Assembly (NCBI GenBank): GCA_026707045.1
Contig: JAPOXO010000087.1
Location: forward strand, 1 to 64,000
Origin: Gammaproteobacteria bacterium
Lineage (GTDB): Bacteria > Pseudomonadota > Gammaproteobacteria > Pseudomonadales > Azotimanducaceae
Reading direction: 5' to 3'
Length of the DNA: 64,000 nucleotides
In this document: piece by piece, positions 1-64,000 of the stretch
Position numbering within the stretch: position 1 is the first letter of the stretch
How the letters are laid out: the number at the start of each line of letters is the position of its first letter
The notes under the pieces: generated by a model
Told to the model about the DNA's origin: nothing
The model's database searches: none
Seen by the model: the letters and a program-made list of their open reading frames with translations, nothing else
Made by a program: the position numbers and the translations under genes

Positions 1-1
1 G

Positions 2-1492
2 TTGCTTCAGGCTAAACAAGGCAATGCAATGATGCGATTCGAAGGTCGTGCTGCCTCTCGACTCGAAGCTGCGTTTTGGGATCGCTTAATGCGCCTTCCG
101 TCCGACGTGCTTCAAAGCCAGCCCAGTGGCGACCTAGCGATGTCCGGGATGACTTTTCAGAACCTCCGTGACAAGGTTCAAGGGTTCGTCGCACAAGGAC
201 TATTGTCGATTGTATTTCTCCTTCCTTTGCTCGGAACGGTCTTTTTGTTTGATGCCACTCTGGGCATTTTCGTCTGCTGCTTTAGTCTAGTCGCAATCTT
301 GGTGACAGTGTGCCTCGGACTACTGCAAGTGTCGCCCCGCGGCCGTATGATCCGAGCGATTCGCAAAGTTGCGGGATTGCTTTTTCAAATCATTGGAGGG
401 ATTTCCAAACTGCGAGTGGAGAATGCGGAAGGGTCAGCGTACGCCATGTGGGCGCAAGACTTTCGCGAGCAGAAACAGGCGGAGCATCAAGTAGGCAACT
501 TAGAAGGACACGCGCACGCTTTTGGAGCTGCACTTCCGTTTCTTGCAGCATCATCGCTAATACTCGTTGTGGCGATTCTTGGTGAGATTGAAATCTCCGT
601 GGCCGAGTTTCTTGTGGTCTATACACTCTTCGTAGCTTTCCAATCTGCAAACGCTCGATTTGGTGAGTCGTTCGGTGCTGTAGTGGCAACGCTACCAGCA
701 TTCCAACAAATGCGTCCTCTGCTCGGTGCGGTGCCAGAGGACGAGACTCTTGGAGAACCGGTGGAGAGTCTTCGGGGAGAGATCTTGTTCGATCGAATTT
801 CCTTCCGTTACGATTCTGAAGGGCCACTGGTTCTTGACGACGTTACCATTCGAGCTCGACCGGGAGAATTCATCGCGATAGCCGGGGAGTCCGGTTCTGG
901 CAAGAGCACGCTATTTAGACTTGCACTTGGTCTTGACCGCCCGACTGCTGGGGCTGTCTATTACGACGGTCGTGATCTCAGAAACCTCAATCTGAAACAG
1001 GTGCGAAGATTAATTGGAGCAGTTCCTCAATCAGTTCTGCTACATCCTCAGGACCTCTGGGACAACATTGTTGCTCATCGTGAGGAACCGACTGTGGATG
1101 AAGTATGGCAAGCAGCACATGCAGCAAGTATTGAAAAGGAAATCAAAGCTATGCCGATGGGATTAATGACCATGGTGGGAGCAGGGTCCGTGCTGTCCGG
1201 AGGTGAGAGTCAGCGAGTGAGTATTGCAAGATCCCTGCTTCGTAATCCACGAGTTTTGTTTCTGGATGAGGCCACCAACTGGCTAGACAACGAAAGTCAA
1301 GCAGAGGTAATGCAGAACTTGGCACTGCTAACTTCGACCCGAATCGTAATCGCTCACAGACTATCTACTTTGGAGCAAGCTGACCGCATTTATGTGATGA
1401 AGACCGGAAAGATCATCCAAAGCGGTTCTTTCGAAGAGCTCATGGATATAGGTGGAGCTTTTAGGGATCTGGTTCGAAGACAGATAGCCTAG
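2..1492 (+). CDS. NHLP-type peptide ABC exporter, permease/ATPase (5' truncated by window edge)
   Basis: Exports a leader-guided peptide across the inner membrane, in the NHLM/NHLP bacteriocin-exporter style. About 496 residues are visible; the reading frame is open to the window edge, so the true start lies outside. The first ~240 residues are the second half of the transmembrane domain, with several hydrophobic helices. The nucleotide-binding domain follows, with Walker A GESGSGKST, Q-loop PQSVLLHPQ, signature LSGGESQR, Walker B RVLFLDEATNWLD and H-loop VIAHRL, so the ATPase looks intact. The gene ends 13 bases before the leader-fused cyclase-like gene, which suggests one operon. Assignment to the NHLP exporters rests on the RLEAAFWDRLMRLP-type membrane-domain start and on neighbours carrying NHLP leaders. 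Any N-terminal peptidase domain or partner exporter would be upstream and is not visible. Confidence 0.85.
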   Translation: MLQAKQGNAMMRFEGRAASRLEAAFWDRLMRLPSDVLQSQPSGDLAMSGMTFQNLRDKVQGFVAQGLLSIVFLLPLLGTVFLFDATLGIFVCCFSLVAILVTVCLGLLQVSPRGRMIRAIRKVAGLLFQIIGGISKLRVENAEGSAYAMWAQDFREQKQAEHQVGNLEGHAHAFGAALPFLAASSLILVVAILGEIEISVAEFLVVYTLFVAFQSANARFGESFGAVVATLPAFQQMRPLLGAVPEDETLGEPVESLRGEILFDRISFRYDSEGPLVLDDVTIRARPGEFIAIAGESGSGKSTLFRLALGLDRPTAGAVYYDGRDLRNLNLKQVRRLIGAVPQSVLLHPQDLWDNIVAHREEPTVDEVWQAAHAASIEKEIKAMPMGLMTMVGAGSVLSGGESQRVSIARSLLRNPRVLFLDEATNWLDNESQAEVMQNLALLTSTRIVIAHRLSTLEQADRIYVMKTGKIIQSGSFEELMDIGGAFRDLVRRQIA

Positions 1493-1505
1493 CAACCGCT
1501 TGCTT

Positions 1506-2807
1506 ATGGACGCTCCTAGAAGCCTATCCAAACTCATTTTGGCGCGTGCAAGTGAAGACCTTGAATTCCGAAAGCGTTTGCTGGCCAACCCCAAACTAGC
1601 ACTGAGGGAAGAATTTGATGTGGTCTTCGACAAAGACCACGAGGTTCAAGTTCATGAAGAGTCTAATTCAGTTACACACTTGGTGCTTCCACCTCAGAGC
1701 AAGTTCACCGCAAAGGAACGGGAAGCAGCAAGAACTGGAGCGACCTCATTAGAGTTTCTAAAGAGGACGATGTACGATCCTGCACCGCCAAGGCGTCCCG
1801 AACCGACAAAACGTTCATCCAAGTCTACAGGGTCTCTCTCCTCGGAGTCATTGGTTTGGTCAGGTCGGGAATCCATCCGTCGCGGCCTGGAATTTCTGGA
1901 ATCAACGGTGGATGAAAATGGCGCATGGCATTGCGTACGATTTAATGTCGCAGATTCAAACATACCGCGCCATTTTGAGAAACCTCCATTTGTTTCTGCC
2001 CTGTGCGTTCTTGCCATCGAAGCCGTTGGTGAGGATAAAGCAAAAGAGCTGCGCAAAAATACAAGCGAATACCTAGTTCAGACTATGGAATATCCAGGTC
2101 TCTGGCGCTACTACCGACACTTGCCACCCGATCTCGACAGTACTGCCCTCTGTTCAATGGTGATTGGGGCCCACCCGTGGATAAGTCTTGGCAGGAGTAT
2201 TCCTGAAATCGTGGCAAACCAAGACGATGATGGTCGGTATATGACGTGGGTTCTTGAGGCTGGTGAGCCAGATGTTTTTACGGGCTTTCGCATTGAAGCG
2301 GACCCGGTTGTCAATGCAAATCTTATCGCCTTCCTTGGAGACTGTCCCGAGACGAGAAAAGCTCAGATGTGGCTAGAGCAATTGATACTTGAAGGCGACG
2401 TCTATGAAGTTTCCAAGTGGTATCCCGATCCACTATCGATCTACTATTCGGTCACGCGGGCGTTCCATCGAGGTCGTCCCGCGTTCAGACGATTGGAGTC
2501 AGTTCTAGTTGAACGAATCTTGGACTTGCGAGATTCATCAGGTGGCTTTGGCAACGTCTTCCAAACAGCCCAAGCAGTATCGGCCCTGGACAACGTGGGA
2601 CATCTGTACGACACGGACAATGAAATGCTGCTCAAACAATTAATCGATTGTCAGCGTGAAGATGGAAGTTGGCCAGAATATCTTGCGTTCGGTGATCTTT
2701 CTATGAAGTGGGGAGTTGTGGGACAATTCGGACACGGATCGGAATCGCTGACATCTGCATTTTGTATCGAGGCTCTGGATCGGCTTGTAGGTTCCCTTTG
2801 TGTCTAA
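1506..2807 (+). CDS. NHLP leader peptide fused to a squalene/terpene-cyclase-like domain
   Basis: Two-part protein of 433 residues. Residues ~1-79 read like an NHLP (nitrile-hydratase-like) RiPP leader and align with the precursor at 8849-9100: both have a D.EFR..LLA.PK stretch, a VHE or IHE turn, and HLVLPP or HLALPP. A Pro/Ser-rich linker (~90-115) follows. Residues ~118-430 are an all-helical prenyltransferase/squalene-cyclase-type repeat domain with DLDSTA at 209-214, resembling the class II cyclase DxDD(T/S)A acid motif with the last Asp replaced by Ser, and a QW-like motif QREDGSW at 383-389. I chose ATG 1506; TTG 1500 would add two residues, and neither start has a clear Shine-Dalgarno. 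Likely a tailoring enzyme that uses the leader as a docking or recruitment domain (inference). The reaction and substrate are unknown. Confidence 0.75.
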   Translation: MDAPRSLSKLILARASEDLEFRKRLLANPKLALREEFDVVFDKDHEVQVHEESNSVTHLVLPPQSKFTAKEREAARTGATSLEFLKRTMYDPAPPRRPEPTKRSSKSTGSLSSESLVWSGRESIRRGLEFLESTVDENGAWHCVRFNVADSNIPRHFEKPPFVSALCVLAIEAVGEDKAKELRKNTSEYLVQTMEYPGLWRYYRHLPPDLDSTALCSMVIGAHPWISLGRSIPEIVANQDDDGRYMTWVLEAGEPDVFTGFRIEADPVVNANLIAFLGDCPETRKAQMWLEQLILEGDVYEVSKWYPDPLSIYYSVTRAFHRGRPAFRRLESVLVERILDLRDSSGGFGNVFQTAQAVSALDNVGHLYDTDNEMLLKQLIDCQREDGSWPEYLAFGDLSMKWGVVGQFGHGSESLTSAFCIEALDRLVGSLCV

Positions 2808-2830
2808 ACACTTAGTTCCGTAGTAACCAG

Positions 2831-2839
2831 TGCTATAAC
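2831..2839 (+). promoter_or_regulatory. possible extended -10 promoter before the AlkB-like gene
   Basis: TGCTATAAC (TG at 2831-2832, TATAAC at 2834-2839) matches an extended -10 element. No good -35 box is seen 16-18 bases upstream. It lies 38 bases before the TTG start at 2877 and could drive internal transcription of the RiPP operon. Confidence 0.3.
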
Positions 2840-2876
2840 ATGAGATTGTTCCTAAGGCGATGAGGTAGAAGCTACT

Positions 2877-5264
2877 TTGACAGAAAACATCGTGGCTGGC
2901 AGCGGAACAGATTCTGCAGAGTCGGGAGACGAGCAGTACATCGAGCCCTCATTTCTCAATGCACTTCCGCACTATTCACCACTGCTCGTATTCCCATTGT
3001 TGCTTTTGGCTTTGTTCTATGGAGGCTGGTGGTTACTCGGACCGTTCCTCTTCATGAGTCTGGCCTCCTTCCTAGATCCAGTATTTGGCGCGGATGGACT
3101 CAACATGAATCCAAGGGGCGTCCATGAGAGATCTTATTTATGGTATAATATACCAGTATGGGCCTGGGCATTCATGTGGCCGCCGACGCTAGTTTTTGGG
3201 CTTTGGCAAATTCTCGTTGCAAATCCATTCGCAATCTGGGAAGACGTGATATTGGCCATTCTTCTGACTATGGAGGCGCAGGCAGTATTTGTGGTGGGAC
3301 ACGAACTTGTCCATCGACGCACAACTTGGGAAAAGAGGGTTGGCGAGTTTCTTCTCTCAAGTGCGTCCTATCCTCAATATGCCACGGAGCACGTATACAT
3401 TCACCACGCAAAGGTCGGCACTCCTCATGACGTGGGTTCTGCGCCAAAGGGGGAGAGTTTTTGGAGGTACTTTCCTCGCGAGGTTGCGAGCAATCTCACG
3501 AATTCGTGGAAAGTAGCTGGTGAACATTTGGCCAGACGCCAGCTATCCCGATGGCATCACAGCAATCCTTTTTGGCGTTACGCGCTAGGCATTGCATTTT
3601 GGTATGGACTGGTCTTTTACATGGGCGGAATTTGGGCTGTTCTAGTCTTCGCATTCCTAGGATTGGGTTGCGTGTTTTCAATGAAAATGAGTAATTACTT
3701 TCAACACTACGGTCTGCGACGCGTACTACTACCAAACGGCCGCTGGGAGAAGATCTCACCGAGGCACTCATGGAATGCGGACTGGAAGTTCAGCAATTGG
3801 ATGTTCTTCAAAATGCAACGCCATGCGGACCATCACTCGATGGCAACTCGAATCTATCCACAACTTCAATACCGTGCTGATGAATCACCTGAACTTCCGG
3901 GTACTTACGGAGACATGATGAATCTTGTCATGCGCCCTAAGCGTTGGTTTGAGAAGATGGATCCTCTCGTAGACCAATGGCGTGCTCGATTCTATCCAGA
4001 GATTGAGGACTGGAGTCCTTACGACAGTTCGATCTCTGCTGCCCGGCCGGACGACTTTGAAGCGATCATTGAAATCTTCGGTGTAGCGCCTCGGCTTGCA
4101 CACAAAATTGAAAGGTCTCCAGAGCTTCTCGACAATCTTAATGTGAGGGAATTTACTGACCTCGATTTACCTAAAGGTTTCTTGTCCGATGATGAATCTG
4201 AATCTATCGCTCGGAGAGGATTGGCAAGACTCTATTGGACGTATGAAATGAGCGTCGAAGAGATGCGAGAACAAATTCAGGAACTACCATCTACGAGCGC
4301 AATTGAGACCGCCGAGATCGTGCGAAATTGGTCGAATGACAAGGCGTTTCAAGTCGGAATGCACGTGATACGACAGAACCTATCGCCCAATGAAGCCACA
4401 GTCGCCCTCTCCAATCTAGCGGAGGTAACACTCGAAACTGTAATTGCTGCAACGGTTACCGAATTTGTCGAGATGGCACAGGCGCAATACAAGGGCGGAG
4501 TTTGTGCAATTGTTCTCGGCGATCTTGCCAGCCGAGATGTTTATCCCGGAGTGGAAGTTGAATTGCTGTTGGTTTGGGACGGTTTTCCAAACAATGTAGC
4601 TAAACGGATGTGGCGGGCAGTTCGTGAGGTACTCACACGACTGTCTAATGACAATTTGGTGCTCTCACCGGTCTTGCGAGCGGGGAACTACCTCGAATCG
4701 CTTTCAATATCTGCTCTCTTGGATCAATTCGGAGGGAACAGGATTCTGAGAGTTCCTGCGATTAGTCGAGCACGAAGTATCTTTGAACACGGGGATTCAC
4801 TGATCAACGAACAATTTTGGGAAGCTAGAAGCAAAATCCTGAGCGACTGGAGAGCCTCGAACCCGCAACTCTCAACATTGCTCGCTCCTTCGTCGACTGA
4901 GGACGAGGGGTTCCATACTCAACGAGGCTTAGTCAACACACTTGATAGAGTTGAAATTGCAGCACGTTTTTTGCATCTAACTGACCGAGAACTTGCCGAA
5001 CAGTCAGCTCCCACGGCCGTTTCCGTTTTTGAACACATTGGTTCCGGTAGCCTGGCTAACAATACTTCAAACTGTCGAGATCTTTTGTGTGCTTCAAGCC
5101 TCGTTTGTGATCACGATTTTGAACTTGCGAATTTGAAACCAAAAACACAGACTTTCATTGCAAACTCCTGCGGATACGAGGATTACGCTTCCCTAAACGC
5201 GGAACTGGCTGAAATTTTCGCCACGATAAATGTCGAGATCAACTCAATTAGAAAGGTTGCTTGA
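2877..5264 (+). CDS. AlkB-like membrane di-iron oxygenase/desaturase fused to a degenerate GlnE-like adenylyltransferase domain
   Basis: A 795-residue fusion. Residues ~25-335 are an integral-membrane di-iron enzyme of the alkane monooxygenase/fatty acid desaturase superfamily. Histidine boxes are HELVH (142-146), EHVYIHH (171-177), NYFQHYG (273-279) and HADHH (316-320), arranged as in AlkB, including TPHD after box 2. Residues ~380-770 resemble GlnE (glutamine synthetase adenylyltransferase): an ERSPELLDNL segment at the start, a nucleotidyltransferase-like strand near 541-568, then an RARSIF..GD stretch and an RGLVNTLDRVEI..FLHL helix. Where active GlnE has SDxDL, this protein has VEVEL, so the metal-binding aspartates look replaced. 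Start TTG 2877 follows GAGGTAG; the stop overlaps the next gene. Likely oxidises, hydroxylates or desaturates the peptide or a lipid partner (inference). The AlkB part is confident; the GlnE part is moderate. Confidence 0.75.
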   Translation: MTENIVAGSGTDSAESGDEQYIEPSFLNALPHYSPLLVFPLLLLALFYGGWWLLGPFLFMSLASFLDPVFGADGLNMNPRGVHERSYLWYNIPVWAWAFMWPPTLVFGLWQILVANPFAIWEDVILAILLTMEAQAVFVVGHELVHRRTTWEKRVGEFLLSSASYPQYATEHVYIHHAKVGTPHDVGSAPKGESFWRYFPREVASNLTNSWKVAGEHLARRQLSRWHHSNPFWRYALGIAFWYGLVFYMGGIWAVLVFAFLGLGCVFSMKMSNYFQHYGLRRVLLPNGRWEKISPRHSWNADWKFSNWMFFKMQRHADHHSMATRIYPQLQYRADESPELPGTYGDMMNLVMRPKRWFEKMDPLVDQWRARFYPEIEDWSPYDSSISAARPDDFEAIIEIFGVAPRLAHKIERSPELLDNLNVREFTDLDLPKGFLSDDESESIARRGLARLYWTYEMSVEEMREQIQELPSTSAIETAEIVRNWSNDKAFQVGMHVIRQNLSPNEATVALSNLAEVTLETVIAATVTEFVEMAQAQYKGGVCAIVLGDLASRDVYPGVEVELLLVWDGFPNNVAKRMWRAVREVLTRLSNDNLVLSPVLRAGNYLESLSISALLDQFGGNRILRVPAISRARSIFEHGDSLINEQFWEARSKILSDWRASNPQLSTLLAPSSTEDEGFHTQRGLVNTLDRVEIAARFLHLTDRELAEQSAPTAVSVFEHIGSGSLANNTSNCRDLLCASSLVCDHDFELANLKPKTQTFIANSCGYEDYASLNAELAEIFATINVEINSIRKVA

Positions 5265-7612
5265 GGACACAAACCGAATCAAATCGGAAACTTCGGATGT
5301 CAGAGGGTCCAGAAACGAAGAAGAATGGAATTCTGGCCAAAACGACCATTGAAGACCGAGGTCTAGTAAAGCTTCCTGCACTTACTCCTCATTTAGAATT
5401 TCACAACATCGGCAATGATCAGACGCTACTGATATCGGAGTCGTTCAATACGCTTCTTCATGGAAGAATTTACACTGACTTGATTCCGCTGCTGGACGGC
5501 AGCAATACGATTGATGAAATAGTCCAGGCTTGCGGAGCCAAGCACGTTTTTTCGACTCTCCTTTCAGCCGTGGACTCACTGTCAACACACGGGTATATAG
5601 TTTCCGCGGATCACTCGTTGGACTCCAGCCGAGCGGCCTATTGGTCATCGCTTGGAGCTTCGCCACGATGGGTTGAGCAAGCACTTGGACACTCACGAGT
5701 CGCAGTTCGCGGAGCAAGTGGCGAGTTGCAACGAAATCTGGAAGTAACCGGAGTCAATGTTGGTGCTGCAAACCCGAATCTCACCGTCCTTGTCTGCGAA
5801 GACTATCTATCAAGTCACTTTTCAGAGGTAAATCGCCGTCATCTTGAGACAGGGGAGCCTTGGTTGTTGGTACGTCCTCGAGGCATCCAACCCATGCTTG
5901 GCCCAGTCTTTCTTGCGGTCAATTCACGTCCATGTTGGACTTGCTTGGAGTTTCGTCTTCGTAGCCATCAGGAAGTTCACGAATTCTTGCGCCACATCGG
6001 CGGCCAAGATGCCAGCTATAAACCACATGCCGAAGAGTCGTCTACTCTACATTGGATCACTGCTCTTGCATCCGCCGAAATTGCCAAATGGATTGTGCTA
6101 GCCGAACTTGCGCCGATACACCAACACACAGTTTCGATCAATCTGGCGACCCTCCAAATTTCCCACCACTTTGTGAGTCGACGACCACAATGTTCAGCGT
6201 GCGGTGATCGAGAGCTAGTTAGACCAGATCGATCCCCTGAGCCGTTAATACTGAAACAAAGACCGACGGCTTGTCACAATAGCGGAGGCACACGAAGTGT
6301 TGATCCCGAAGTGACTTTGGCTAGATATCGTCATCTAGTGAGTCCTATCAGTGGTGTGGTAAGTTGGCTGTCCCGGACTTCCGATGAGACTGACTCTTGG
6401 TTGCATGTATATTGGGCAGGCAGCAACTTCGGAATGAGAAGCCGATCTTTGAGTTCACTCCGACGCAGCCTACGCAGCAAAAGTGCAGGAAAAGGGAGTA
6501 CTCGAGAACAGTCAGAAGTTAGCGCACTATGTGAAGCGATCGAACGCTATTCAGGGTCGTATCAGGGAAGTGAGATTTGCCTCAATCGTAGTTTTCGCGA
6601 CTTAAAAGTGGACGATGCCGCAATCTATCCAAATGATGTACAGTTGTTTAGCGATGCGCAGCTGGAACACGCGGAAGAAATAAACGCTCAAGGGCACCCA
6701 TACAACTTCATTCCATGCCGCTTTGAGGTGGAAGCCAAAGTCGACTGGACTCCGGTCTGGTCTTTAACGCAGCGTAGGCACCGATATCTGCCTACTTCGA
6801 TGCTATATACCATGCCAGCAGAACATAGGGGTCATTCTGATCTGGTAGCTGATTCCAATGGTTGTGCGGCGGGCAACTCAGTAGAAGAGGCAATACTGCA
6901 AGGCTTCTATGAATTGGTCGAAAGAGATGCTTTTGCGATTTGGTGGTACAACCGCCTCAAGGTTCCGGAGATTGACATTCATAGTTTTGATGACGACTTT
7001 CTGTCAGGAGCCCGGGACTACTATCACAAAAGAGACCGCGAGATATGGATTCTCGACATAACAGCGGATATCAACATCCCCACTTTTGTGGCACTCTCGC
7101 GCAGACCAAATGCTCAATCCGAAGACATTATCTACGGTGCAGGAGCGCATCCAAATGCACGAATAGCAGCACTGCGCGCAGTCTGTGAATTGAACCAATG
7201 CCTTTCTTGGTTGCCTGGAAACCAAAAACAGTCTGGACTACCAGCAATAGATGACCCACTCGCATTATCTTGGTGGGAGAATGCTCAAATAGACCAGTGC
7301 CCCTGGCTTGCTCCTAGTGCAAATGAACGCATTCGCATGGTTTCTGACTATTCAGTTGTTGAGTTCGATGACATGAGAGAGGAGGTCGAGAAATGCTGCG
7401 CGTTGGTTGAGGAAAAAGGAATGGAGTTTCTTGTTTTGGATCAGACCAGGCCCGACATCGAATTGCCGGTTGTCAGAGTTATCGTTCCAGGTATGCGTCA
7501 CTTTTGGGCTAGATTTGCGCCCGGACGCTTGTACGACGTGCCAGTTGCTATGGGAAGGTGCCAGCATAGTCTCAAGGAAAACGAATTGAACTCCACACCT
7601 GTGATCGCGTGA
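5261..7612 (+). CDS. fused TOMM cyclodehydratase (RRE/docking E1-like C domain plus YcaO D domain)
   Basis: A 783-residue azoline-forming enzyme: it binds the leader peptide and uses ATP to cyclise Cys/Ser/Thr side chains on the backbone. Residues ~45-115 look like the RiPP recognition element. Residues ~170-320 form the E1-like docking part with a CWTC (225-228) and CSAC (311-314) pair that fits a structural zinc site. Residues ~355-783 are YcaO, with ATP/Mg motifs EVSALCEAIERYSG (~419-432) and a later EAILQGFYELVERDAF stretch. The end (STPVIA) lacks the proline-rich PxPxP tail of many azoline-forming YcaO proteins. TTG 5261 overlaps the upstream stop by four bases (TTGA) with AAAGG just before; ATG 5297 is an alternative start. 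A nine-base gap separates it from the next gene. This identifies the cluster as azole/azoline-forming. Confidence 0.88.
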   Translation: MRTQTESNRKLRMSEGPETKKNGILAKTTIEDRGLVKLPALTPHLEFHNIGNDQTLLISESFNTLLHGRIYTDLIPLLDGSNTIDEIVQACGAKHVFSTLLSAVDSLSTHGYIVSADHSLDSSRAAYWSSLGASPRWVEQALGHSRVAVRGASGELQRNLEVTGVNVGAANPNLTVLVCEDYLSSHFSEVNRRHLETGEPWLLVRPRGIQPMLGPVFLAVNSRPCWTCLEFRLRSHQEVHEFLRHIGGQDASYKPHAEESSTLHWITALASAEIAKWIVLAELAPIHQHTVSINLATLQISHHFVSRRPQCSACGDRELVRPDRSPEPLILKQRPTACHNSGGTRSVDPEVTLARYRHLVSPISGVVSWLSRTSDETDSWLHVYWAGSNFGMRSRSLSSLRRSLRSKSAGKGSTREQSEVSALCEAIERYSGSYQGSEICLNRSFRDLKVDDAAIYPNDVQLFSDAQLEHAEEINAQGHPYNFIPCRFEVEAKVDWTPVWSLTQRRHRYLPTSMLYTMPAEHRGHSDLVADSNGCAAGNSVEEAILQGFYELVERDAFAIWWYNRLKVPEIDIHSFDDDFLSGARDYYHKRDREIWILDITADINIPTFVALSRRPNAQSEDIIYGAGAHPNARIAALRAVCELNQCLSWLPGNQKQSGLPAIDDPLALSWWENAQIDQCPWLAPSANERIRMVSDYSVVEFDDMREEVEKCCALVEEKGMEFLVLDQTRPDIELPVVRVIVPGMRHFWARFAPGRLYDVPVAMGRCQHSLKENELNSTPVIA

Positions 7613-7621
7613 TACAGTCCC

Positions 7622-8740
7622 ATGGATATTGAAGAGGCAATTTCTGTCACTGAAGAACGCCTCTCGGAAGAGGGCGACTCAATGCGTGACTTGCTGACAA
7701 ATTTCCGTGACAGAATTTCCAAAATACTCATCGGCGAATCGCAGTGGCAGCACATACTCGACTGTGCAGGACAGCTGCCAATTGAAATGGGTGCGTATCC
7801 GTTCGGATTCGAACTACCGTTGCACGAGCCGCTGCCGGATGCAGACTTCGGAGCTTCGTTGGCGAGTAGATCTAGGGCGGCATCACGCTTTCTGGATGGT
7901 CAACGAACTGACCAAACGGATTGGACAGCAAAGTTCGTTGCTAGCCTCTTCAAGAAAATGGATTCGCCTGCTGCATCATTGCGCGAAATTGTCGGTAGAA
8001 AATTGATGCTCGAATACGACATCGGTTCCGCACGGTTGGGTCAAAGGCTCGAACCAGGACTGTTTTTGAGACCCAATGAGCATCCAATTGTCGGAGATGC
8101 TGGTCAGGTGAGAGACGTGCGAACCGTCGTAGATGCTTTAGTTTCGAGCGTCGATTGGGAACGAAATGATCAAGAACGAGCGAATGTGGACCGAGTTTAT
8201 CGGGAACAGCCTGAAGATACCCGAATCGATTCGTTTGGTGTCTTTCCCTCGCGATCTCGATCAATCCGTTTAGCTGTGATGGGATTCAAGACCCAAGACC
8301 AAGTAGGGGAATATCTAAAGGCAATCGAATGGCCCGGACATCCTTCGGCGGTGCAATCCGTACTAGCAAGATTTTCGGAGCGGACGAGTGTCTCCAGGAT
8401 CGGAATGAATGTTGATGTCCGGGAGAGCGGCGTGGGCCCAAAACTTGGCCTTGTCCTCATTGTCAAGCAACGCTACACGAAAGACTCGAGGTATTGGCTC
8501 GACGGTCTTACAGACTGGGATCCGTTCTTAAATGCATTGGATCAAGAAGAAATCGTCAGACCCGAGAAGCTCAAGGAACTGAAACGATGGGTTTCCAAAC
8601 CCGAAATCTTGTTTGCGAAGACGGGCCGTTTTGTATTGATGCGTGGCATTCACCACATCAAGCTGGTGGTGACTAGCGACAGACTGATGCACGCGAAAGC
8701 GTACATATACCTCATACTCTCCGGAGCACTACGCCTCTAG
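7622..8740 (+). CDS. unrecognised protein of the RiPP cluster, 372 residues
   Basis: Not recognised. It starts with ATG nine bases after the YcaO gene, so it is probably co-transcribed and translationally linked. The predicted protein is soluble, with no signal peptide or membrane segment, and has an acidic helical N-terminus (~1-60). The C-terminal third has the most distinctive segment: a GLVLIVKQRY strand, then a LKELKRWVSKPE helix, then RGIHHIKLVVTSDRLMHAKAYIYLIL. The alternation of strands and helices with HIKL and AKAYIYL near the end suggests a compact enzyme or partner fold, but I cannot name it. Its position between the cyclodehydratase and the precursor makes a maturation role likely. 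Possibilities include a second tailoring enzyme or a scaffold. Confidence 0.7.
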   Translation: MDIEEAISVTEERLSEEGDSMRDLLTNFRDRISKILIGESQWQHILDCAGQLPIEMGAYPFGFELPLHEPLPDADFGASLASRSRAASRFLDGQRTDQTDWTAKFVASLFKKMDSPAASLREIVGRKLMLEYDIGSARLGQRLEPGLFLRPNEHPIVGDAGQVRDVRTVVDALVSSVDWERNDQERANVDRVYREQPEDTRIDSFGVFPSRSRSIRLAVMGFKTQDQVGEYLKAIEWPGHPSAVQSVLARFSERTSVSRIGMNVDVRESGVGPKLGLVLIVKQRYTKDSRYWLDGLTDWDPFLNALDQEEIVRPEKLKELKRWVSKPEILFAKTGRFVLMRGIHHIKLVVTSDRLMHAKAYIYLILSGALRL

Positions 8741-8759
8741 AGTCATTCGCACACGCAAA

Positions 8760-8818
8760 TTCGCGCTGTTACTTCGCGAACTGAATTGCTTAAAGTAGAG
8801 TCGGATTTGAGGTCCGAC
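8760..8818. terminator. two hairpins between convergent RiPP operon and precursor gene
   Basis: Two inverted repeats lie in the 108-base convergent gap: TTCGCG (8760-8765) with CGCGAA (8775-8780), loop 9; and GTCGGA (8800-8805) with TCCGAC (8813-8818), loop 7. No clear T-run follows either, so they may act as weak bidirectional terminators or as transcript-stabilising ends. Confidence 0.4.
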
Positions 8819-8848
8819 CCTCTATGGGCTAGTTAAATTTTGCCGAGT

Positions 8849-9100
8849 CTACCAACAGCAACACAAACCGGCAGAAATTGCTTCCATCTGTTCTTCCGTG
8901 ATATTGGCACTCGGCGGAAGCGCTAGATGGACCGTCTGCATGTCGCTCTCGTGTATTTTGATCGTCAACGACTCAGGAATCGTAACTCCCAATTCCTTGC
9001 TGATAGTTGATTTTGGGTCGGCCAAAAGAGCTTGCCTGAACTCGTCATCCAAGACCGATTTCTCAACGATCTGTTGCAGCATTTGTTCGCCACTTCTCAT
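8849..9100 (-). CDS. NHLP-leader RiPP precursor with a minimal Cys-Cys-Cys-Trp core
   Basis: Precursor of 83 residues. Residues ~1-77 form an NHLP (nitrile-hydratase-alpha-like) leader: DDEFRQALLADPK, a KELGV turn, IKIHESD, VHLALPPSANIT and EEQMEAISAG. The end after the Ala-Gly is LCCCW, a core of about five residues with three consecutive cysteines, all potential thiazoline/thiazole positions for the YcaO enzyme. ATG 9100 is chosen because AGGAG (9107-9111) lies six bases upstream; a longer frame reaches 9178 but its extra residues do not resemble a leader. It is transcribed towards the biosynthetic operon from its own promoter. The leader matches the N-terminus of the cyclase-like protein at 1506-2807, tying the two together. 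Cleavage after Ala-Gly is inferred. Confidence 0.85.
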   Translation of the reverse strand: MRSGEQMLQQIVEKSVLDDEFRQALLADPKSTISKELGVTIPESLTIKIHESDMQTVHLALPPSANITEEQMEAISAGLCCCW

Positions 9101-9143
9101 AGCTCTCTCCTGAGATTCATCTTTAGGGAGCAAGTTTGAAGTA

Positions 9144-9172
9144 ATAGTAGTACATGATCCAAAAATTTCCAA
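9144..9172 (-). promoter_or_regulatory. predicted sigma-70 promoter of the RiPP precursor
   Basis: On the minus strand, -35 TTGGAA (9167-9172), a 17-base spacer, and -10 TACTAT (9144-9149). Transcription would begin near 9137, leaving a leader of about 37 bases that contains the AGGAG ribosome site. Confidence 0.45.
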
Positions 9173-9571
9173 TAGCAAGTAGCACAGATTTTTTGCCCTA
9201 AATTTGCGTCTCTGGAGTGCAAGTTTTAAATCCTCCTTTTCGATTTAGACAATATCCGCTTCCATCGCGCAGTGATTGGAGTGTGCTGGTTGTTGTTTTT
9301 CCACGTCAGTACGTACGCCGTGTATCGCGGGCTATCCAGCTGGCTAGAAGTTGGCCTGTAAGACTTCCAGATCAATGGTGCCTCGACAGAGGAGTGTAAA
9401 ATTGATTATTGTTGGTCTGCACCCCATTGAAATCTCTAGTTTCGACTAGAAATTCAGCGATTCGAGTTTGATCACGGAAACTTGCAATTAGCACATAGGC
9501 AAAGAGTGCCGCTTGCTGTTCAATTGGCTGGTGCAAACAGTTTTGAGTTTAATTCCTAGGAGAACAAACAC
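9173..9571. other. gene-free stretch between precursor and aldehyde dehydrogenase
   Basis: About 400 bases with no convincing reading frame. I see only the precursor promoter at its left end and the aldehyde dehydrogenase ribosome site AGGAGA (9558-9563) at its right end. It separates the RiPP cluster from unrelated metabolic genes. Confidence 0.5.
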
Positions 9572-10999
9572 GTGAGTAATCGAACAAAATTCTATATCGG
9601 CGGCGAATGGGTGGAATCGAGTACAGACGAAACCCTCGAAGTGGTTAATCCAGCGACAGAACAACCAATTGGCACAGTTGCCATGGGCTCCGCGGAAGAC
9701 GTTGACCGAGCAGTGGCAGCGGCAGTTGGGGCCTTTGAGTCATTCTCGCAGACCACCAGAGATGAACGTGTTGAATTATTGCAGAGTATCGTGGCCTGCT
9801 ACCAAAAGCGAATTGATGATGTTGCTTCAACCATTAGTGAAGAAATGGGTGCGCCGATGGGACTTGCTAAGGCAGCCCAAGCTCCTGCTGGTTTGGGACA
9901 CTTCATGACCACTCTGAGGGTCCTCCAGGACTACGAATTCGAAGAATCTTTTGGATCTACGCGCATCATCAAGGAACCAGCCGGAGTGTGTGGATTTATC
10001 ACTCCTTGGAACTGGCCTATCAACCAAATCGCTTGCAAGGTTGCTCCAGCGCTTGCGGCCGGTTGCACCATGGTTTTGAAGCCTTCGGAAGTTGCTCCTT
10101 TCAACGCCATTGCATTTACCGAAATCCTTGATGAAGCTGGTGTTCCGGCTGGTGTATTCAATCTGGTAAACGGCGATGGGCCAACCGTTGGTGTTGCAAT
10201 TGCTTCTCATCCCGACATTGACATGGTGTCATTCACCGGATCAACCCGTGCCGGAATTGAAGTCGCAAAGAACGCAGCTCCCACTGTAAAACGAGTCGCA
10301 CAGGAACTAGGCGGGAAGTCGGCGAACATCATTTTGGATGATTCCGATTTTGGCAAGGCAGTATCACGAGATGTCTTCCAAATGTGCACCAATTCAGGAC
10401 AGTCTTGCAACGCACCAACCAGAATGCTTGTCCCGGTTTCGAGAATGGACGAAGCGGCCCAAATTGCAAAGTCCGCGGCTGAAAAAGTAACCGTGGGAGA
10501 TCCTGGTAGTCCTTCAACCACCATTGGACCGGTCGTCTCCGCGGTACAGTACGAGAGAATTCAGAACTTGATCCAAAAGGGTATCGAAGAGGGCGCAAGG
10601 CTTGAGACGGGAGGACTTGGACGTCCTGACGGAATCAACGCTGGGTACTATGTCAAGCCGACTGTCTTTTCTCATGTAACCAACGACATGACCATCGCTC
10701 AACAGGAAATCTTCGGTCCCGTTCTGTCCTTAATCGGTTACGAGGACGACGACGATGCAGTGCGGATTGCGAACGACACGATATATGGTCTGTCCGGATA
10801 TGTTTCAGGTGGCGACCCGGAACGCGCACGGAACATTGCTCGACGTATACGCACCGGAAACGTTCACTTGAACGGTGCCCCTGTTAATAACCGGGCTCCG
10901 TTCGGAGGCTACAAACAGTCTGGAAATGGTCGAGAGTGGGGAGTTTACGGCTTCGAGGAATTCTTGGAAACGAAAGCGATTATGGGATACGAAGGGTAA
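9572..10999 (+). CDS. NAD(P)-dependent aldehyde dehydrogenase family protein
   Basis: Oxidises an aldehyde to the acid in the cytoplasm. Full-length family member (475 residues). Visible landmarks are the Rossmann segment with TPWNWP and KPSE, FTGSTRAG, the general base Glu245 in AQELGGKS, the nucleophile Cys279 in NSGQSCNAP, and EIFGPVL and PFGGYKQSG near the end. It starts at GTG 9572 with AGGAGA eight bases upstream. It has its own strong ribosome site and stands alone between two gene-poor gaps. The substrate cannot be read from sequence. Proximity to the RiPP cluster may be accidental, because the precursor gene is transcribed away from it. Confidence 0.93.
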   Translation: MSNRTKFYIGGEWVESSTDETLEVVNPATEQPIGTVAMGSAEDVDRAVAAAVGAFESFSQTTRDERVELLQSIVACYQKRIDDVASTISEEMGAPMGLAKAAQAPAGLGHFMTTLRVLQDYEFEESFGSTRIIKEPAGVCGFITPWNWPINQIACKVAPALAAGCTMVLKPSEVAPFNAIAFTEILDEAGVPAGVFNLVNGDGPTVGVAIASHPDIDMVSFTGSTRAGIEVAKNAAPTVKRVAQELGGKSANIILDDSDFGKAVSRDVFQMCTNSGQSCNAPTRMLVPVSRMDEAAQIAKSAAEKVTVGDPGSPSTTIGPVVSAVQYERIQNLIQKGIEEGARLETGGLGRPDGINAGYYVKPTVFSHVTNDMTIAQQEIFGPVLSLIGYEDDDDAVRIANDTIYGLSGYVSGGDPERARNIARRIRTGNVHLNGAPVNNRAPFGGYKQSGNGREWGVYGFEEFLETKAIMGYEG

Positions 11000-11649
11000 C
11001 GAAGCTGTTGACACCCTCGACGCATCGAATCACTTTGACTAGGTTTCGCGCGACGGTGGGAACGGCCGTCCTCAGTCGTTAGTCACCAACAGGGTAGTCA
11101 AACCTTATAGGATGGCGACGGTAGTATCGACGATACCTCCCACTCAGAGGACCAGCTTGGTTTGCAGACTTGCTCGTTCGGAGCGAAGATCGGCAAACTT
11201 TGTACTCATTTCGGCCCAAAGGTCGGCAATGTCCGTGTTGAGTTAGGTTCGCCGATAGCCGATTTCAATCTTGACTTTGGCCATGTCCGTTTTAGTGGCA
11301 ATTTCGTCAGCAATCGAGTCCTTGACAAGACATTCATAGGCATATTGAGTGTCGAATCTAGTCATGTGGGGGACTGTACTAGCGGACTGGCTATCCAATT
11401 GCAGATAGCACAAGGACGCAATGGGCTTCAAAATCCTCCTCTCCCGTGGTATTGCAAGTCTGCTCGATTCCTGTGTTTTTCAGTGAGCAAGTGCTTTGCA
11501 AACTTTGCATACCCTGGAGTAGGAAGTCTGCACAATACTCGCTGTGCAGCGACACATCTAATCAAGTTGACGACTTTTCGAATATGCAAGTGTCATTTGG
11601 TCTTCAACTCGTTATTCAACAACTAATGTGATTGTCTTAGGGGGAAAAA
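11000..11649. other. 650-base gap with one decayed coding remnant
   Basis: No intact gene seen. The middle carries the minus-strand coiled-coil remnant listed separately. The right end holds the strong AGGGGG ribosome site of the DUF1080 gene. I found no clear terminator for the aldehyde dehydrogenase gene. Confidence 0.5.
11144..11365 (-). pseudogene. remnant of a DUF1640-like coiled-coil protein, interrupted by a stop
   Basis: Read on the minus strand, MTRFDTQYAYECLVKDSI.. EIATKTDMAKVKIEIG is followed by an in-frame TAA (11243-11245). The same frame then continues LNTDIADLWAEMSTKFADLRSERASLQ to a TGA at 11144-11146. The FDT start, ATKTDM and heptad-rich repeats resemble small coiled-coil proteins of the DUF1640 kind. 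One nonsense codon splits what reads as a single protein. An old decayed gene is most likely; a chance resemblance cannot be excluded. Confidence 0.4.
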
Positions 11650-12417
11650 ATGTCGGATTCAATTCGAGTATTGCCGAAGGGATATACAGATACACCGTTC
11701 CTTCCCGGGTCCAAGTGGCGCATTCATGACATTGACAGACCCGAGCCTTCGATCGTGGGACCAGGCACATACTCGACTCAAGAATCGTTAGGGTCTCCTC
11801 CCAGCGACGCAATTGTCTTGTTTGATGGCACGTCGCTTGATGAATGGGAGTCGGTTCGAGGCGGTGAGGTCAAGTGGGCCCTTACCAAAGGAAGGGCGGT
11901 TACGGTTCAAGGAGGGACTGGAGATATTCGATCCCGTCGTGAATTCGGCACCTGTCAATTGCACGTCGAATGGAGCGCACCGACTGATATCAAGGCGGAC
12001 AGTCAAGGACGAGGGAACAGCGGAGTGTTTCTGATGGGGTTGTACGAGATTCAGGTCCTAGACAGCTATGAAAATCCGACTTATGCCGATGGCCATGCCG
12101 GTGCAATTTACGGGCAGTTTCCTCCGCTGGCCAATGCAATGTCTCCACCAGGAGAGTGGAATGTATTCGACATCGTATTCGAGGCACCCGAGTATCAGGC
12201 GAACGAGCTTGTGAGTCCTGCGACGATGACGTTGTTTCACAACGGTGTACTGGCCCATCTGCGTCAAACAATGCAGGGTCCAACTAAACATCGAGAACTA
12301 GCGAGCTATGCAACGCCTCACGGTCCAAAAGGTCCGGTCGTGCTACAGGACCATAGTGATCCGGTACGCTTCAGAAATATTTGGATTAGGGAACTTGAAC
12401 GAGTGGAGTCCGTTTAG
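11650..12417 (+). CDS. DUF1080 (3-keto-disaccharide hydrolase-like) protein
   Basis: A 255-residue jelly-roll protein of the DUF1080 family, some of whose members cleave 3-keto-glycosides. The domain begins at IVLFDGTSLDEWES (~55-68) and includes RGNSGVFLMGLYEIQVLDSY and a GEWNVFDIVF strand, which is the usual pattern. It lacks the N-terminal signal peptide that most family members carry, so it appears cytoplasmic. The start has an excellent AGGGGG ribosome site five to ten bases ahead. Its stop overlaps the stop of the convergent methyltransferase gene. Function on an actual sugar is inferred only from the family. Confidence 0.85.
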   Translation: MSDSIRVLPKGYTDTPFLPGSKWRIHDIDRPEPSIVGPGTYSTQESLGSPPSDAIVLFDGTSLDEWESVRGGEVKWALTKGRAVTVQGGTGDIRSRREFGTCQLHVEWSAPTDIKADSQGRGNSGVFLMGLYEIQVLDSYENPTYADGHAGAIYGQFPPLANAMSPPGEWNVFDIVFEAPEYQANELVSPATMTLFHNGVLAHLRQTMQGPTKHRELASYATPHGPKGPVVLQDHSDPVRFRNIWIRELERVESV

Positions 12418-13016
12418 GAAGAACTAGGGTTCTTGCGCGCTAGTAACTGCACAACTGCCGATTTGCGTCCATCGGGATCCTTTATCAGTCCTTCAAAATC
12501 GCGAAGGATTTCCATGTGTGAGATGAGCTGTTGGACTTCGCCCGCTTCTACTCTAAAGCGATCAGTACGAGGACCAGCAAGTTGCTCGGAGCCCTCGTGC
12601 TTCAGGTGCAACTCCAACAGAACGCATCCGTTATCGTTTAGACTTCGGTCGATCGCTGAGATCATGCGCTTGTCCACAAACCTGATCACAGTTATGAGGT
12701 CGAAGGTTCCGAACTCCGCCAATCCATGATCAAGGTCATGGATTCGATATTGAACTGTTTGATTGCTTGACGAGTTTAACTCTCGAGCTTGATGGAGGGC
12801 TACGTCAGATATATCAACGCCAAGTACGGAACCAAAACCGAACTCCGCGAGAAATCTGGCGTTTCTTCCCGTTCCGCACGCGACATCCAATGCTCGTTTC
12901 TTGCAAACCGGAACAGTATGAATCCAGCTAGTCAGAATTTCGCTTGGATACGTGCGATTTGAGTATGCGCCCTCCAGATAGCGCTGATTCCAAAGATTGC
13001 GGTCCGCCTCGGCCAA
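12414..13016 (-). CDS. class I SAM-dependent methyltransferase
   Basis: A 200-residue Rossmann methyltransferase. SAM-binding motif I is ALDVACGTGRNARFL (~38-52); motif II acidic residue is in VLGVDIS; post-I HDLDHGLAEFGTFDLITVI follows. The NLWNQRYLEGAY start is typical of TehB-like or thiopurine-methyltransferase-like proteins. TTG 13016 is supported by AAGGA seven bases upstream. It lies downstream of the small membrane protein and MOSC genes on the same strand, possibly one transcript. The substrate is unknown. Confidence 0.85.
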   Translation of the reverse strand: MAEADRNLWNQRYLEGAYSNRTYPSEILTSWIHTVPVCKKRALDVACGTGRNARFLAEFGFGSVLGVDISDVALHQARELNSSSNQTVQYRIHDLDHGLAEFGTFDLITVIRFVDKRMISAIDRSLNDNGCVLLELHLKHEGSEQLAGPRTDRFRVEAGEVQQLISHMEILRDFEGLIKDPDGRKSAVVQLLARKNPSSS

Positions 13017-13067
13017 TCGTAAATCCTTGCAATAACGCCCGAAACGAACTATTGGCTCCGTTTCTCT

Positions 13068-13373
13068 TTAGAGTCCGCCCCCATCAATAGGACTATCGAT
13101 GCCTATATCTATTGGCTCAGATGGTTTTGCTACCTCTTTCGCTGTAGAGTCTTTTTTGGATTTGTGCTTTTCGGGCGACGACGCACCCACAACAACAGGA
13201 GTAGCAACCAAGCCCGTTGGGTTGGGAGCACCTTCAACCACATTTTGATCAGCACTTTGTTGCTTCTCGAGTAGCTTGCGTACGAGAATCCAAGCTGCGA
13301 TTAAGAATCCAGCTCCATACAGCACTCCGAATACTATGAACACGACTGAGGTCGTTGATGAATATCCACTCAT
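13068..13373 (-). CDS. small single-pass membrane protein, unknown function
   Basis: A 101-residue protein. One hydrophobic helix (~9-31, VVFIVFGVLYGAGFLIAAWI) is followed by a charged, proline- and lysine-rich cytoplasmic tail. ATG 13373 lies two bases after the MOSC gene stop, so it is probably translated by coupling; a longer frame to 13454 would overlap the MOSC gene and adds no recognisable sequence. No family recognised. Confidence 0.65.
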   Translation of the reverse strand: MSGYSSTTSVVFIVFGVLYGAGFLIAAWILVRKLLEKQQSADQNVVEGAPNPTGLVATPVVVGASSPEKHKSKKDSTAKEVAKPSEPIDIGIDSPIDGGGL

Positions 13374-13375
13374 TT

Positions 13376-14035
13376 TCAGTGCCCGATGCGTTGTAATGTG
13401 GATTCTATTCGCTTCCTTTCGCGAATTGCCAACGGCAGTTTGAGTATTCGGCAAAGAGTTTCTGCACTTGGTGCAGGCTCGTAGTACAAACGAAACATTT
13501 CGACAACGGAAATTCTTGGGCCTGCCTCGTAATTGATGATTCTGACCTCAACGCCAGCAGCAACTATGCCGGATTGCAATACTCGACAATAGAATCCAGG
13601 TCTCTCAGCTCTTCTAAACTTCACTGGAAACTGCTTGTCGCCCATTCGGTTTGCAAGTGTAGAACACGGAATTCGAGGAGCCGTTACTTGTAGGACCACG
13701 CTATCACCAATGTCGAGCCGATCACCAATGCATATGTCTTTGCTCGAGAGACTTGCAATCGTAAGGTTTTCACCAAAAGTACCAGGGGCCAGAGATTTGG
13801 AAATTTCAGATGACCACCATCTGTAATCATCTGATCCATATACGTAGACCGCTTGATCCGGACCTCCATGGTGTCGTTTGTCAATCACCTTGTCGCCCAC
13901 CAGTCCGAATTTCTCAATCCGAGTCGGCTTATCGGTACTCCTCTTGTATATCCCGGAGACGGAACTACCGACGACACGTTCGACACCGAGATTCACGCTA
14001 GCTAGTTTCTGGTTTGCTTTCTGATGCGGAATCAT
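13376..14035 (-). CDS. MOSC domain protein, YiiM-like
   Basis: A 219-residue MOSC-fold protein. These proteins bind molybdenum cofactor or related sulfur carriers; YiiM-type members act in reduction or detoxification. Visible features are GLVGDKVIDKRHHGGPDQAV (~44-63), FGENLTI, GDRLDIGDSVVLQV and a conserved Cys in APRIPC that matches the MOSC ligand. Length matches YiiM. It is followed at two bases by the small membrane protein gene. Confidence 0.85.
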   Translation of the reverse strand: MIPHQKANQKLASVNLGVERVVGSSVSGIYKRSTDKPTRIEKFGLVGDKVIDKRHHGGPDQAVYVYGSDDYRWWSSEISKSLAPGTFGENLTIASLSSKDICIGDRLDIGDSVVLQVTAPRIPCSTLANRMGDKQFPVKFRRAERPGFYCRVLQSGIVAAGVEVRIINYEAGPRISVVEMFRLYYEPAPSAETLCRILKLPLAIRERKRIESTLQRIGH

Positions 14036-14064
14036 TGGGAAGCCATCCGGATTGATTCTCAGGG

Positions 14065-14787
14065 TTACTCGTTTGGTGTGTGTTTGCTCAAGAATGTTCT
14101 AACTTGAGCGACAGTGTTGTCGACTTCTGGATTCTTCCATTGTTCTACAAGTTGCGCGTTTGGGGACAAATCAGCGATTTCTCGAGACACACTTTCAGGG
14201 TGGTATGGGTCGTTTCCCATGAGCACTAGGATGGGGGTCGGACACTGCGCAACGAATTCTCTTGTAGTGTTGTAGAGGAACGGACGGTCGAACATATTGG
14301 TTCGAAATGACTGCCAATCGGATTCCGAAGCTTCCGCATGTTCGGTTTTTATCGCATCTGCCCAGGCATCAAACATTGCGAAGAACAGATCGCGATTGTT
14401 CTCGTTGCCAATCGGTTGCTGTAGAACAGCCGAAGCCACTCGCTCGGGTGCAGCTTGGATTACACCGTAGCAATAAGGACCACCGATGCATCCACCTAAC
14501 AGGTGCGCTTGTTCAATATCGAGATAATCCATAAGTGCGATGTGATCCTCTGTATACGTACTCCAATCATCATTTCTCGAAACGGGTGCTCGCGAAGAAC
14601 CAGCATTGCGTTGATCCATTGCTATAACCCTAAAGTCATTGGAAAGTGTGTCAATGGGATTCCATTCACTTCCGCGCCAAAAAGAAATGGCAGAACGCAT
14701 TCCTCCGGGAGCGAACAAAAGAATTGGAAATCCTTCGCCGCGAATCTCATAGTGAATGGTGACATCGTCGTATCTGAACTCTGACAT
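14065..14787 (-). CDS. alpha/beta hydrolase with Cys at the nucleophile elbow
   Basis: A 240-residue alpha/beta hydrolase fold. The oxyanion region is FAPGGMRSA and an MDQRNAGSS loop follows. The nucleophile elbow reads LGGCIGGPY, placing Cys100 where most relatives have Ser. The acid could be the Asp in MGNDPYHP. The catalytic His normally found before the last helix is not obvious (KNPEVDNTVAQV), so activity may be altered or lost. It starts at ATG 14787 with AAGGATAGGA upstream. Substrate unknown. Confidence 0.85.
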   Translation of the reverse strand: MSEFRYDDVTIHYEIRGEGFPILLFAPGGMRSAISFWRGSEWNPIDTLSNDFRVIAMDQRNAGSSRAPVSRNDDWSTYTEDHIALMDYLDIEQAHLLGGCIGGPYCYGVIQAAPERVASAVLQQPIGNENNRDLFFAMFDAWADAIKTEHAEASESDWQSFRTNMFDRPFLYNTTREFVAQCPTPILVLMGNDPYHPESVSREIADLSPNAQLVEQWKNPEVDNTVAQVRTFLSKHTPNE

Positions 14788-14847
14788 TTCCTATCCTTGT
14801 AAATTCAAGCAGTGTCTGAACCCGCCAGCATTCTAATCAGTGCCAGG

Positions 14848-15132
14848 CTATTTGTTCTGCGAGATGTCTGGTGGAACATAGCCCGAAGGCTGATCGACCG
14901 GTTCATTGGCGAAGAATTGCTTCATTTGTTCCAATAGGTAGCGACGCGCTTCGAAGTCCTGAAGCGAGAGATGATGCTCGTTGATAAGCATAGTTTGCAA
15001 TTCCTGCCAATCTTCCCAAGCCTTCTCAGATACGTTCTCGAAAATGTCCTGACCTAAAGGACCGGGCATCGGTGGGGAACTGAGACCGGGAAGCTGCTTT
15101 CCGTACTTTCGGCATAAGATCATGCGTGTCAT
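14848..15132 (-). CDS. yggX: Fe(2+)-trafficking / oxidative damage protection protein YggX
   Basis: A 94-residue member of the YggX family, which helps protect iron-sulfur enzymes from oxidants. The conserved start MTRMILCRKYGKQLPGL carries the Cys at position 7; WEDWQELQTMLINE and ARRYLLEQM follow. Its ATG overlaps the mutY stop by four bases, the classic mutY-yggX pair. Confidence 0.97.
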   Translation of the reverse strand: MTRMILCRKYGKQLPGLSSPPMPGPLGQDIFENVSEKAWEDWQELQTMLINEHHLSLQDFEARRYLLEQMKQFFANEPVDQPSGYVPPDISQNK

Positions 15133-16193
15133 TTTTGCAATCCAGTATTTCGTGACAATTCGATTCTTTTTTGAGTCTTCACTGATATTCCGAGTGGTGT
15201 GTGCATGTCACTCTTGTACCACGCTGTTCCTTGTGGTGTTCCTATGACTGATGCATGCAGGTAATATCTCACCACTGTGACTTCTTCGGTCACACGTTGG
15301 TTGGAGATCGTATAGGGACCAATGCGGTCTCCCTTGGAGACGATTGCCGAATCAAGAGGCAATTGCAATTCCTCCAATATTCCTTCAATGTCATTACCTG
15401 CAGGCACTTCAGGGGTCTCCCAAAGTCTTGCATAGGTGCCCCGATTTCCCAATTGTCGCAAAAGACAAGCTCCTTCCGAATCCAAGATCACTAGTGGTCG
15501 TTTGGTGATATTCAATAGCCTGTTGGGCTTGGTAGTACTTGGAAAAAGGTGGACAGTGTGGGATGCATAAGCTCTACATTTCTCTCCCAGAGGACAGGTC
15601 TTGCATTGTGGATTCGATCGAATACATTGCTTCGATCCAAAATCCATGATTGCTTGTGTATAGCAGCCCGAATCGGTGCTCGGGGTGTGTGATTCCGCGA
15701 GAGTCCATAACTTGGAATCAGGAATTCTTGTCTCTTTAGGTCCATTCACAGCGTGAAATCTTGCCAGCACACGTCGAACGTTTGCATCGAGAATCGGAGC
15801 GGGCACGTTGTACGCACTTGAGAGAATTGCGCCAGCGGTAGATCGGCCAATTCCAGGGAGGGAACATAAGCTGGGAACTGTCATGGGGAGCTCGCCTCCA
15901 AATTGGCTGACGATTTGAACTGCTGCTTCTCGTAATCGCAGTGCTCGACGGTAGTAGCCCAACCCCAACCACGCATTGAGTACTTCGTCTTCAGAGGCGC
16001 GAGCAAGTTTCTGGACGTCTGGGAACTTTTCGATGAAACGATTGAAATGCTTCGAGACCATAGCCGCTTGAGTTTGTTGAAGCATGATCTCCGATACCCA
16101 AATACGGTATGGGGTCCTGTCCGTCTGCCAAGGAAAGTCTGTTCGACCATGCCTCGATGCCCAATTCAATACTTGCTTCGCGAACCAATCCAA
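15129..16193 (-). CDS. mutY: A/G-specific adenine DNA glycosylase MutY
   Basis: Removes adenine mispaired with 8-oxoguanine. 354 residues. The catalytic Glu is in SEIMLQQTQ, the helix-hairpin-helix is LPGIGRSTAGAI, and the catalytic Asp is in ILDANVRRVLAR. The 4Fe-4S ligands follow the C-x6-C-x2-C-x5-C spacing in QCIRSNPQCKTCPLGEKC. A C-terminal Nudix-like domain (~225-350) recognises 8-oxoG. The start is TTG 16193 with no strong ribosome site. It is the first gene of the mutY-yggX pair. Confidence 0.96.
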   Translation of the reverse strand: MDWFAKQVLNWASRHGRTDFPWQTDRTPYRIWVSEIMLQQTQAAMVSKHFNRFIEKFPDVQKLARASEDEVLNAWLGLGYYRRALRLREAAVQIVSQFGGELPMTVPSLCSLPGIGRSTAGAILSSAYNVPAPILDANVRRVLARFHAVNGPKETRIPDSKLWTLAESHTPSTDSGCYTQAIMDFGSKQCIRSNPQCKTCPLGEKCRAYASHTVHLFPSTTKPNRLLNITKRPLVILDSEGACLLRQLGNRGTYARLWETPEVPAGNDIEGILEELQLPLDSAIVSKGDRIGPYTISNQRVTEEVTVVRYYLHASVIGTPQGTAWYKSDMHTPLGISVKTQKRIELSRNTGLQK

Positions 16194-16334
16194 TTCAGCA
16201 ATGAGTGTTTAAATTATGGTTGAGTTATACCTAGGCAAGCTGAAGGTGCTGTCGACCTGTTCGACATGTGCTTTCACACGCCCGGACAATCTGTCAAGTA
16301 ACCGAGAACATAGGATGGAATTGAACATCTTGCT

Positions 16335-17831
16335 CTAATTTGTAGCAGTAGAACGCATTTCCCGCGCGCATTCAAGTTCTCCAAAACCAGTGGCGAATCG
16401 CTCGTCGCAATAGCGTAGTGCACGAACCATTTCGGGTGCAACCAGCAATCCAGTATTAGTAACTGACTCGGCTAATCGTACAAAGACAATTCCCCCAACA
16501 GGGCTAGGGCCACATGTTAGCTGAACTACCGGGACTTCATTGGGAAGAGCTTCCCGGTAATCTTCGCCGTCTCTTACCAGTCCTAGTTCAATCACTTCAT
16601 CAAACCTTCGCAATGTAACCACATGACCTCCAAACACACGGCTGGAATCCGCGGCCTCTAAGATTGCCTGCTCCAGCAGGCTTGGTCTGAAATCCAACGG
16701 CTCGTCTTCGATGACCGACCAGCAAAGAGGGGCTAATGGAAGACCTGAAAAACCTCTGGTTAGTGCCCCAAACCCGCCGGACATTCGAGGATTAAGTTCT
16801 GTTGGAGTAAAACCTGACTCAGTTAGAATCCCGTCAATGGAAAATGGTCCTCTATAGTTAACACTTTCCCTCAGGCAATTTCCAACATTACGAGCAATGC
16901 GTCTCATTTCAAATCGGTCACAGTCTGACGGATCGTATCCAGTTGAACACCCTGCCCAAAGGAATTGGTTTTGGTTCTTAAAGCGGAGGGTTATGAGTTC
17001 GACTGGTCGAAACACTGCAACGTATTTTGGGAACACAATACCGTGTATGCTCATTGGAATGCCTTCCAAAAACGGCGAAATCCTGACGCTATTTGCGAAT
17101 TCGCCCATTTCTCGAACTAAAGTCTCGATTTCTCGAATCCGCTTCAGCCAGCGTATGCCAGTCGCTCCACCATGTACTCCATCGCGGTTGTCTGCTGACC
17201 AAACGGTTCCTAACCCCGAGTCGAGGCACATGGCAGCCTCGTTCAAATTTGGATCTTGCAGTCCCACTACCCTTGACTGGGAATGTTCAATACCAGCGTA
17301 GTCCCAAAAACCGTCGATGGTCGTTTTGTTTTCAAGTGCTGTCCACTCAGGCTTTCTTCGACCATATTTGATTCTCCCTGACACTAAGGAGATTTCACTA
17401 AGCATTGCAGCACACACCCATTGTGCGCTCAAGTCGGGATCCCAACGGTTGATTCGGTCTTCTATCGCTGGCGGTAAATTTGAAAGCATCGCTTCGAAGC
17501 GACGAGCTGTTTCAACGATAGTTGCTCCTTGTACGTTCAATGTGCAGATTTCGGCTTCTCCGGGAAATTGAGACTTAGTGGTTCCTCGATTCCCCGCAAG
17601 GAGAAATGGATTCAATGCTCCGAGTTCTTCAAGGATAGAAGCGGTGCCAAACAATCCGGCATCGACTTCCGCGACGTGAATAAATCTGCGCTTTCGGTAG
17701 ATGGGCCGCAACAAGCTTCGGAAGTAAGCTACAGCCTCAATCTGTTTTGACGTGGACACTTGATTCACACCTTCCCTGCAAACTGGATCACTGAGCTCAA
17801 ATGACAATAATGCGCGAGCCAACTGAGACAC
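16335..17831 (-). CDS. ATP-grasp superfamily protein of unknown substrate
   Basis: A 498-residue protein. The central part carries ATP-grasp features: RISPFLEGIPMSIHGIVF (~245-262), then FSIDGILTESGFTPTELNPR with the Mg-binding Glu-x-Asn pair, then MSGGFGALTRG. It likely joins a carboxylate to an amine or thiol using ATP, but no substrate domain is recognisable. The start at GTG 17831 is uncertain; a GTG near residue 26 (VSTSKQ) has GGGAAGG upstream and may be the real start. It stands alone and is divergent from the unknown gene at 18037. Confidence 0.75.
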   Translation of the reverse strand: MSQLARALLSFELSDPVCREGVNQVSTSKQIEAVAYFRSLLRPIYRKRRFIHVAEVDAGLFGTASILEELGALNPFLLAGNRGTTKSQFPGEAEICTLNVQGATIVETARRFEAMLSNLPPAIEDRINRWDPDLSAQWVCAAMLSEISLVSGRIKYGRRKPEWTALENKTTIDGFWDYAGIEHSQSRVVGLQDPNLNEAAMCLDSGLGTVWSADNRDGVHGGATGIRWLKRIREIETLVREMGEFANSVRISPFLEGIPMSIHGIVFPKYVAVFRPVELITLRFKNQNQFLWAGCSTGYDPSDCDRFEMRRIARNVGNCLRESVNYRGPFSIDGILTESGFTPTELNPRMSGGFGALTRGFSGLPLAPLCWSVIEDEPLDFRPSLLEQAILEAADSSRVFGGHVVTLRRFDEVIELGLVRDGEDYREALPNEVPVVQLTCGPSPVGGIVFVRLAESVTNTGLLVAPEMVRALRYCDERFATGFGELECAREMRSTATN

Positions 17832-18036
17832 GGATTGAGGTTTCTAGTTCATTTCAAGTTTTGAAAGATGCTGAAGAGTCTAGAACTCTATTTCATTTCG
17901 TCATTGGTGAGGATTCAATTCAAGAAGATTTGGACTTCACTCTTATCATTGGTCGAACGATTTCAATGTAATTCAATAGAACGAGTAGAAATGTAGTCTG
18001 AGACCGCCCTTAACACATAGGGGAAAAACGACCAAT

Positions 18037-18432
18037 ATGACACACGTAGAAGAATGGGATCCTAGTGCGGCATCTTTGACAGAAGAGCATCGAAGGATCT
18101 TGACCGAAGCAGCACGACAGCTTGACGCAGGCAATCTTTGTCTGAAACTCGCGGACCAAGCAAAGCTCAAGTCAGTTCTGTTTCTTGGATTTTCATCATG
18201 GGAGAAATTTGTTCGTGCTGACGATTCAAAGACCGTTGTGGCATGGATCAAGGTTTTAACCTCCTGCGAGGAGAAATACTCAGGATTCGAATGTGGGTCC
18301 AAGTCGCCAGTGATTTCTTTGGCCCGTGTTCTTCGAAAACGGGGTACTTACCCAAGCGAACTTAGCAACTGGATAAAAGAGCATTCAAATAACCGGTTCT
18401 TGCCACACGGAAGCCTGATGGACAGACTGTAG
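18037..18432 (+). CDS. conserved-looking hypothetical protein, 131 residues
   Basis: No domain I can name. The second half (KSPVISLARVLRKRG, SNWIKEHSNNRFLPHGSLMDRL) has the tight Gly/Pro/Trp/Arg pattern of a conserved small family. It has an AGGGGAA ribosome site upstream of ATG 18037. No signal peptide or membrane segment. Confidence 0.6.
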   Translation: MTHVEEWDPSAASLTEEHRRILTEAARQLDAGNLCLKLADQAKLKSVLFLGFSSWEKFVRADDSKTVVAWIKVLTSCEEKYSGFECGSKSPVISLARVLRKRGTYPSELSNWIKEHSNNRFLPHGSLMDRL

Positions 18433-18756
18433 TGCGTATTTTGTCCACTAACACGGATTCTCACTTGGAAGACATAGCCCCATATTGCGTAAGGCGAAGT
18501 AGCTAAACTTCGCAATTCTGAATCAGCAAACAATAAATCCGCTAAGCAACCCACACCGCAAAAACACAATACTCTCTCGTAAGTCATTGCGAACTGTTCA
18601 CAATTGCCTCCGTGTAGAAGTGTTTCGAGGGAATCTTTGAGCAACGTGCTCAGGGGTCTTTGATGACATCACCAAGAGTACTTCCGGTCGCGACATAGCC
18701 CTCGCGACGACCACTAGGTTGAATTGGCGAGCGTAGAAGGTCGTGACTTCCTTCCT
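18433..18756. other. 324-base gap downstream of envC
   Basis: No gene supported. It holds a small hairpin GCGAAG (18495-18500)/CTTCGC (18509-18514) and a stronger one near envC listed separately. A minus-strand frame at 18348-18644 overlaps the end of the plus-strand unknown gene and looks random. Confidence 0.45.
18687..18708 (-). terminator. possible terminator hairpin after envC
   Basis: Perfect 7-base repeat GTCGCGA (18687-18693) and TCGCGAC (18702-18708) with an 8-base loop, about 50 bases past the envC stop. No T-run follows on the minus strand, so intrinsic termination is uncertain. Confidence 0.35.
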
Positions 18757-19962
18757 TCAATCAGGTGATGTTGACTCGCCTAGCCACTTGATCGGGTCTG
18801 TTGACGTTCCATTCGACCTTACCTCGAAGTACAGCCCTGGCGTCGTTTGACCTCCACTTTGTCCGACTGTTGCAATGTGTTCGCCGGCCTCGACATACTG
18901 CCCGACTCGAGCAAACAATGTATCGCAATAGCCATAAACTGTCAGAACCTCGTCGCCGTGGTCGAGGATTAGCATCATTCCAAACCCCATTAGCCAATTC
19001 GCAAACACCACCTTTCCTGGGGCAACCGCAACAATATCGGTTCCGGTATCAGCAGCAATATGAACACCTTGCCATTTGAGACGGCCATCTGCCCTTGAGT
19101 CCCCGAATCCCACAAGTATGTCTCCTTCTACAGGCCATGACATTGAACCTTCTTGTATATTCCTGTCATCCGTAACGGATTGGTTATCTGACGCAAGTGC
19201 GTTGCGTTCGATCTCCACCAACAAGCTCTCAAGACGTTCACGGTCCTCCAGGAGCTTGTCAACATCTCTCTGAGCCTTTGCTACTTCGATGTTCAGTTCC
19301 GCAATTTGATCTCGTCTTGACTCGCTTTCCTTGTCATAAATTGCGCGCTGACTAGTCCAATCTTTCTGTTGTTCCTCAAGGAGACTGCGGTCGTCCAATA
19401 TTGAGGCGGAAACTTCTCGCATTTCGTCGAGCAATAGTTCGAAATCTTCTATTGCATCGTTCTTGGAACTCACAAAGTATCGGTGGTAGCGAATGTATCG
19501 GTCGTTACGTTTTGCGTTCTCTTGCTCCAGGAATGTGCGCAGCCAATGTTTACGCTGCAAACGATAGGCGACATTGATATGCCAAGTAATCGAAGAGTTG
19601 AGGAGAGAAATTTTTTTCGAAATCTCGTTTGATCGAGATTCTTGATCGTTGAGCCGGTCTTCCAAGCTTGCGATGTTGTCCTGAATTTCTGCAATTCGGG
19701 ATGCAGCCGTGGCTACATTCTTGTCGGATGTACGTAGCGACTCGAGTAGGTTTTGAATTTCTGTATCAGCTTGACCAATCCAATCCTGCTTCTCGTTTAA
19801 CCGCTCGAGCACTTCGGACAGCATCTCTTCTACACTTTGTTCTTGCTCCTGCGCGTGTTGAGTAGGAACGAATAGACAAAAGACGACGAGAAGAGAAAAG
19901 GATAAGACCTTGAAAGAAATTCGAGCATTGCTAGTTCCCAAATTTTCACGCTGATTGGGCAT
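18757..19962 (-). CDS. envC: murein hydrolase activator EnvC
   Basis: A 401-residue periplasmic activator of cell-separation amidases. It has an N-terminal hydrophobic signal (~16-38), then long coiled coils (~40-255) rich in Leu/Glu/Gln, then a LytM (M23) domain (~280-395). The LytM metal site is degenerate, as in EnvC: only WQGVHIAADTGTD keeps a His/Asp pair, and the usual second-motif and HxH histidines are missing (TVYGYCDTLF, GLYFEVRSNG). So it should activate rather than cut. It overlaps the gpmI end by about 17 bases, the standard gpmI-envC arrangement. Confidence 0.93.
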   Translation of the reverse strand: MPNQRENLGTSNARISFKVLSFSLLVVFCLFVPTQHAQEQEQSVEEMLSEVLERLNEKQDWIGQADTEIQNLLESLRTSDKNVATAASRIAEIQDNIASLEDRLNDQESRSNEISKKISLLNSSITWHINVAYRLQRKHWLRTFLEQENAKRNDRYIRYHRYFVSSKNDAIEDFELLLDEMREVSASILDDRSLLEEQQKDWTSQRAIYDKESESRRDQIAELNIEVAKAQRDVDKLLEDRERLESLLVEIERNALASDNQSVTDDRNIQEGSMSWPVEGDILVGFGDSRADGRLKWQGVHIAADTGTDIVAVAPGKVVFANWLMGFGMMLILDHGDEVLTVYGYCDTLFARVGQYVEAGEHIATVGQSGGQTTPGLYFEVRSNGTSTDPIKWLGESTSPD

Positions 19963-21499
19963 TTTTGACTTTCGTAGCTAGGGACTTTCCAGTCATTTCG
20001 ACTGCAATTGGTAGCCCCATTACATCCAAGATTGTCGGTGCGATATCGGCGAGTGAGCCCTTATAGTCAAGTATCAGATCCGTTGGTCCAGCGTAGACGA
20101 GCGGAACCAGGTTTCTTGTGTGAGCAGTGTGAGATTGTCCCGATTCCTCGTTGTACATGCATTCCACATTGCCATGGTCGGCTGTGAGAAAACAGTGAGA
20201 TTTTGTGGCGGCGCATGCTTCAAGCATCTCCCCTATGCACTCATCTACACACCCAACGGCTTGGAGGGCAGCTCCAAAATTGCCTGTATGCCCAACCATG
20301 TCCGCGTTCGCAAGATTGCAGACTATAAAATCGCAATTGCTTGATCTCACACTTTTCGTGACTTCGTCCACTATTGCGTCCGCGCTCATTCTTGGGCACA
20401 GGTCATATGTGGAGACGGGTTGAGAATCAATGATCGTTCTGGACTCATTGCTGAAGAGTTCTTCTGATCCTCCAGAGAAGAAATAAGTGACATGGGCGGA
20501 TTTTTCGGATTCTGCGATGCGCAGCTGACTCAAGCCACGATTGGCAATGCACTCTCCCAGCGAATTGCGTACATGTTCATGTTCAAACAGCACCTGAACC
20601 CGAGTAGCGGAATCTTTGACACTGTTGAACTTACCGTACGGGGTTAGTGTGAAGAACCCAGCGGGAGCAGGGCGTTTTGAGCGTTCAAAGCCACTAAAGT
20701 CATCATTGACGAATGATTGAACTAGTTGCCGAGCCCTGTCGGCTCTGAAATTCATGAAGAGAAATACATCTCCGTCTTGAACCGGTTGAAAAGCATGCGT
20801 ACGAGTCGGTTTTACAAATTCATCCGTTTCGTCACGGTCGTATGCCGCATTTATTGCTTCGATTGAATCGGAGTAGGCGAGGCCTGCTTCTTTTCCCACG
20901 AGCATTTCGTATGTACTCTTGGTTCGAATCCATCGTTCGTCTCGATCCATGGCGAAGTAGCGCCCAGTGATGGATGCGATGCTTGCCTGCGGGTACTTCG
21001 ATAATTTTTCCTCAAAGTTCTTTAGCGACATGGCCGCACTCTTAGGGGGAGTGTCTCTTCCATCGAGAAAGGCGTGCAATGAAATCTTGGCAGAGCACTG
21101 TGTTAAATAGTCGACCAATTCCCAAATTTGTCGTTCATGGCTGTGAACTCCACCGGGTGACAGCAGTCCAGCAACGTGGACTCTCCGAGAAGAAGCCAGC
21201 TTCGCAAGATCTTGGACGGCAGAAAGTCGAGTGAACGAACCATCGGAAAGTGCCTCGTCAATGCGGGTTAGGTCCTGAGGCACAGTACGTCCTGCTCCTA
21301 TGGTCATGTGACCTACTTCCGAATTTCCCATTTGACCGTAGGGAAGTCCGACGAGTTCCCCTGAACACTCCAACAGACCATGGGGACACTTGGTCCACAC
21401 CCTGTCCCAGTTGGGTGTATTCGCGACGTGAATTGCATTGTGATCGCTTATTTCTCCATGGCCCCAGCCATCGAGAATCACTAGTAGAGTAGAAGTCAA
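19946..21499 (-). CDS. gpmI: 2,3-bisphosphoglycerate-independent phosphoglycerate mutase
   Basis: Interconverts 3- and 2-phosphoglycerate in glycolysis using two Mn ions. 517 residues, full length. The metal motif is VILDGWGHGE at the N-terminus; the phosphoserine is in MGNSEVGHMTIGAGR; the second metal cluster is CFLTADHGNVE with SHTAHT near the end. First gene of the gpmI-envC unit. Confidence 0.97.
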   Translation of the reverse strand: MTSTLLVILDGWGHGEISDHNAIHVANTPNWDRVWTKCPHGLLECSGELVGLPYGQMGNSEVGHMTIGAGRTVPQDLTRIDEALSDGSFTRLSAVQDLAKLASSRRVHVAGLLSPGGVHSHERQIWELVDYLTQCSAKISLHAFLDGRDTPPKSAAMSLKNFEEKLSKYPQASIASITGRYFAMDRDERWIRTKSTYEMLVGKEAGLAYSDSIEAINAAYDRDETDEFVKPTRTHAFQPVQDGDVFLFMNFRADRARQLVQSFVNDDFSGFERSKRPAPAGFFTLTPYGKFNSVKDSATRVQVLFEHEHVRNSLGECIANRGLSQLRIAESEKSAHVTYFFSGGSEELFSNESRTIIDSQPVSTYDLCPRMSADAIVDEVTKSVRSSNCDFIVCNLANADMVGHTGNFGAALQAVGCVDECIGEMLEACAATKSHCFLTADHGNVECMYNEESGQSHTAHTRNLVPLVYAGPTDLILDYKGSLADIAPTILDVMGLPIAVEMTGKSLATKVKNAQSA

Positions 21500-21831
21500 G
21501 AGTTAGAGACGGGCAAGAGAGATACGGAATTCCTCGAATGCACTCGCACCTTATCTGCGCGTACGCGACGGAAAGGCCAGGAATCTGTTCGCCTTTTTAT
21601 GGGAATCTGGCGAAAGCACTGCATACACGGCATTTTACGAACTGATGGTGTATTTCCTTTGCCCAAAGAAAAAATTCAATTTGAAAATGTTGCCCCAGTC
21701 GTCCGCTGTCGCACTAATTATTTCTTGCACATTCAGACGAAATCGAAGAGATTCTCTCAATTATCGATCTCCGGCACGTTTGAATCTTCGCCTCTATAAT
21801 CTTCCTCAATAATGCACGGCAAGTAGTTCGC
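21500..21831. other. divergent gpmI/rhodanese intergenic region
   Basis: 332 bases with no gene supported; a 66-codon frame (21599-21799) looks random. The gap must hold the promoters of both divergent units. The only clear element is TATAAT at 21795-21800. Confidence 0.45.
21795..21800 (+). promoter_or_regulatory. consensus -10 box before the rhodanese-secB unit
   Basis: TATAAT lies 31 bases before the GTG at 21832. No good -35 hexamer is seen at 16-18 bases, so the promoter may depend on an activator or the match may be chance. Confidence 0.4.
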
Positions 21832-22248
21832 GTGTCACAGCTGTTTACTTTCATCGGCAATCACCCATTCTTGGTGGGGCTATTCGTCTTGCTAATTGCA
21901 TTGTTTGTCCGCAACGAAGTGAAGCGAGGCGGCAAGACCGTGACCTCCCAAGAGCTTGTAAATCTCATTAATCGCGATAGTGCAGTCGTCGTCGATATTC
22001 GCGATTCGAAGGAGTATTTTGAAGGTCATGTGCCCAAGGCTTTGAACATCCCGTTTACAGCCTTGCAAACTCGTGTAAAAGAACTAGAAAAATATAAGGA
22101 ATCTCCAGTAGTCGTAACGTGTAAAGCCGGTCAACACTCAAGTATGGCAGGCACAATTCTGAGAAAAGCCGGATTTCAAAACGTCGCCAAGTTACGGGGC
22201 GGACTGTTGGAATGGCGAAACGACAATATGCCGGTTGAAAAAGGTTAA
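21832..22248 (+). CDS. membrane-anchored rhodanese-like sulfurtransferase
   Basis: 138 residues. One N-terminal membrane helix (~11-27), then a single rhodanese domain. The active-site Cys is in VVTCKAGQHS (~100-109). Rhodaneses pass sulfane sulfur to an acceptor. GTG 21832 is the start. The last codons overlap the secB start region, and this rhodanese-before-secB order is common in gammaproteobacteria. Confidence 0.9.
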   Translation: MSQLFTFIGNHPFLVGLFVLLIALFVRNEVKRGGKTVTSQELVNLINRDSAVVVDIRDSKEYFEGHVPKALNIPFTALQTRVKELEKYKESPVVVTCKAGQHSSMAGTILRKAGFQNVAKLRGGLLEWRNDNMPVEKG

Positions 22249-22723
22249 GAACTTGGCATTATCAGATATCAAATCAGACTACACAGTCGAACGTATATAC
22301 GTGCGACGTCTCAGTTTTGAACCGGGTGACGTTCCGGCGTTGTTCGAACTCAAATGGAAGCCCCAGATCAAGCTTGAAATCGAGGTGAGCCACAGAGAGC
22401 TGACTGAGTCACGATTTGAGGTTGTAATGAAACTTCACCTCAATGCGGAACTCGGATCGCGGCCAGCTTGCAAGATTGATGTAGAACAGGCCGGAATATT
22501 TGTTGTACCGAATAACAAAAGCCGAAATCAAATCCTTACGGTTGAGTGTCCGAGCCTTCTTTTTCCCTATGCCCGAGAAGCGATCGACAGTGTTGCAATC
22601 AAGGGTACGTTTCCCGCTTTTGCGGTCGCCCCTGTAGATCTCCAAAACTTGATCCAACAGGCAATCCATCAACGACAACTAGATTTGTCCCATAGCAAGC
22701 CTAGTGACGAAGTAATTAACTGA
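22235..22723 (+). CDS. secB: protein-export chaperone SecB
   Basis: Tetrameric cytoplasmic chaperone that keeps preproteins unfolded and hands them to SecA. 162 residues as drawn. Family signatures: ERIYVRRLSFE (~19-29), QAGIFVV, a CPSLLFPYAREAID segment and LIQQAI near the end. TTG 22235 overlaps the rhodanese gene, but TTG 22253 has AAAAAGG eight bases ahead and may be the true start, giving 156 residues. Confidence 0.93.
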   Translation: MKKVKNLALSDIKSDYTVERIYVRRLSFEPGDVPALFELKWKPQIKLEIEVSHRELTESRFEVVMKLHLNAELGSRPACKIDVEQAGIFVVPNNKSRNQILTVECPSLLFPYAREAIDSVAIKGTFPAFAVAPVDLQNLIQQAIHQRQLDLSHSKPSDEVIN

Positions 22724-23177
22724 GTCCGTCAAAACCCAGTTGTCGGATTGCTTCATACACAGCAATTGCGACGGCATTAGATAGATTCAAACTACGCGAT
22801 TGGGGAAGCATCGGAATGCGAACACAATGGTTCCCAAACTTTTCCCGAATTTCTGCGGGTAGGCCTCGCGTTTCCGGACCAAACAAAAGGACATCATTTG
22901 CTTGGTATGCCACCTCGCAATAGGAAGGACCACCTTTTGTCGAAAATGCGAAGACTCGATGAGTGCTATATATGGAAATTGCTTCATCAAGAGATGAGCA
23001 AACTCGCACATCCGCCCATTCTCGATAATCTAGACCAGCTCGCTTGAGCTTTGCATGAGACAGGTCGAAACCTAGAGGTTTGACCAATGTCAAGGAGCAG
23101 CCGGTATTGGCTGCTAGTCGAATAACGTTCCCTGTATTCGGAGGAATTTCGGGTTGATAGAGAACAATATTCAGCAA
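22716..23177 (-). CDS. trmL: tRNA (cytidine(34)-2'-O)-methyltransferase TrmL
   Basis: A SPOUT-fold enzyme that methylates the wobble ribose of leucine tRNAs. 153 residues. MLNIVLYQPEIPPNTGN at the start, LLFGPETRGLP in the middle and the C-terminal knot RIPMLPQSRSLNLSNAVA are the family hallmarks. TTG 23177 follows TAGGAATCG. Its end overlaps the secB end by eight bases on the opposite strand. Confidence 0.95.
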   Translation of the reverse strand: MLNIVLYQPEIPPNTGNVIRLAANTGCSLTLVKPLGFDLSHAKLKRAGLDYREWADVRVCSSLDEAISIYSTHRVFAFSTKGGPSYCEVAYQANDVLLFGPETRGLPAEIREKFGNHCVRIPMLPQSRSLNLSNAVAIAVYEAIRQLGFDGLS

Positions 23178-23320
23178 CGATTCCTATCCAAGACAATGCA
23201 CATATGAAATTCAATTGAACGATGCCAGATCTGATGCCATCAATTAAATCAATCTGTTATGTGAGATTCGATGGCTTTTGAATTTTGATTCGAGAGTTCC
23301 GTTGCGTAGCATGTTGGACC

Positions 23321-23343
23321 AAGCGTCATCCCACGAGACGCTT
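23321..23343 (-). terminator. possible terminator hairpin after tusA
   Basis: AAGCGTC (23321-23327) and GACGCTT (23337-23343) form a 7-base stem with a 9-base loop, directly past the tusA stop. No T-run follows. Confidence 0.35.
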
Positions 23344-23345
23344 CT

Positions 23346-23570
23346 CTACTTCTGGAATAGTCGAATCGTGATTCGAATCACGTGCTCGCGCTCGTCTGTC
23401 GAGACGATTTGATGTCCATGCATTCGGCACCACGCTGGAATGTCTTCGTAGACTCCCGGGTCGGTTGCTACTAGCGCAAATTCTGTGCCTGCCTCAGCGT
23501 TTTGAGCGAATTCTTGCGCAAGGATGAGAGGCATGGGACACAGCTTTCCAGTGGCGTCTAATTCGTTCAA
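23346..23570 (-). CDS. tusA: TusA-family sulfur carrier
   Basis: 74 residues. The sulfur-carrying Cys sits in the family motif LCPMPL near residue 11. TusA accepts persulfide sulfur and relays it to tRNA thiolation or other pathways. TTG 23570 lies five bases after the stop of the upstream PP-loop gene, so the two are translated together. That pairing suggests TusA feeds sulfur to that enzyme (inference). Confidence 0.9.
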   Translation of the reverse strand: MNELDATGKLCPMPLILAQEFAQNAEAGTEFALVATDPGVYEDIPAWCRMHGHQIVSTDEREHVIRITIRLFQK

Positions 23571-23575
23571 CGAAT

Positions 23576-24640
23576 TCAGGCTCCCACGTGCCAGGTATCA
23601 GGTATTTGGTATGGTTGGAAAGGTTCTACTTCCATTTGTTCGCTTGTACCGTCCGTGTACTGAATTTCCATGGTCACGGTCGGATTGTTTCGCGTCTGAC
23701 CGTATCTGGCAACGATTCGAGCTGCTAATCGAATGTCGCTTTGGCCTGTCCCACCGTCGATCAATGCGAGGGGGCCCTTTTGACTAACCTCCCTCAGGCT
23801 TGTGAATCGATTGCGATAGCCCTGCAAGAATCTAGACTCTCCTTCTTCGCGAGCAATAACAAGCTTGAAGCTTGGTTGAGGACGAATGTGTCGTCCAATC
23901 TTGAGTAGTACCACATCGTCGAGCTCGTAGTTTCGTTCTTCTCGAACATTCCAAAGGTCTTGGAGTTTGTTGGAGTATTGCTCATCTGTAAGAAAGCAGC
24001 ATCCTCCTGCGGGTTGAGCATAGTCCTCAATCCCAAACTGTTCCGCCAATTCCATCTGGGGCTTGCGAGATCTGCCGGAAAAACCGTATAGACTTTCGCG
24101 GTTAACCCATCCCATCCGCTCGGGCAGGGTTTCCGGCAGATTCCGTGCACACAGCGGACGAAGCAACCTGTCTTCTGCTCCGGATTCTTGCGCAATGATC
24201 GGCATGGTTGCTTTGCGTTGCGATTTAGGTCGTTGACCAATAACCTCGCCCGTAATGGCGAAATCAAATGATTCACCATGAAATCCGGTTAAGTCCATGG
24301 CTTTTCCTACCATAAAGATTTTGCAGTCGAGGCAGGGATTTAGGTTTTTGCCGTAACCGTATTTTGGGTTAAGAACGACATCCTTATAGTCCTCGACGAC
24401 ATCTACCACATGCAATTTAATTCCGAGTTGGTTGGCAACCCACAGAGCGTTGTTTCGTTTGGGTGAGGTTCTATGCTTTTTTCTGATAGCATGAGTATGC
24501 CCTTCAACACAGAAGCCAGTGTAGAAGTTCACGCCTTCGACGTTCACACCTTGATCCATGACGACTTTGGCAGCCAACATGGAATCCAATCCCCCCGATA
24601 TGAGGGCAACAGCTTTGGCTGGTGAGGAAATATTGGGCAT
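23576..24640 (-). CDS. PP-loop tRNA-thiolation-like enzyme with C-terminal NFACT-R-like domain
   Basis: About 354 residues from ATG 24640. An N-terminal ATP pyrophosphatase PP-loop, ALISGGLDSMLAAKVV, resembles MnmA/ThiI. Possible sulfur-relay cysteines lie in NPCLDC and GGCCFLT. The end (IGRHIRPQPSFKLVIARE...) resembles the NFACT-R (DUF814) domain. Such proteins are often labelled 2-thiouridylase-like, but the tRNA position modified is not settled by sequence. A TTG 15 bases upstream (24655) is an alternative start. Coupled to tusA and divergent from dtd, 30 bases away. Confidence 0.8.
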   Translation of the reverse strand: MPNISSPAKAVALISGGLDSMLAAKVVMDQGVNVEGVNFYTGFCVEGHTHAIRKKHRTSPKRNNALWVANQLGIKLHVVDVVEDYKDVVLNPKYGYGKNLNPCLDCKIFMVGKAMDLTGFHGESFDFAITGEVIGQRPKSQRKATMPIIAQESGAEDRLLRPLCARNLPETLPERMGWVNRESLYGFSGRSRKPQMELAEQFGIEDYAQPAGGCCFLTDEQYSNKLQDLWNVREERNYELDDVVLLKIGRHIRPQPSFKLVIAREEGESRFLQGYRNRFTSLREVSQKGPLALIDGGTGQSDIRLAARIVARYGQTRNNPTVTMEIQYTDGTSEQMEVEPFQPYQIPDTWHVGA

Positions 24641-24670
24641 CGAACTTCTATCCAATCGACAGCGTTTGAC

Positions 24671-25129
24671 ATGAAAGCACTACTGCAGCGAGTCTCTTCA
24701 GCTCATGTTTCGGTTGATCAGACTTTGATCTCCTCGATTGGTTCAGGTGTTGTGGTGTTTTTGGCCGTGCTGCGAGGAGATGGACAAGATCAAGCAGAGT
24801 GGCTGGCGCACAAGATTGTACGCTACCGAATGTTTCCTAGCGATCATCGCCCGATGGACCTGTCTCTCGCAGATACTAATGGAGAGGCGTTGGTAGTGCC
24901 GCAGTTCACGCTTGCAGCAAGAACAACTAAAGGGAATCGTCCGGACTTTTCTCAAGCGATGGCTCCGAACGACGCCCACCATCTCTTCAAACACTTCGTG
25001 AACTCTATGCAGCAAGTTCACGCTGCTGTGAAAACTGGTTCATTTCAAGAGAATATGCAAGTATCGTTGGTCAACGATGGACCTGTGACTATTCTTCTGA
25101 GTCGCGAACCAACATCCGACCAAGAATAA
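24671..25129 (+). CDS. dtd: D-aminoacyl-tRNA deacylase
   Basis: Removes D-amino acids from mischarged tRNAs. 152 residues, family length. MKALLQRVSSAHVSV at the start, VPQFTLAA where most members have SQFTL, and NDGPVT (Gly-cisPro-type motif) near the end. The 3' end overlaps the tatC end by 41 bases on the opposite strand. Confidence 0.95.
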   Translation: MKALLQRVSSAHVSVDQTLISSIGSGVVVFLAVLRGDGQDQAEWLAHKIVRYRMFPSDHRPMDLSLADTNGEALVVPQFTLAARTTKGNRPDFSQAMAPNDAHHLFKHFVNSMQQVHAAVKTGSFQENMQVSLVNDGPVTILLSREPTSDQE

Positions 25130-25886
25130 GGCCAAATTCGAACAAAATCCAAGCAGGTATGGCAAGGAGAATCTGAGAAACGACGTCAGGCGGCGTCAAA
25201 AACATTCCAAGAATGAAGCACGACACAAAAATGTATGGTCGTCCCTTTTTAAGAGTTTTTATAGTTGTGAGTCGAGTAGCTGTCAGGAGAACGATGGCAA
25301 TGGGAATCTCAAACACGATCCCGAATGCGAAGAACAATTTGAATATGAACGAAAGATAACTATTGATGTCGGTCATCCAGACCACGTTTTCCGGAGTGGA
25401 TGCTGCAAAAAACTGAAAGATAAGGGGGAAAACGAGAAAGTAAGCAAAGACCATCCCGGAATAGAACAGAAAAATACTAGACAGTAGGACGGGTAGCGCG
25501 AATCGTTTCTCACGAAGATAGAGTCCTGGCGCGATGAATGTCCACAGTTGATGTAGTACATAGGGCATTGCGGTGCAAATTGCAAGGAAGAATGCAAGCT
25601 TTAGTGGAACTATGAATGGCGCAGCTACATCTGTTGAAATCATAGTTCCAACCGTTTCCGGTGAAGAGCCGGGCAGGTTTCTAACGAGAGGAAGCGCGAT
25701 TAGCGAGAAGAGCTGTTTCGCAAAGATAACGTAAGGAACAAAGAGGATCGCAATGGCTGCTAGAGACCGAATGATCGAGTTTCTCAGCGCAACCAGGTGC
25801 GTAAGCAAAGGTTGGGTATTTGAATCGACGGCAGCGTCGTGTGCCGACTCTTTTTGCGATGGCTCGGTTACCGTTTTCTCAACCAC
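25089..25886 (-). CDS. tatC: Sec-independent translocase subunit TatC
   Basis: Six-helix inner-membrane receptor for twin-arginine signal peptides. 265 residues. [13 protein letters not shown] is the conserved first loop; six hydrophobic segments follow, with FRVxxxxxP-type regions around [22 protein letters not shown] 25886 overlaps the tatB stop. Last gene of tatABC. Confidence 0.96.
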
Positions 25887-26265
25887 TTTCAGATTGATTA
25901 GTCTTGTGTGGAAGGGAGTTCGCTTCGCTCGGCGCGTCGCCTGGAGGCTGTGGTGCTGCGAAGGGTTCGGAAGTTGACTTCGACTCCGGATCGGACAGCG
26001 CGTCTTTCGAATCGCTCATGATCGACTTGGTCTCTTGTTCCAGCGCTTTCATTTCCGACATGATTTGTTCGTTGTGCAGTTGGCGTCGCACGTCGTCCAT
26101 ACCAACTTCTCTTTCCATTTCCAGTTTGAAATTGTTGTACATACGCCGGAGGCGACCCAACCACAGACCCATCGTACGAGCTACTTCAGGTAGTCTCGCG
26201 GGTCCCAGGACGACTAAGAGTAGAACAAAGACAAGAAGTAGTTCCAGCCACCCAATGTCAAGCAT
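25879..26265 (-). CDS. tatB: Sec-independent translocase subunit TatB
   Basis: 128 residues. N-terminal membrane helix (~4-21) with the GPARLPE hinge, an amphipathic helix, and a long acidic tail. It forms the receptor complex with TatC. Overlaps tatA and tatC by eight bases each. Confidence 0.95.
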
Positions 26266-26479
26266 GGGTTTGTTTTGGAGGATCCTGTTTGGAAGATTGA
26301 TCCGCCGTGGATTCGTTAGTGATTTGGCTGTCTTCTTGGTCCTGCTCCTTCATGGCATTGCGAAAACCCTTTATTGAATTACCTATTTCGCTACCAAGAT
26401 TCTTCAGCCGCTTTGGACCAAAAATCACTAATACCACAGCAAGAATGATCAAGAGTTCCCAAATTCCTATAGGTGGCAC
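26258..26479 (-). CDS. tatA: Sec-independent translocase subunit TatA
   Basis: 73 residues. Short membrane helix [18 protein letters not shown] followed by the FGPKRL hinge and the amphipathic helix [20 protein letters not shown] 26479 has AAGGAG upstream. First gene of the tat unit. Confidence 0.95.
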
Positions 26480-26990
26480 CGTTCTACTCCTTGTGCTGCA
26501 GCAAATACATGATAGTACAGGAATGGGGTGAATTTTCTAGTCTAAGCGCATTGAAGCAAATGACAATCTTGAAATTGAACCAACAGCATGGCCGAACCTG
26601 AGTTTAAACTAGTCAGGCCTACGTGATTGAGGGGAAGAAACGAAAATGCCAAAGGCTAGGTTCTTGCTCCTATGCGATTGAACTTGCATATCTCGAAATT
26701 CAACGACTGCCTCGATTTTGACTGCGATTCGCCTCGGAATAGGGAGGGGTTGAAGGCTTGCTGAAGGAGAATGTAAACCAATCAGACTCTCCCGATACCC
26801 AACCAAGCCGCAGGACTAGATCAAGAGGTGCAACAACACTAAATATAACAGATGAATGAACAAAAGAGTCGCACTCTCGCAATGAATCCTGAGCTTAGTA
26901 CTTTGAATATGCGAAGGTTCCGATAGTTACTATTGACAAATTGGTTAAATAAGATAAATAATATTGATAGGGTGGGAACTAGCTGAACAC
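26480..26990. other. 511-base gap upstream of the tat operon and the sigma-region-4-like gene
   Basis: No gene supported. A minus-strand frame (26609-26806) looks random. The right end carries the predicted promoter at 26933-26960. The tat promoter must be at the left end, but I cannot pick it out. Confidence 0.45.
26933..26960 (+). promoter_or_regulatory. predicted sigma-70 promoter of the sigma-region-4-like gene
   Basis: Consensus -35 TTGACA (26933-26938), 16-base spacer, -10 TAAATA (26955-26960), in an AT-rich stretch. The start point near 26967 supports ATG 26991 over TTG 26964 as the gene start. Confidence 0.55.
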
Positions 26991-28565
26991 ATGGATACGC
27001 ACAACCACGATCAGCAATCAAATTCTGACGATTTGCCGAATGTAACCGACCAGCGCGATGCAGACCGTCTTGATCGAGGAGACTCTATCCAAGACGAAAG
27101 CTCGTTGCTGGTTTCTTCCCCAACCGACTTCGTGGACCTGCCCAATGACACTCTTGAATCAGCATTGGACAGACTGTTAAGGTCAATTTTGAGAAACTAC
27201 TCCGGTCCACACCTTGAAGCACTCCGAGCTAGGCTTGGGTGGAACGGGGATGACCCAATCACTTTGCAGAAGGCGGGCCGCCAAGCAAACATCACGAGAG
27301 AGCGAGTGCGACAAATCGAATCTCGAGTGAAACGAGAGGCGAAGAACAGGGTTCCTCGTATAGTCAATCAATTGTTAGATTTCTTGCCAAAACTTAGACC
27401 TGTTTTGTGGTCTTCTTTGTCGAACCAATTGGTGGAGAGTGGCATCACCGGGAAGCAATGGTCAGGCCGCGCGACGAAAGCAGTACTGGACCATTGCGGC
27501 TTCCCACATTGGAAATTTGTCGAAGGAGCGCGCGATAGTCTGGTGGGGCCAGCTGAATATCCAATTTTGAATCGACTTGGCGAAACCGTGAGCATCGCTC
27601 GACGTACTAGTCGAGCATCAGGGGCAATTTCGCTGGAATATTTGGCGAATATTCTCCCCTTTCCTGTTCCGATGAGCATTCTTCGAGACATGCTCCAATG
27701 TGCCAAGGACATTGAATTCATTACACCAGATTATTGCTGGGTTCCCCGTACTCCGGCCAAAAGGGTTCGAATTCAGAATGTGTCCAAAAAGATGCTATCC
27801 CTCAATCGACCTCTGAGCATAGGAGACATTAGGAGGGGACTCGAGCGAAAATTTTCGTTCCGAAACAAGACAGGTAGCGCAAAGTATGAAGGCGTCGTGC
27901 CTCCGAATGAAGTCTTGATCGCACTATTCAAGATGTATCCCGATTTTCGTGTGATTAATAACGAACAAATCGACTATATCGGAGAATTGAAACCAGAAAA
28001 CGAGCTGACTCGACCAGAATTAGCAATAGTTAGAGCTTTTGAGCACATGGAAACAAATGCCTTGGACCGTCAAACGATTAAGGAGTTTGGCGATGATCGA
28101 GGTATCAATATGAGCAGTTTGGAAGTAGAAATGACCTACAGTCCAATTGTTGTACAAATTCGTCAAAACGTTTGGCGCTTAGTCGGAAGCTCGGTTTCAG
28201 ACGCAGTTGTTGAACAAGTACAAAGTCGTATTAGAAGTAAAGGATTTCAAAGAAGACTCATAGACAAAGGAAAGCTGCCCAATGGGGACTTCAGGATAGT
28301 ATTCAGATTGCCACGTTTCGTACACAATTTTGTTGCTAGCGTACCATCGGAAATTGGCGGCATGAAACTAGACGCGATTTTTCGAACACACGAGGGTGTC
28401 ACTCTTCGTTGCAAAAATGGCGCTATCTTTGGATTTGGAAAATTCTTGACAAAATCAGACTGCTCGGAAGGCAATTTCTTGACGATCGACCTCAATTTGG
28501 AAGATCGAACCTTCAACTGGAGTGTAAGCCTCTTTCAACCGGGCAAGATTCAGAGGGCATATTGA
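26991..28565 (+). CDS. sigma-70 region-4-like DNA-binding protein, unknown role
   Basis: About 524 residues. After a polar N-terminus, residues ~88-117 (ITLQKAGRQANITRERVRQIE) form a helix-turn-helix very like region 4 of sigma-70 factors. The rest is a long mixed alpha/beta protein; RPLSIGDIRRGLERKF (~270-285) could be a second winged-helix segment. No region 2 is visible, so it is not a complete sigma factor. It has its own consensus promoter. Possible roles are a regulator or nucleoid protein. It stands alone between tat and the ubi genes. Confidence 0.75.
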   Translation: MDTHNHDQQSNSDDLPNVTDQRDADRLDRGDSIQDESSLLVSSPTDFVDLPNDTLESALDRLLRSILRNYSGPHLEALRARLGWNGDDPITLQKAGRQANITRERVRQIESRVKREAKNRVPRIVNQLLDFLPKLRPVLWSSLSNQLVESGITGKQWSGRATKAVLDHCGFPHWKFVEGARDSLVGPAEYPILNRLGETVSIARRTSRASGAISLEYLANILPFPVPMSILRDMLQCAKDIEFITPDYCWVPRTPAKRVRIQNVSKKMLSLNRPLSIGDIRRGLERKFSFRNKTGSAKYEGVVPPNEVLIALFKMYPDFRVINNEQIDYIGELKPENELTRPELAIVRAFEHMETNALDRQTIKEFGDDRGINMSSLEVEMTYSPIVVQIRQNVWRLVGSSVSDAVVEQVQSRIRSKGFQRRLIDKGKLPNGDFRIVFRLPRFVHNFVASVPSEIGGMKLDAIFRTHEGVTLRCKNGAIFGFGKFLTKSDCSEGNFLTIDLNLEDRTFNWSVSLFQPGKIQRAY

Positions 28566-28595
28566 GTATGCGAGAGCACTTCTCGCATTTCAAGC

Positions 28596-30230
28596 TTATC
28601 TGCTCAGCACCAAGATCAGCCCACCGATACCCACAATTGCCATTGTTGCAATGAGAGGAATTCCTAAGCTTGCCTGAGTCGCACTGCTTAACAGAATTCC
28701 TGAACCGACACACAGCACTACACCGACAAGTCGACGAATGATAGTACGTCGCTTGCTTCTAATTTCCGTCTCCTCTAGCACCATGAGCTGCTTATGGTGG
28801 TGTCGGACGGCTTGATCGAGGCGATTTAGCTTGCGACGAGCAGTAACCAGCAATTCGGGAAGCAGGGGCAATTCCAGCAACATGTCAGGTGCGCGTTCAA
28901 GAGTTGCTTCTATGGTAGAAAGAAGCCCGTACTTTGACTTCATCCACTCTTCCATGAACGGTTTGGCTGTCGCCCACAAGTCAAGATCGGGATCTAGCTG
29001 ACGTCCTAGTCCTTCAATGTTGAGCAGTGTTTTTTGAAGTAGCACGAGTTGAGGCTGAACCTCCATATGGAATTCTCGTGCAGTTGTAAACAGATTCAAG
29101 AGAAACTGTCCGAATGAAATTTCCGATAGTGGTTTTTGAAATAGGGGCTCGCACAGTTTGGTTATAACCTGTTCAAAAGCCTCAGTGTCTGCAGCATCTG
29201 GAATCCATCCCGATTCAGCGTGAAGACGTGCGATTTCGCCAAAGTCGCGATTAAAGAACGCAACAATGTTTCTGGCGATGAACGATTGATCTTCGGGCGT
29301 TAACTTGCCAATGATCGCGCAGTCTACGGCGATGTAGGACGGGTTTTCCGGGTTGGAAACGTCGACAAATATGTTTCCTGGGTGCATATCAGCGTGAAAA
29401 AAGTTGTGAGTAAACACCTGTGTGAAGAAAGTCTCCACCCCACGTCGAGCAAGGAGTTTTAGGTTTGTTTTTCTCAATCTCAGTTCGTCAACAGCAGAAA
29501 TTGGAACTCCCGAAATACGTTCCATGACGAGCACATCGCGTGTTGTCATTTCCATGTAGACTCTGGGGACGTACAGCAATGGAGAGCCGGCAAAATTCAT
29601 TCGAAGCTTTTGTGTGTTGTCCGCTTCGAGTTTTAAGTCGAGTTCTCCCAGAATCGTTCTCTCATAGTCCTCGATAACCTCCACAAGATGAAGTCGGCGT
29701 GCAATGTTAGATACACGTTCGAGAAATCGAGACACACCTTTGAGTAACCTTATGTCTCGAACAATACTGTCTTCGACGTCAGGGCGTATTACCTTGACGA
29801 CGACTGGAGAACCATCGTGAAGCGTTGCTCCGTGGACTTGAGCCAACGAAGCCGACGCTATAGGATTTTTGTCGAAAGTATCGAACAGCGCAGACAGTTC
29901 ACTTTTGAGTTCGGATTCAATTCGAGCGATAGCCACTAAGGTGTCGAAGGGTGGAACTCGATCCTGCAGTTTTGCCAATTCATCTGCAAATTCAAGGGGG
30001 AGCAAATCGCGGCGTGTGGAGAGGGCTTGACCAAACTTTACGTGAATGGGTCCCAATCTAATGAGGGCTTCACGGAGCCGCACCGCGGAAGACTTTTTGG
30101 GCTGTGGCAGATAAGTTGCCGGCAGCAACCATCTGAGCCAGTGTCGAGCGAGAAGATCGGCGAGGGTTGTATCGAGTCGGTAGCGCAATCCAATATAGAA
30201 AATGCGCAATACGTGTCCAATGGGAATCAC
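28596..30230 (-). CDS. ubiB: UbiB, ubiquinone biosynthesis ABC1/ADCK-like protein
   Basis: 544 residues. Atypical protein-kinase-like fold: KFGQALSTRRDLLP is the KxGQ motif, ASLAQVHGATL the alanine-rich ATP loop, VVVKVIRP the catalytic Lys strand, and FFHADMHPGNIFVD the catalytic loop. Two C-terminal membrane helices anchor it. UbiB supports the coenzyme Q complex, perhaps by releasing prenyl intermediates. ATG 30230 overlaps ubiJ by four bases. Confidence 0.96.
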   Translation of the reverse strand: MIPIGHVLRIFYIGLRYRLDTTLADLLARHWLRWLLPATYLPQPKKSSAVRLREALIRLGPIHVKFGQALSTRRDLLPLEFADELAKLQDRVPPFDTLVAIARIESELKSELSALFDTFDKNPIASASLAQVHGATLHDGSPVVVKVIRPDVEDSIVRDIRLLKGVSRFLERVSNIARRLHLVEVIEDYERTILGELDLKLEADNTQKLRMNFAGSPLLYVPRVYMEMTTRDVLVMERISGVPISAVDELRLRKTNLKLLARRGVETFFTQVFTHNFFHADMHPGNIFVDVSNPENPSYIAVDCAIIGKLTPEDQSFIARNIVAFFNRDFGEIARLHAESGWIPDAADTEAFEQVITKLCEPLFQKPLSEISFGQFLLNLFTTAREFHMEVQPQLVLLQKTLLNIEGLGRQLDPDLDLWATAKPFMEEWMKSKYGLLSTIEATLERAPDMLLELPLLPELLVTARRKLNRLDQAVRHHHKQLMVLEETEIRSKRRTIIRRLVGVVLCVGSGILLSSATQASLGIPLIATMAIVGIGGLILVLSR

Positions 30231-30760
30231 CGTTCTTCGAGGGTCTTTATGCGCTCCTCCAGATTATTGACCATGTTTCGAAGTTCGGCTACTTGAGAGG
30301 TGAGTTCTGAAACTTGGCTGTGGTCAGGCCTATTGCCTGTGAATTCGCTGGCTAGTCCTTCCAACGTAGAACGAGCCGTTGCGACTCCGTACTCTGCTGT
30401 TGCTTTGGCTCGTTCCGCAAACTCAAGAGGCTCGATGCTTGGTTTAAAAATCTTGTGCAACGATTGCAGAAGCTCCCCGTCACCTTCTACCGTCACGGAT
30501 GATTCTTGGTTGCTGAGTAAAAGCTTGCTGATATCGATAACACTGCCTCTCAATGACAGATCTGGCGACGCGTCTGTCCGCTGCGAAACTCTGGCTCCAC
30601 CATCTTCAAACAAAATCGACATTCGGCTATCGTCGATACACAGTTCGATTACCTTTCCGTCTAGGTCTCGAACAGTGTCTCGTGCTTGGGGGTCGATTGC
30701 AATGCGAGCTCGGATGGCGGCTTCAAGAGCACTCGCCGCAGTAGATTGAACAATGTTCAT
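30227..30760 (-). CDS. ubiJ: UbiJ accessory protein (SCP2 lipid-binding domain)
   Basis: 177 residues. SCP2-like domain in the first two thirds, with a C-terminal coiled coil (TSQVAELRNMVNNLEERIKT). It binds ubiquinone intermediates for the Ubi hydroxylase complex. Overlaps both ubiE and ubiB by four bases, the usual ubiE-ubiJ-ubiB operon. Confidence 0.93.
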   Translation of the reverse strand: MNIVQSTAASALEAAIRARIAIDPQARDTVRDLDGKVIELCIDDSRMSILFEDGGARVSQRTDASPDLSLRGSVIDISKLLLSNQESSVTVEGDGELLQSLHKIFKPSIEPLEFAERAKATAEYGVATARSTLEGLASEFTGNRPDHSQVSELTSQVAELRNMVNNLEERIKTLEER

Positions 30761-31494
30761 CGGGTTCCCTGATGAATGGCGACAATTCCTCCGAGGAGGT
30801 TTTCGAATTTTAGGTTTTTGAATCCTGCAACCTCCAGGAGTAGCAACATTGCTTCCTGTGCAGGATGCTCATCAATTGACTCTACTAGGTACTGGTAGGG
30901 CTGCGCATTTCCAACCACGAATAGCCCAGCTAGGGGCCAAGCCCTTCTGTAGATGCGATACAACGCATCGAGCCTACGGGACTTAGGTTTGGAAAACTCC
31001 AAGATTGCAAGGCGACCGCCGGGTTTGAGAACCCTGTAGCATTCGCGTAGAGCTGACTCTTTTTGAGCGATGTTTCGTATGCCGAATGCTACCGTTACAG
31101 CGTCGAAACTCTTGTCGGAAATTGGCACAGCTTCGGCATCACCCAGGACACACTGGACTTCTGCGCGTCCTTTGTCGATTAGACGATCTCTTCCAATACG
31201 CAACATGGTCTCGTTGACATCCAACATCATCACACTTCCTGTGGGTTCGACAATTCTGGAGATTAATCGGCTAATGTCTCCGGTGCCCCCAGCGATATCC
31301 AGAACGGAGTATCCTGGGCGCAATCCAATGGAGTCGCAGAATATTCTCTTGAGAATTCGATGTGTTCCCAAGGACATCAAGTCGTTCATGAGATCGTAGC
31401 GGTGCGCCACAGAGTCGAAAACCTCCGTGACCTCACGCATTTTCTCGTTTTTCGAATCGTCTCCGTTGGTCAAGTTGGCAAGGTTTTTAGACAC
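30757..31494 (-). CDS. ubiE: ubiquinone/menaquinone C-methyltransferase UbiE
   Basis: SAM-dependent C-methylation of the quinone ring. FDSVAHRYDLMNDLMSLGTHR, the SAM motif VLDIAGGTGD, and YLVESIDEHPAQE near the end are family signatures. I place the start at GTG 31494 because AAGGAG overlaps the preceding stop and lies five bases ahead; a longer frame begins at 31515 inside the DUF971 gene. About 245 residues. Confidence 0.95.
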   Translation of the reverse strand: MSKNLANLTNGDDSKNEKMREVTEVFDSVAHRYDLMNDLMSLGTHRILKRIFCDSIGLRPGYSVLDIAGGTGDISRLISRIVEPTGSVMMLDVNETMLRIGRDRLIDKGRAEVQCVLGDAEAVPISDKSFDAVTVAFGIRNIAQKESALRECYRVLKPGGRLAILEFSKPKSRRLDALYRIYRRAWPLAGLFVVGNAQPYQYLVESIDEHPAQEAMLLLLEVAGFKNLKFENLLGGIVAIHQGTR

Positions 31495-31496
31495 AC

Positions 31497-31880
31497 TTAC
31501 TCCTTGGGATTCCAATGTCCCAAAGGAATTTGCGGTAATCGCGAAGCATTGGCCTGATCAAGTTCTCGCAAGTACTGAGACCAGTATTCCTCTCGTTTGT
31601 CCACCAATTCTCTCAGGTAGCCCCACGAATAAATGCCGGTGTCATGTCCATCGTCGAATTCAATACGGATCGCGTAGTTTCCTACAGGATCAACTGCCTT
31701 TATCTGGACCTGCTTTTTCCCCGTCTGAAGCACCCGTTGATCAGCCGAGTGGCCTCGCACTTCTGCCGATGGTGAAAATACGCGAAGTAACTCGGCACTA
31801 AGCACTGCATTGAGACCGTCGCTGTAATGCAGCTCCAACGTCCGTGTCGTCTTGTGGTATTTAATGCTTGCCGGTTGCAT
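31497..31880 (-). CDS. DUF971 (gamma-butyrobetaine-hydroxylase N-terminal-like) protein
   Basis: 127 residues. A single DUF971 domain with the IKAVDPVGNYAIRIEFDDGH and GIYSWGYLRELV signatures. Function unknown; family members often sit beside ubi or hslUV genes, as here. Its stop is two bases before the ubiE start and contributes to the ubiE ribosome site. Confidence 0.9.
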   Translation of the reverse strand: MQPASIKYHKTTRTLELHYSDGLNAVLSAELLRVFSPSAEVRGHSADQRVLQTGKKQVQIKAVDPVGNYAIRIEFDDGHDTGIYSWGYLRELVDKREEYWSQYLRELDQANASRLPQIPLGHWNPKE

Positions 31881-31896
31881 CGAGAAGTGCGACAGC

Positions 31897-33228
31897 TCAA
31901 AGAATGAAACGAGAAAGGTCCTGATCCTTCACAAGATCTTGCAGCTGCTTGTCGACATATTCTGCGTCGACGTTAAGCACCTCATGCGTATCGCCACCTC
32001 CGAATGAGATTTCGTCCATCAGCTTTTCGAGGATCGTATGTAGTCGTCGCGCTCCGATGTTCTCAGTGTTCTCATTGACTTCGCACGCCAGTTCGGCTAT
32101 ACGAGAGATGCCGTCATCCGCAAAAGAGAGGTCGACCCCATCCACTGCAAGCAGCTCCCTGTACTGCTCGGTCAGAGATGTATCGGGCTCAACCAATATT
32201 CGCTTGAATTCATCTGCGGTCAGAGCACTCAGTTCTACTCTAATTGGCAATCGACCTTGAAGCTCGGGAATGAGATCCGAAGGTTTCGACAGGTGAAATG
32301 CTCCTGACGCAATAAACAAGATGTGGTCGGTTTTGACCATTCCGTAGCGAGTCGACACGGTACAACCTTCAATGAGCGGTAGGAGATCCCTTTGAACACC
32401 CTCTCTAGAGACGTCTGCTCCGATTTCGCTTCGTTTCGCAACTTTGTCAATTTCGTCCAAAAAGACGATTCCCGATTGTTCTACCGAGGAGACAGCGGCG
32501 GATTTTGTTTCCTCGTCGTTGACAAGCTTGGATGCTTCTTCGTCGCGGAGTCGTCTTCTAGCGTCTCCTACTCTGAGTTTCGTGCGCTTCGACTTTGATT
32601 CGCCCAAAGAGCTAAACATGTCTCGAAGATTTTGAGCCATGTCCTCCAGACCAGGAGGGGTCAAGAACTCAACACCGATGTTTGGCTCCATTCCGGATAC
32701 TTCCACTTCTATTTCGCGATCATCCAGTTTGCCTTCTCGCAGGTACTTTCTCATGACCTGCCTGCTGTTTGAGGAGTCGTACTCAACTGGATTGGAAGTA
32801 GATCGTTCGTGCATGCCTTTGCTCAATGCATCGAGAATTCGGTCCTCGGCGGTGTCCTCCGCCCGTGCACGCACACGTTCCAAAGACTCTTCGCGCAACA
32901 TTTTGTAGGCGGAGTCTGTTAGATCTCTAACAATGCTCTCTACATCGCGACCTACATATCCCACTTCGGTAAACTTCGTTGCTTCGACTTTGATGAAAGG
33001 TGCTCGTGTTAATTTCGCCAATCGTCGCGCGATTTCTGTTTTACCAACTCCCGTTGGACCGATCATCAATATGTTTTTAGGTGTAACTTCATCTCGAATC
33101 TTGTCATCGAGCTGCATCCTGCGCCATCTATTCCGGACGGCAATGGCTACCGCACGCTTTGCCTTTTCTTGACCTATGATGTGTTTGTCGAGTTCGTGCA
33201 CGATTTCTCGAGGTGTCATGATGCTCAT
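31897..33228 (-). CDS. hslU: ATP-dependent protease ATPase subunit HslU
   Basis: 443 residues, AAA+ unfoldase that feeds HslV. Walker [12 protein letters not shown], pore-loop region [11 protein letters not shown], Walker [10 protein letters not shown], and the [14 protein letters not shown] sensor-2 region are all intact. ATG 33228 overlaps the hslV stop by four bases. Confidence 0.97.
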
Positions 33229-33761
33229 GGGCCCAGGACCTCAACAATTCGGTTCTCGTTTGTATAGATGCAGATTTCCGATGCGATTTGCAAGGCTTCG
33301 ATGACGATTTCCTCAGCAGACAGATTGGTTTTGCTCATTAGGGCTTTTGCAGCGGCTTGTGCGTAGGGCCCTCCTGAACCAATTGCAACAAGGTCATCGT
33401 CGGGCTCAACAACGTCTCCCGTGCCGCTCACCAGTAACGAAGACGTGCTATCTGCGACTATAAGCAAGGCTTCCAATCTTCGTAGGATTCGGTCAGATCG
33501 CCACAATTTGGCTAGCTCAACCGCCGCTCGGGCAAGATTGCCTTGGTACTTGTCGAGCATTTCTTCGAATCGTTCAAACAATGTAAACGCATCTGCTGTT
33601 CCGCCCGCGAAACCAGCCAGCACCTTGTTGTCGTGCAGCCGACGGACTTTAAGCGCAGAGTTCTTCAGAATTGTGTTGCCAAGAGACACTTGGCCGTCCC
33701 CACCAATGGCGACCAATCCATTCCTCCGCACGCAGACAACCGTCGTGCTGCGAATACGCAT
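33225..33761 (-). CDS. hslV: ATP-dependent protease peptidase subunit HslV
   Basis: Proteasome-like peptidase of 178 residues. The start is ATG 33761 ([15 protein letters not shown]), so the catalytic Thr follows a five-residue leader; a longer frame to 33869 overlaps the SPOR gene and is not HslV-like. [30 protein letters not shown] and [14 protein letters not shown] are conserved. Confidence 0.97.
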
Positions 33762-33801
33762 CGTAGGGTCTCGTTTTTTCACGTCGACAAGTCCCCGTCT
33801 G

Positions 33802-34446
33802 TCAGGGTGAATTTTCGGTGAGCGGAACCAAAAAGGCGGAGACGTTGCGTTGTCGTAAACGTGCGACATCCTCGTGACTCTCTTGTCGCGTCTGGTACGG
33901 ACCGACGATCACGCGATAACGTGCCAGCGCATTTTCATCTGGATGCTCTGTGGTGTACGCATTGTAGCCCTCGAGCAGTAGCGATGCTCTAAATGCTTCT
34001 GCATGTCGACGTTCGCTAAAGGCTCCCGCTTGTAGTACATACCCAGTGACGTTCGGATCGTTTCCTTCGTCATTTTGTTTGGCCTCGACCCCTTCAAAGA
34101 CTTCCACAGTTGCGGCGACATCTCCGATAGTGCTCTCTGACCCAGATTCCGAGACGCTGCGTGTATTCGAGGCTGCTTCAGTGTCTTCCGTTCGGTTAGA
34201 GCCGACTAGGTCTGGATTGGTGGATTCAAGTCGGTCGGGGAACTCGAATCGAGTATTAGGAAAAACCTTTTCGATATCTGGAAACGTCTTTAGAAAGTCT
34301 TCGTCAATCTTTAGGTGCCTATTGCCTAGAGACGCGATCAAGACAGAAATCACTAGTCCACAGGTTAAGCCCATCAGAAACGAGGGAGTGCTGACTTGGG
34401 ACAGAAAACCTGTTTTCTTTTTTGTCTTGCGAGACTGCGGAGGCAC
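33802..34446 (-). CDS. SPOR-domain protein, FtsN-like cell division factor
   Basis: 214 residues. One membrane helix (~23-42), an acidic Ser/Glu-rich periplasmic linker, and a C-terminal SPOR domain (~135-210: [18 protein letters not shown], ...[11 protein letters not shown]) that binds denuded septal peptidoglycan. The position directly before hslV is where ftsN sits in many gammaproteobacteria, which supports an FtsN-like role; sequence alone gives only the SPOR assignment. Confidence 0.88.
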
Positions 34447-34510
34447 GGAATTTGGCTCGTTGTAGACAGAATTTCAATACGTACATATTATTGATTAGGC
34501 AAACAATCCT

Positions 34511-35599
34511 TCAACGCCTAATACGGTTTTCCACGGTTTGCATAACAACTCCCGGTTCGATTCCTGTCTCGACACTGACTGAACCAATTTCTCGAACAAG
34601 AATGTGCCTTTGTTGACTGCCGTACGCTTTCTTGTCAAATTTCATAGCTGCAAATACTTGCTCTACCGAAGTATTGGATGGCAAGGTCGTAGGTAGTTCT
34701 AGCCGCTGAAGCAGTTGCTCAATTCGACTTGCAACGGTTTTTGCCATTAGCCCCAAACGGACGGATAGATCTGACGCGAGCACCATACCGATAGATACGG
34801 CTTCTCCATGTAGCAACGTTCCATAGCCAAGCGAATTTTCAATGCCGTGACCGAATGTGTGTCCGAAATTCAGAATCAGACGCAAGTTCGACTCTCTTTC
34901 GTCCGATTCGACGATTGCGCTCTTGGTCTCACAGGAGTTCTTTACCGCACGCACTAGGGCAGTTTGATCGCGTTTGAGCAGGAGATCAACGTTTTTCTCG
35001 ATCCACGAGAAGAAATCGGCATCCCTAATGATCCCGTACTTCACTACTTCAGCCAGTCCTTCGATATACACCCTATGTGGGAGACTAACCAGAGTCTCGG
35101 TGTCTATCACGACGAGTTGCGGCTGATAAAACGCTCCAATCAGGTTTTTGCCGCGCTCGTGATTGACCGCGGTCTTGCCTCCAATGGAAGAGTCGACTTG
35201 TGATAGGAGCGTTGTAGGCACCTGGACCAAACTGATCCCCCGTTGATACGTTGCGGCTACAAAGCCACCAATGTCACCAACAACTCCGCCCCCCAATGCG
35301 ATTAGAAGCGAACTTCGGTCGTGTCCCATGGTGATCAAATCGTCAATGATGTGCATGAACGAGTTCAAGTTCTTGTACTCTTCACCGTCGCCCACATAAA
35401 CAAAATCAGGATCAACGGGAAGCATTCGACACAATTGTGGTGCATAGAGACTGTGTACGATCTTGTTTGTCACAACCACGATTCTGGATTCGCTAGACAG
35501 CGAACTCCAAACTTGAGGGTCCGACATGGTCCGGGATCCAATGTGGATGGAGCAACTTCGTTTGTCGGAAAACGACAGTTGTAATAAGGTTTTGTTCAC
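34511..35599 (-). CDS. aroB: 3-dehydroquinate synthase
   Basis: Second step of the shikimate pathway. 362 residues. GGGVVGDIGGFVAATYQRG, VPTTLLSQVDSSIGGKT and the zinc-site HTFGHGIE are intact. Overlaps aroK by four bases. Confidence 0.97.
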   Translation of the reverse strand: MNKTLLQLSFSDKRSCSIHIGSRTMSDPQVWSSLSSESRIVVVTNKIVHSLYAPQLCRMLPVDPDFVYVGDGEEYKNLNSFMHIIDDLITMGHDRSSLLIALGGGVVGDIGGFVAATYQRGISLVQVPTTLLSQVDSSIGGKTAVNHERGKNLIGAFYQPQLVVIDTETLVSLPHRVYIEGLAEVVKYGIIRDADFFSWIEKNVDLLLKRDQTALVRAVKNSCETKSAIVESDERESNLRLILNFGHTFGHGIENSLGYGTLLHGEAVSIGMVLASDLSVRLGLMAKTVASRIEQLLQRLELPTTLPSNTSVEQVFAAMKFDKKAYGSQQRHILVREIGSVSVETGIEPGVVMQTVENRIRR

Positions 35600-36186
35600 T
35601 TGCTAACCTTTCGGTACCACGCAACTATGTCACGCGCTAGTGCCCTCTTGTCTTCGCCGAAAGTTTTAAATGTAATATCTGATACGTTCTCGTATAACGG
35701 GCGACGTTCTCTTTCCATTTCAAAAAACGTTTCTTCAATTGACTCACCTCTTTGTAGCAGTGGTCGAGTCTGCGAGCTTCCGGCACGACGAGCAAGTTCC
35801 TCTGTGCTGGAGGTCAGGCATGCTACCCATCCGCGACTGCGCAATAGTGCTCGGTTCGCCTCTCTCAATACAATACCGCCACCGGTCGCGAGAACGATGC
35901 GACTGCGGCGGGTTATGTCCTTTAAGACTGCGGATTCTCGATCTCGGAACTTGCTTTCCCCTTCAAGTTCAAATATCCAGGAGACTCGGACGCCCGTGCG
36001 TTCTTCGATTTCCGCGTCGCTATCGACAAATTCGTAGTTCAGCATGGTTGCAACGATTTTGCCAATAGTAGTCTTTCCCGTTGCCGAAAGGCCAACGAGG
36101 AAGAGATTATTCCGACGATTTCTTGTATCCAACGGGTGTGGTTTGGTCAAGCTTCGCAGTCTGATGCTATATTTTCCCCCATTCAA
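35596..36186 (-). CDS. aroK: shikimate kinase
   Basis: Phosphorylates shikimate. The P-loop is GLSATGKTTIGK; DSDAEIEERTG, FRDRE and ATGGGIVLR bind shikimate. About 25 residues precede the usual kinase start. First gene of the aroK-aroB unit, divergent from mrcA. The lid region has RPLLQRG. Confidence 0.95.
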   Translation of the reverse strand: MNGGKYSIRLRSLTKPHPLDTRNRRNNLFLVGLSATGKTTIGKIVATMLNYEFVDSDAEIEERTGVRVSWIFELEGESKFRDRESAVLKDITRRSRIVLATGGGIVLREANRALLRSRGWVACLTSSTEELARRAGSSQTRPLLQRGESIEETFFEMERERRPLYENVSDITFKTFGEDKRALARDIVAWYRKVSK

Positions 36187-36287
36187 ACTTTCGTTCCCGT
36201 TGTTGTTTACTGGTTCTGCAGATTCGGTTTCGCCTGAAATCGCACAAATCTCTCATGAATATCCGATAACACTCAGGTCTGGCTAGA

Positions 36288-38753
36288 TTGGTGATCTCGG
36301 TGCCTGTTCTCAAGAAGTGGCTTATTCGCCTGGGAATCTCAGGTGCGTGGATGTCGCTTTGCGGTCTGTTTGGGATTGCTTTGTGTCTGGCAGCAATGTA
36401 CCTCTATCTAGACCCGAAGAATCCAGATGTGGAAACGTACCGAAATTACCAGTTGGAGCAACCATTGAGAATTTTTTCTGCGGAAGGTGCACTTATTGCC
36501 GAGTTTGGCGATCGAAGGCTCATTCCTGTGGAAATCGCGGATGTGCCGAAGCTCTACCTTGATGCTGTTGTGTCAACCGAGGACAAGAGATTTTTTCGCC
36601 ATCAGGGCATCGACTGGATCTCGCTGGCTAATGACGCATTGGACTTGTTGTTCACCGATGGCGTTAAACGGGGAGCTTCGACAATCACAATGCAGTTGCC
36701 CAGAAATATTGCGGATCTGTCGAGAGAACAGACCTTTGTACGCAAATTCCGAGAGATGTTGCTTGCGATCAAGATTGAACACGAGCTGACAAAGGAAGAA
36801 ATTCTTGAGCTCTATATCAACATTGTGCCTTTCGGCAAGCATTCCTACGGTGTTCAAGCTGCCGCCTTCACCTACTACGGCAAGCCAGTGCACGAACTAG
36901 ACTTAGCACAGTTGGCAATGCTTGCAGGGCTTCCCAAGCGACCGGAAGCGGGCAATCCTATCAACGGTCCGAAATGGGCACTCGATCGACGAAACTTGGT
37001 GCTTCGAAGAATGCGTGACACCGGAGCAATCTCGCTGGACGAGTATGAAGCAGCATCTGAACAACCCATCACGGCAAGAGTACATCGACGGGAGTTGGAC
37101 TTGTACGCTCCCTATCCGGCAGAGATTGTTCGCCAGAACGTAATTGAGCGATTTGGGCGAGAGGCTTATTCGGGGTACTCGGTTCACACCACGATAGATG
37201 TCGATCACCAAAGAGCGGCGCAGATGTCGGTGCGAACGGAACTAGAGTCTTTCGACCTTCGTCGCGGATATCGAGGTCCAGAAAGACGCATACTGATTTC
37301 CGATGCAGTTGAAGATATCAAACAGCATTTCGTACAAGAACTCACTAGTGAAACTGAAGTTGGTTCGATGCTTCCTGCCGTGGTGGTTTCGATCGATACC
37401 GATTCGATTGAAGTAGTACTGTCCAATGGTCAGGTTGAGACAGTCGAGTGGAATGGTCTCAAATGGGCTCGAAGATCACTGGGAGAGGCGGGTGTCGGTC
37501 GAAGTCCTCAGACGGCAGATGAAATCGTTGAGATTGGGGATCTTGTGAGAATCCGGCTGGTGGAAGAGGCTTGGACTCTGACGCAAGTTCCTGAAATTCA
37601 AGGATCAATTGTTGCGGTGAATCCTCGAACGGGTGCGATCACTGCAATGGTGGGCGGTTACAACTTCGGAATAAACCAATACAACCACGCATCACAATTG
37701 CAGCGTCAACCAGGTTCTGGTTTTAAACCCTTTGTGTATACAGCTGCGTTGGCTAGTGGAGTCACGCCAGCAACAGTCTTTCTCGATGCACCACTTGTCT
37801 ACAACGACGATCACATGGAAACCGCCTATCGACCCCGTAATTTCAGTGGTACCTACAACGGTCCGACTAGAGTCCGCGAAGCCTTGTATCGATCTATCAA
37901 CCTTGTGTCAATTAGAGTGCTTGAACATGTGGGAGCAGATAGCGCTCGAGAATTTGTGACTCGTTTCGGATTCGAAAAGGACGAACTGCCCAACAACACA
38001 CAATTGGCAATTGGCGGTGGAACTATCACTGTGTCCCCATTGGAGATGGTCGCGGCATATTCGGTAATCGCCAACGGCGGCTATCAGATTGAACCTCACC
38101 TAATTGACAGGGTGGTCAATCAAGATGGAGACACGTTGTACAAACCTCTAGTCCCTGTTGTATGTAGCAATTGCGGCTATACAGACACTGGATTTGATCA
38201 TTCGAATTGGAGCAAATCCGAAAACTTTCGGTTCGAACACTCAACTCAGTCGTCAAGTAGCAGTCTGGATGCGAATCGAGTTTTAGATGAAAGGCTCGTT
38301 TTTCTTGTCGACTCTATGTTGCGCGATGTCGTTAGCAGAGGTACGGGACGTGGTGCGATGACGTTGGAACGTAGCGACCTTGCGGGGAAAACAGGAACAA
38401 CAGATCGCGCCGTAGACACATGGTTTAACGGATTCCAGCAAAATCTGGTTGCATCGAGCTGGGTGGGGTACACATCACAGAGAGCCCTTGGTGAAAGTGA
38501 ATACGGGTCGCGAAGCCCGCTCTCTATTTGGGTGGAATTCATGCGCAACGCTTTGGCCGACGTTCCCGAATACGTTCCGGAACCCCCCAATGGCATCGTC
38601 AGCGTCAAGATTGATGCGGCTACGGGTCAGATTGTCCAATCCGATTCGAAGAGCGCTATAACGGAGTACTTTCTCGCAGAGTCCGCTCCTACAGCCGACT
38701 CGGTTCGCTCATCCAGCGAAACTCTTGTCCTGTCTCCAGAAGAGTTGTTCTGA
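36288..38753 (+). CDS. mrcA: penicillin-binding protein 1A (bifunctional transglycosylase/transpeptidase)
   Basis: 821 residues. N-terminal membrane anchor (~18-40). GT51 transglycosylase with EDKRFFRHQGIDW (~95-107), GASTITMQLPRN and a KEEILELYIN segment. An OB-like insert follows. The transpeptidase nucleophile is in GSGFKPFVY (~483), then SINLVS and GKTGTTD. The start may be TTG 36288, GTG 36291 or GTG 36300; none has a strong ribosome site. It builds lateral-wall peptidoglycan. Divergent from aroK. Confidence 0.96.
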   Translation: MVISVPVLKKWLIRLGISGAWMSLCGLFGIALCLAAMYLYLDPKNPDVETYRNYQLEQPLRIFSAEGALIAEFGDRRLIPVEIADVPKLYLDAVVSTEDKRFFRHQGIDWISLANDALDLLFTDGVKRGASTITMQLPRNIADLSREQTFVRKFREMLLAIKIEHELTKEEILELYINIVPFGKHSYGVQAAAFTYYGKPVHELDLAQLAMLAGLPKRPEAGNPINGPKWALDRRNLVLRRMRDTGAISLDEYEAASEQPITARVHRRELDLYAPYPAEIVRQNVIERFGREAYSGYSVHTTIDVDHQRAAQMSVRTELESFDLRRGYRGPERRILISDAVEDIKQHFVQELTSETEVGSMLPAVVVSIDTDSIEVVLSNGQVETVEWNGLKWARRSLGEAGVGRSPQTADEIVEIGDLVRIRLVEEAWTLTQVPEIQGSIVAVNPRTGAITAMVGGYNFGINQYNHASQLQRQPGSGFKPFVYTAALASGVTPATVFLDAPLVYNDDHMETAYRPRNFSGTYNGPTRVREALYRSINLVSIRVLEHVGADSAREFVTRFGFEKDELPNNTQLAIGGGTITVSPLEMVAAYSVIANGGYQIEPHLIDRVVNQDGDTLYKPLVPVVCSNCGYTDTGFDHSNWSKSENFRFEHSTQSSSSSLDANRVLDERLVFLVDSMLRDVVSRGTGRGAMTLERSDLAGKTGTTDRAVDTWFNGFQQNLVASSWVGYTSQRALGESEYGSRSPLSIWVEFMRNALADVPEYVPEPPNGIVSVKIDAATGQIVQSDSKSAITEYFLAESAPTADSVRSSSETLVLSPEELF

Positions 38754-38774
38754 CCAGTAGATGACCGTACTAGA

Positions 38775-39506
38775 CTAGCTGGAATCTCCGCGTGAAGGCA
38801 GGTAACTCGCGATCTGTTGTGCAAGACGCGAGAACGGCATCGTCTGCAACCACACCGACCCGTACCCTGTCAATGTAGCGACAAAAAGTCCTTCGCCACC
38901 AAACAACATTGATTTCATTCCACCAGCGGTTTGAATGTCGTATTCAACGCCACTCTCGAAAGCCACAATACAACCTGTGTCAATTCTGAGAGTTTCACCT
39001 TGAAGTTGACGCTTGATTAGAGACCCACCCGCATGAACGAAAGCAAGTCCATCGCCTTCAAGCTTCGCAAGAACAAAGCCCTCTCCACCAAAGAATCCCG
39101 CTCCCAATCGCTTGGTGAATTCGACGCTTACTTTGGTCCCGTGGGCAGCTGCAAGAAACGAATGACGTTGGCAAATTATTTGTTGACCCAGTTTCGACAG
39201 ATCCAGTATTACGATTTCCCCGGGATGAGGAGCCGCTAACGCAACTTGCTGCTTTCCCGATCCGGTATTGCTAAAGTGCGTTAGAAATATCGATTCGCCA
39301 GCTAGCATTCGGCTTGCTGCGCCCATCAGCGACCCGAGAACGCCTTTGGTCGTTCCATCTCCCATCTTGGCCTCGAAGGATATACCGTCTGTCATGTACA
39401 GCATTGCTCCCGCTTCGGCCACTACGGTTTCACCCGGATCCAGTTCGACAAGCGCGTATTGCGAGCCTCCGTCACCTAGGATTTTGCAGTCGATTACGTC
39501 AGCCAT
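38775..39506 (-). CDS. AIM24/TIGR00266-family protein
   Basis: 243 residues of beta-rich sequence with many Gly turns, no signal peptide. The features [23 protein letters not shown] and [14 protein letters not shown] match the TIGR00266/AIM24 family, which is widespread but of unknown function. Convergent with mrcA. Confidence 0.88.
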
Positions 39507-39570
39507 GGTGCAATCCCATTGCCCGTTTGCAGTGAAGCAACGCCCAGTCTCACAATTGGTATGTCGAGCG

Positions 39571-40959
39571 CTACTGGACGATCTTTATCTTATCCCCCGC
39601 GCGTGGTTCGCTATGCGGATGGTGCCCGTTGATTAGTCTGAGTGTTTCCTCCGGGTAATTTCGTAGCGAGGATTGGTCAGCAAGTTTCTTGTAGGTGTCG
39701 CCGGGTTTGGCCACTATGACTTTGATCCTCTTCGTCTTGGCTTTTTTCATATCGGCCACCTGTAAGTTGCGGATTCCAGCCAAGGTGGATTTCATATCTA
39801 CAAGCAGGTCATCAGAATTTCCACGCGGGCCTGCTTCACCCTGTATAACAAACACATCAGACCCTTTTATTCGAAGGCCAATTAGAGATCTTTTCTTTGT
39901 GGTTCCGTCCACCGCGAGATCAGCTATGTGAACTTGACAGCAACCCGGAATATCTAAGGTAGATTCGCTAGTGATGTTAGTTACATGCAGTGTGTTCTTC
40001 AAGAAATCGGAGTAGTCAACCCAATCTTCCGGCGTAATGCGTGATACGCTCAAAAGAGCCTCGCTTTCTCCGTTCGGTGCAACGCCAACTACCTTTTGAC
40101 GGTTGAAACTTACGTCCCAGGCTTTTGGAAATTCCACAGCAATGCGTAGAGTCTTATCGTAGAACACGTTATCAGTGTTGATGCCTACCGTGGAATCTGA
40201 TCCGTAGCTAAGTCCATCGATCATTTCCCAAAAGCGGTCACTTGGCTCCGCCATAATTTCGGGGAGCATATCAAGTGCATATGACACAACTTCGTGAAGT
40301 CGCTTATCGTTTTGAGGATGCGTTGCAAACAAACCGTGGTAGCTTCGGGGTTGATTGGCCACGTCCATTGCAAACAGCTCTTGGTCTTTGAGCACGTGTA
40401 CTGCTTCTATTGTGGCGAGAGGGTTGTAACCGGCGCGTGCCATGATTTGTGCACCAATTTCGTCGGCTTCAAGTTCATGCTCACGGCCATAACCCATGAT
40501 CATCGTTCTTGTCGCGGCATCTGCAGCTTCCATTAGCTCCCATCGGCCGGTCAGGGCGAGTGCAATGATGCCAATGCTGTCACCCAAGATTCCGTGCGCG
40601 CGGCGTTTGTCGGGGTGGCGTGCAACAATATGGGCAATTTCGTGCCCGACTACCGCAGCTAGCTGGTCTTCCGAGCCCATGTATGCGAGCAGACCTCGGT
40701 TCACAAATATATAGGCGTCAGCGGTTGCGAACGCGTTTATCTCTGGGTTGTCTAGGACAAAGAAGTGATATTGCTTTCCGCGGTCTTTGGAGTGACTTAG
40801 CAACTTCTGGCCCAAGTCGTCGATGTACTCCTGCCACTCAGGATCGGGATACAAAGCGTCACTGTCCATAAACTCGTTGTAGAGCTTGGCACCAGTACCC
40901 CCCAACGCGTTCAACGGAACAAGCAATAGCGATACAACAAATAAACGAACGAACTTCAC
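39571..40959 (-). CDS. periplasmic M48 zinc metalloprotease with C-terminal LysM
   Basis: 462 residues. Signal peptide (~1-20). The protease domain has the zinc motif [10 protein letters not shown] (~105-114) and the downstream Glu in HELEADEIG, as in BepA-like outer-membrane quality-control proteases. A middle domain without a clear name follows, then a LysM-like segment at the end ([15 protein letters not shown] ... AGDKIKIVQ) that may bind peptidoglycan. Confidence 0.9.
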
Positions 40960-41039
40960 TGCTTACCCACCTGAAAGTCAGAGTTCTAGAAGCATTGGAC
41001 TACAAAGTACAACAATAGTGCACCGAGAAAGAGAAATTC

Positions 41040-41264
41040 TTACGAAGGACGTGCAGTAGTTGTCGAACGTCCGAACCGATTCTTGAATCGTTCAACTCTT
41101 CCAGCAGAATCGACAATCTTTTGTTGGCCTGTATAGAAGGGGTGGCATCGGGAACATACTTCCAAATGAATGTCCTCGCAGAGCGTTGAGCGAGTCTTGA
41201 TCACGTTTCCACAACTACAGGTTGCAGTGATTTCTTTGTACTCGGGATGGATGCCGTTCTTCAT
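41040..41264 (-). CDS. rpmE: 50S ribosomal protein L31, zinc-binding type
   Basis: 74 residues from ATG 41264 ([20 protein letters not shown]). The zinc-ligand cysteines are the CSCGN pair and the CSRCHP pair, so this is the C+ form. [10 protein letters not shown] is the conserved C-terminus. An in-frame extension to 41327 is not L31-like. Confidence 0.94.
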
Positions 41265-41431
41265 CTGCGTGGACAATTTAAGATTGCGGGAGCGCACATA
41301 TTTTAGGCAAGTTCGACAAACTGGCAATAGATATCTTCTACTACACAGTGTTAGCCTTTTGAAAATCTAGATGGAACTTGGGTTAGAGCGCCGCTCGAAC
41401 TCTCAGCTGTGGAGTGATTCTTGAAAATCTT

Positions 41432-42226
41432 CTAATGGAGAGTATTCGCCAATTGCATGTATTGCTTCAACATATCCTTTAGGACGTGGATTAATTTATC
41501 CGCAGAATGTTCGTCATAGAGCAAGGTATCCTCATTCATATAGCATTTTTGGGATAGTTCGAGCTGCATCGCATGTATTTTCTGGGCTGGAGTGCCGTAT
41601 GTTCGAGTGATGTAGCCTCCCTTGAATCGGCCGTTTAGCACCCAGGAGAAACGTGAACTCTCCGCTATTGAAACAATTTTTCGCTCCAATAAAGAGTGGC
41701 AGGTTGCCCCATTGTTTGTCCCGATGTTCAGGTCAGGTAGCTTCCCGATGAACAAGTTGGGAATCTCAGAGCGGATGGAATGGGCATCCCAAAGCAACGC
41801 ATAGCCAAATTTGTCACGTATGCGTAAGAGTTCCGAGTCCAAAACTGAATGATAGGGTTTCCAAAAAGCTTTAACCCTCTCGCGCCTCTCGATTTCCGTG
41901 CAGTCTTGCTCTTCCACGTAGATCCGGTCGCCCGCGAAAGTTTCCCTAGGACAGAGTCCTGTAGAAACTTGCCCGTCGTAAAGTGATGCATCACTTGGCG
42001 GGCGATTTAAGTCAACAACATACCGAGAGTATGTGGCTACCAAAAAGCTTGCATCAAGGGTTCTAGCGAACTCGTAGAGTCGCCGCACATGCCAGTCAGA
42101 ATCTGGAAGCGCTCTAGCTGCCGATGTCATTCTTGCTGCCATTCCAGGTGCCAATAAATGGCCATCGTGGGGAATGCTGACAAGAAGAGGGGAATCCCCC
42201 ACTTCAAGTAGAAATGCTTCGGTCAC
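41432..42226 (-). CDS. hutG: N-formylglutamate amidohydrolase
   Basis: 264 residues. Last step of the five-step histidine pathway: N-formylglutamate to glutamate and formate. The metal-site start SIPHDGHLL, VVDLNRPP, and LLWDAHSIRSEIPNLF are the family hallmarks. GTG 42226 overlaps the hutH stop (GTGA). Confidence 0.93.
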   Translation of the reverse strand: MTEAFLLEVGDSPLLVSIPHDGHLLAPGMAARMTSAARALPDSDWHVRRLYEFARTLDASFLVATYSRYVVDLNRPPSDASLYDGQVSTGLCPRETFAGDRIYVEEQDCTEIERRERVKAFWKPYHSVLDSELLRIRDKFGYALLWDAHSIRSEIPNLFIGKLPDLNIGTNNGATCHSLLERKIVSIAESSRFSWVLNGRFKGGYITRTYGTPAQKIHAMQLELSQKCYMNEDTLLYDEHSADKLIHVLKDMLKQYMQLANTLH

Positions 42227-43773
42227 GCGTTCGTGCTGGGAAACATCGACTGCGCAAAACTATCGAATCCGCCGTCGACGACCATTTGAGAGACGGCTTC
42301 AATGTCCTTTGCTAGGGATCGATCTTCGACGTATGGTGCCGAAAGTGTTCGAACTTGGCTAAAGGATTGTTCGAGAGATTGAGATGACTTTAGTGGTCTT
42401 CGAAACTCGATTCCTTGAGCTGCGGCGATCAATTCAATCGCCACGATACGAGAGGTATTGGCCAACATATCGTGCAATCGGCGGGCTGCAAATGTAGACA
42501 TGCTCACATGGTCTTCCTGATTCGCCGATGTTGGAATGCTGTCAACGCATGCAGGATGCGCGAGCACCTTGTTTTCGGAGGCAAGGGACGCAGCCGTGAC
42601 TTGAGCCATCATGAAACCAGAATTTACGCCTGTGTCCTTGACAAGAAATTCAGGCAACTGGCTCATGTTCGAGTCCATGAGCAACGCAATGCGGCGTTCA
42701 GACAGCGCACCGATTTCCGCAATGGAAAGGGCCATGTAGTCTGAAACCATCGCAATTGGTTCTGCGTGGAAGTTTCCACTTGACAGAATTGCGTCGGTAC
42801 CTGCAAATACGATGGGATTGTCCGTGACAGAATTGGATTCGATTCGGAGAACTTCGGCAGCGTGATGCAATGCATCTAAACAGGCACCCATCACTTGAGG
42901 CTGACATCGTATGGAATAGGGATCTTGAACCTTTTTACAAGACACATGAGAGGCTCGAATTTGGCTTCCACTCATGAGATGTTGCAGCAATTTGCTCACA
43001 TCAAGCTGCCCAGGATGTCCTGCTACGCGATGAATTCGGGGATCAAAAGGAGTGTCGCTGCTCTTGGTGGCCTCTGCGGACATTGCGCCCGCAATTAGCG
43101 AAGCGAAGAGAATGCGTTCAGCTTTGAACAGAGCGATTAGGGCCAATGCTGTTGAAACCTGCGTGCCGTTCAAGAGAGCAAGTCCTTCTTTTGGTGCCAG
43201 TTGGAGCGGGATCAGTCCTGAATCCTCCATGGCTTGGACAACAGGTGTCTTCGTTCCGTTTCTCGTTGCCGATCCTTCTCCAATCAGCGCATTGGCAATG
43301 TGAGCCAGAGGTGCTAGATCGCCCGAGGCACCAACAGATCCTTGTGAGGGCACGATTGGAAAAATACTCTCACTGATCAACGCACACATCAAGTCGATCA
43401 ATTCTGGACGGACTCCGGAGTATCCCTTGGCAAGAGCGTTGACCTTTAGGATCATCGACATTCGTACGACGTCGTCCGAAAGTGGCTCACCCACTCCGAC
43501 CGAGTGTGAACGAATCAGATTCTCTTGAAGCTGATCAAGTTTCGATCGATCAATTCGAACATGGGCGAGTTTTCCAAATCCAGTGTTTATTCCGTATAAG
43601 GGATGGTCACCCTTGATGGACTGCATGACGAATTCCTGCGACTCTTGAACCTTGCCTCGCGCTCTATTCCCTAGGCAAATGCGGATTTCTTGCTCCCACA
43701 TCTGATGTAGCTGCTTCAAGGACAGCGCATCACCGTCCAATTCAATAGTTGTAACGCTCGAGGAATGTGGCAT
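42223..43773 (-). CDS. hutH: histidine ammonia-lyase
   Basis: Deaminates histidine to urocanate. About 516 residues from ATG 43773, which is two bases after the hutU stop; a longer frame runs to 43818 inside hutU. The MIO cofactor forms from Ala-Ser-Gly in GSVGASGDLAPLAH. YGINTGFGKLA and GNFHAEPIAMVSD are conserved. Confidence 0.96.
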   Translation of the reverse strand: MPHSSSVTTIELDGDALSLKQLHQMWEQEIRICLGNRARGKVQESQEFVMQSIKGDHPLYGINTGFGKLAHVRIDRSKLDQLQENLIRSHSVGVGEPLSDDVVRMSMILKVNALAKGYSGVRPELIDLMCALISESIFPIVPSQGSVGASGDLAPLAHIANALIGEGSATRNGTKTPVVQAMEDSGLIPLQLAPKEGLALLNGTQVSTALALIALFKAERILFASLIAGAMSAEATKSSDTPFDPRIHRVAGHPGQLDVSKLLQHLMSGSQIRASHVSCKKVQDPYSIRCQPQVMGACLDALHHAAEVLRIESNSVTDNPIVFAGTDAILSSGNFHAEPIAMVSDYMALSIAEIGALSERRIALLMDSNMSQLPEFLVKDTGVNSGFMMAQVTAASLASENKVLAHPACVDSIPTSANQEDHVSMSTFAARRLHDMLANTSRIVAIELIAAAQGIEFRRPLKSSQSLEQSFSQVRTLSAPYVEDRSLAKDIEAVSQMVVDGGFDSFAQSMFPSTNA

Positions 43774-43775
43774 CG

Positions 43776-45437
43776 CTACTTGATCATTGGAAGATCGAGA
43801 TGATTGTTCTTTGCACACTCAATTGCTGTTTTGTAGCCAGCGTCAGCGTGGCGCATGACACCTGTCGCCGGGTCGTTCCACAATACGCGGGCGATTCGTT
43901 GGTCGGCTTCGGGCGTTCCATCACATACAACGACCAATCCTGCATGTTGCGCGAATCCCATTCCAACACCCCCTCCATGATGTATGGAGACCCATGTGGC
44001 GCCACTTGCTACATTCACGAGAGCGTTCAGAAAAGGCCAGTCAGATACAGTGTCCGATCCGTCAAGCATGGATTCTGTTTCGCGATTTGGACTAGCGACA
44101 GATCCACTGTCGAGGTGATCCCTTCCTATCGCTATCGGAGCGCTCAATTCACCGTTTCGAACCATTTCGTTGAATGCAAGCCCGAGCTTGTCTCGCTGGC
44201 CCAGACCCACCCAACATATGCGTGCTGGAAGACCTTGAAACTGTATTCGTTCCCTTGCAGCATTCAGCCATGTGTGCAGGTGGGAATCGTTTGGAAACAG
44301 TTCCTTGACCTTTTTATCCGTGCGATAAATGTCTTCTGGATCTCCTGAGAGAGCGACCCAGCGAAATGGACCTATACCCCGACAAAACAGCGGTCTGACA
44401 TAGGCGGGTACAAAACCTGGAAAATCAAAAGCATTGTCAACTCCCTGAGTGCTCGCCACCTGTCGAATATTGTTGCCGTAATCGAATGTGGGAATGGCCG
44501 CTTTGTGAAACTCAAGCATTGCTTGAACGTGTGTTGCAATGGATTCTGAAGCGGCAGCTGCAACAGCATCGGGATCGGATTCTCGCATGCGTAACCAGCG
44601 CTCCACGCTCCAGCCAATCGGCAGATAGCCATTCGCGGGATCGTGGGCAGAAGTTTGGTCCGTGACGGCATCGGGTCGAATACCTCGACTGACCATGTCA
44701 GGAAGTAACTCTGCGGCGTTGCCTAGCAATCCTACTGACACATTGTCCTTGCGTTGCACAGCATCCTCGATGATCGCCATCGCTTCGTCCAGCGTTTCAG
44801 CGCGCTTGTCGAGATAGCCGGTTTCCAATCGTTTGTCAATTCGATCCGATTGGCACTCGATTGCTAGCAAACAAGCACCAGCCATTGTCGCTGCCAAGGG
44901 TTGCGCACCGCCCATTCCTCCCAGGCCTGCTGTCAGAATCCACTTACCCCGGAGATTTCCCTGGTAGTGCCGGCGCCCCATTTCAACAAAGGTCTCGTAG
45001 GTTCCCTGAACAATTCCTTGACTTCCGATGTAGATCCAAGATCCGGCCGTCATCTGGCCGAACATCATCAGTCCCATGCGATCAAGCTCACGGAAGTGCT
45101 CCCAATTCGACCATGCTGGAACCAGATTGGAGTTCGCAATCAGTACTCTCGGTGCATCCGGGTGGGTCTTTAGCACACCGACAGGTTTGCCGGATTGAAC
45201 TAATAATGTTTCATCCGCCTCGAGTGATTTGAGCTGCTCCACTATTGCGTCGAAACATGCCCAGTTTCTCGCGGCCTTCCCGATGCCTCCATAAACGACC
45301 AGTTCGTCAGGCCTTTCTCCAACGTTAGGATCGAGATTGTTCATCAGGAGTCGCAAGGGCGCTTCGGTTAGCCAACTCTTCGCACTGAGTGTGGTGCCAG
45401 TCGGGGCACGGATTTCCCGATGATTCGATTGGGCCAT
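43776..45437 (-). CDS. hutU: urocanate hydratase
   Basis: Converts urocanate to imidazolonepropionate with NAD. About 553 residues. [33 protein letters not shown] and [14 protein letters not shown] are intact. ATG 45437 has AGAGG ten bases ahead; the longer frame begins at 45461. Confidence 0.97.
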
Positions 45438-45466
45438 AGACTTAATTCCTCTTACATACATCGATA

Positions 45467-45474
45467 GTGATCAC
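45467..45474. promoter_or_regulatory. possible operator palindrome upstream of hutU
   Basis: GTGATCAC is a perfect 8-base palindrome, flanked by ATCG and CGAT, in the 69-base gap between hutF and hutU. It could bind a regulator of hutU. It does not match the HutC consensus I know, so this is weak. Confidence 0.25.
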
Positions 45475-45506
45475 CGATTTTGGCCTATTAAACATATCCT
45501 GCTACA

Positions 45507-46871
45507 TCACGATTGTGCAGTATTCCATAGGTCACCTACGACGTGTTGAAAACGCTTTTTGATTTCTTTCTCGTAAATGTGAACTCCTTGGGCGGCGTAC
45601 CACGCTCCACCCACCATGACCCGATTAATGGGTAGTGGATAACCGGAAAAGACCAACGCGTCTAGAATTGAATCCGATTCGTGTCCCAGTAGCACAGGAT
45701 GCTGTTCGTCTAAACAGACAAGATCGGCGTAGCCGCCGGGACATAGGGAGTCCTTGCTGTGGCCACAAGACGTTGTTCCCCCTTGTACAACTCTTTGGAA
45801 GAGTCCTTGTCCGATGTGTGTGTCCTCGAATACTGCCACATTTCGCGATCGGCTCAGCAGACGTTGCTCGTACTCAATCCATCGAAGTTCCTCGAACGGA
45901 TTGACAGTGACGTGGCTGTCTGAACCAATCGCTATCCGACCGTTTTTCTCCAGCCATGCGTTTAGCTTGAAGATGCCGTCTCCCAGATTGGCTTCCGTAC
46001 TTGGACAGAGACAGATGACCGCATGAGTCTCTGCCAATGCATCAAGCTCTTGTTCGGATGCATGTGTGGCATGGACAAGACACCAACGACGGTCAACGGG
46101 AAGTTCCTTCAACAACCACTCGATGGGTCGTGCTTTGTGGTGTGCGAGGCACTGTTCCACTTCAGCCATCTGTTCGGAAATATGAATGTGCAAGGGGCAA
46201 CCATCGCGAAGCGAGAGTTGCGCCAATCGGGAAAGTGAGTCGGGATGGACAGCTCGAAGGCTATGAGCACCGAGTCCAACGATTACTCTTGTGTTGGCAG
46301 ATTCGCGTACTTGCTCGTAGTGGTCTATGAATTCTTCAAGAAGCATTGCAAACCTATGTTGCTCTCCCCGAGGACGATCACTGCCGAATCCGCTCCTCTC
46401 ATAAAGAATGGGGACGTAGCACAATCGAATGCCCGAATCCTCGGCAGCTTGAGCAAGTGCCATATACATTTCCTGTGATCGATTTGTTGATTCTTTAGCT
46501 CCGTGCAGGTAGTGGAATTCCGCAACGGATGTGTAGCCGAATGAGATCATTTCTGAATACAACTGACTGGCGATAGCACTCAGTTGCTCTGGAGTAATGA
46601 TGTTGGCAAGCCTGTACATCTGTGTTCGCCAGCTCCAGAAATTGTCGAGTGATTTCGGCTCGCGCTTTTCAGAATGACCCACCAACGCTCGTTGGAATGC
46701 ATGACTGTGAGCGTTTGCAATACCGGGAAGAACGATGTCCTCTCGGACATCTGCCGTATGACTTTTGGAGTTGACATCGACGGATTGGATCAATCCGTCC
46801 GAAATCTTCAATCGAACATTCTCGGCCCATCCGTCCCGAAGAAATGCTTTCTTGGCGAAGATGGTTGTCAA
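45507..46871 (-). CDS. hutF: formimidoylglutamate deiminase
   Basis: 454 residues, amidohydrolase superfamily. Turns N-formimino-glutamate into N-formylglutamate and ammonia, the branch that needs HutG. NAHSHAFQRALVGHSE, HIHISEQ, HATHASEQE and GSDSHVT supply the zinc site. TTG 46871 is the start and has no strong ribosome site. Divergent from hutI by 78 bases. Confidence 0.93.
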   Translation of the reverse strand: MTTIFAKKAFLRDGWAENVRLKISDGLIQSVDVNSKSHTADVREDIVLPGIANAHSHAFQRALVGHSEKREPKSLDNFWSWRTQMYRLANIITPEQLSAIASQLYSEMISFGYTSVAEFHYLHGAKESTNRSQEMYMALAQAAEDSGIRLCYVPILYERSGFGSDRPRGEQHRFAMLLEEFIDHYEQVRESANTRVIVGLGAHSLRAVHPDSLSRLAQLSLRDGCPLHIHISEQMAEVEQCLAHHKARPIEWLLKELPVDRRWCLVHATHASEQELDALAETHAVICLCPSTEANLGDGIFKLNAWLEKNGRIAIGSDSHVTVNPFEELRWIEYEQRLLSRSRNVAVFEDTHIGQGLFQRVVQGGTTSCGHSKDSLCPGGYADLVCLDEQHPVLLGHESDSILDALVFSGYPLPINRVMVGGAWYAAQGVHIYEKEIKKRFQHVVGDLWNTAQS

Positions 46872-46949
46872 AGTACCAGATTGAGTTGAACTGAGCGGGT
46901 GGAGCGAGTCTATGCTATCGTAGTTCTCCCTTGAATTGGTTGCTCGTCC

Positions 46950-48176
46950 ATGTCTGATTGGGACCTCATATTCACCGACGCAAACATTGCGACGATGTGT
47001 TCGAACGGTGAAGCCTATGGCGTCATCAAAAATGCGGCTTTAGCTGTCCACGGAGGTCGAATTGCTTGGCTTGGGCCACAATCTGAAGTTCCCAACCTCC
47101 GAGCGAAGGAATCCCAGAGTCTTGATAGTCAATGGTTAACTCCAGCGTTGATTGATTGTCATACCCATCTGGTGTTTGGAGGTGATCGGGCTGCAGAATT
47201 TGAGCAAAGACTAAACGGTGTGAGCTATGAGGAAATAGCTAGAGCGGGAGGAGGAATAAGAACAACTGTTCAGGCGACTAGGAATGCAACTGAGGGATTA
47301 TTGATAGACAGTGCTCGTGTCCGAGCCAATTCGCTCGTGGGCGAGGGCGTTGCAACAATAGAGGTCAAGTCTGGCTATGGCCTCGACCTCGATACAGAAC
47401 TAAGAATGCTTTCTGCGGCTCGCGAACTCAATAATAGTCACAACGCCTCGATCACAACGACATTCCTTGGCGCACACTCTGTTCCATCCGAGTATCAAGG
47501 TCGAACCAACGAGTACATTGACTTCGTAATTTCCGATGTACTGCCAGTAGTTCACGAAAGAAATCTCGCCGACGCCGTCGACGCATACTGCGAGAGTATT
47601 GCTTTTTCCGCTGAACAAATAGGTCGTTTGTTTGAAGAAGCCACGAAATTAGGTATTCCGGTTAAGTTGCATGCTGACCAACTTAGTGATGGTGGGGGAG
47701 CTGAACTAGCAGCTTCATTCAATGCACTTTCGGCAGACCACCTTGAATACTCTTCGTCGCAGGGAGTGCGAGCTCTTGCGGACGCAGGAAGCGTGGCGGT
47801 ATTGTTGCCAGGAGCATTTTTAACGCTCGGTGAGACTCAACTCCCTCCCGTCGATTTATTGCGGGAATGTGACGTACCAATCGCCATTGCAACCGACTGC
47901 AATCCCGGTACGTCGCCTCTGTGCTCACTGAGATTGGCAATGAACCTGGGAACAAGCCTGTTTCACTTGACTCCAGAGGAGTGTCTTGCTGGGGTTACTC
48001 GCAACGCTGCAAAGGCACTAGGTCTGGCACATGACCGCGGAACACTCGAAGTCGGGAAACGAGCGGATATTTGCGCATGGAATATAAGACATCCTAGAGA
48101 ATTGACCTACTGGGCAGGTCTCAATCAGTTGTCCAAGCTATATGTTGGGGGAACACACGTAGAAATTGCAGGATGA
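46950..48176 (+). CDS. hutI: imidazolonepropionase
   Basis: 408 residues. Hydrolyses imidazolonepropionate to N-formimino-glutamate. Metal motifs DCHTHLVFGGDR, KLHADQLSDGGG and ATDCNPGTSP are intact. It is divergent from the other hut genes, so both units probably share regulation in the 78-base gap. Confidence 0.97.
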   Translation: MSDWDLIFTDANIATMCSNGEAYGVIKNAALAVHGGRIAWLGPQSEVPNLRAKESQSLDSQWLTPALIDCHTHLVFGGDRAAEFEQRLNGVSYEEIARAGGGIRTTVQATRNATEGLLIDSARVRANSLVGEGVATIEVKSGYGLDLDTELRMLSAARELNNSHNASITTTFLGAHSVPSEYQGRTNEYIDFVISDVLPVVHERNLADAVDAYCESIAFSAEQIGRLFEEATKLGIPVKLHADQLSDGGGAELAASFNALSADHLEYSSSQGVRALADAGSVAVLLPGAFLTLGETQLPPVDLLRECDVPIAIATDCNPGTSPLCSLRLAMNLGTSLFHLTPEECLAGVTRNAAKALGLAHDRGTLEVGKRADICAWNIRHPRELTYWAGLNQLSKLYVGGTHVEIAG

Positions 48177-48748
48177 GTGTCAAATTGAGGGCAAATAACT
48201 GGTTTTTTGTATACTATGTCTAGTTATATGGTAGACAGATAAAGTTGGTTCAACTCACTTTTTGCGGACTTGTACGATTCCGTCAGCTACTCTGCTTGAA
48301 ATTGGTTTGGTACATTTACGTGACTTCTCGTCGGACCGACTGAAAATTTCACCCTTAGTGCCTAAACAGTAGAAAACGGTTCGATTGAACTTTTCGAAAG
48401 AGAGCAAATCCCTCGCAGATTGAAAATCCCGCTGAACTGGACCAGGCCATCAAATTGGGAGTGCAAATACTGGATCCCCATTGGAATCGAAAAGACTGTG
48501 AAGATGGATAGGCTTTTCGATCACTCAGAAACATACACAAACTTAGTAGCCATTCTTGAAGCCTGGATGCGTTGAGTGGCCCATCTCATTTCATGGTTCA
48601 CACTCTTCAAAAATTTTCAATTCGACCTTTCTTGGATGCCACTAGTGGTGCTGGTGTCACTTCGAGGAAACGTCGATCGAAGTAGGTGTACTGGTATAGC
48701 CGCCACGGATTACTGTATTCAATGCTCTAGGAATTAAACACAATACCT
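48177..48748. other. 572-base gap between hutI and priA
   Basis: No convincing gene. A minus-strand 61-codon frame (48355-48540) and a 23-codon plus-strand frame (MDRLFDHSETYTNL...) near 48500 look random. AT-rich just after hutI. No GC-rich stem with a T-run was found. Confidence 0.45.
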
Positions 48749-50899
48749 GTGAATCAGATTGTTCAAGTAGCTGTTCCCCGCCCGGTATGGCAGGTGTATG
48801 ACTACCAGATTCCTAAATCAGACGGGAAACCTGTTGTCGGGGGTAGAGTACGCGTTCCGTTTGGCCACTCTGTTGCTATCGGCGTTGTCACCAGTCTGCA
48901 GTCGAAATCGGAGTTTGCATCCAAACTCAAAACGGTTGACCGAGTGCTTGACCAGAGAGAACTTCTAAGCCCTGACCTAGTTCGCTTGGCATTTTGGATG
49001 GCCAACTATTACCACTATCCAATTGGTCTAGTGATCGACACGATGCTGCCAACGGAGGCTTTGCGTGGGCGAAAGACAAATTTAGTGCCACAAAAGCGCT
49101 ACTCAACCGAACCGCATGAAGAACCACCAGTGTTCAAGAACGCCAACAGACAGGCTGAATTGTGGAATCTTCTGGAGTCCAACAAAACTCTTACTGACTC
49201 AGAGTTGCGAGAGCTACGCGTTGAAAAGACTGTGCTGTCAGCACTACTAAGAAAAAAATTGGTGCGATGGGAGTACGTAGAGAAAAATTACGAATATAAG
49301 CCAGCAGAATTCAATCTGTCCGACGAGCAAAGGCATGCCGTCGATTCAATTACGGGTCGGCTCGATTCATTCGGAGTTCACGTCCTCGACGGAGTCACGG
49401 GTAGCGGTAAGACTGAAGTTTATATACAGGCAATCAGGCAAGTTCTGGAGCAGGGAAAGCAGGTATTAGTGCTTGTACCAGAAATTTCATTGACCCCTCA
49501 GACTTCGGAAACGTTTCGGTCAAGGTTCGGAAACGTTGCGGTCCTACATTCAATGAAAACCAATGTTCAGCGGTTCGATGTTTGGTGTCGTATCGGATCC
49601 GGGGAACATCGGATAGTAATTGGGACTCGATCTGCGATTTTTGCTCCTTTTAAGGACTTGGGTTTGATCGTAGTAGATGAAGAACACGATACATCGTACA
49701 AACAAGACGACTCGCTACGCTATTCCGCACGCGACATGGCAGTTGTTAGGGCGAACCTCTTGCAAATTCCTTGCGTATTGGGTAGTGCGACTCCTTCACT
49801 GGAAACGCTTCACAACGTCGATCGAAAGCAATATTCGTTATGTAAGCTTTCACATCGTCCCGGAACGGCTGAAATGCCCAGGTTCAATGTCCTTGACATT
49901 CGAGGCCATACTTTGGAAGCCGGATTGAGTCCCATACTAATAGCGAAAATCAAAGAACATCTAGATGCACACGCGCAGGTACTCATTCTGATTAACAGAA
50001 GAGGCTACGCTAGAACACTTTTCTGTCCGGATTGCGGTTGGAAAGCGAGGTGCAGCGACTGTGAAGTAAATTTGACCCTACATGAATTTCCTCGATCCGA
50101 ATTGAGGTGTCACCACTGCGAACGTCGCTATCGTGTGGAAGAGTCCTGCCCTAATTGCGATTCTGCGAGAGTAAGGTCATTCGGGGCAGCCACACAGCGA
50201 ATTGAGGAAAGCATCGGTTCAATTTTTAAGGAAGTTCCTATTTATCGAGTAGATAGCGACTCGACGAGAACAAGCAACAAATTGGAACGGCTGTTTAAGG
50301 CACTTCGAACACAAACCCGTTGTATCTTGGTGGGCACCCAAATGTTAGCGAAAGGACATCACTTGCCCAATGTTACGTTAGTGGCCGTAGTTGACGCCGA
50401 TGCGGGGTTCTTGAGCTCCGATTTTCGTGCTCCGGAGCGGGTAGCCCAACTGATCGTTCAAGTGGCAGGGAGGGCAGGAAGAGCAGAACGTACAGGAGAG
50501 GTATGGATTCAAAGTTTCGATCCCTTCAATCCGTTGCTACAAGCCCTAATAAGAAATGGCTACGATGGTTTTGTGGAGAGCGAGCAAGTTGAGCGCAGAA
50601 TGGCATCGATGCCACCTTCAACTCACTTGGCTTTGTTGCGAGCCGAAGGATCCAATGCTGAAATTCAGGAGAAGTTCTTGCGGGACCTTTTAGGAGAAAT
50701 CTCGAGTCCTCATATCGAAATCTTTGGCCCAGTTCCTGCTCCAATCGAAAGAGTTGCGAAGCGTTGGAGATATCAGGCTGCGGTTATCTCGAACTCGCGA
50801 ACGGCTTTACACACAGCGCTACGTACCGTAGAAAAAACCTCTCCTCCTCAGGGGCAAATTCGTTGGTCAATCGATGTGGATCCGTCAGGTATCTCCTAG
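48749..50899 (+). CDS. priA: primosomal replication restart helicase PriA
   Basis: 716 residues. N-terminal 3'-DNA-binding domain (~1-105), then SF2 helicase: Walker A GVTGSGKTEVY, DEEH in VVDEEHDTSYKQDD, and GRAGRAE. The zinc-binding cysteines lie in CPDCGWKARCSDC and CHHCERRY with SCPNCDS. GTG 48749 is the start. Convergent with the enolase-superfamily gene, seven bases away. Confidence 0.97.
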   Translation: MNQIVQVAVPRPVWQVYDYQIPKSDGKPVVGGRVRVPFGHSVAIGVVTSLQSKSEFASKLKTVDRVLDQRELLSPDLVRLAFWMANYYHYPIGLVIDTMLPTEALRGRKTNLVPQKRYSTEPHEEPPVFKNANRQAELWNLLESNKTLTDSELRELRVEKTVLSALLRKKLVRWEYVEKNYEYKPAEFNLSDEQRHAVDSITGRLDSFGVHVLDGVTGSGKTEVYIQAIRQVLEQGKQVLVLVPEISLTPQTSETFRSRFGNVAVLHSMKTNVQRFDVWCRIGSGEHRIVIGTRSAIFAPFKDLGLIVVDEEHDTSYKQDDSLRYSARDMAVVRANLLQIPCVLGSATPSLETLHNVDRKQYSLCKLSHRPGTAEMPRFNVLDIRGHTLEAGLSPILIAKIKEHLDAHAQVLILINRRGYARTLFCPDCGWKARCSDCEVNLTLHEFPRSELRCHHCERRYRVEESCPNCDSARVRSFGAATQRIEESIGSIFKEVPIYRVDSDSTRTSNKLERLFKALRTQTRCILVGTQMLAKGHHLPNVTLVAVVDADAGFLSSDFRAPERVAQLIVQVAGRAGRAERTGEVWIQSFDPFNPLLQALIRNGYDGFVESEQVERRMASMPPSTHLALLRAEGSNAEIQEKFLRDLLGEISSPHIEIFGPVPAPIERVAKRWRYQAAVISNSRTALHTALRTVEKTSPPQGQIRWSIDVDPSGIS

Positions 50900-50906
50900 T
50901 CCAGGC

Positions 50907-52118
50907 TCAGTTCTTGGATCGGACCGACCAGTATCCGGGCAGCCTGCCGGGCTCCCAAACATGCTGACGGGCTACCTCCTCATTGAGATCCGCACCCCAA
51001 CCTGGTCGATTGGGAATCACGACATTGCCACAGTCGAATTCCAACGGATGAGTTACAAGATCATCCTTCCAGGCGACGTCGTCAATGTCGATCTCACATA
51101 TCCGAATATTGGGAGAAATATTGCATAAGTGCAGTGAGTGCAACGTGGACAGGTGGCTGTAGTAGTTGTGCGGAGCACAATTTATCTCAAAAGTCTCAGC
51201 CATTTCTACAACTCTACGAGAGTTGGAGAATCCATTCCACGGCACATCAACCATACACACATCCATGGAGCGTGCTTCGAAGTATCGTCGGTAATCCCGT
51301 GAAGTAAATAGGTTCTCTCCAGAACACACAGGAACAGTGACTGCATCTCTAATTTCACGGAGCGCATCGGGCTCGTACATGTCTATTTCAACCCACATCA
51401 TGCGCAAGTCTTCTAATGTGCGACATATTCGAGTGGCCGCTTCAGCGCGAAAATTGAAATTTAAATCCAAGGCAATGTCGACGTACGGACCAACTGCGTC
51501 ACGAAAAGTACCGATCAACGTCCGAATGTGGTCGAGCAATTCATTCGATACGTTACCGTCGGTGGTACCTTCTCCGCCACCAAATCCACCCCGATAGGTA
51601 GACGCTGTTTCGCCTGGAAAGATTATGTTGGTTTTTAGCGCAGTAAAACCGCGTGAAACGACCTCCTTACCCAGATTCGATATATCGTCCCAAGTCCTAA
51701 TCGGTGGTGTCCCGAGGATTTCGTGGTTGCCAGCGCGTGAGCTACCGCAGTGCGACCAATAGACTCTTTGTCGCGCACGCAGGGGACCACCTAACAGTTC
51801 GTATACAGGGACGTTCAAAGTTTTGGCTTTGATGTCCCACAAAGCCAGTTCAATGCCAGCTATCGCTTTTGCCGCGATTCCTCCAGGACTCTGCCTTGCC
51901 ATTCGATACATGTCCCAGTATCTAGCTTCGACGGCGCGGGGATCTTGGTTTTTGAGAATCGCTTCGAATTCTTTAGCCGTGCCAACGATGCTGTAAGGCA
52001 TTCGGCCATCTGAGCACTCTCCATAGCCACTCATACCCTCGTCGGTCCTGACTGCAACGAACTGCCACGGACGCCAACCCGCATCAACAACAAAAGTGTC
52101 GATTGCCGTAATCTTCAT
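50907..52118 (-). CDS. enolase-superfamily (mandelate racemase/muconate lactonising) dehydratase
   Basis: 403 residues. Likely a sugar-acid dehydratase or racemase; substrate unknown. Capping domain at the N-terminus, then a barrel with metal ligands Asp in ALDLNFNF, Glu in WVEIDMYEPD and Glu in CSGENLF. Asp in VDVPWNG and His in APHNYYSH could form a catalytic dyad. The second-strand motif is KTN rather than KxK, which points to the mandelate-racemase type. Stands alone, so no pathway clue. Confidence 0.88.
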   Translation of the reverse strand: MKITAIDTFVVDAGWRPWQFVAVRTDEGMSGYGECSDGRMPYSIVGTAKEFEAILKNQDPRAVEARYWDMYRMARQSPGGIAAKAIAGIELALWDIKAKTLNVPVYELLGGPLRARQRVYWSHCGSSRAGNHEILGTPPIRTWDDISNLGKEVVSRGFTALKTNIIFPGETASTYRGGFGGGEGTTDGNVSNELLDHIRTLIGTFRDAVGPYVDIALDLNFNFRAEAATRICRTLEDLRMMWVEIDMYEPDALREIRDAVTVPVCSGENLFTSRDYRRYFEARSMDVCMVDVPWNGFSNSRRVVEMAETFEINCAPHNYYSHLSTLHSLHLCNISPNIRICEIDIDDVAWKDDLVTHPLEFDCGNVVIPNRPGWGADLNEEVARQHVWEPGRLPGYWSVRSKN

Positions 52119-52301
52119 GCTCGTTCCTTGAATTGCTTTCTTAGTTTGAATTTCAGGATTCGCACCACCACAACCACAAAATGTCCGGACATTGACGTAG
52201 ATTTGTAACTAAGTGTTTGAAATCAATGCTACAGGATAGGGTGGTTAAGTTGGCTTACCAGGACCATTGCTCGCCTGCAGTCCTGGACTTCTGCTCTTAA
52301 A

Positions 52302-53363
52302 TTACAGTCTCGCGATAGCAGACATACTGCGGAACAGGTACGAATCGGTTGGAGGTGAAGTGGAACAGGAGTCGTAGCTGAAAGAGTTAGAGATTTGAAG
52401 ATTTGGTGTAAACAGCAAAGCCAACCTTCCTCTCATCGAGTGTTCAACGGATCGAACGACGTTTCGTCCAAGTTCTTCGTTTTCTTCAAACTGATAATCG
52501 AGTTGAAATCCTGAAATTCTGACGAAGTTGTAAACCTTTACGGGTGCCTTGAGTTCATACTTTAGCCAATTCAAACGGTTTGTCTGAAGGTCGATATTGA
52601 ATACGACATGGCCATCTTCTACTGTCCAAAGTTGGTCTTGTTCACTTAAGTTGGCAAAAAGCAACGCCGAAGGAAGGGCTTCATACGTTACGGTTTCTGC
52701 TGTGCGATCTAAGAGTAACGTTGAGCTCAAGTTCACTGGTACGAGCTTTATCACAGCATTGACTTCGCTTAACGGATAGGGGTAGTCCGAAGCGTCGGCA
52801 CTAAGCGCGCTTTTCTTTGTTTCTTGACCTTTCTTGTCAGACAAATCAGTCTCTTCTATTAGGTGTGTGTACGGGGCATCTGGAGTGGGAGGAAAGTACC
52901 GCGTAGTTTGGTTCATGTTCCACTTCCTGAAGAAAGCCCCGACTTTCGCCGTAGTCTCCTTACTGACCACGCATGTTGTCTGGACTTCAATTCCGCTCTT
53001 GCTTAGAGCGTCGGTCAAAATAGTCTTCTCTTCTTCGCCGAGGTGGGATAGATCAAACTCGCTCCGATAGATGTCTTTGAGTATCTTCCTTTGACTTTCG
53101 TCTGCTAAGTGAAAGGAATCGGGATTGAGGAAACTGAATTTCTGTTCTCTTTGGTGCGTTGACATGTAGTTGGGTGACTCCGAAAACGATGCTGACGATT
53201 TCTCTTCGGAATCCACGTTGGCGCTCACAGTGGATTTCTCGCTGTCGTTCAAGGCATCTGTATTTTCACTTTGGGTTGAATAGTCCGACATGTTGACACA
53301 ACCTGTAAGACAAAGAGTCAGAACAGTACCAACAACCGCCGACAACATGCCACTATTTCTCAT
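52302..53363 (-). CDS. lipoprotein of unknown function
   Basis: About 353 residues from ATG 53363, with GGAG eight bases upstream. The signal MRNSGMLSAVVG... ends in a lipobox LTGC with the lipid Cys at ~22. A Ser/Glu-rich linker follows, then a beta-rich body. No family recognised. The protein should sit in the envelope. A longer frame to 53378 is possible. Confidence 0.7.
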   Translation of the reverse strand: MRNSGMLSAVVGTVLTLCLTGCVNMSDYSTQSENTDALNDSEKSTVSANVDSEEKSSASFSESPNYMSTHQREQKFSFLNPDSFHLADESQRKILKDIYRSEFDLSHLGEEEKTILTDALSKSGIEVQTTCVVSKETTAKVGAFFRKWNMNQTTRYFPPTPDAPYTHLIEETDLSDKKGQETKKSALSADASDYPYPLSEVNAVIKLVPVNLSSTLLLDRTAETVTYEALPSALLFANLSEQDQLWTVEDGHVVFNIDLQTNRLNWLKYELKAPVKVYNFVRISGFQLDYQFEENEELGRNVVRSVEHSMRGRLALLFTPNLQISNSFSYDSCSTSPPTDSYLFRSMSAIARL

Positions 53364-53448
53364 TGGGTAGACTCCCATTCAATATCACTGAGTCGCCGAG
53401 GGCAAAAGATTTGGCCACTCTCTCTTGATTCGCCATTGCATTCCTCCA

Positions 53449-54942
53449 CTAACCCACTAGCGTCGTCGAACCCATCAGATAGCGGTCGATTTCACGCGCG
53501 GCTTCGCGTCCTTCGTTGATTGCGTTTACTACAAGCGACTGACCACGTCGGCAATCCCCAGCTGCGAAAATCTTTTCGTGGCTTGTACGGTACTTTCCCT
53601 TCTCGGCAAGGTAATTGGTGCGCTCATCCAATCTCAATCTCTGTGATTCAACAACATAGTGCTCAGGACCTCGAAATCCCAATGCAAGCAAGACCAAGTC
53701 GGTATTCCACTCGCGTTCTGTTCCGGATATTTCCGTTATCCGGCCGTCTTTCAGCGCGATGTCAATGGTTTTTACAGCCCGAACGTTTCCATTTCCGTCA
53801 TCGAGGAATGCCTGAGTACTGATTCCAAACACTCGAGGGTCATCCCCGAACATGGCGCTTGCCTCTTCATGTCCATAGTCGACTCTGAAGATCAGTGGGT
53901 ACTCAGGCCAGGGATTAGAAACCCTTCTTTCGGTTGGATGCGCCGGAAACAGTTCAAAGTTCAACAACGAGCGGCATTGATGTCTCAACGCCGTTGCTAT
54001 ACAGTCGGTTCCCGTATCGCCTCCACCTATCACCAACACATCCCTTTCGCAGGCATCAATGTAGTTTCCATCGGTTAGATCGGAATCGAGCAGACTCTTT
54101 GTGTTCGCCGTCAGAAATTCCATCGCATAGTGAATTCCTTTTAGCTCTCGCCCATCTATCCGAAGATCATGCGGAACGGTTGCCCCTGTCGCTAAGAGCA
54201 CGGCATCATGTTGAGAAAGCAGTTCTTCCATCGTTAAAGAGTTGGAAGTCAAACCGGCGACATCGGAATTCGTTCGAAACTCAATCCCTTCTTGTCTGAG
54301 AAGGTTGATGCGACGATCAACAACTTTGGTCTTGTCGAGTTTCATGTTTGGAATGCCATACATGAGCAGCCCGCCAATTCGGTCGGCACGTTCGAACACG
54401 CATATTGAATGACCTACTCGATTCAGTTGGTCAGCAGCTGAAAGTCCTGCGGGACCTGAACCCACAATTGCAACTCGTAGACCCGTACGCTTTGATGGCG
54501 GCACTGGCTTGATCCATCCCTTGTTGAATCCGTAGTCCACGATAGCCATCTCGATGTTCTTAATCGTTACAGGTGGACTAGTTATTCCGAGTACACAGCT
54601 ACCTTCACAGGGAGCGGGGCAGACTCGGCCAGTAAACTCGGGAAAATTATTGGTTGAATGAAGGCTGACAAGGGCATCCCGCCAGTGGCCTCGATAGACC
54701 AAGTCGTTCCACTCTGGGATTTGATTGTGTATTGGACATCCGCCCCGGCTCGTTCGGTGACTGAGTGGAGCGTGCGACTGACAGAATGGAACGCCACAAT
54801 CCATGCATCGCGAACTCTGTACACGAAGCTGCTCTACGTTATGCCCACAGTAGATTTCCTCAAAGTCTGCTAATCGACTGTGGTTCTCTCGGTACGTCGC
54901 GGCTTGCCGAGGGTGCTTTAGAAATCCTGTTACTTCGCCCAT
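53449..54942 (-). CDS. gltD: glutamate synthase small subunit
   Basis: 497 residues. Transfers electrons from NADPH through 4Fe-4S clusters to GltB. Fe-S cysteines in CMDCGVPFCQSH and GGCPIHNQIPEWND; FAD motif VAIVGSGPAGLSAADQL; NADPH motif VIGGGDTGTDC. Ends 500 bases from the lipoprotein gene; starts three bases after the gltB stop. Confidence 0.96.
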   Translation of the reverse strand: MGEVTGFLKHPRQAATYRENHSRLADFEEIYCGHNVEQLRVQSSRCMDCGVPFCQSHAPLSHRTSRGGCPIHNQIPEWNDLVYRGHWRDALVSLHSTNNFPEFTGRVCPAPCEGSCVLGITSPPVTIKNIEMAIVDYGFNKGWIKPVPPSKRTGLRVAIVGSGPAGLSAADQLNRVGHSICVFERADRIGGLLMYGIPNMKLDKTKVVDRRINLLRQEGIEFRTNSDVAGLTSNSLTMEELLSQHDAVLLATGATVPHDLRIDGRELKGIHYAMEFLTANTKSLLDSDLTDGNYIDACERDVLVIGGGDTGTDCIATALRHQCRSLLNFELFPAHPTERRVSNPWPEYPLIFRVDYGHEEASAMFGDDPRVFGISTQAFLDDGNGNVRAVKTIDIALKDGRITEISGTEREWNTDLVLLALGFRGPEHYVVESQRLRLDERTNYLAEKGKYRTSHEKIFAAGDCRRGQSLVVNAINEGREAAREIDRYLMGSTTLVG

Positions 54943-54945
54943 TTC

Positions 54946-57900
54946 CTATATTTCGGCTGAAGAAAGAATTAGCTCTTCTTCCTTTTCCGACTCTCGTTCA
55001 AGGATGCGTTTGTAGTCGGTAGGCATCACTTTGACAAAGTGCTTCTTGCTTGACGACCAAGTGGCAAGTAGTCGGCTTGCGACGGTAGAACGTGTATATT
55101 CCTCGTGGCGTTCGATAAGAGACTTGAGCTCCGAAATGTCTGCAGGGTCCGACAATGACTCCAGCTCGACAAGGTCCAAATTGCATTTGTGCTCAAGTTC
55201 AGAATTCGGGTCCCAAACATAGGCTATCCCGCCGCTCATTCCTGCAGCAAAGTTTGTTCCTGTTTCACCAAGTACAACCACGCGGCCTCCGGTCATGTAT
55301 TCGCATCCATGATCGCCAACACCTTCAATGACAGAAGAGGCACCACTGTTACGGACACAAAATCGTTCAGCTGCTCGGCCCCGGAAAAATGCTTCACCAC
55401 TGGTTGCACCGTACAGAACGACATTTCCAACGACGACTTGCTCTTCGGGTATGAACTTCGCCGATTGTGGCGGATAGACAACTATTCGACCTCCGGACAG
55501 TCCTTTCCCAACGTAATCATTTGCATCTCCTTCAACCTCAAGGGTAATTCCTTTGGCGAGCCAGGCACCAAAACTCTGTCCCGCACTTCCCTCAAATTTG
55601 AAGTGAATGGTGTCTTCGGGGAGCATGGATGGTCCTACTTGGCGAATGACCTGATGCGACAACATTCCTCCAATGACTCGATTGGAGTTTGAAATAGGAA
55701 GGTTTGCTCTAACTCTTTCTCCTTTCTCTAGCGCCGGACGAGCTAGTTCAATTAGCTTGTGATCTAGTGCAGTGTCTAGCCCGTGATCTTGACTGTGTCT
55801 GCGGAAAGCACCTAGAAACTGCCGCGGTTCAACTGGTGGAGTCAATATGAGTTTCAAACTTAGAGTGTGGGCTTTCCAGTGATGAGACTCTGGCCTTTCT
55901 CTCAAGACGTCAACTCTCCCAACTAGTTCATTGACAGAGCGAAATCCTAGATCTGCCAGAATCTCGCGTACATCGCGCGCCACCATGAAGAAATAGTTGA
56001 TGACATGGTCTGGTAGACCCGCAAAACGCTGCCGTAGTTCTGCATCTTGAGTGGCAATTCCTACTGGACAGGTGTTGAGGTGGCACTTTCGCATCATGAT
56101 GCAGCCCATGGCAATCAGGGGGGCAGTCGAAAATCCGTATTCCTCCGCGCCAAGACAAGTGGCAATGACAACGTCGCGCCCGGTCTTGAGTTGTCCATCC
56201 ACCTGTACGACCACACGCGAACGAAGATTGTTTGTCACAAGGGTCTGGTGAGCTTCTGCAAGACCAATTTCCCATGGAAGACCGGCGTGTTTGATGGATG
56301 TAAGCGGAGATGCGCCTGTTCCTCCCGTATCTCCTGCTATCACGAGATGATCCGATCGTGCTTTAGTCACACCGGCTGCCACGGCACCAACACCGATCTC
56401 AGACCCGAGCTTCACACTTATTCGGGCTGATGGGTTTGCATTTTTCAGATCGTGAATGAGTTGGGCAATATCTTCGATCGAGTAAATGTCGTGGTGGGGA
56501 GGCGGACTTATCAGTCCCACTCCGGGCGTTGAGTTTCGAATCTGGGCGATAAATTCATCTACCTTATCTCCAGGCAATTCACCACCTTCTCCCGGCTTTG
56601 CGCCCTGAACGATTTTGATCTGTAGTTCGTCAGCATTGGTTAGGTAGTTGATTGTTACTCCAAATCTACCACTCGCAACTTGCTTGATTGCGGACCTAGA
56701 GGAATCTCCATTCGGGCCAATCCTGTATCTTCGTGAATCTTCTCCGCCCTCGCCTGTATTGGACTTTCCACCGATGCGGTTCATGGCGATGGCTAGAGAT
56801 TCGTGCGCTTCGGCTGAAATTGATCCGAAACTCATAGCGCCAGTTGCAAATCGTTTGACTATCTCTTTTTCAGGTTCGACTTCGTCAAAACTTAGCGCAG
56901 GACCCTGAACACCCCGATTGAAATCGAGAAGCCCACGAAGGTTTGATTCTCGTGTATTTCTCTCATTTGAATGATTTGCAAATTGTCGGTACGAATCAAA
57001 ATCGTTTTGTCGAACAGCTTGTTGCAAGTCGGCAATGGATTCAGGATCCCACATATGCCGATCACCTCCGACTCGCCAATGGATATCTCCAGGATTAGGT
57101 AGCACGGGAGGCTGTGTAACCTGTCGTTTTGGGAAACCCAATGAGTGGCGTCGTTGCATCTCGATGGCCAGAACCTCAAAACCCACCCCTTCAACTCGAC
57201 TGGCTGTACCCGCGAAAGCAGTCTCGATTACTTCAGTTGCGATTCCGACTGCTTCAAAAATCTGAGCACCCTTATAGGATTGAAGAGTGGAGATGCCCAT
57301 TTTGGCCATCACCTTAAGAATTCCCTTTTCGACTCCTTTCTTGTACGCCTTAACAACATCAAGATCGTTTTCTATGTGAGTGGTGTCTTCGAGGTAGCCA
57401 TTGCGCCGTGCATCCCAGAGCGCTTCATAGGCAAGATATGGATTGATAGCGTCCGCACCATACCCTATTAGGAGACAGTGATGGTGAACCTCTCGGGCTT
57501 CTCCGGTCTCCACGACAATACCCAACTTAGTTCGATCATGGTTGTTGACGAGATGGTGATGAACCGTACCGACGGCCAAGAGCGCACTCACTGGAGTTCG
57601 TTCCGCACGGATGCTTCTATCTGTGAGCGCAATCATTCGAAAGCCCTGTGCTATGGCCTCGGATGCTTCGCGACACATTCGATCCAATTCTCTGGTCAGT
57701 CCTTCGCTACCGGAATCGGACTCGAAGGTCATATCGATTACGCGAGTTCGCCATCCTCGATGATTCATGGTCGCGATTGCGGAGTATTCTTCATTTGACA
57801 GGATCGGGTGAGGAATCCGGAGTCGATGCGCGTTCTCTTCAATTTCCTCAAGAATGTTGCGCTCGGGCCCCACATAACATTCCAACGCCATGACTACTTC

Positions 57901-59529
57901 TTCGCGAATGGAATCGATTGCGGGATTTGTGACCTGAGCGAACAGTTGCTTGAAATAGTCGTAGAGCATTCGTGGACTGTCAGACATCACAGCCAGTGCC
58001 GCATCGTTTCCCATAGAACTCAATGGATCTCGTTGTTCACGTACCAGCGGCAATAGCATGAATTGCATCGTCTCTGTGGTGTAGCCGAATGCTTGCATAC
58101 GTGGTAACAAAGAGCTCTTATTCAGGTGTGGAACGATTTCAGGAATGACCAGTTCTTCTAGGTTAATGCGTTGTCGCTCTAGCCACCTCCCCCAGGGTTG
58201 CTCTTGTGCCCAGAGCTTTTTGACCTCTGTATCAGGAATCATTCGCCCCTGTTCGAAATCGATGAGAAACATCTTTCCTGGTTGGAGGCGACCTTTCTCG
58301 ACAACCTGTTCCGGTGGGATATCTAGCACGCCAACCTCGGATGCCATGACACAACGATCGTCATCGGTTATGTAATACCTTGAGGGTCGCAATCCGTTAC
58401 GATCCAAAACTGCACCGATGTAATTTCCATCCGTAAACGCGATAGATGCGGGTCCGTCCCAAGGCTCCATCAAACAAGAAAAATACTCGTAGAACTCACG
58501 CTTCTCGCGTGGCATCTCTTCTTGTTGCTGCCAGGCTTCAGGAATCATCATCAGCACAGATGCCTGCAATGTTCTGCCCGTCATGAGAAGGAATTCAAGC
58601 ACGTTGTCGAATGTTCCCGAATCCGAACAATCGGGCTCTACAACAGGGAAGAGATCCTTAAGGTCGTCACCAAAAAGCGCGGATTGGGCTTGACCTTCTC
58701 TTGCGTTCATCCAGTTCTTATTGCCCAGCAATGTATTAATCTCCCCGTTGTGCGACATGAATCGATTGGGCTGGGCACGATCCCAGGAAGGGAAGGTGTT
58801 TGTCGAAAACCGAGAATGCACCATCGCCAAATGCGATGTGAAGTCCTGATTCTGGAGATCCTCATAGAAGGGAAATAGTTGGGTTGGAGTCAGCATGCCC
58901 TTGTACACGATTACTTTCGTAGACAGGCTGCAGACATAGAAAAGAATCCTTTGAGACAAGTTAGCGTCGCTGCGTATTCTTCGAGAGACGATCTTTCTCG
59001 TACGGTAAAGAGCTCGCTCAAGACCGTCTTTTTCCATCTGTTCATTCGCAACGACAAAAGCCTGTTCTATAAAGGGCATTGACTCGCGAGCAGCCCCGCC
59101 GATATTGGCAGTCTTGGGATGGATTGGCACTTTGCGCCAGGAGAGAATTCGGAGCCCACAGTATGCGGCGGATTCTTCAAAGGCCCTGCGACAAGTTTCC
59201 CGTTCGGACAGGAGCTGGGGAAAAAATATATTTCCAACTCCGTACTGACCGAGTTCGGGAAGATTGCAGTCTAGCTCGTTGCAACAAATTGATCTAAATA
59301 ATCGGTCAGGTATCGTGGTCATAATGCCAGCACCGTCTCCGGTGCTCTTCTCGAACCCCAAGCCACCACGATGCTTCATTGAGCAGTTCATGTGATTGGC
59401 ATCATCGATTATTGAACGGCTTTTGATTCCCCTGATGTTGCAAACGAATCCCACGCCGCACGACTCGCGGTCCTGACTTGGGTCGTAGAGTCCTCTTTTC
59501 GTTGGATTACCAACATAGTGCGAGTTCAT
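54946..59529 (-). CDS. gltB: glutamate synthase large subunit
   Basis: 1527 residues. Makes two glutamates from glutamine and 2-oxoglutarate. The N-terminal nucleophile Cys is in ESCGVGFVCN (~23-32), after a short propeptide. The FMN/synthase domain has GEGGEDSRRYRIGPNG and a GGTGASPLTSIKHAG segment; 3Fe-4S ligands are CIMMRKCHLNTCPVG. The C-terminal beta-helix is complete. Together with gltD this is the ammonia assimilation enzyme. Confidence 0.97.
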   Translation of the reverse strand: MNSHYVGNPTKRGLYDPSQDRESCGVGFVCNIRGIKSRSIIDDANHMNCSMKHRGGLGFEKSTGDGAGIMTTIPDRLFRSICCNELDCNLPELGQYGVGNIFFPQLLSERETCRRAFEESAAYCGLRILSWRKVPIHPKTANIGGAARESMPFIEQAFVVANEQMEKDGLERALYRTRKIVSRRIRSDANLSQRILFYVCSLSTKVIVYKGMLTPTQLFPFYEDLQNQDFTSHLAMVHSRFSTNTFPSWDRAQPNRFMSHNGEINTLLGNKNWMNAREGQAQSALFGDDLKDLFPVVEPDCSDSGTFDNVLEFLLMTGRTLQASVLMMIPEAWQQQEEMPREKREFYEYFSCLMEPWDGPASIAFTDGNYIGAVLDRNGLRPSRYYITDDDRCVMASEVGVLDIPPEQVVEKGRLQPGKMFLIDFEQGRMIPDTEVKKLWAQEQPWGRWLERQRINLEELVIPEIVPHLNKSSLLPRMQAFGYTTETMQFMLLPLVREQRDPLSSMGNDAALAVMSDSPRMLYDYFKQLFAQVTNPAIDSIREEVVMALECYVGPERNILEEIEENAHRLRIPHPILSNEEYSAIATMNHRGWRTRVIDMTFESDSGSEGLTRELDRMCREASEAIAQGFRMIALTDRSIRAERTPVSALLAVGTVHHHLVNNHDRTKLGIVVETGEAREVHHHCLLIGYGADAINPYLAYEALWDARRNGYLEDTTHIENDLDVVKAYKKGVEKGILKVMAKMGISTLQSYKGAQIFEAVGIATEVIETAFAGTASRVEGVGFEVLAIEMQRRHSLGFPKRQVTQPPVLPNPGDIHWRVGGDRHMWDPESIADLQQAVRQNDFDSYRQFANHSNERNTRESNLRGLLDFNRGVQGPALSFDEVEPEKEIVKRFATGAMSFGSISAEAHESLAIAMNRIGGKSNTGEGGEDSRRYRIGPNGDSSRSAIKQVASGRFGVTINYLTNADELQIKIVQGAKPGEGGELPGDKVDEFIAQIRNSTPGVGLISPPPHHDIYSIEDIAQLIHDLKNANPSARISVKLGSEIGVGAVAAGVTKARSDHLVIAGDTGGTGASPLTSIKHAGLPWEIGLAEAHQTLVTNNLRSRVVVQVDGQLKTGRDVVIATCLGAEEYGFSTAPLIAMGCIMMRKCHLNTCPVGIATQDAELRQRFAGLPDHVINYFFMVARDVREILADLGFRSVNELVGRVDVLRERPESHHWKAHTLSLKLILTPPVEPRQFLGAFRRHSQDHGLDTALDHKLIELARPALEKGERVRANLPISNSNRVIGGMLSHQVIRQVGPSMLPEDTIHFKFEGSAGQSFGAWLAKGITLEVEGDANDYVGKGLSGGRIVVYPPQSAKFIPEEQVVVGNVVLYGATSGEAFFRGRAAERFCVRNSGASSVIEGVGDHGCEYMTGGRVVVLGETGTNFAAGMSGGIAYVWDPNSELEHKCNLDLVELESLSDPADISELKSLIERHEEYTRSTVASRLLATWSSSKKHFVKVMPTDYKRILERESEKEEELILSSAEI

Positions 59530-59762
59530 TTTGGACCAGGGCGTGAGATGGGATTGAGCTGTTATTGGTGCGCCAAGGCGCGAGAATTTCGACGAAAACG
59601 CTTCGCCGGCACAATCTCATAGCTTAGCAAACCTCACTTTAGCGAACTATTGGACGAGATTGCCAAGTCTCGAATTTGATCGAGTTGACGGATTTGAGGA
59701 TAACGAGATCCTTCTGGAGACTAGACTTGCTTTCGCTCCAGTCAAAAACCGAAACCAAAAGA

Positions 59763-60401
59763 CTAGACGCTAAGTCCGCAAAGTCCCAAAAACGATCTTC
59801 TTTGATCTATCGACATGGCAGAGAAGTCTGGAACGCCCATATCGGTTGTCGGCAGGTCGGCAAATTCTGGAGAAGGGGTTTGTAGACGAGCAGCAATATT
59901 GTGGAGGCCCCCGCCTTCTTCAGATCCTCGGCTCAACGCCGCCGCGATCTCCTTGGGCCAAACCGCCGGCCTATTTCCACGCTTGAGACCCAAGGGATTA
60001 GGGGTTCCAACGTATTCTGCTATCTGACGAAACATTGCCTGCTCATGCTCGGAGCGACGTCGTTGTCCTTCACGGCCATACAACGACTTCGACTGGTTGC
60101 AAATAGTTGCCCACTGAATTTCAACATGAAAGCCTGGAAGCGAAAGACACTCCTCGCTTAATCCATCGCCGCTTGAAACAGATCCATCTCTGACCATGAT
60201 GAAGTAAGCGGAAAGTTGCCTTCCGTCCTCGAGCAAACGACTCGGCGGCAGCGTGTAGTTCTCTGTAAATCCCCATTCCAAATGCGAAGGAAGATTTGCT
60301 TCCCTCAAAAGCCGGGCTCCGTATTCCGCGACAGTCTCACACCAAATCCTGGATCCAAATTCTCCAATGGGCGTAAGATCCTCTACGTTGACGCTCGACA
60401 T
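59763..60401 (-). CDS. hypothetical protein, 212 residues
   Basis: Not recognised. ATG 60401 has AGGA seven bases ahead, which supports it as a real gene. The protein is polar with no signal or membrane segment. Features are a WCETVAEYGARLLREA helix, a PGFHVEIQWATICNQSKS strand and GGGLHNIAARLQTP. Lies between gltB and a lipoprotein gene on the same strand. Confidence 0.65.
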   Translation of the reverse strand: MSSVNVEDLTPIGEFGSRIWCETVAEYGARLLREANLPSHLEWGFTENYTLPPSRLLEDGRQLSAYFIMVRDGSVSSGDGLSEECLSLPGFHVEIQWATICNQSKSLYGREGQRRRSEHEQAMFRQIAEYVGTPNPLGLKRGNRPAVWPKEIAAALSRGSEEGGGLHNIAARLQTPSPEFADLPTTDMGVPDFSAMSIDQRRSFLGLCGLSV

Positions 60402-60463
60402 ACCACTTTCCTCGAAATTCTTCGGTAATTCAGTTTATTCATCGTCATGGAGGCTGCGTTTTT

Positions 60464-61267
60464 TTACTGTGCGTCCAGCATTTTGAGCCTAAAGTGACTT
60501 GGATACTCCCTCAGTGCCATTTCCAAAGTTAATTCGGCCTCGTCATTGAGACCAGAGTTCCTTAGATGTATCACCTTAAGAGCAAAGACTTCGGCACGGC
60601 CCCATGTTGGAGGGTGACTTAAGATCGAACTTTTCTGACCCTCGGGATCGGTTGCGAGTGCAACAGCGATGATTTCGTCGGGATTTGACGCACGACCAAA
60701 ACCTGGCACGTGGATTACCACGTCCATTACGGCCGCCAATTGGACTCTGAGACTGCTTTGGTCAAGACTCAATGCAGTGTCAAGAGTTTCCCTCATGCTC
60801 ATCAGCAACTCGAATGTATCGTCAGGAGTTAGTGGGATCTTTGACTTGACCAAGATTGCGTTCAGTGCTTGTGCTTCCGCATGGCTCCCATCGGTGCTGT
60901 TGAGTTGCTCGAGCGCATGATTTAGCAGCCGCAGGCTTTGATCGGGATCACCAAAATGCTCTTCGAGTCTTGCAAGATTGAAATCGAGAAAGGAGAGCCA
61001 ATAGTCGAATTCAGCTAGTTTGGTCGGGGCGATGTCCCATTCAAGCATCTCTCGTTTGAGTGCGTATGCCCTTGAAGTGTCTCCATTCTCGTAGGAACCA
61101 TCCGTTGTTTCGAGTATGCGCCTCTCCGCCTCCTGGAGAGGATCTGTTGGTGATGCGTCGACATCGTCTAATGTGTCGATGGGTGCGCACCCAACGATAG
61201 TCAGAGCGACTACAGCAAGTGCACATGGTTTGAAGATCCCTCTCCAATCCTTTGTGGCCGCGTCCAT
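60464..61267 (-). CDS. helical-repeat lipoprotein of unknown function
   Basis: 267 residues. Signal with lipobox IVGC near residue 27. The rest is alpha-helical and could form TPR-like repeats (EFDYWLSFLDFNLARLEE, DPDQSLRLLNHALEQL, GLNDEAELTLEMALREYP). Such lipoproteins often scaffold envelope complexes. No specific family recognised. Confidence 0.75.
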   Translation of the reverse strand: MDAATKDWRGIFKPCALAVVALTIVGCAPIDTLDDVDASPTDPLQEAERRILETTDGSYENGDTSRAYALKREMLEWDIAPTKLAEFDYWLSFLDFNLARLEEHFGDPDQSLRLLNHALEQLNSTDGSHAEAQALNAILVKSKIPLTPDDTFELLMSMRETLDTALSLDQSSLRVQLAAVMDVVIHVPGFGRASNPDEIIAVALATDPEGQKSSILSHPPTWGRAEVFALKVIHLRNSGLNDEAELTLEMALREYPSHFRLKMLDAQ

Positions 61268-61389
61268 GAGTACGGTTTACGAGTTCACGTTACCAAGTAT
61301 GCTAGTACGAAAAATGACGACCGTAAACAGTTTTCGAACAACATTCCAAAGTTCGGACTGGATTTCTAGCAAATTCGACTGATAGCAAA

Positions 61390-61815
61390 ATGCGACCAGA
61401 AGAGCGTTCACAGGTACCCATTGTGGTTCATACGATTGTTCGAAACGTCGAGAAATTCATGCTTTTGTTGGAAAGACAAAACACCGGTTTTATGGATGGT
61501 TTTTTGGTGCCACCTGGTGGACACGTAGAACGAGGTGAATCCATCTCGCTCGCAGCCCAACGAGAGGTCGAAGAGGAATGCAATATAACGCTAAAGGAAC
61601 TCCATCCGGTTTTGGTAATGCCATTCGAAGGAGGAATCGACTTCATTTTTGAATCTTCTAGGTGGATGGGGGAACCCAATATTGGCGAACCGTCGAAATT
61701 CTCGAGTGTTGGGTGGTTCGATCCTTGCTCACTTCCCGACAACGTAGCTCCATTTGTTCGGAAAGCAGTCGAGCTGATTGAGTGCGGTACTTGGTATCAC
61801 GAATATCGAGAGTAG
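61390..61815 (+). CDS. Nudix hydrolase, MutT-like
   Basis: 141 residues. The Nudix box is GGHVERGESISLAAQREVEE, matching GX5EX7REUXEE. It should hydrolyse a nucleoside diphosphate derivative, but the substrate is not given by sequence. No strong ribosome site at ATG 61390. Followed by mdh. Confidence 0.9.
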   Translation: MRPEERSQVPIVVHTIVRNVEKFMLLLERQNTGFMDGFLVPPGGHVERGESISLAAQREVEEECNITLKELHPVLVMPFEGGIDFIFESSRWMGEPNIGEPSKFSSVGWFDPCSLPDNVAPFVRKAVELIECGTWYHEYRE

Positions 61816-61875
61816 CACCAAAATTAAAATTGTGATTTAAACAGTCACGGACAAGGAATGAAGGGTTAACTAGCT

Positions 61876-62847
61876 ATGGATCAACCTCTAAGAGTTGCTG
61901 TCACTGGAGCTGCGGGGCAAATCGGTTATCAATTGGTCTTTCGTATTGCTGCGGGCGAAATGTTGGGACGCGAACGGTCTCTTCAACTCAATTTGCTTGA
62001 GATTCCTCCAGCAATGGATGCTTTGAACGGTGTTGTAATGGAACTTGACGATTGCGCGTTTCCGCTTGTCAAGGGAATTGTCCCGACTGACTCGCCTGAA
62101 ACGGCATTTGCCAACGTGGACATTGCGATTTTAGTTGGTTCACGCCCCCGGTCACCCGGAATGGAACGCCGTGACTTGCTCGAAGCGAATGGTGAAATCT
62201 TCACCATTCAAGGCAAAGCACTGAATGATTGTGCAGCGAGAGATGTCAAGGTGCTCGTCGTCGGAAATCCTGCAAACACGAACTGTCTGATTGCGCTACG
62301 CAGCGCACCTGATCTCAGCCCAACTCAATTCTGCGCTATGACACGGTTAGATCACAACCGTGCCTTGGCCCAGTTGGCTCACAAGACTGCATGCCACGTG
62401 AGCGAAATAAAGGGACTTGCAGTGTGGGGCAATCACTCTCCGACAATGTTCCCGGAGCTAGGATCTACTACAGTTGCCGGCAAGTCAGCATTGAGTCTGG
62501 TAGACATGGACTGGTACGGTAACGAGTTTATTCCAGCAGTTCAGCAGCGGGGTGCCGCAATACTTCAAGCACGGGGATTTTCAAGTGCGGCTTCGGCTGC
62601 CAATGCAGCTATCGAACAGGTTCGAGACTGGCATCTTGGAACAGAGTTAGTTACTAGTATGGGTGTCTACAGCACGGGAAACTACGGAATCAGTGAGGAG
62701 ATAGTCTTCTCGTATCCGGTGACCTGCGATGCTGATGGAGTCCACATCGTTGAGAATCGAGTTCTGGATCAGTTTAGTCGGGAGAAAATCGCAATTACCG
62801 AGCAAGAGCTTGTCGACGAGAGAGATGCCATAAAGCACCTAATCTAA
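61876..62847 (+). CDS. mdh: malate dehydrogenase (NAD-dependent)
   Basis: 323 residues. NAD-binding loop [29 protein letters not shown] and the catalytic His in [11 protein letters not shown]. This is the cytosolic-like subtype also found in Actinobacteria and Thermus rather than the E. coli mdh type. Upstream AAGG then AAGGG. Confidence 0.96.
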
Positions 62848-63033
62848 CAAGCTAACGTGCCATGGCAATTCAGTCTCACTGATAGTCTCGCTTTGGTTTT
62901 GGAAACGACGATTGCGCAAAAGATTTGCGATAAGTCTGAGATTGCGACCGAATGGGTAGACTAGAGCACCCATGGAATGCGTGGTTGTAAAATTTGCGAT
63001 TGGCACGGTTTATTTCCCTGGAGTAGGTTTGTA

Positions 63034-63339
63034 ATGGCTATTTTGTCGACCGGACAACGGCTCAAGAGTGGCGTATGTACAACTGAAATAATGGTGATTA
63101 CAGCGCCACAAGAAGACTTGGACCTAACGTGCGGCGGAGCACCTATGACTTCTAATGGCGACGAATCGAATGTAAGTCTCGATCCAGCCTTTGCTGAGGG
63201 CACCACAATTGGGAAGAGATATGTTAATGCCGACGGAAAGCTGGAGATCCTGTGCGTCAAACCTGGTCAGGGAACTCTGGCGATTTCAGGTGACAGACTG
63301 AAGCTCAAAGATTCCAAGAAACTACCCAAGACCGACTAA
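63034..63339 (+). CDS. small conserved protein next to an acyl-CoA synthetase
   Basis: 101 residues from ATG 63034, with GGAG/AGG upstream; a longer frame starts at 62977. The pattern MAILSTGQRLKSGVC, DLTCGGAPM, DPAFAEGTTIGKRYVN and LKDSKKLPKTD matches a small family I recall beside FadD-type acyl-CoA synthetases, as here. Two conserved-looking Cys pairs (VCTTE, LTCGG, ILCVK) could bind metal. Function unknown. Confidence 0.65.
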   Translation: MAILSTGQRLKSGVCTTEIMVITAPQEDLDLTCGGAPMTSNGDESNVSLDPAFAEGTTIGKRYVNADGKLEILCVKPGQGTLAISGDRLKLKDSKKLPKTD

Positions 63340-63408
63340 CAGAGAACATCGAGAGCTAGACAATAGCCCAGCTTTGCTCACGTCACCTTTACGCCGAGTC
63401 AGCCTTCC

Positions 63409-64000
63409 GTGAACATCATGATGCTGCTGGAAATGGCATCTTCAGCATTTCCGAGCCGCAGGGCCTTTTACGATCCGGCTGCTGATAAATCGATCTCTTA
63501 CGAGGAGCTTCTTCATGCGGCTCGCATAAAGTCCCAAGTCTTAAGAGAATCGGGCACACAAAGATGTGTGCTACTCGACACAACAAACCTCGGCATTCCT
63601 ATTGCACTCTTTAGTAGTGCGTGGGCGGGGATTCCTTATGTACCAATCAACTATAGATTGACTTTGGACGAAATCGATGCATTGCTCGAAAGGGTACAAC
63701 CCGCTTACCTCATAACGGATCGAGATCGTGAACCCCGATACCGAGGAAGGTCCGGATTGCACGTTGCAACCCGAGAGGAATTTCGAGACGCGGGTCCCAT
63801 TAATTCAGCTGACGACTTTCATTGGTCTATGGAACCAGATGAGATAGCAGTCTTGCTGTTTACAAGTGGAACTACAGGAATACCGAAAGCGGCGTTAATG
63901 CGCCAGCGCCACCTTTGTTCATACATACTTGGTTCAGTAGAGTTTATGTCTGCTACCGAAGACGAAGCGACCTTGGTATCGGTTCCTCCATATCACATTG
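63409..64000 (+). CDS. acyl-CoA synthetase (AMP-binding enzyme), 3' truncated
   Basis: About 197 residues visible; the frame is open at the window edge. It begins at GTG 63409 (MNIMMLLEMAS...) or ATG 63418. The adenylation P-loop is LLFTSGTTGIPKA (~147-159). Belongs to the fatty-acid/aromatic-acid CoA ligase family; substrate unknown. Follows the small conserved gene by 69 bases on the same strand, which suggests a shared pathway. Confidence 0.9.
   Translation, partial: MNIMMLLEMASSAFPSRRAFYDPAADKSISYEELLHAARIKSQVLRESGTQRCVLLDTTNLGIPIALFSSAWAGIPYVPINYRLTLDEIDALLERVQPAYLITDRDREPRYRGRSGLHVATREEFRDAGPINSADDFHWSMEPDEIAVLLFTSGTTGIPKAALMRQRHLCSYILGSVEFMSATEDEATLVSVPPYHI

Follow-up and report, generated by a model that had tools for sequence, protein, structure and literature searches.

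The srp biosynthetic gene clusters (BGCs), the name standing for "sponge-derived RiPP proteusin," were reportedly described by Nguyen et al. in JACS in 2021, and the abstract of that paper is said to rank them with the most widespread natural-product clusters found in sponge microbiomes. The portions consulted of two further reports (PMC10858898, PMC10286304) give the core of the precursor SrpE as LCCCW and place the leucines of its LXXXXL motif at positions 67 and 72. They describe SrpC, which converts the three core cysteines to thiazolines, and SrpI, which carries out a leader-dependent bromination of the C-terminal tryptophan at indole C6. Thiazoline formation and bromination are the only srp chemistry reported in those portions, which name no final product. 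A literature search covering titles and abstract openings, with the 2021 paper outside its range, returned no report of prenylation, a terpene cyclase, or AlkB for srp or other proteusins.

An srp-type locus at a contig edge

The DNA analyzed here, a window of 64,000 nucleotides, is contig G000:C31 from base 1, and six genes form one unit at positions 1 to 9100. Judged by sequence, the locus is almost certainly one copy of the known, very common srp-type proteusin cluster of marine sponge bacteria. It shares with the srp BGCs an NHLP precursor with the core LCCCW and a YcaO cyclodehydratase, a probable SrpI-like brominase is likewise in the genome, and relatives are found in many bacterial phyla, here as there. 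It differs in that the brominase gene lies on another contig and none stands beside the cluster. The initial annotation had described a hybrid RiPP cluster in one compact unit, and all the genes that it named are present at that place. It did not, however, place the cluster in the published srp family, to which the LCCCW precursor core points. Between the five plus-strand genes lie, in order, 7 bases, 69 bases, a 4-base overlap, and 9 bases, and because of these short distances they likely form one operon. Rfam and tRNA searches gave no match at the thresholds used.

The precursor gene (8849 to 9100, minus strand), beside which an AGGAG lies at 9107 to 9111, encodes an SrpE-like protein of 83 amino acids, assigned by profile match and related precursors, that ends in ISAG/LCCCW. 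Translation puts the codons of the core, which is as published for SrpE, at 8852 to 8866 (minus strand). The NHLP leader scores 66.4 bits against TIGR03793 (cut-off, 50.9), and the protein has the long nitrile-hydratase-like leader and small-residue cleavage site (SAG/LCCCW, a predicted site) of a proteusin. Matches to NHase_alpha are accounted for by the NHLP leader, and nitrile hydratase was rejected as an identity. Of 74 related precursor matches, 67 end in LCCCW. The LXXXXL positions hold I67 and M72, and in all 68 related 83-residue precursors, position 67 is I, L, or M and position 72 is L or M.

The SrpC-like protein (5261 to 7612, plus strand) is a fused YcaO cyclodehydratase with an N-terminal leader-binding region. 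It matches TIGR03604 (262 bits), TIGR03882 (133.9 bits), and PF02624 (316 bits), and it is the sole PF02624 match in the assembly at an E value of ≤0.001. Profile searches gave no azoline dehydrogenase match among the six genes. The small product expected earlier, with an azoline and possibly lipid-like or oxidized, still stands, but the azole does not; as far as is known, the heterocycle is a thiazoline instead.

The first gene (2 to 1492, plus strand) is 5' truncated by the contig start and encodes the C-terminal half of an NHLM_micro_ABC2 exporter (permease/ATPase). Positions 192 to 686 of its profile, TIGR03797, are matched in the window and positions 2 to 185 on contig C39, where the N-terminal half matches at G000:C39:9-563 (minus strand). 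The ends of C31 and C39 share no exact overlap of at least 9 bases, so the join between them is one that we infer, and the two halves presumably belong to one gene. Next on contig C39 is an NHLM_micro_ABC1-type exporter (TIGR03796, 845 bits versus a cut-off of 853) with a C39 peptidase domain (PF03412, 2e-35), and further on is a short gene with weak likeness to HlyD (TIGR03794, E = 3e-4, 20 bits). Because the first base of the window is also the first of its contig, the brominase and part of the exporter system sit elsewhere. A search of the whole assembly with PF04820 matched C60 and C140 only, with no such halogenase on C31 or C39. The C140 gene, whose product shares 66% identity across 424 residues with the halogenase linked to the cluster at locus L081, appears to encode an SrpI-like brominase, unlinked to the cluster in this genome.

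A putative terpene cyclase, an AlkB fusion, and a candidate prenyltransferase

The protein encoded at 1500 to 2807 (plus strand) joins an NHLP leader-like domain (amino acids 9 to 68) to a class II terpene-cyclase beta domain (about amino acids 115 to 434), as read from profile and structure matches. Its N terminus scores 40.8 bits against TIGR03793, below the cut-off of 50.9, and the family profile hits NHLP structure 8tb1 with an E value of 5e-7; with a further leader on the precursor, the "NHLP leaders" of the initial annotation were rightly given in the plural. The protein matches drimenol synthase 9mhs at E = 1e-6, and a Foldseek search with the predicted model (pLDDT, 80) returned AsDMS (E = 1e-11), squalene-hopene cyclases, and MstE. 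A LanC-like identity of the toroid was rejected, with no LanC among the 50 Foldseek matches listed. D211, D213, and Y308, invariant in 33 of 33 sequences, align with D331, D333, and Y427 of AsDMS, which are the DxD acid motif and the activating tyrosine, and AsDMS variants at these residues lost all activity (PMC12365925). The terpene-cyclase-like domain noticed earlier is thus of the class II beta type. The fold is shared with AsDMS, a HAD-TCbeta protein, and with the meroterpenoid cyclase MstE. Unlike AsDMS, the window protein has no HAD phosphatase domain and carries the NHLP leader domain fused instead, and its substrate, in contrast to those of AsDMS and MstE, is presumably peptide-bound. 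The MstE structures, by title, hold farnesyl or geranylgeranyl dihydroxybenzoate, with the chain already on the aromatic ring, and offer a parallel for a chain that is cyclized when attached. Fusion of a tailoring enzyme to an NHLP leader domain would, if so used, be an unusual means of recruitment to leader-guided assembly.

In the 69 loci whose core could be read, the cyclase lies near 58 of 65 cores that end in Trp and near none of four Trp-less ones, a link that rests on those four loci, three of which (L099, L102, and L114) are apparently close kin, and L114 has just 73 bases upstream of YcaO. Five of the seven Trp loci without a cyclase have less than 3 kb upstream of YcaO; L044 and L103 have 10 kb there and still have none. 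The brominase, like the cyclase, was found only beside Trp cores among the readable-core loci.

The gene at 2877 to 5264 (plus strand) encodes, by structure matches, an AlkB-type alkane monooxygenase domain (about amino acids 50 to 368) followed by a degenerate GlnE-like nucleotidyltransferase domain (about amino acids 460 to 735); the whole sequence matches 8f6t at E = 2e-64 and 3k7d at E = 4e-11. The nine motif histidines of the di-iron site are kept in 27 of 27 sequences, and these motifs together with the 8f6t match rule out the fatty-acid desaturase of the Pfam label, in keeping with the AlkB-type enzyme first proposed. In the second domain, the first catalytic acid varies freely, and most of the 27 rows, though not every one, keep D or E as the second. 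An active GlnE-like adenylyltransferase was rejected because the catalytic DxD acids are not conserved, and we read the domain as degenerate rather than classing it as GlnE. No rubredoxin match was found within the protein. The AlkB domain and its nine histidines are common to the alkane 1-monooxygenases 8f6t and 8sbb, whereas the C-terminal domain is an addition that is cluster specific in 194 genomes. Of the 71 loci whose sequence upstream of YcaO reaches 4.8 kb or more, 13 showed no AlkB domain nearby; of these 13, L097 is cut by a contig end inside the fusion and three others have less than 3.3 kb downstream. Oxidation may therefore be optional or encoded in trans.

The 372-residue protein encoded at 7622 to 8740 (plus strand), which had been set down as unknown, proved to have a predicted ABBA aromatic prenyltransferase fold that was missed earlier. 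It gave no Pfam or NCBIfam match at an E value of ≤0.1. Its AlphaFold2 model (pLDDT, 91.3) gave 51 Foldseek matches in the PDB at an E value of ≤0.001, the best being 5ynw (E = 3e-6), and prenyltransferases or dimethylallyltryptophan synthases account for all 50 listed, at identities of 8 to 14% and TM scores of 0.39 to 0.57. Five alpha-beta-beta-alpha units can be read from the secondary structure of the model. K127, R216, K347, and Y361, candidates for the Lys/Arg/Tyr set that binds diphosphate in the ABBA barrel, are kept in 38 of 38 sequences. Of the 15 basic or aromatic positions examined, 14 are kept in 37 to 38 of 38; the fifteenth, position 281, is Val in the window. From its fold alone, the protein looks like a prenyltransferase. 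The predicted fold is that of FamD1, AmbP3, CloQ, and PagF, from which it differs in its 8 to 14% identity, its greater length, and its want of a family-profile match.

Joint occurrence across genomes

Locus comparisons used the best 80 of 200 YcaO relatives among genome contigs. In the fetched flanks of these 80 loci, the prenyltransferase-like protein occurs at 77 (missing at L111, L115, and L121), the cyclase at 67, and the AlkB domain at 64. Where the flank was sufficient (59 of the 80), the counts were 58 for the prenyltransferase-like protein, 55 for the cyclase, 53 for the precursor, 50 for AlkB, and 43 for the halogenase. Brominase and AlkB occur together at 37 of these 59, which rules them out as mutually exclusive variants. 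A search of 194 genomes from the order placed a YcaO of at least 53% identity, the full AlkB fusion, and the prenyltransferase-like protein in the same five, and the cyclase in four of those five. The YcaO proteins of G100, G034, and G058 are nearly full length but only 28 to 35% identical, and no other cluster gene was found within the 20 kb fetched around them.

The view that a RiPP cluster just happens to lie beside lipid genes unrelated to it, such as those of alkane degradation or terpenoid synthesis, could draw on how common AlkB homologues are, with some match in 83 of the 194 genomes. AlkB of the ordinary kind, which lacks the C-terminal domain, is indeed widespread, but it is another gene; the full fusion was seen only in the five cluster-bearing genomes. 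The cluster proteins moreover occur together at median identities near 60% under seven phylum labels, and we regard a chance grouping as scarcely credible. The neighborhood search that the initial annotation had proposed points beyond chance, and the refuting pattern that the annotation had named, in which most AlkB-like or cyclase-like genes would stand apart from YcaO, was not seen for the cyclase or the AlkB fusion. One quick YcaO tree, with phylum labels from bin titles that may mislead, has 9 phylum changes against a least possible 6 and a shuffled average of 29.1. Recent free transfer between phyla was rejected, the tree being mostly clustered by phylum with few switches.

Proposed product and alternatives

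We lean toward a pathway in which the srp product is a pentapeptide with thiazolines that undergoes prenylation, ring closure by protonation, oxidation, and bromination; for prenylation plus cyclization on the peptide, taken as a part, the chances seem evenly balanced. The SrpC-type YcaO would convert the three core cysteines to thiazolines, and the ABBA-fold protein would add an isoprenoid to the leader-bound peptide, most likely at the Trp indole. The NHLP-fused class II domain would then protonate the terminal alkene of the chain and close the rings, AlkB would hydroxylate or otherwise oxidize an unactivated carbon of the chain, and the SrpI-like brominase would act at indole C6. The C39-peptidase exporter would cut after the SAG motif and export the product, a small meroterpenoid peptide that bears thiazolines and bromine. 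Prenylation is proposed to precede cyclization, since a diphosphate of the drimenyl type can no longer serve as an allylic donor. The drimentine pathway (PMC6173783) follows the same logic, from a Trp-containing peptide through prenylation to proton-initiated cyclization, but it uses a cyclodipeptide synthase rather than a ribosomal peptide, with a phytoene-synthase-like prenyltransferase and a membrane cyclase.

A plain srp cluster would make only Leu-tris(thiazoline)-(6-bromo)Trp, with the ABBA-fold and cyclase-like proteins as noncatalytic scaffolds or leader-binding helpers and the NHLP domain of the latter as a docking mimic. That would fit the restriction of the reported chemistry to thiazolines and bromination in the portions seen of PMC10858898 and PMC10286304, and identity of fold does not prove activity. 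Yet the three catalytic cyclase residues are invariant and 14 of the 15 ABBA-fold positions are kept, and an acid-tyrosine set is not expected to persist in scaffolds, so we consider this reading unlikely. We give a similarly low probability to a scheme in which the three terpene-side enzymes act on an acceptor other than Trp, namely, a Cys-derived residue, the N terminus after cleavage, or the C-terminal carboxylate. The Trp-less srp-like loci L099, L102, L114, and L120 retain the prenyltransferase-like gene, which stands beside cores LSCCL, LSCCM, and LCCCGF. The same gene is retained in a second cluster of G076 (L143), an MbnB-type cluster without YcaO whose NHLP precursors end in ECIC, VCQC, and CACM. 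Its substrate therefore need not be Trp, and Cys, not Trp, is common to these cores. The best fold matches are nevertheless indole or aromatic prenyltransferases, and the confinement of cyclase and brominase to Trp cores also speaks against another acceptor.

If the prenylated and cyclized product is made, srp would be a RiPP pathway, perhaps the first, to have a class II terpene cyclase of its own, and its products would be ribosomal meroterpenoids, a claim that we offer tentatively, as somewhat short of probable. Such products may already be known as sponge compounds of unknown origin. With a prenyltransferase and a class II cyclase predicted, the srp product can be sought by mass spectrometry, for which the computed [M+H]+ values are 573.177 for the tris-thiazoline LCCCW core, 777.365 with a C15 prenyl group, and 871.270 with 79Br and O in addition.

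Gene content and family membership

The initial annotation had described an unusual hybrid RiPP unit at positions 2 to 9100, and the analysis bears this out in that all six genes are present. On the forward strand, profiles recognize a 5'-truncated NHLM exporter fragment (2 to 1492), a cyclase-like protein (1500 to 2807), an AlkB-like protein (2877 to 5264), and a fused YcaO cyclodehydratase (5261 to 7612), followed by a protein with no Pfam or NCBIfam match at an E value of ≤0.1 (7622 to 8740). The precursor of 83 amino acids, with AGGAG upstream, is encoded on the reverse strand (8849 to 9100) and was identified by a profile match and its sequence. Searches of the window for tRNAs, and for Rfam families at gathering score, returned none.

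The assembly (3.34 Mb, 143 contigs, about 95% complete) breaks within the cluster, and the first gene is cut because the window, bases 1 to 64,000 of contig C31, begins at the edge of that contig. A profile search located the N-terminal part of an ABC2 exporter at the extreme end of another contig, C39. The next gene there encodes an ABC1-type exporter bearing a C39 peptidase domain (PF03412, 2e-35; TIGR03796, 845 bits, just below the cutoff of 853), and a further, short gene is weakly HlyD-like (TIGR03794, 20 bits). From the profile positions covered (2 to 185 and 192 to 686) and the gene order in relatives, we infer that the missing 5' part of the cluster lies on C39; no exact overlap was found between the two contig ends.

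The precursor places the cluster in the published srp (sponge-derived RiPP proteusin) family. Its C terminus, LCCCW, is identical to the core of the precursor SrpE, for which passages of PMC10858898 and PMC10286304 describe the formation of three thiazolines by SrpC and bromination of the terminal Trp at indole C6 by SrpI. At the positions of Leu67 and Leu72 of SrpE, named in a passage of PMC10858898, the window precursor carries I67 and M72; the 68 related precursor hits of 83 amino acids have I/L/M and L/M, respectively. LCCCW also ends 67 of the 74 precursor matches, which came from 72 of 89 loci searched. On the basis of the core, these two residues, and the LCCCW ends in relatives, the cluster is, as judged from sequence, a member of the srp family. 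Two loci encode a second, diverged precursor besides one ending in LCCCW, with cores WCCCGN (L045, 17257 to 17502) and MCCCGI (L090, 16269 to 16514).

Recurrence of the gene set

With the YcaO protein as query, a scan of genome_contigs found 200 relatives; the 80 best were retained as loci. The closest of these (L042, 70% identity) is labeled a gammaproteobacterial MAG, and the 80 carry labels of Pseudomonadota, Acidobacteriota, Gemmatimonadota, Nitrospirota, Nitrospinota, Binatota, and Latescibacterota. A sponge, Spongia, is named for only one (L121); most of the others are presumably sponge bins. The recurring order is exporter, cyclase, AlkB, YcaO, prenyltransferase-like protein (the counterpart of 7622 to 8740), and precursor on the opposite strand. 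In some variants AlkB sits at another place in the locus, and in others no AlkB was found. Among these best 80 of 200, the prenyltransferase-like gene was seen in 77 loci, the precursor in 69, the cyclase in 67, and the AlkB domain in 64, all lower bounds since some loci are short contigs.

Chance assembly, the alternative raised for the initial annotation, is countered by the distribution of these genes across 194 genomes of the order. YcaO matched in 19 genomes, at 53% identity or more in 5; the prenyltransferase-like protein and the full AlkB fusion matched in those same 5, and the cyclase in 4 of them. This argues, at the level of sequence, that the grouping is real. Three of the others (G100, G034, and G058) have a nearly full-length YcaO at 28 to 35% identity, and no other cluster gene was found within the 20 kb around it. 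The AlkB query also matched in 78 more of the 194 genomes, but nearly all of these other matches stopped at residue 407 or earlier. Against exclusiveness, one genome (G076) has two more prenyltransferase-like genes in an NHLP cluster without a recognized YcaO (L143), and a GlnE-like domain, kin of the AlkB-fused one, at the C terminus of an AcrB-type RND pump (L144, 6857 to 11416, reverse strand; PF03710, E = 2e-11).

The L143 cluster (G076:C21, 26001 to 46000) encodes three NHLP precursors ending in GGECIC, GGVCQC, and GGLCACM, an MbnB/TglH/ChrH-type enzyme with a DUF2063 partner, a methyltransferase, and an NHLM ABC1/ABC2 pair; its prenyltransferase-like paralogues show 32% and 30% identity. 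A divergent locus, L036 (G137:C23), has a YcaO at 53% identity, an AlkB fusion at 46% and 36% in its halves, two tandem prenyltransferase-like genes, and an upstream flavin amine-oxidoreductase gene; no cyclase and no recognized precursor were found at the locus. A Rieske ring-hydroxylating oxygenase lies near some srp loci, at L033 (16022 to 17200) and in 7 of the 80 (L049, L063, L068 at only 30% identity, L079, L081, L096, and L098). Genes for an MMPL pump, a LolA-like lipoprotein-sorting protein, or an outer-membrane-like protein (a weak DUF1302 match, below cutoff) flank 30 of the 80 loci, a hint that they could handle lipid-like cargo.

Predicted functions of the accompanying proteins

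The protein at 7622 to 8740, for which a profile search of PDB sequences gave no match, was modeled with AlphaFold2 from a 38-member alignment (mean pLDDT, 91.3), and we read five helix-strand-strand-helix units from the model's secondary structure. Foldseek against the PDB returned 51 hits at E ≤ 0.001 (best, 3e-6), and every one of the 50 hits listed is a prenyltransferase or a dimethylallyltryptophan synthase (FamD1, AmbP3, EpzP, CloQ, DMATS, PagF, and others), enzymes that we take to share the ABBA fold. Because the TM-scores are modest (0.39 to 0.57) and identity is 8 to 14%, the assignment as an ABBA prenyltransferase is a fold call from the model. The alignment has invariant basic and aromatic residues that would fit a diphosphate site.

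The cyclase-like protein (1500 to 2807) is NHLP-like over residues 9 to 68 (40.8 bits for the window protein alone; cutoff, 50.9); in a family profile this part matches the NHLP structure 8tb1 (5e-7) and also nitrile hydratases, and the remainder matches drimenol synthase 9mhs (1e-6). The model (pLDDT 80; five models spanned 66 to 80) matches AsDMS (1e-11), squalene-hopene cyclases, and MstE. D211 and D213 align with AsDMS D331 and D333, and Y308 aligns with Y427, the numbering being by alignment and anchored by the D333N chain 9m7d, which shows N at the D333 place. All three residues are invariant in 33 of 33 family members, and a passage of PMC12365925 reports that D331A/N, D333N, and Y427F wholly lose activity in AsDMS. 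The active site is predicted to be class II (proton initiated). AsDMS carries a phosphatase where the window cyclase carries the NHLP domain.

The family profile of the oxygenase (2877 to 5264) matches the alkane 1-monooxygenases 8f6t (2e-64) and 8sbb (1e-49), and the nine motif histidines of its AlkB domain are kept in 27 of 27 members. Its C-terminal part resembles GlnE, matching 3k7d at 4e-11 when scored as a whole sequence and at 4e-9 in its best stretch. The catalytic acids vary across the alignment, which speaks against an active enzyme; this part appears to be a degenerate GlnE-like domain.

Proposed pathway and core pattern

Thiazolines and 6-bromo-Trp are in print for srp, in passages of PMC10858898 and PMC10286304. 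We read the cluster's unexplained genes, coherently, as a putative terpene branch, an addition of the present analysis; no report of it was found in the literature searched, the 2021 srp paper lying outside that search. The ABBA-fold protein would prenylate the peptide, the NHLP-fused cyclase would close rings, AlkB would carry out an oxidation, and the C39 peptidase would cut after SAG, with export following. The closest logic is that of the drimentine pathway, in which, according to a passage of PMC6173783, a dipeptide containing Trp first receives a prenyl group and is then cyclized by protonation.

A core could be read in 69 loci. The cyclase is nearby for 58 of the 65 cores that end in Trp but for none of the 4 Trp-less ones, which suggests that it acts where Trp is present. 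The brominase is likewise absent from all four Trp-less loci, and the prenyltransferase-like gene is present in all four. Five of the seven Trp-core loci lacking a cyclase have less than 3 kb upstream of YcaO; in L044 and L103 no cyclase was found despite 10 kb upstream. The prenyl acceptor may be Trp or another residue; Cys recurs in each core observed, those of L143 included.

A search of the whole assembly for PF04820 found nothing on C31 or C39 and two genes elsewhere, on C60 and C140. Over 424 residues, the C140 gene shares 66% identity with the cluster-adjoining halogenase of L081; the C60 gene shares only about 22% with it. Inspection by eye of the 13 kb fetched from C140 showed no other cluster gene, so the candidate brominase is probably unlinked to the cluster in this genome. 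In relatives, a halogenase lies within the fetched flanks of 47 of the 80 loci, or of 43 when only the 59 loci with sufficient flank are counted.
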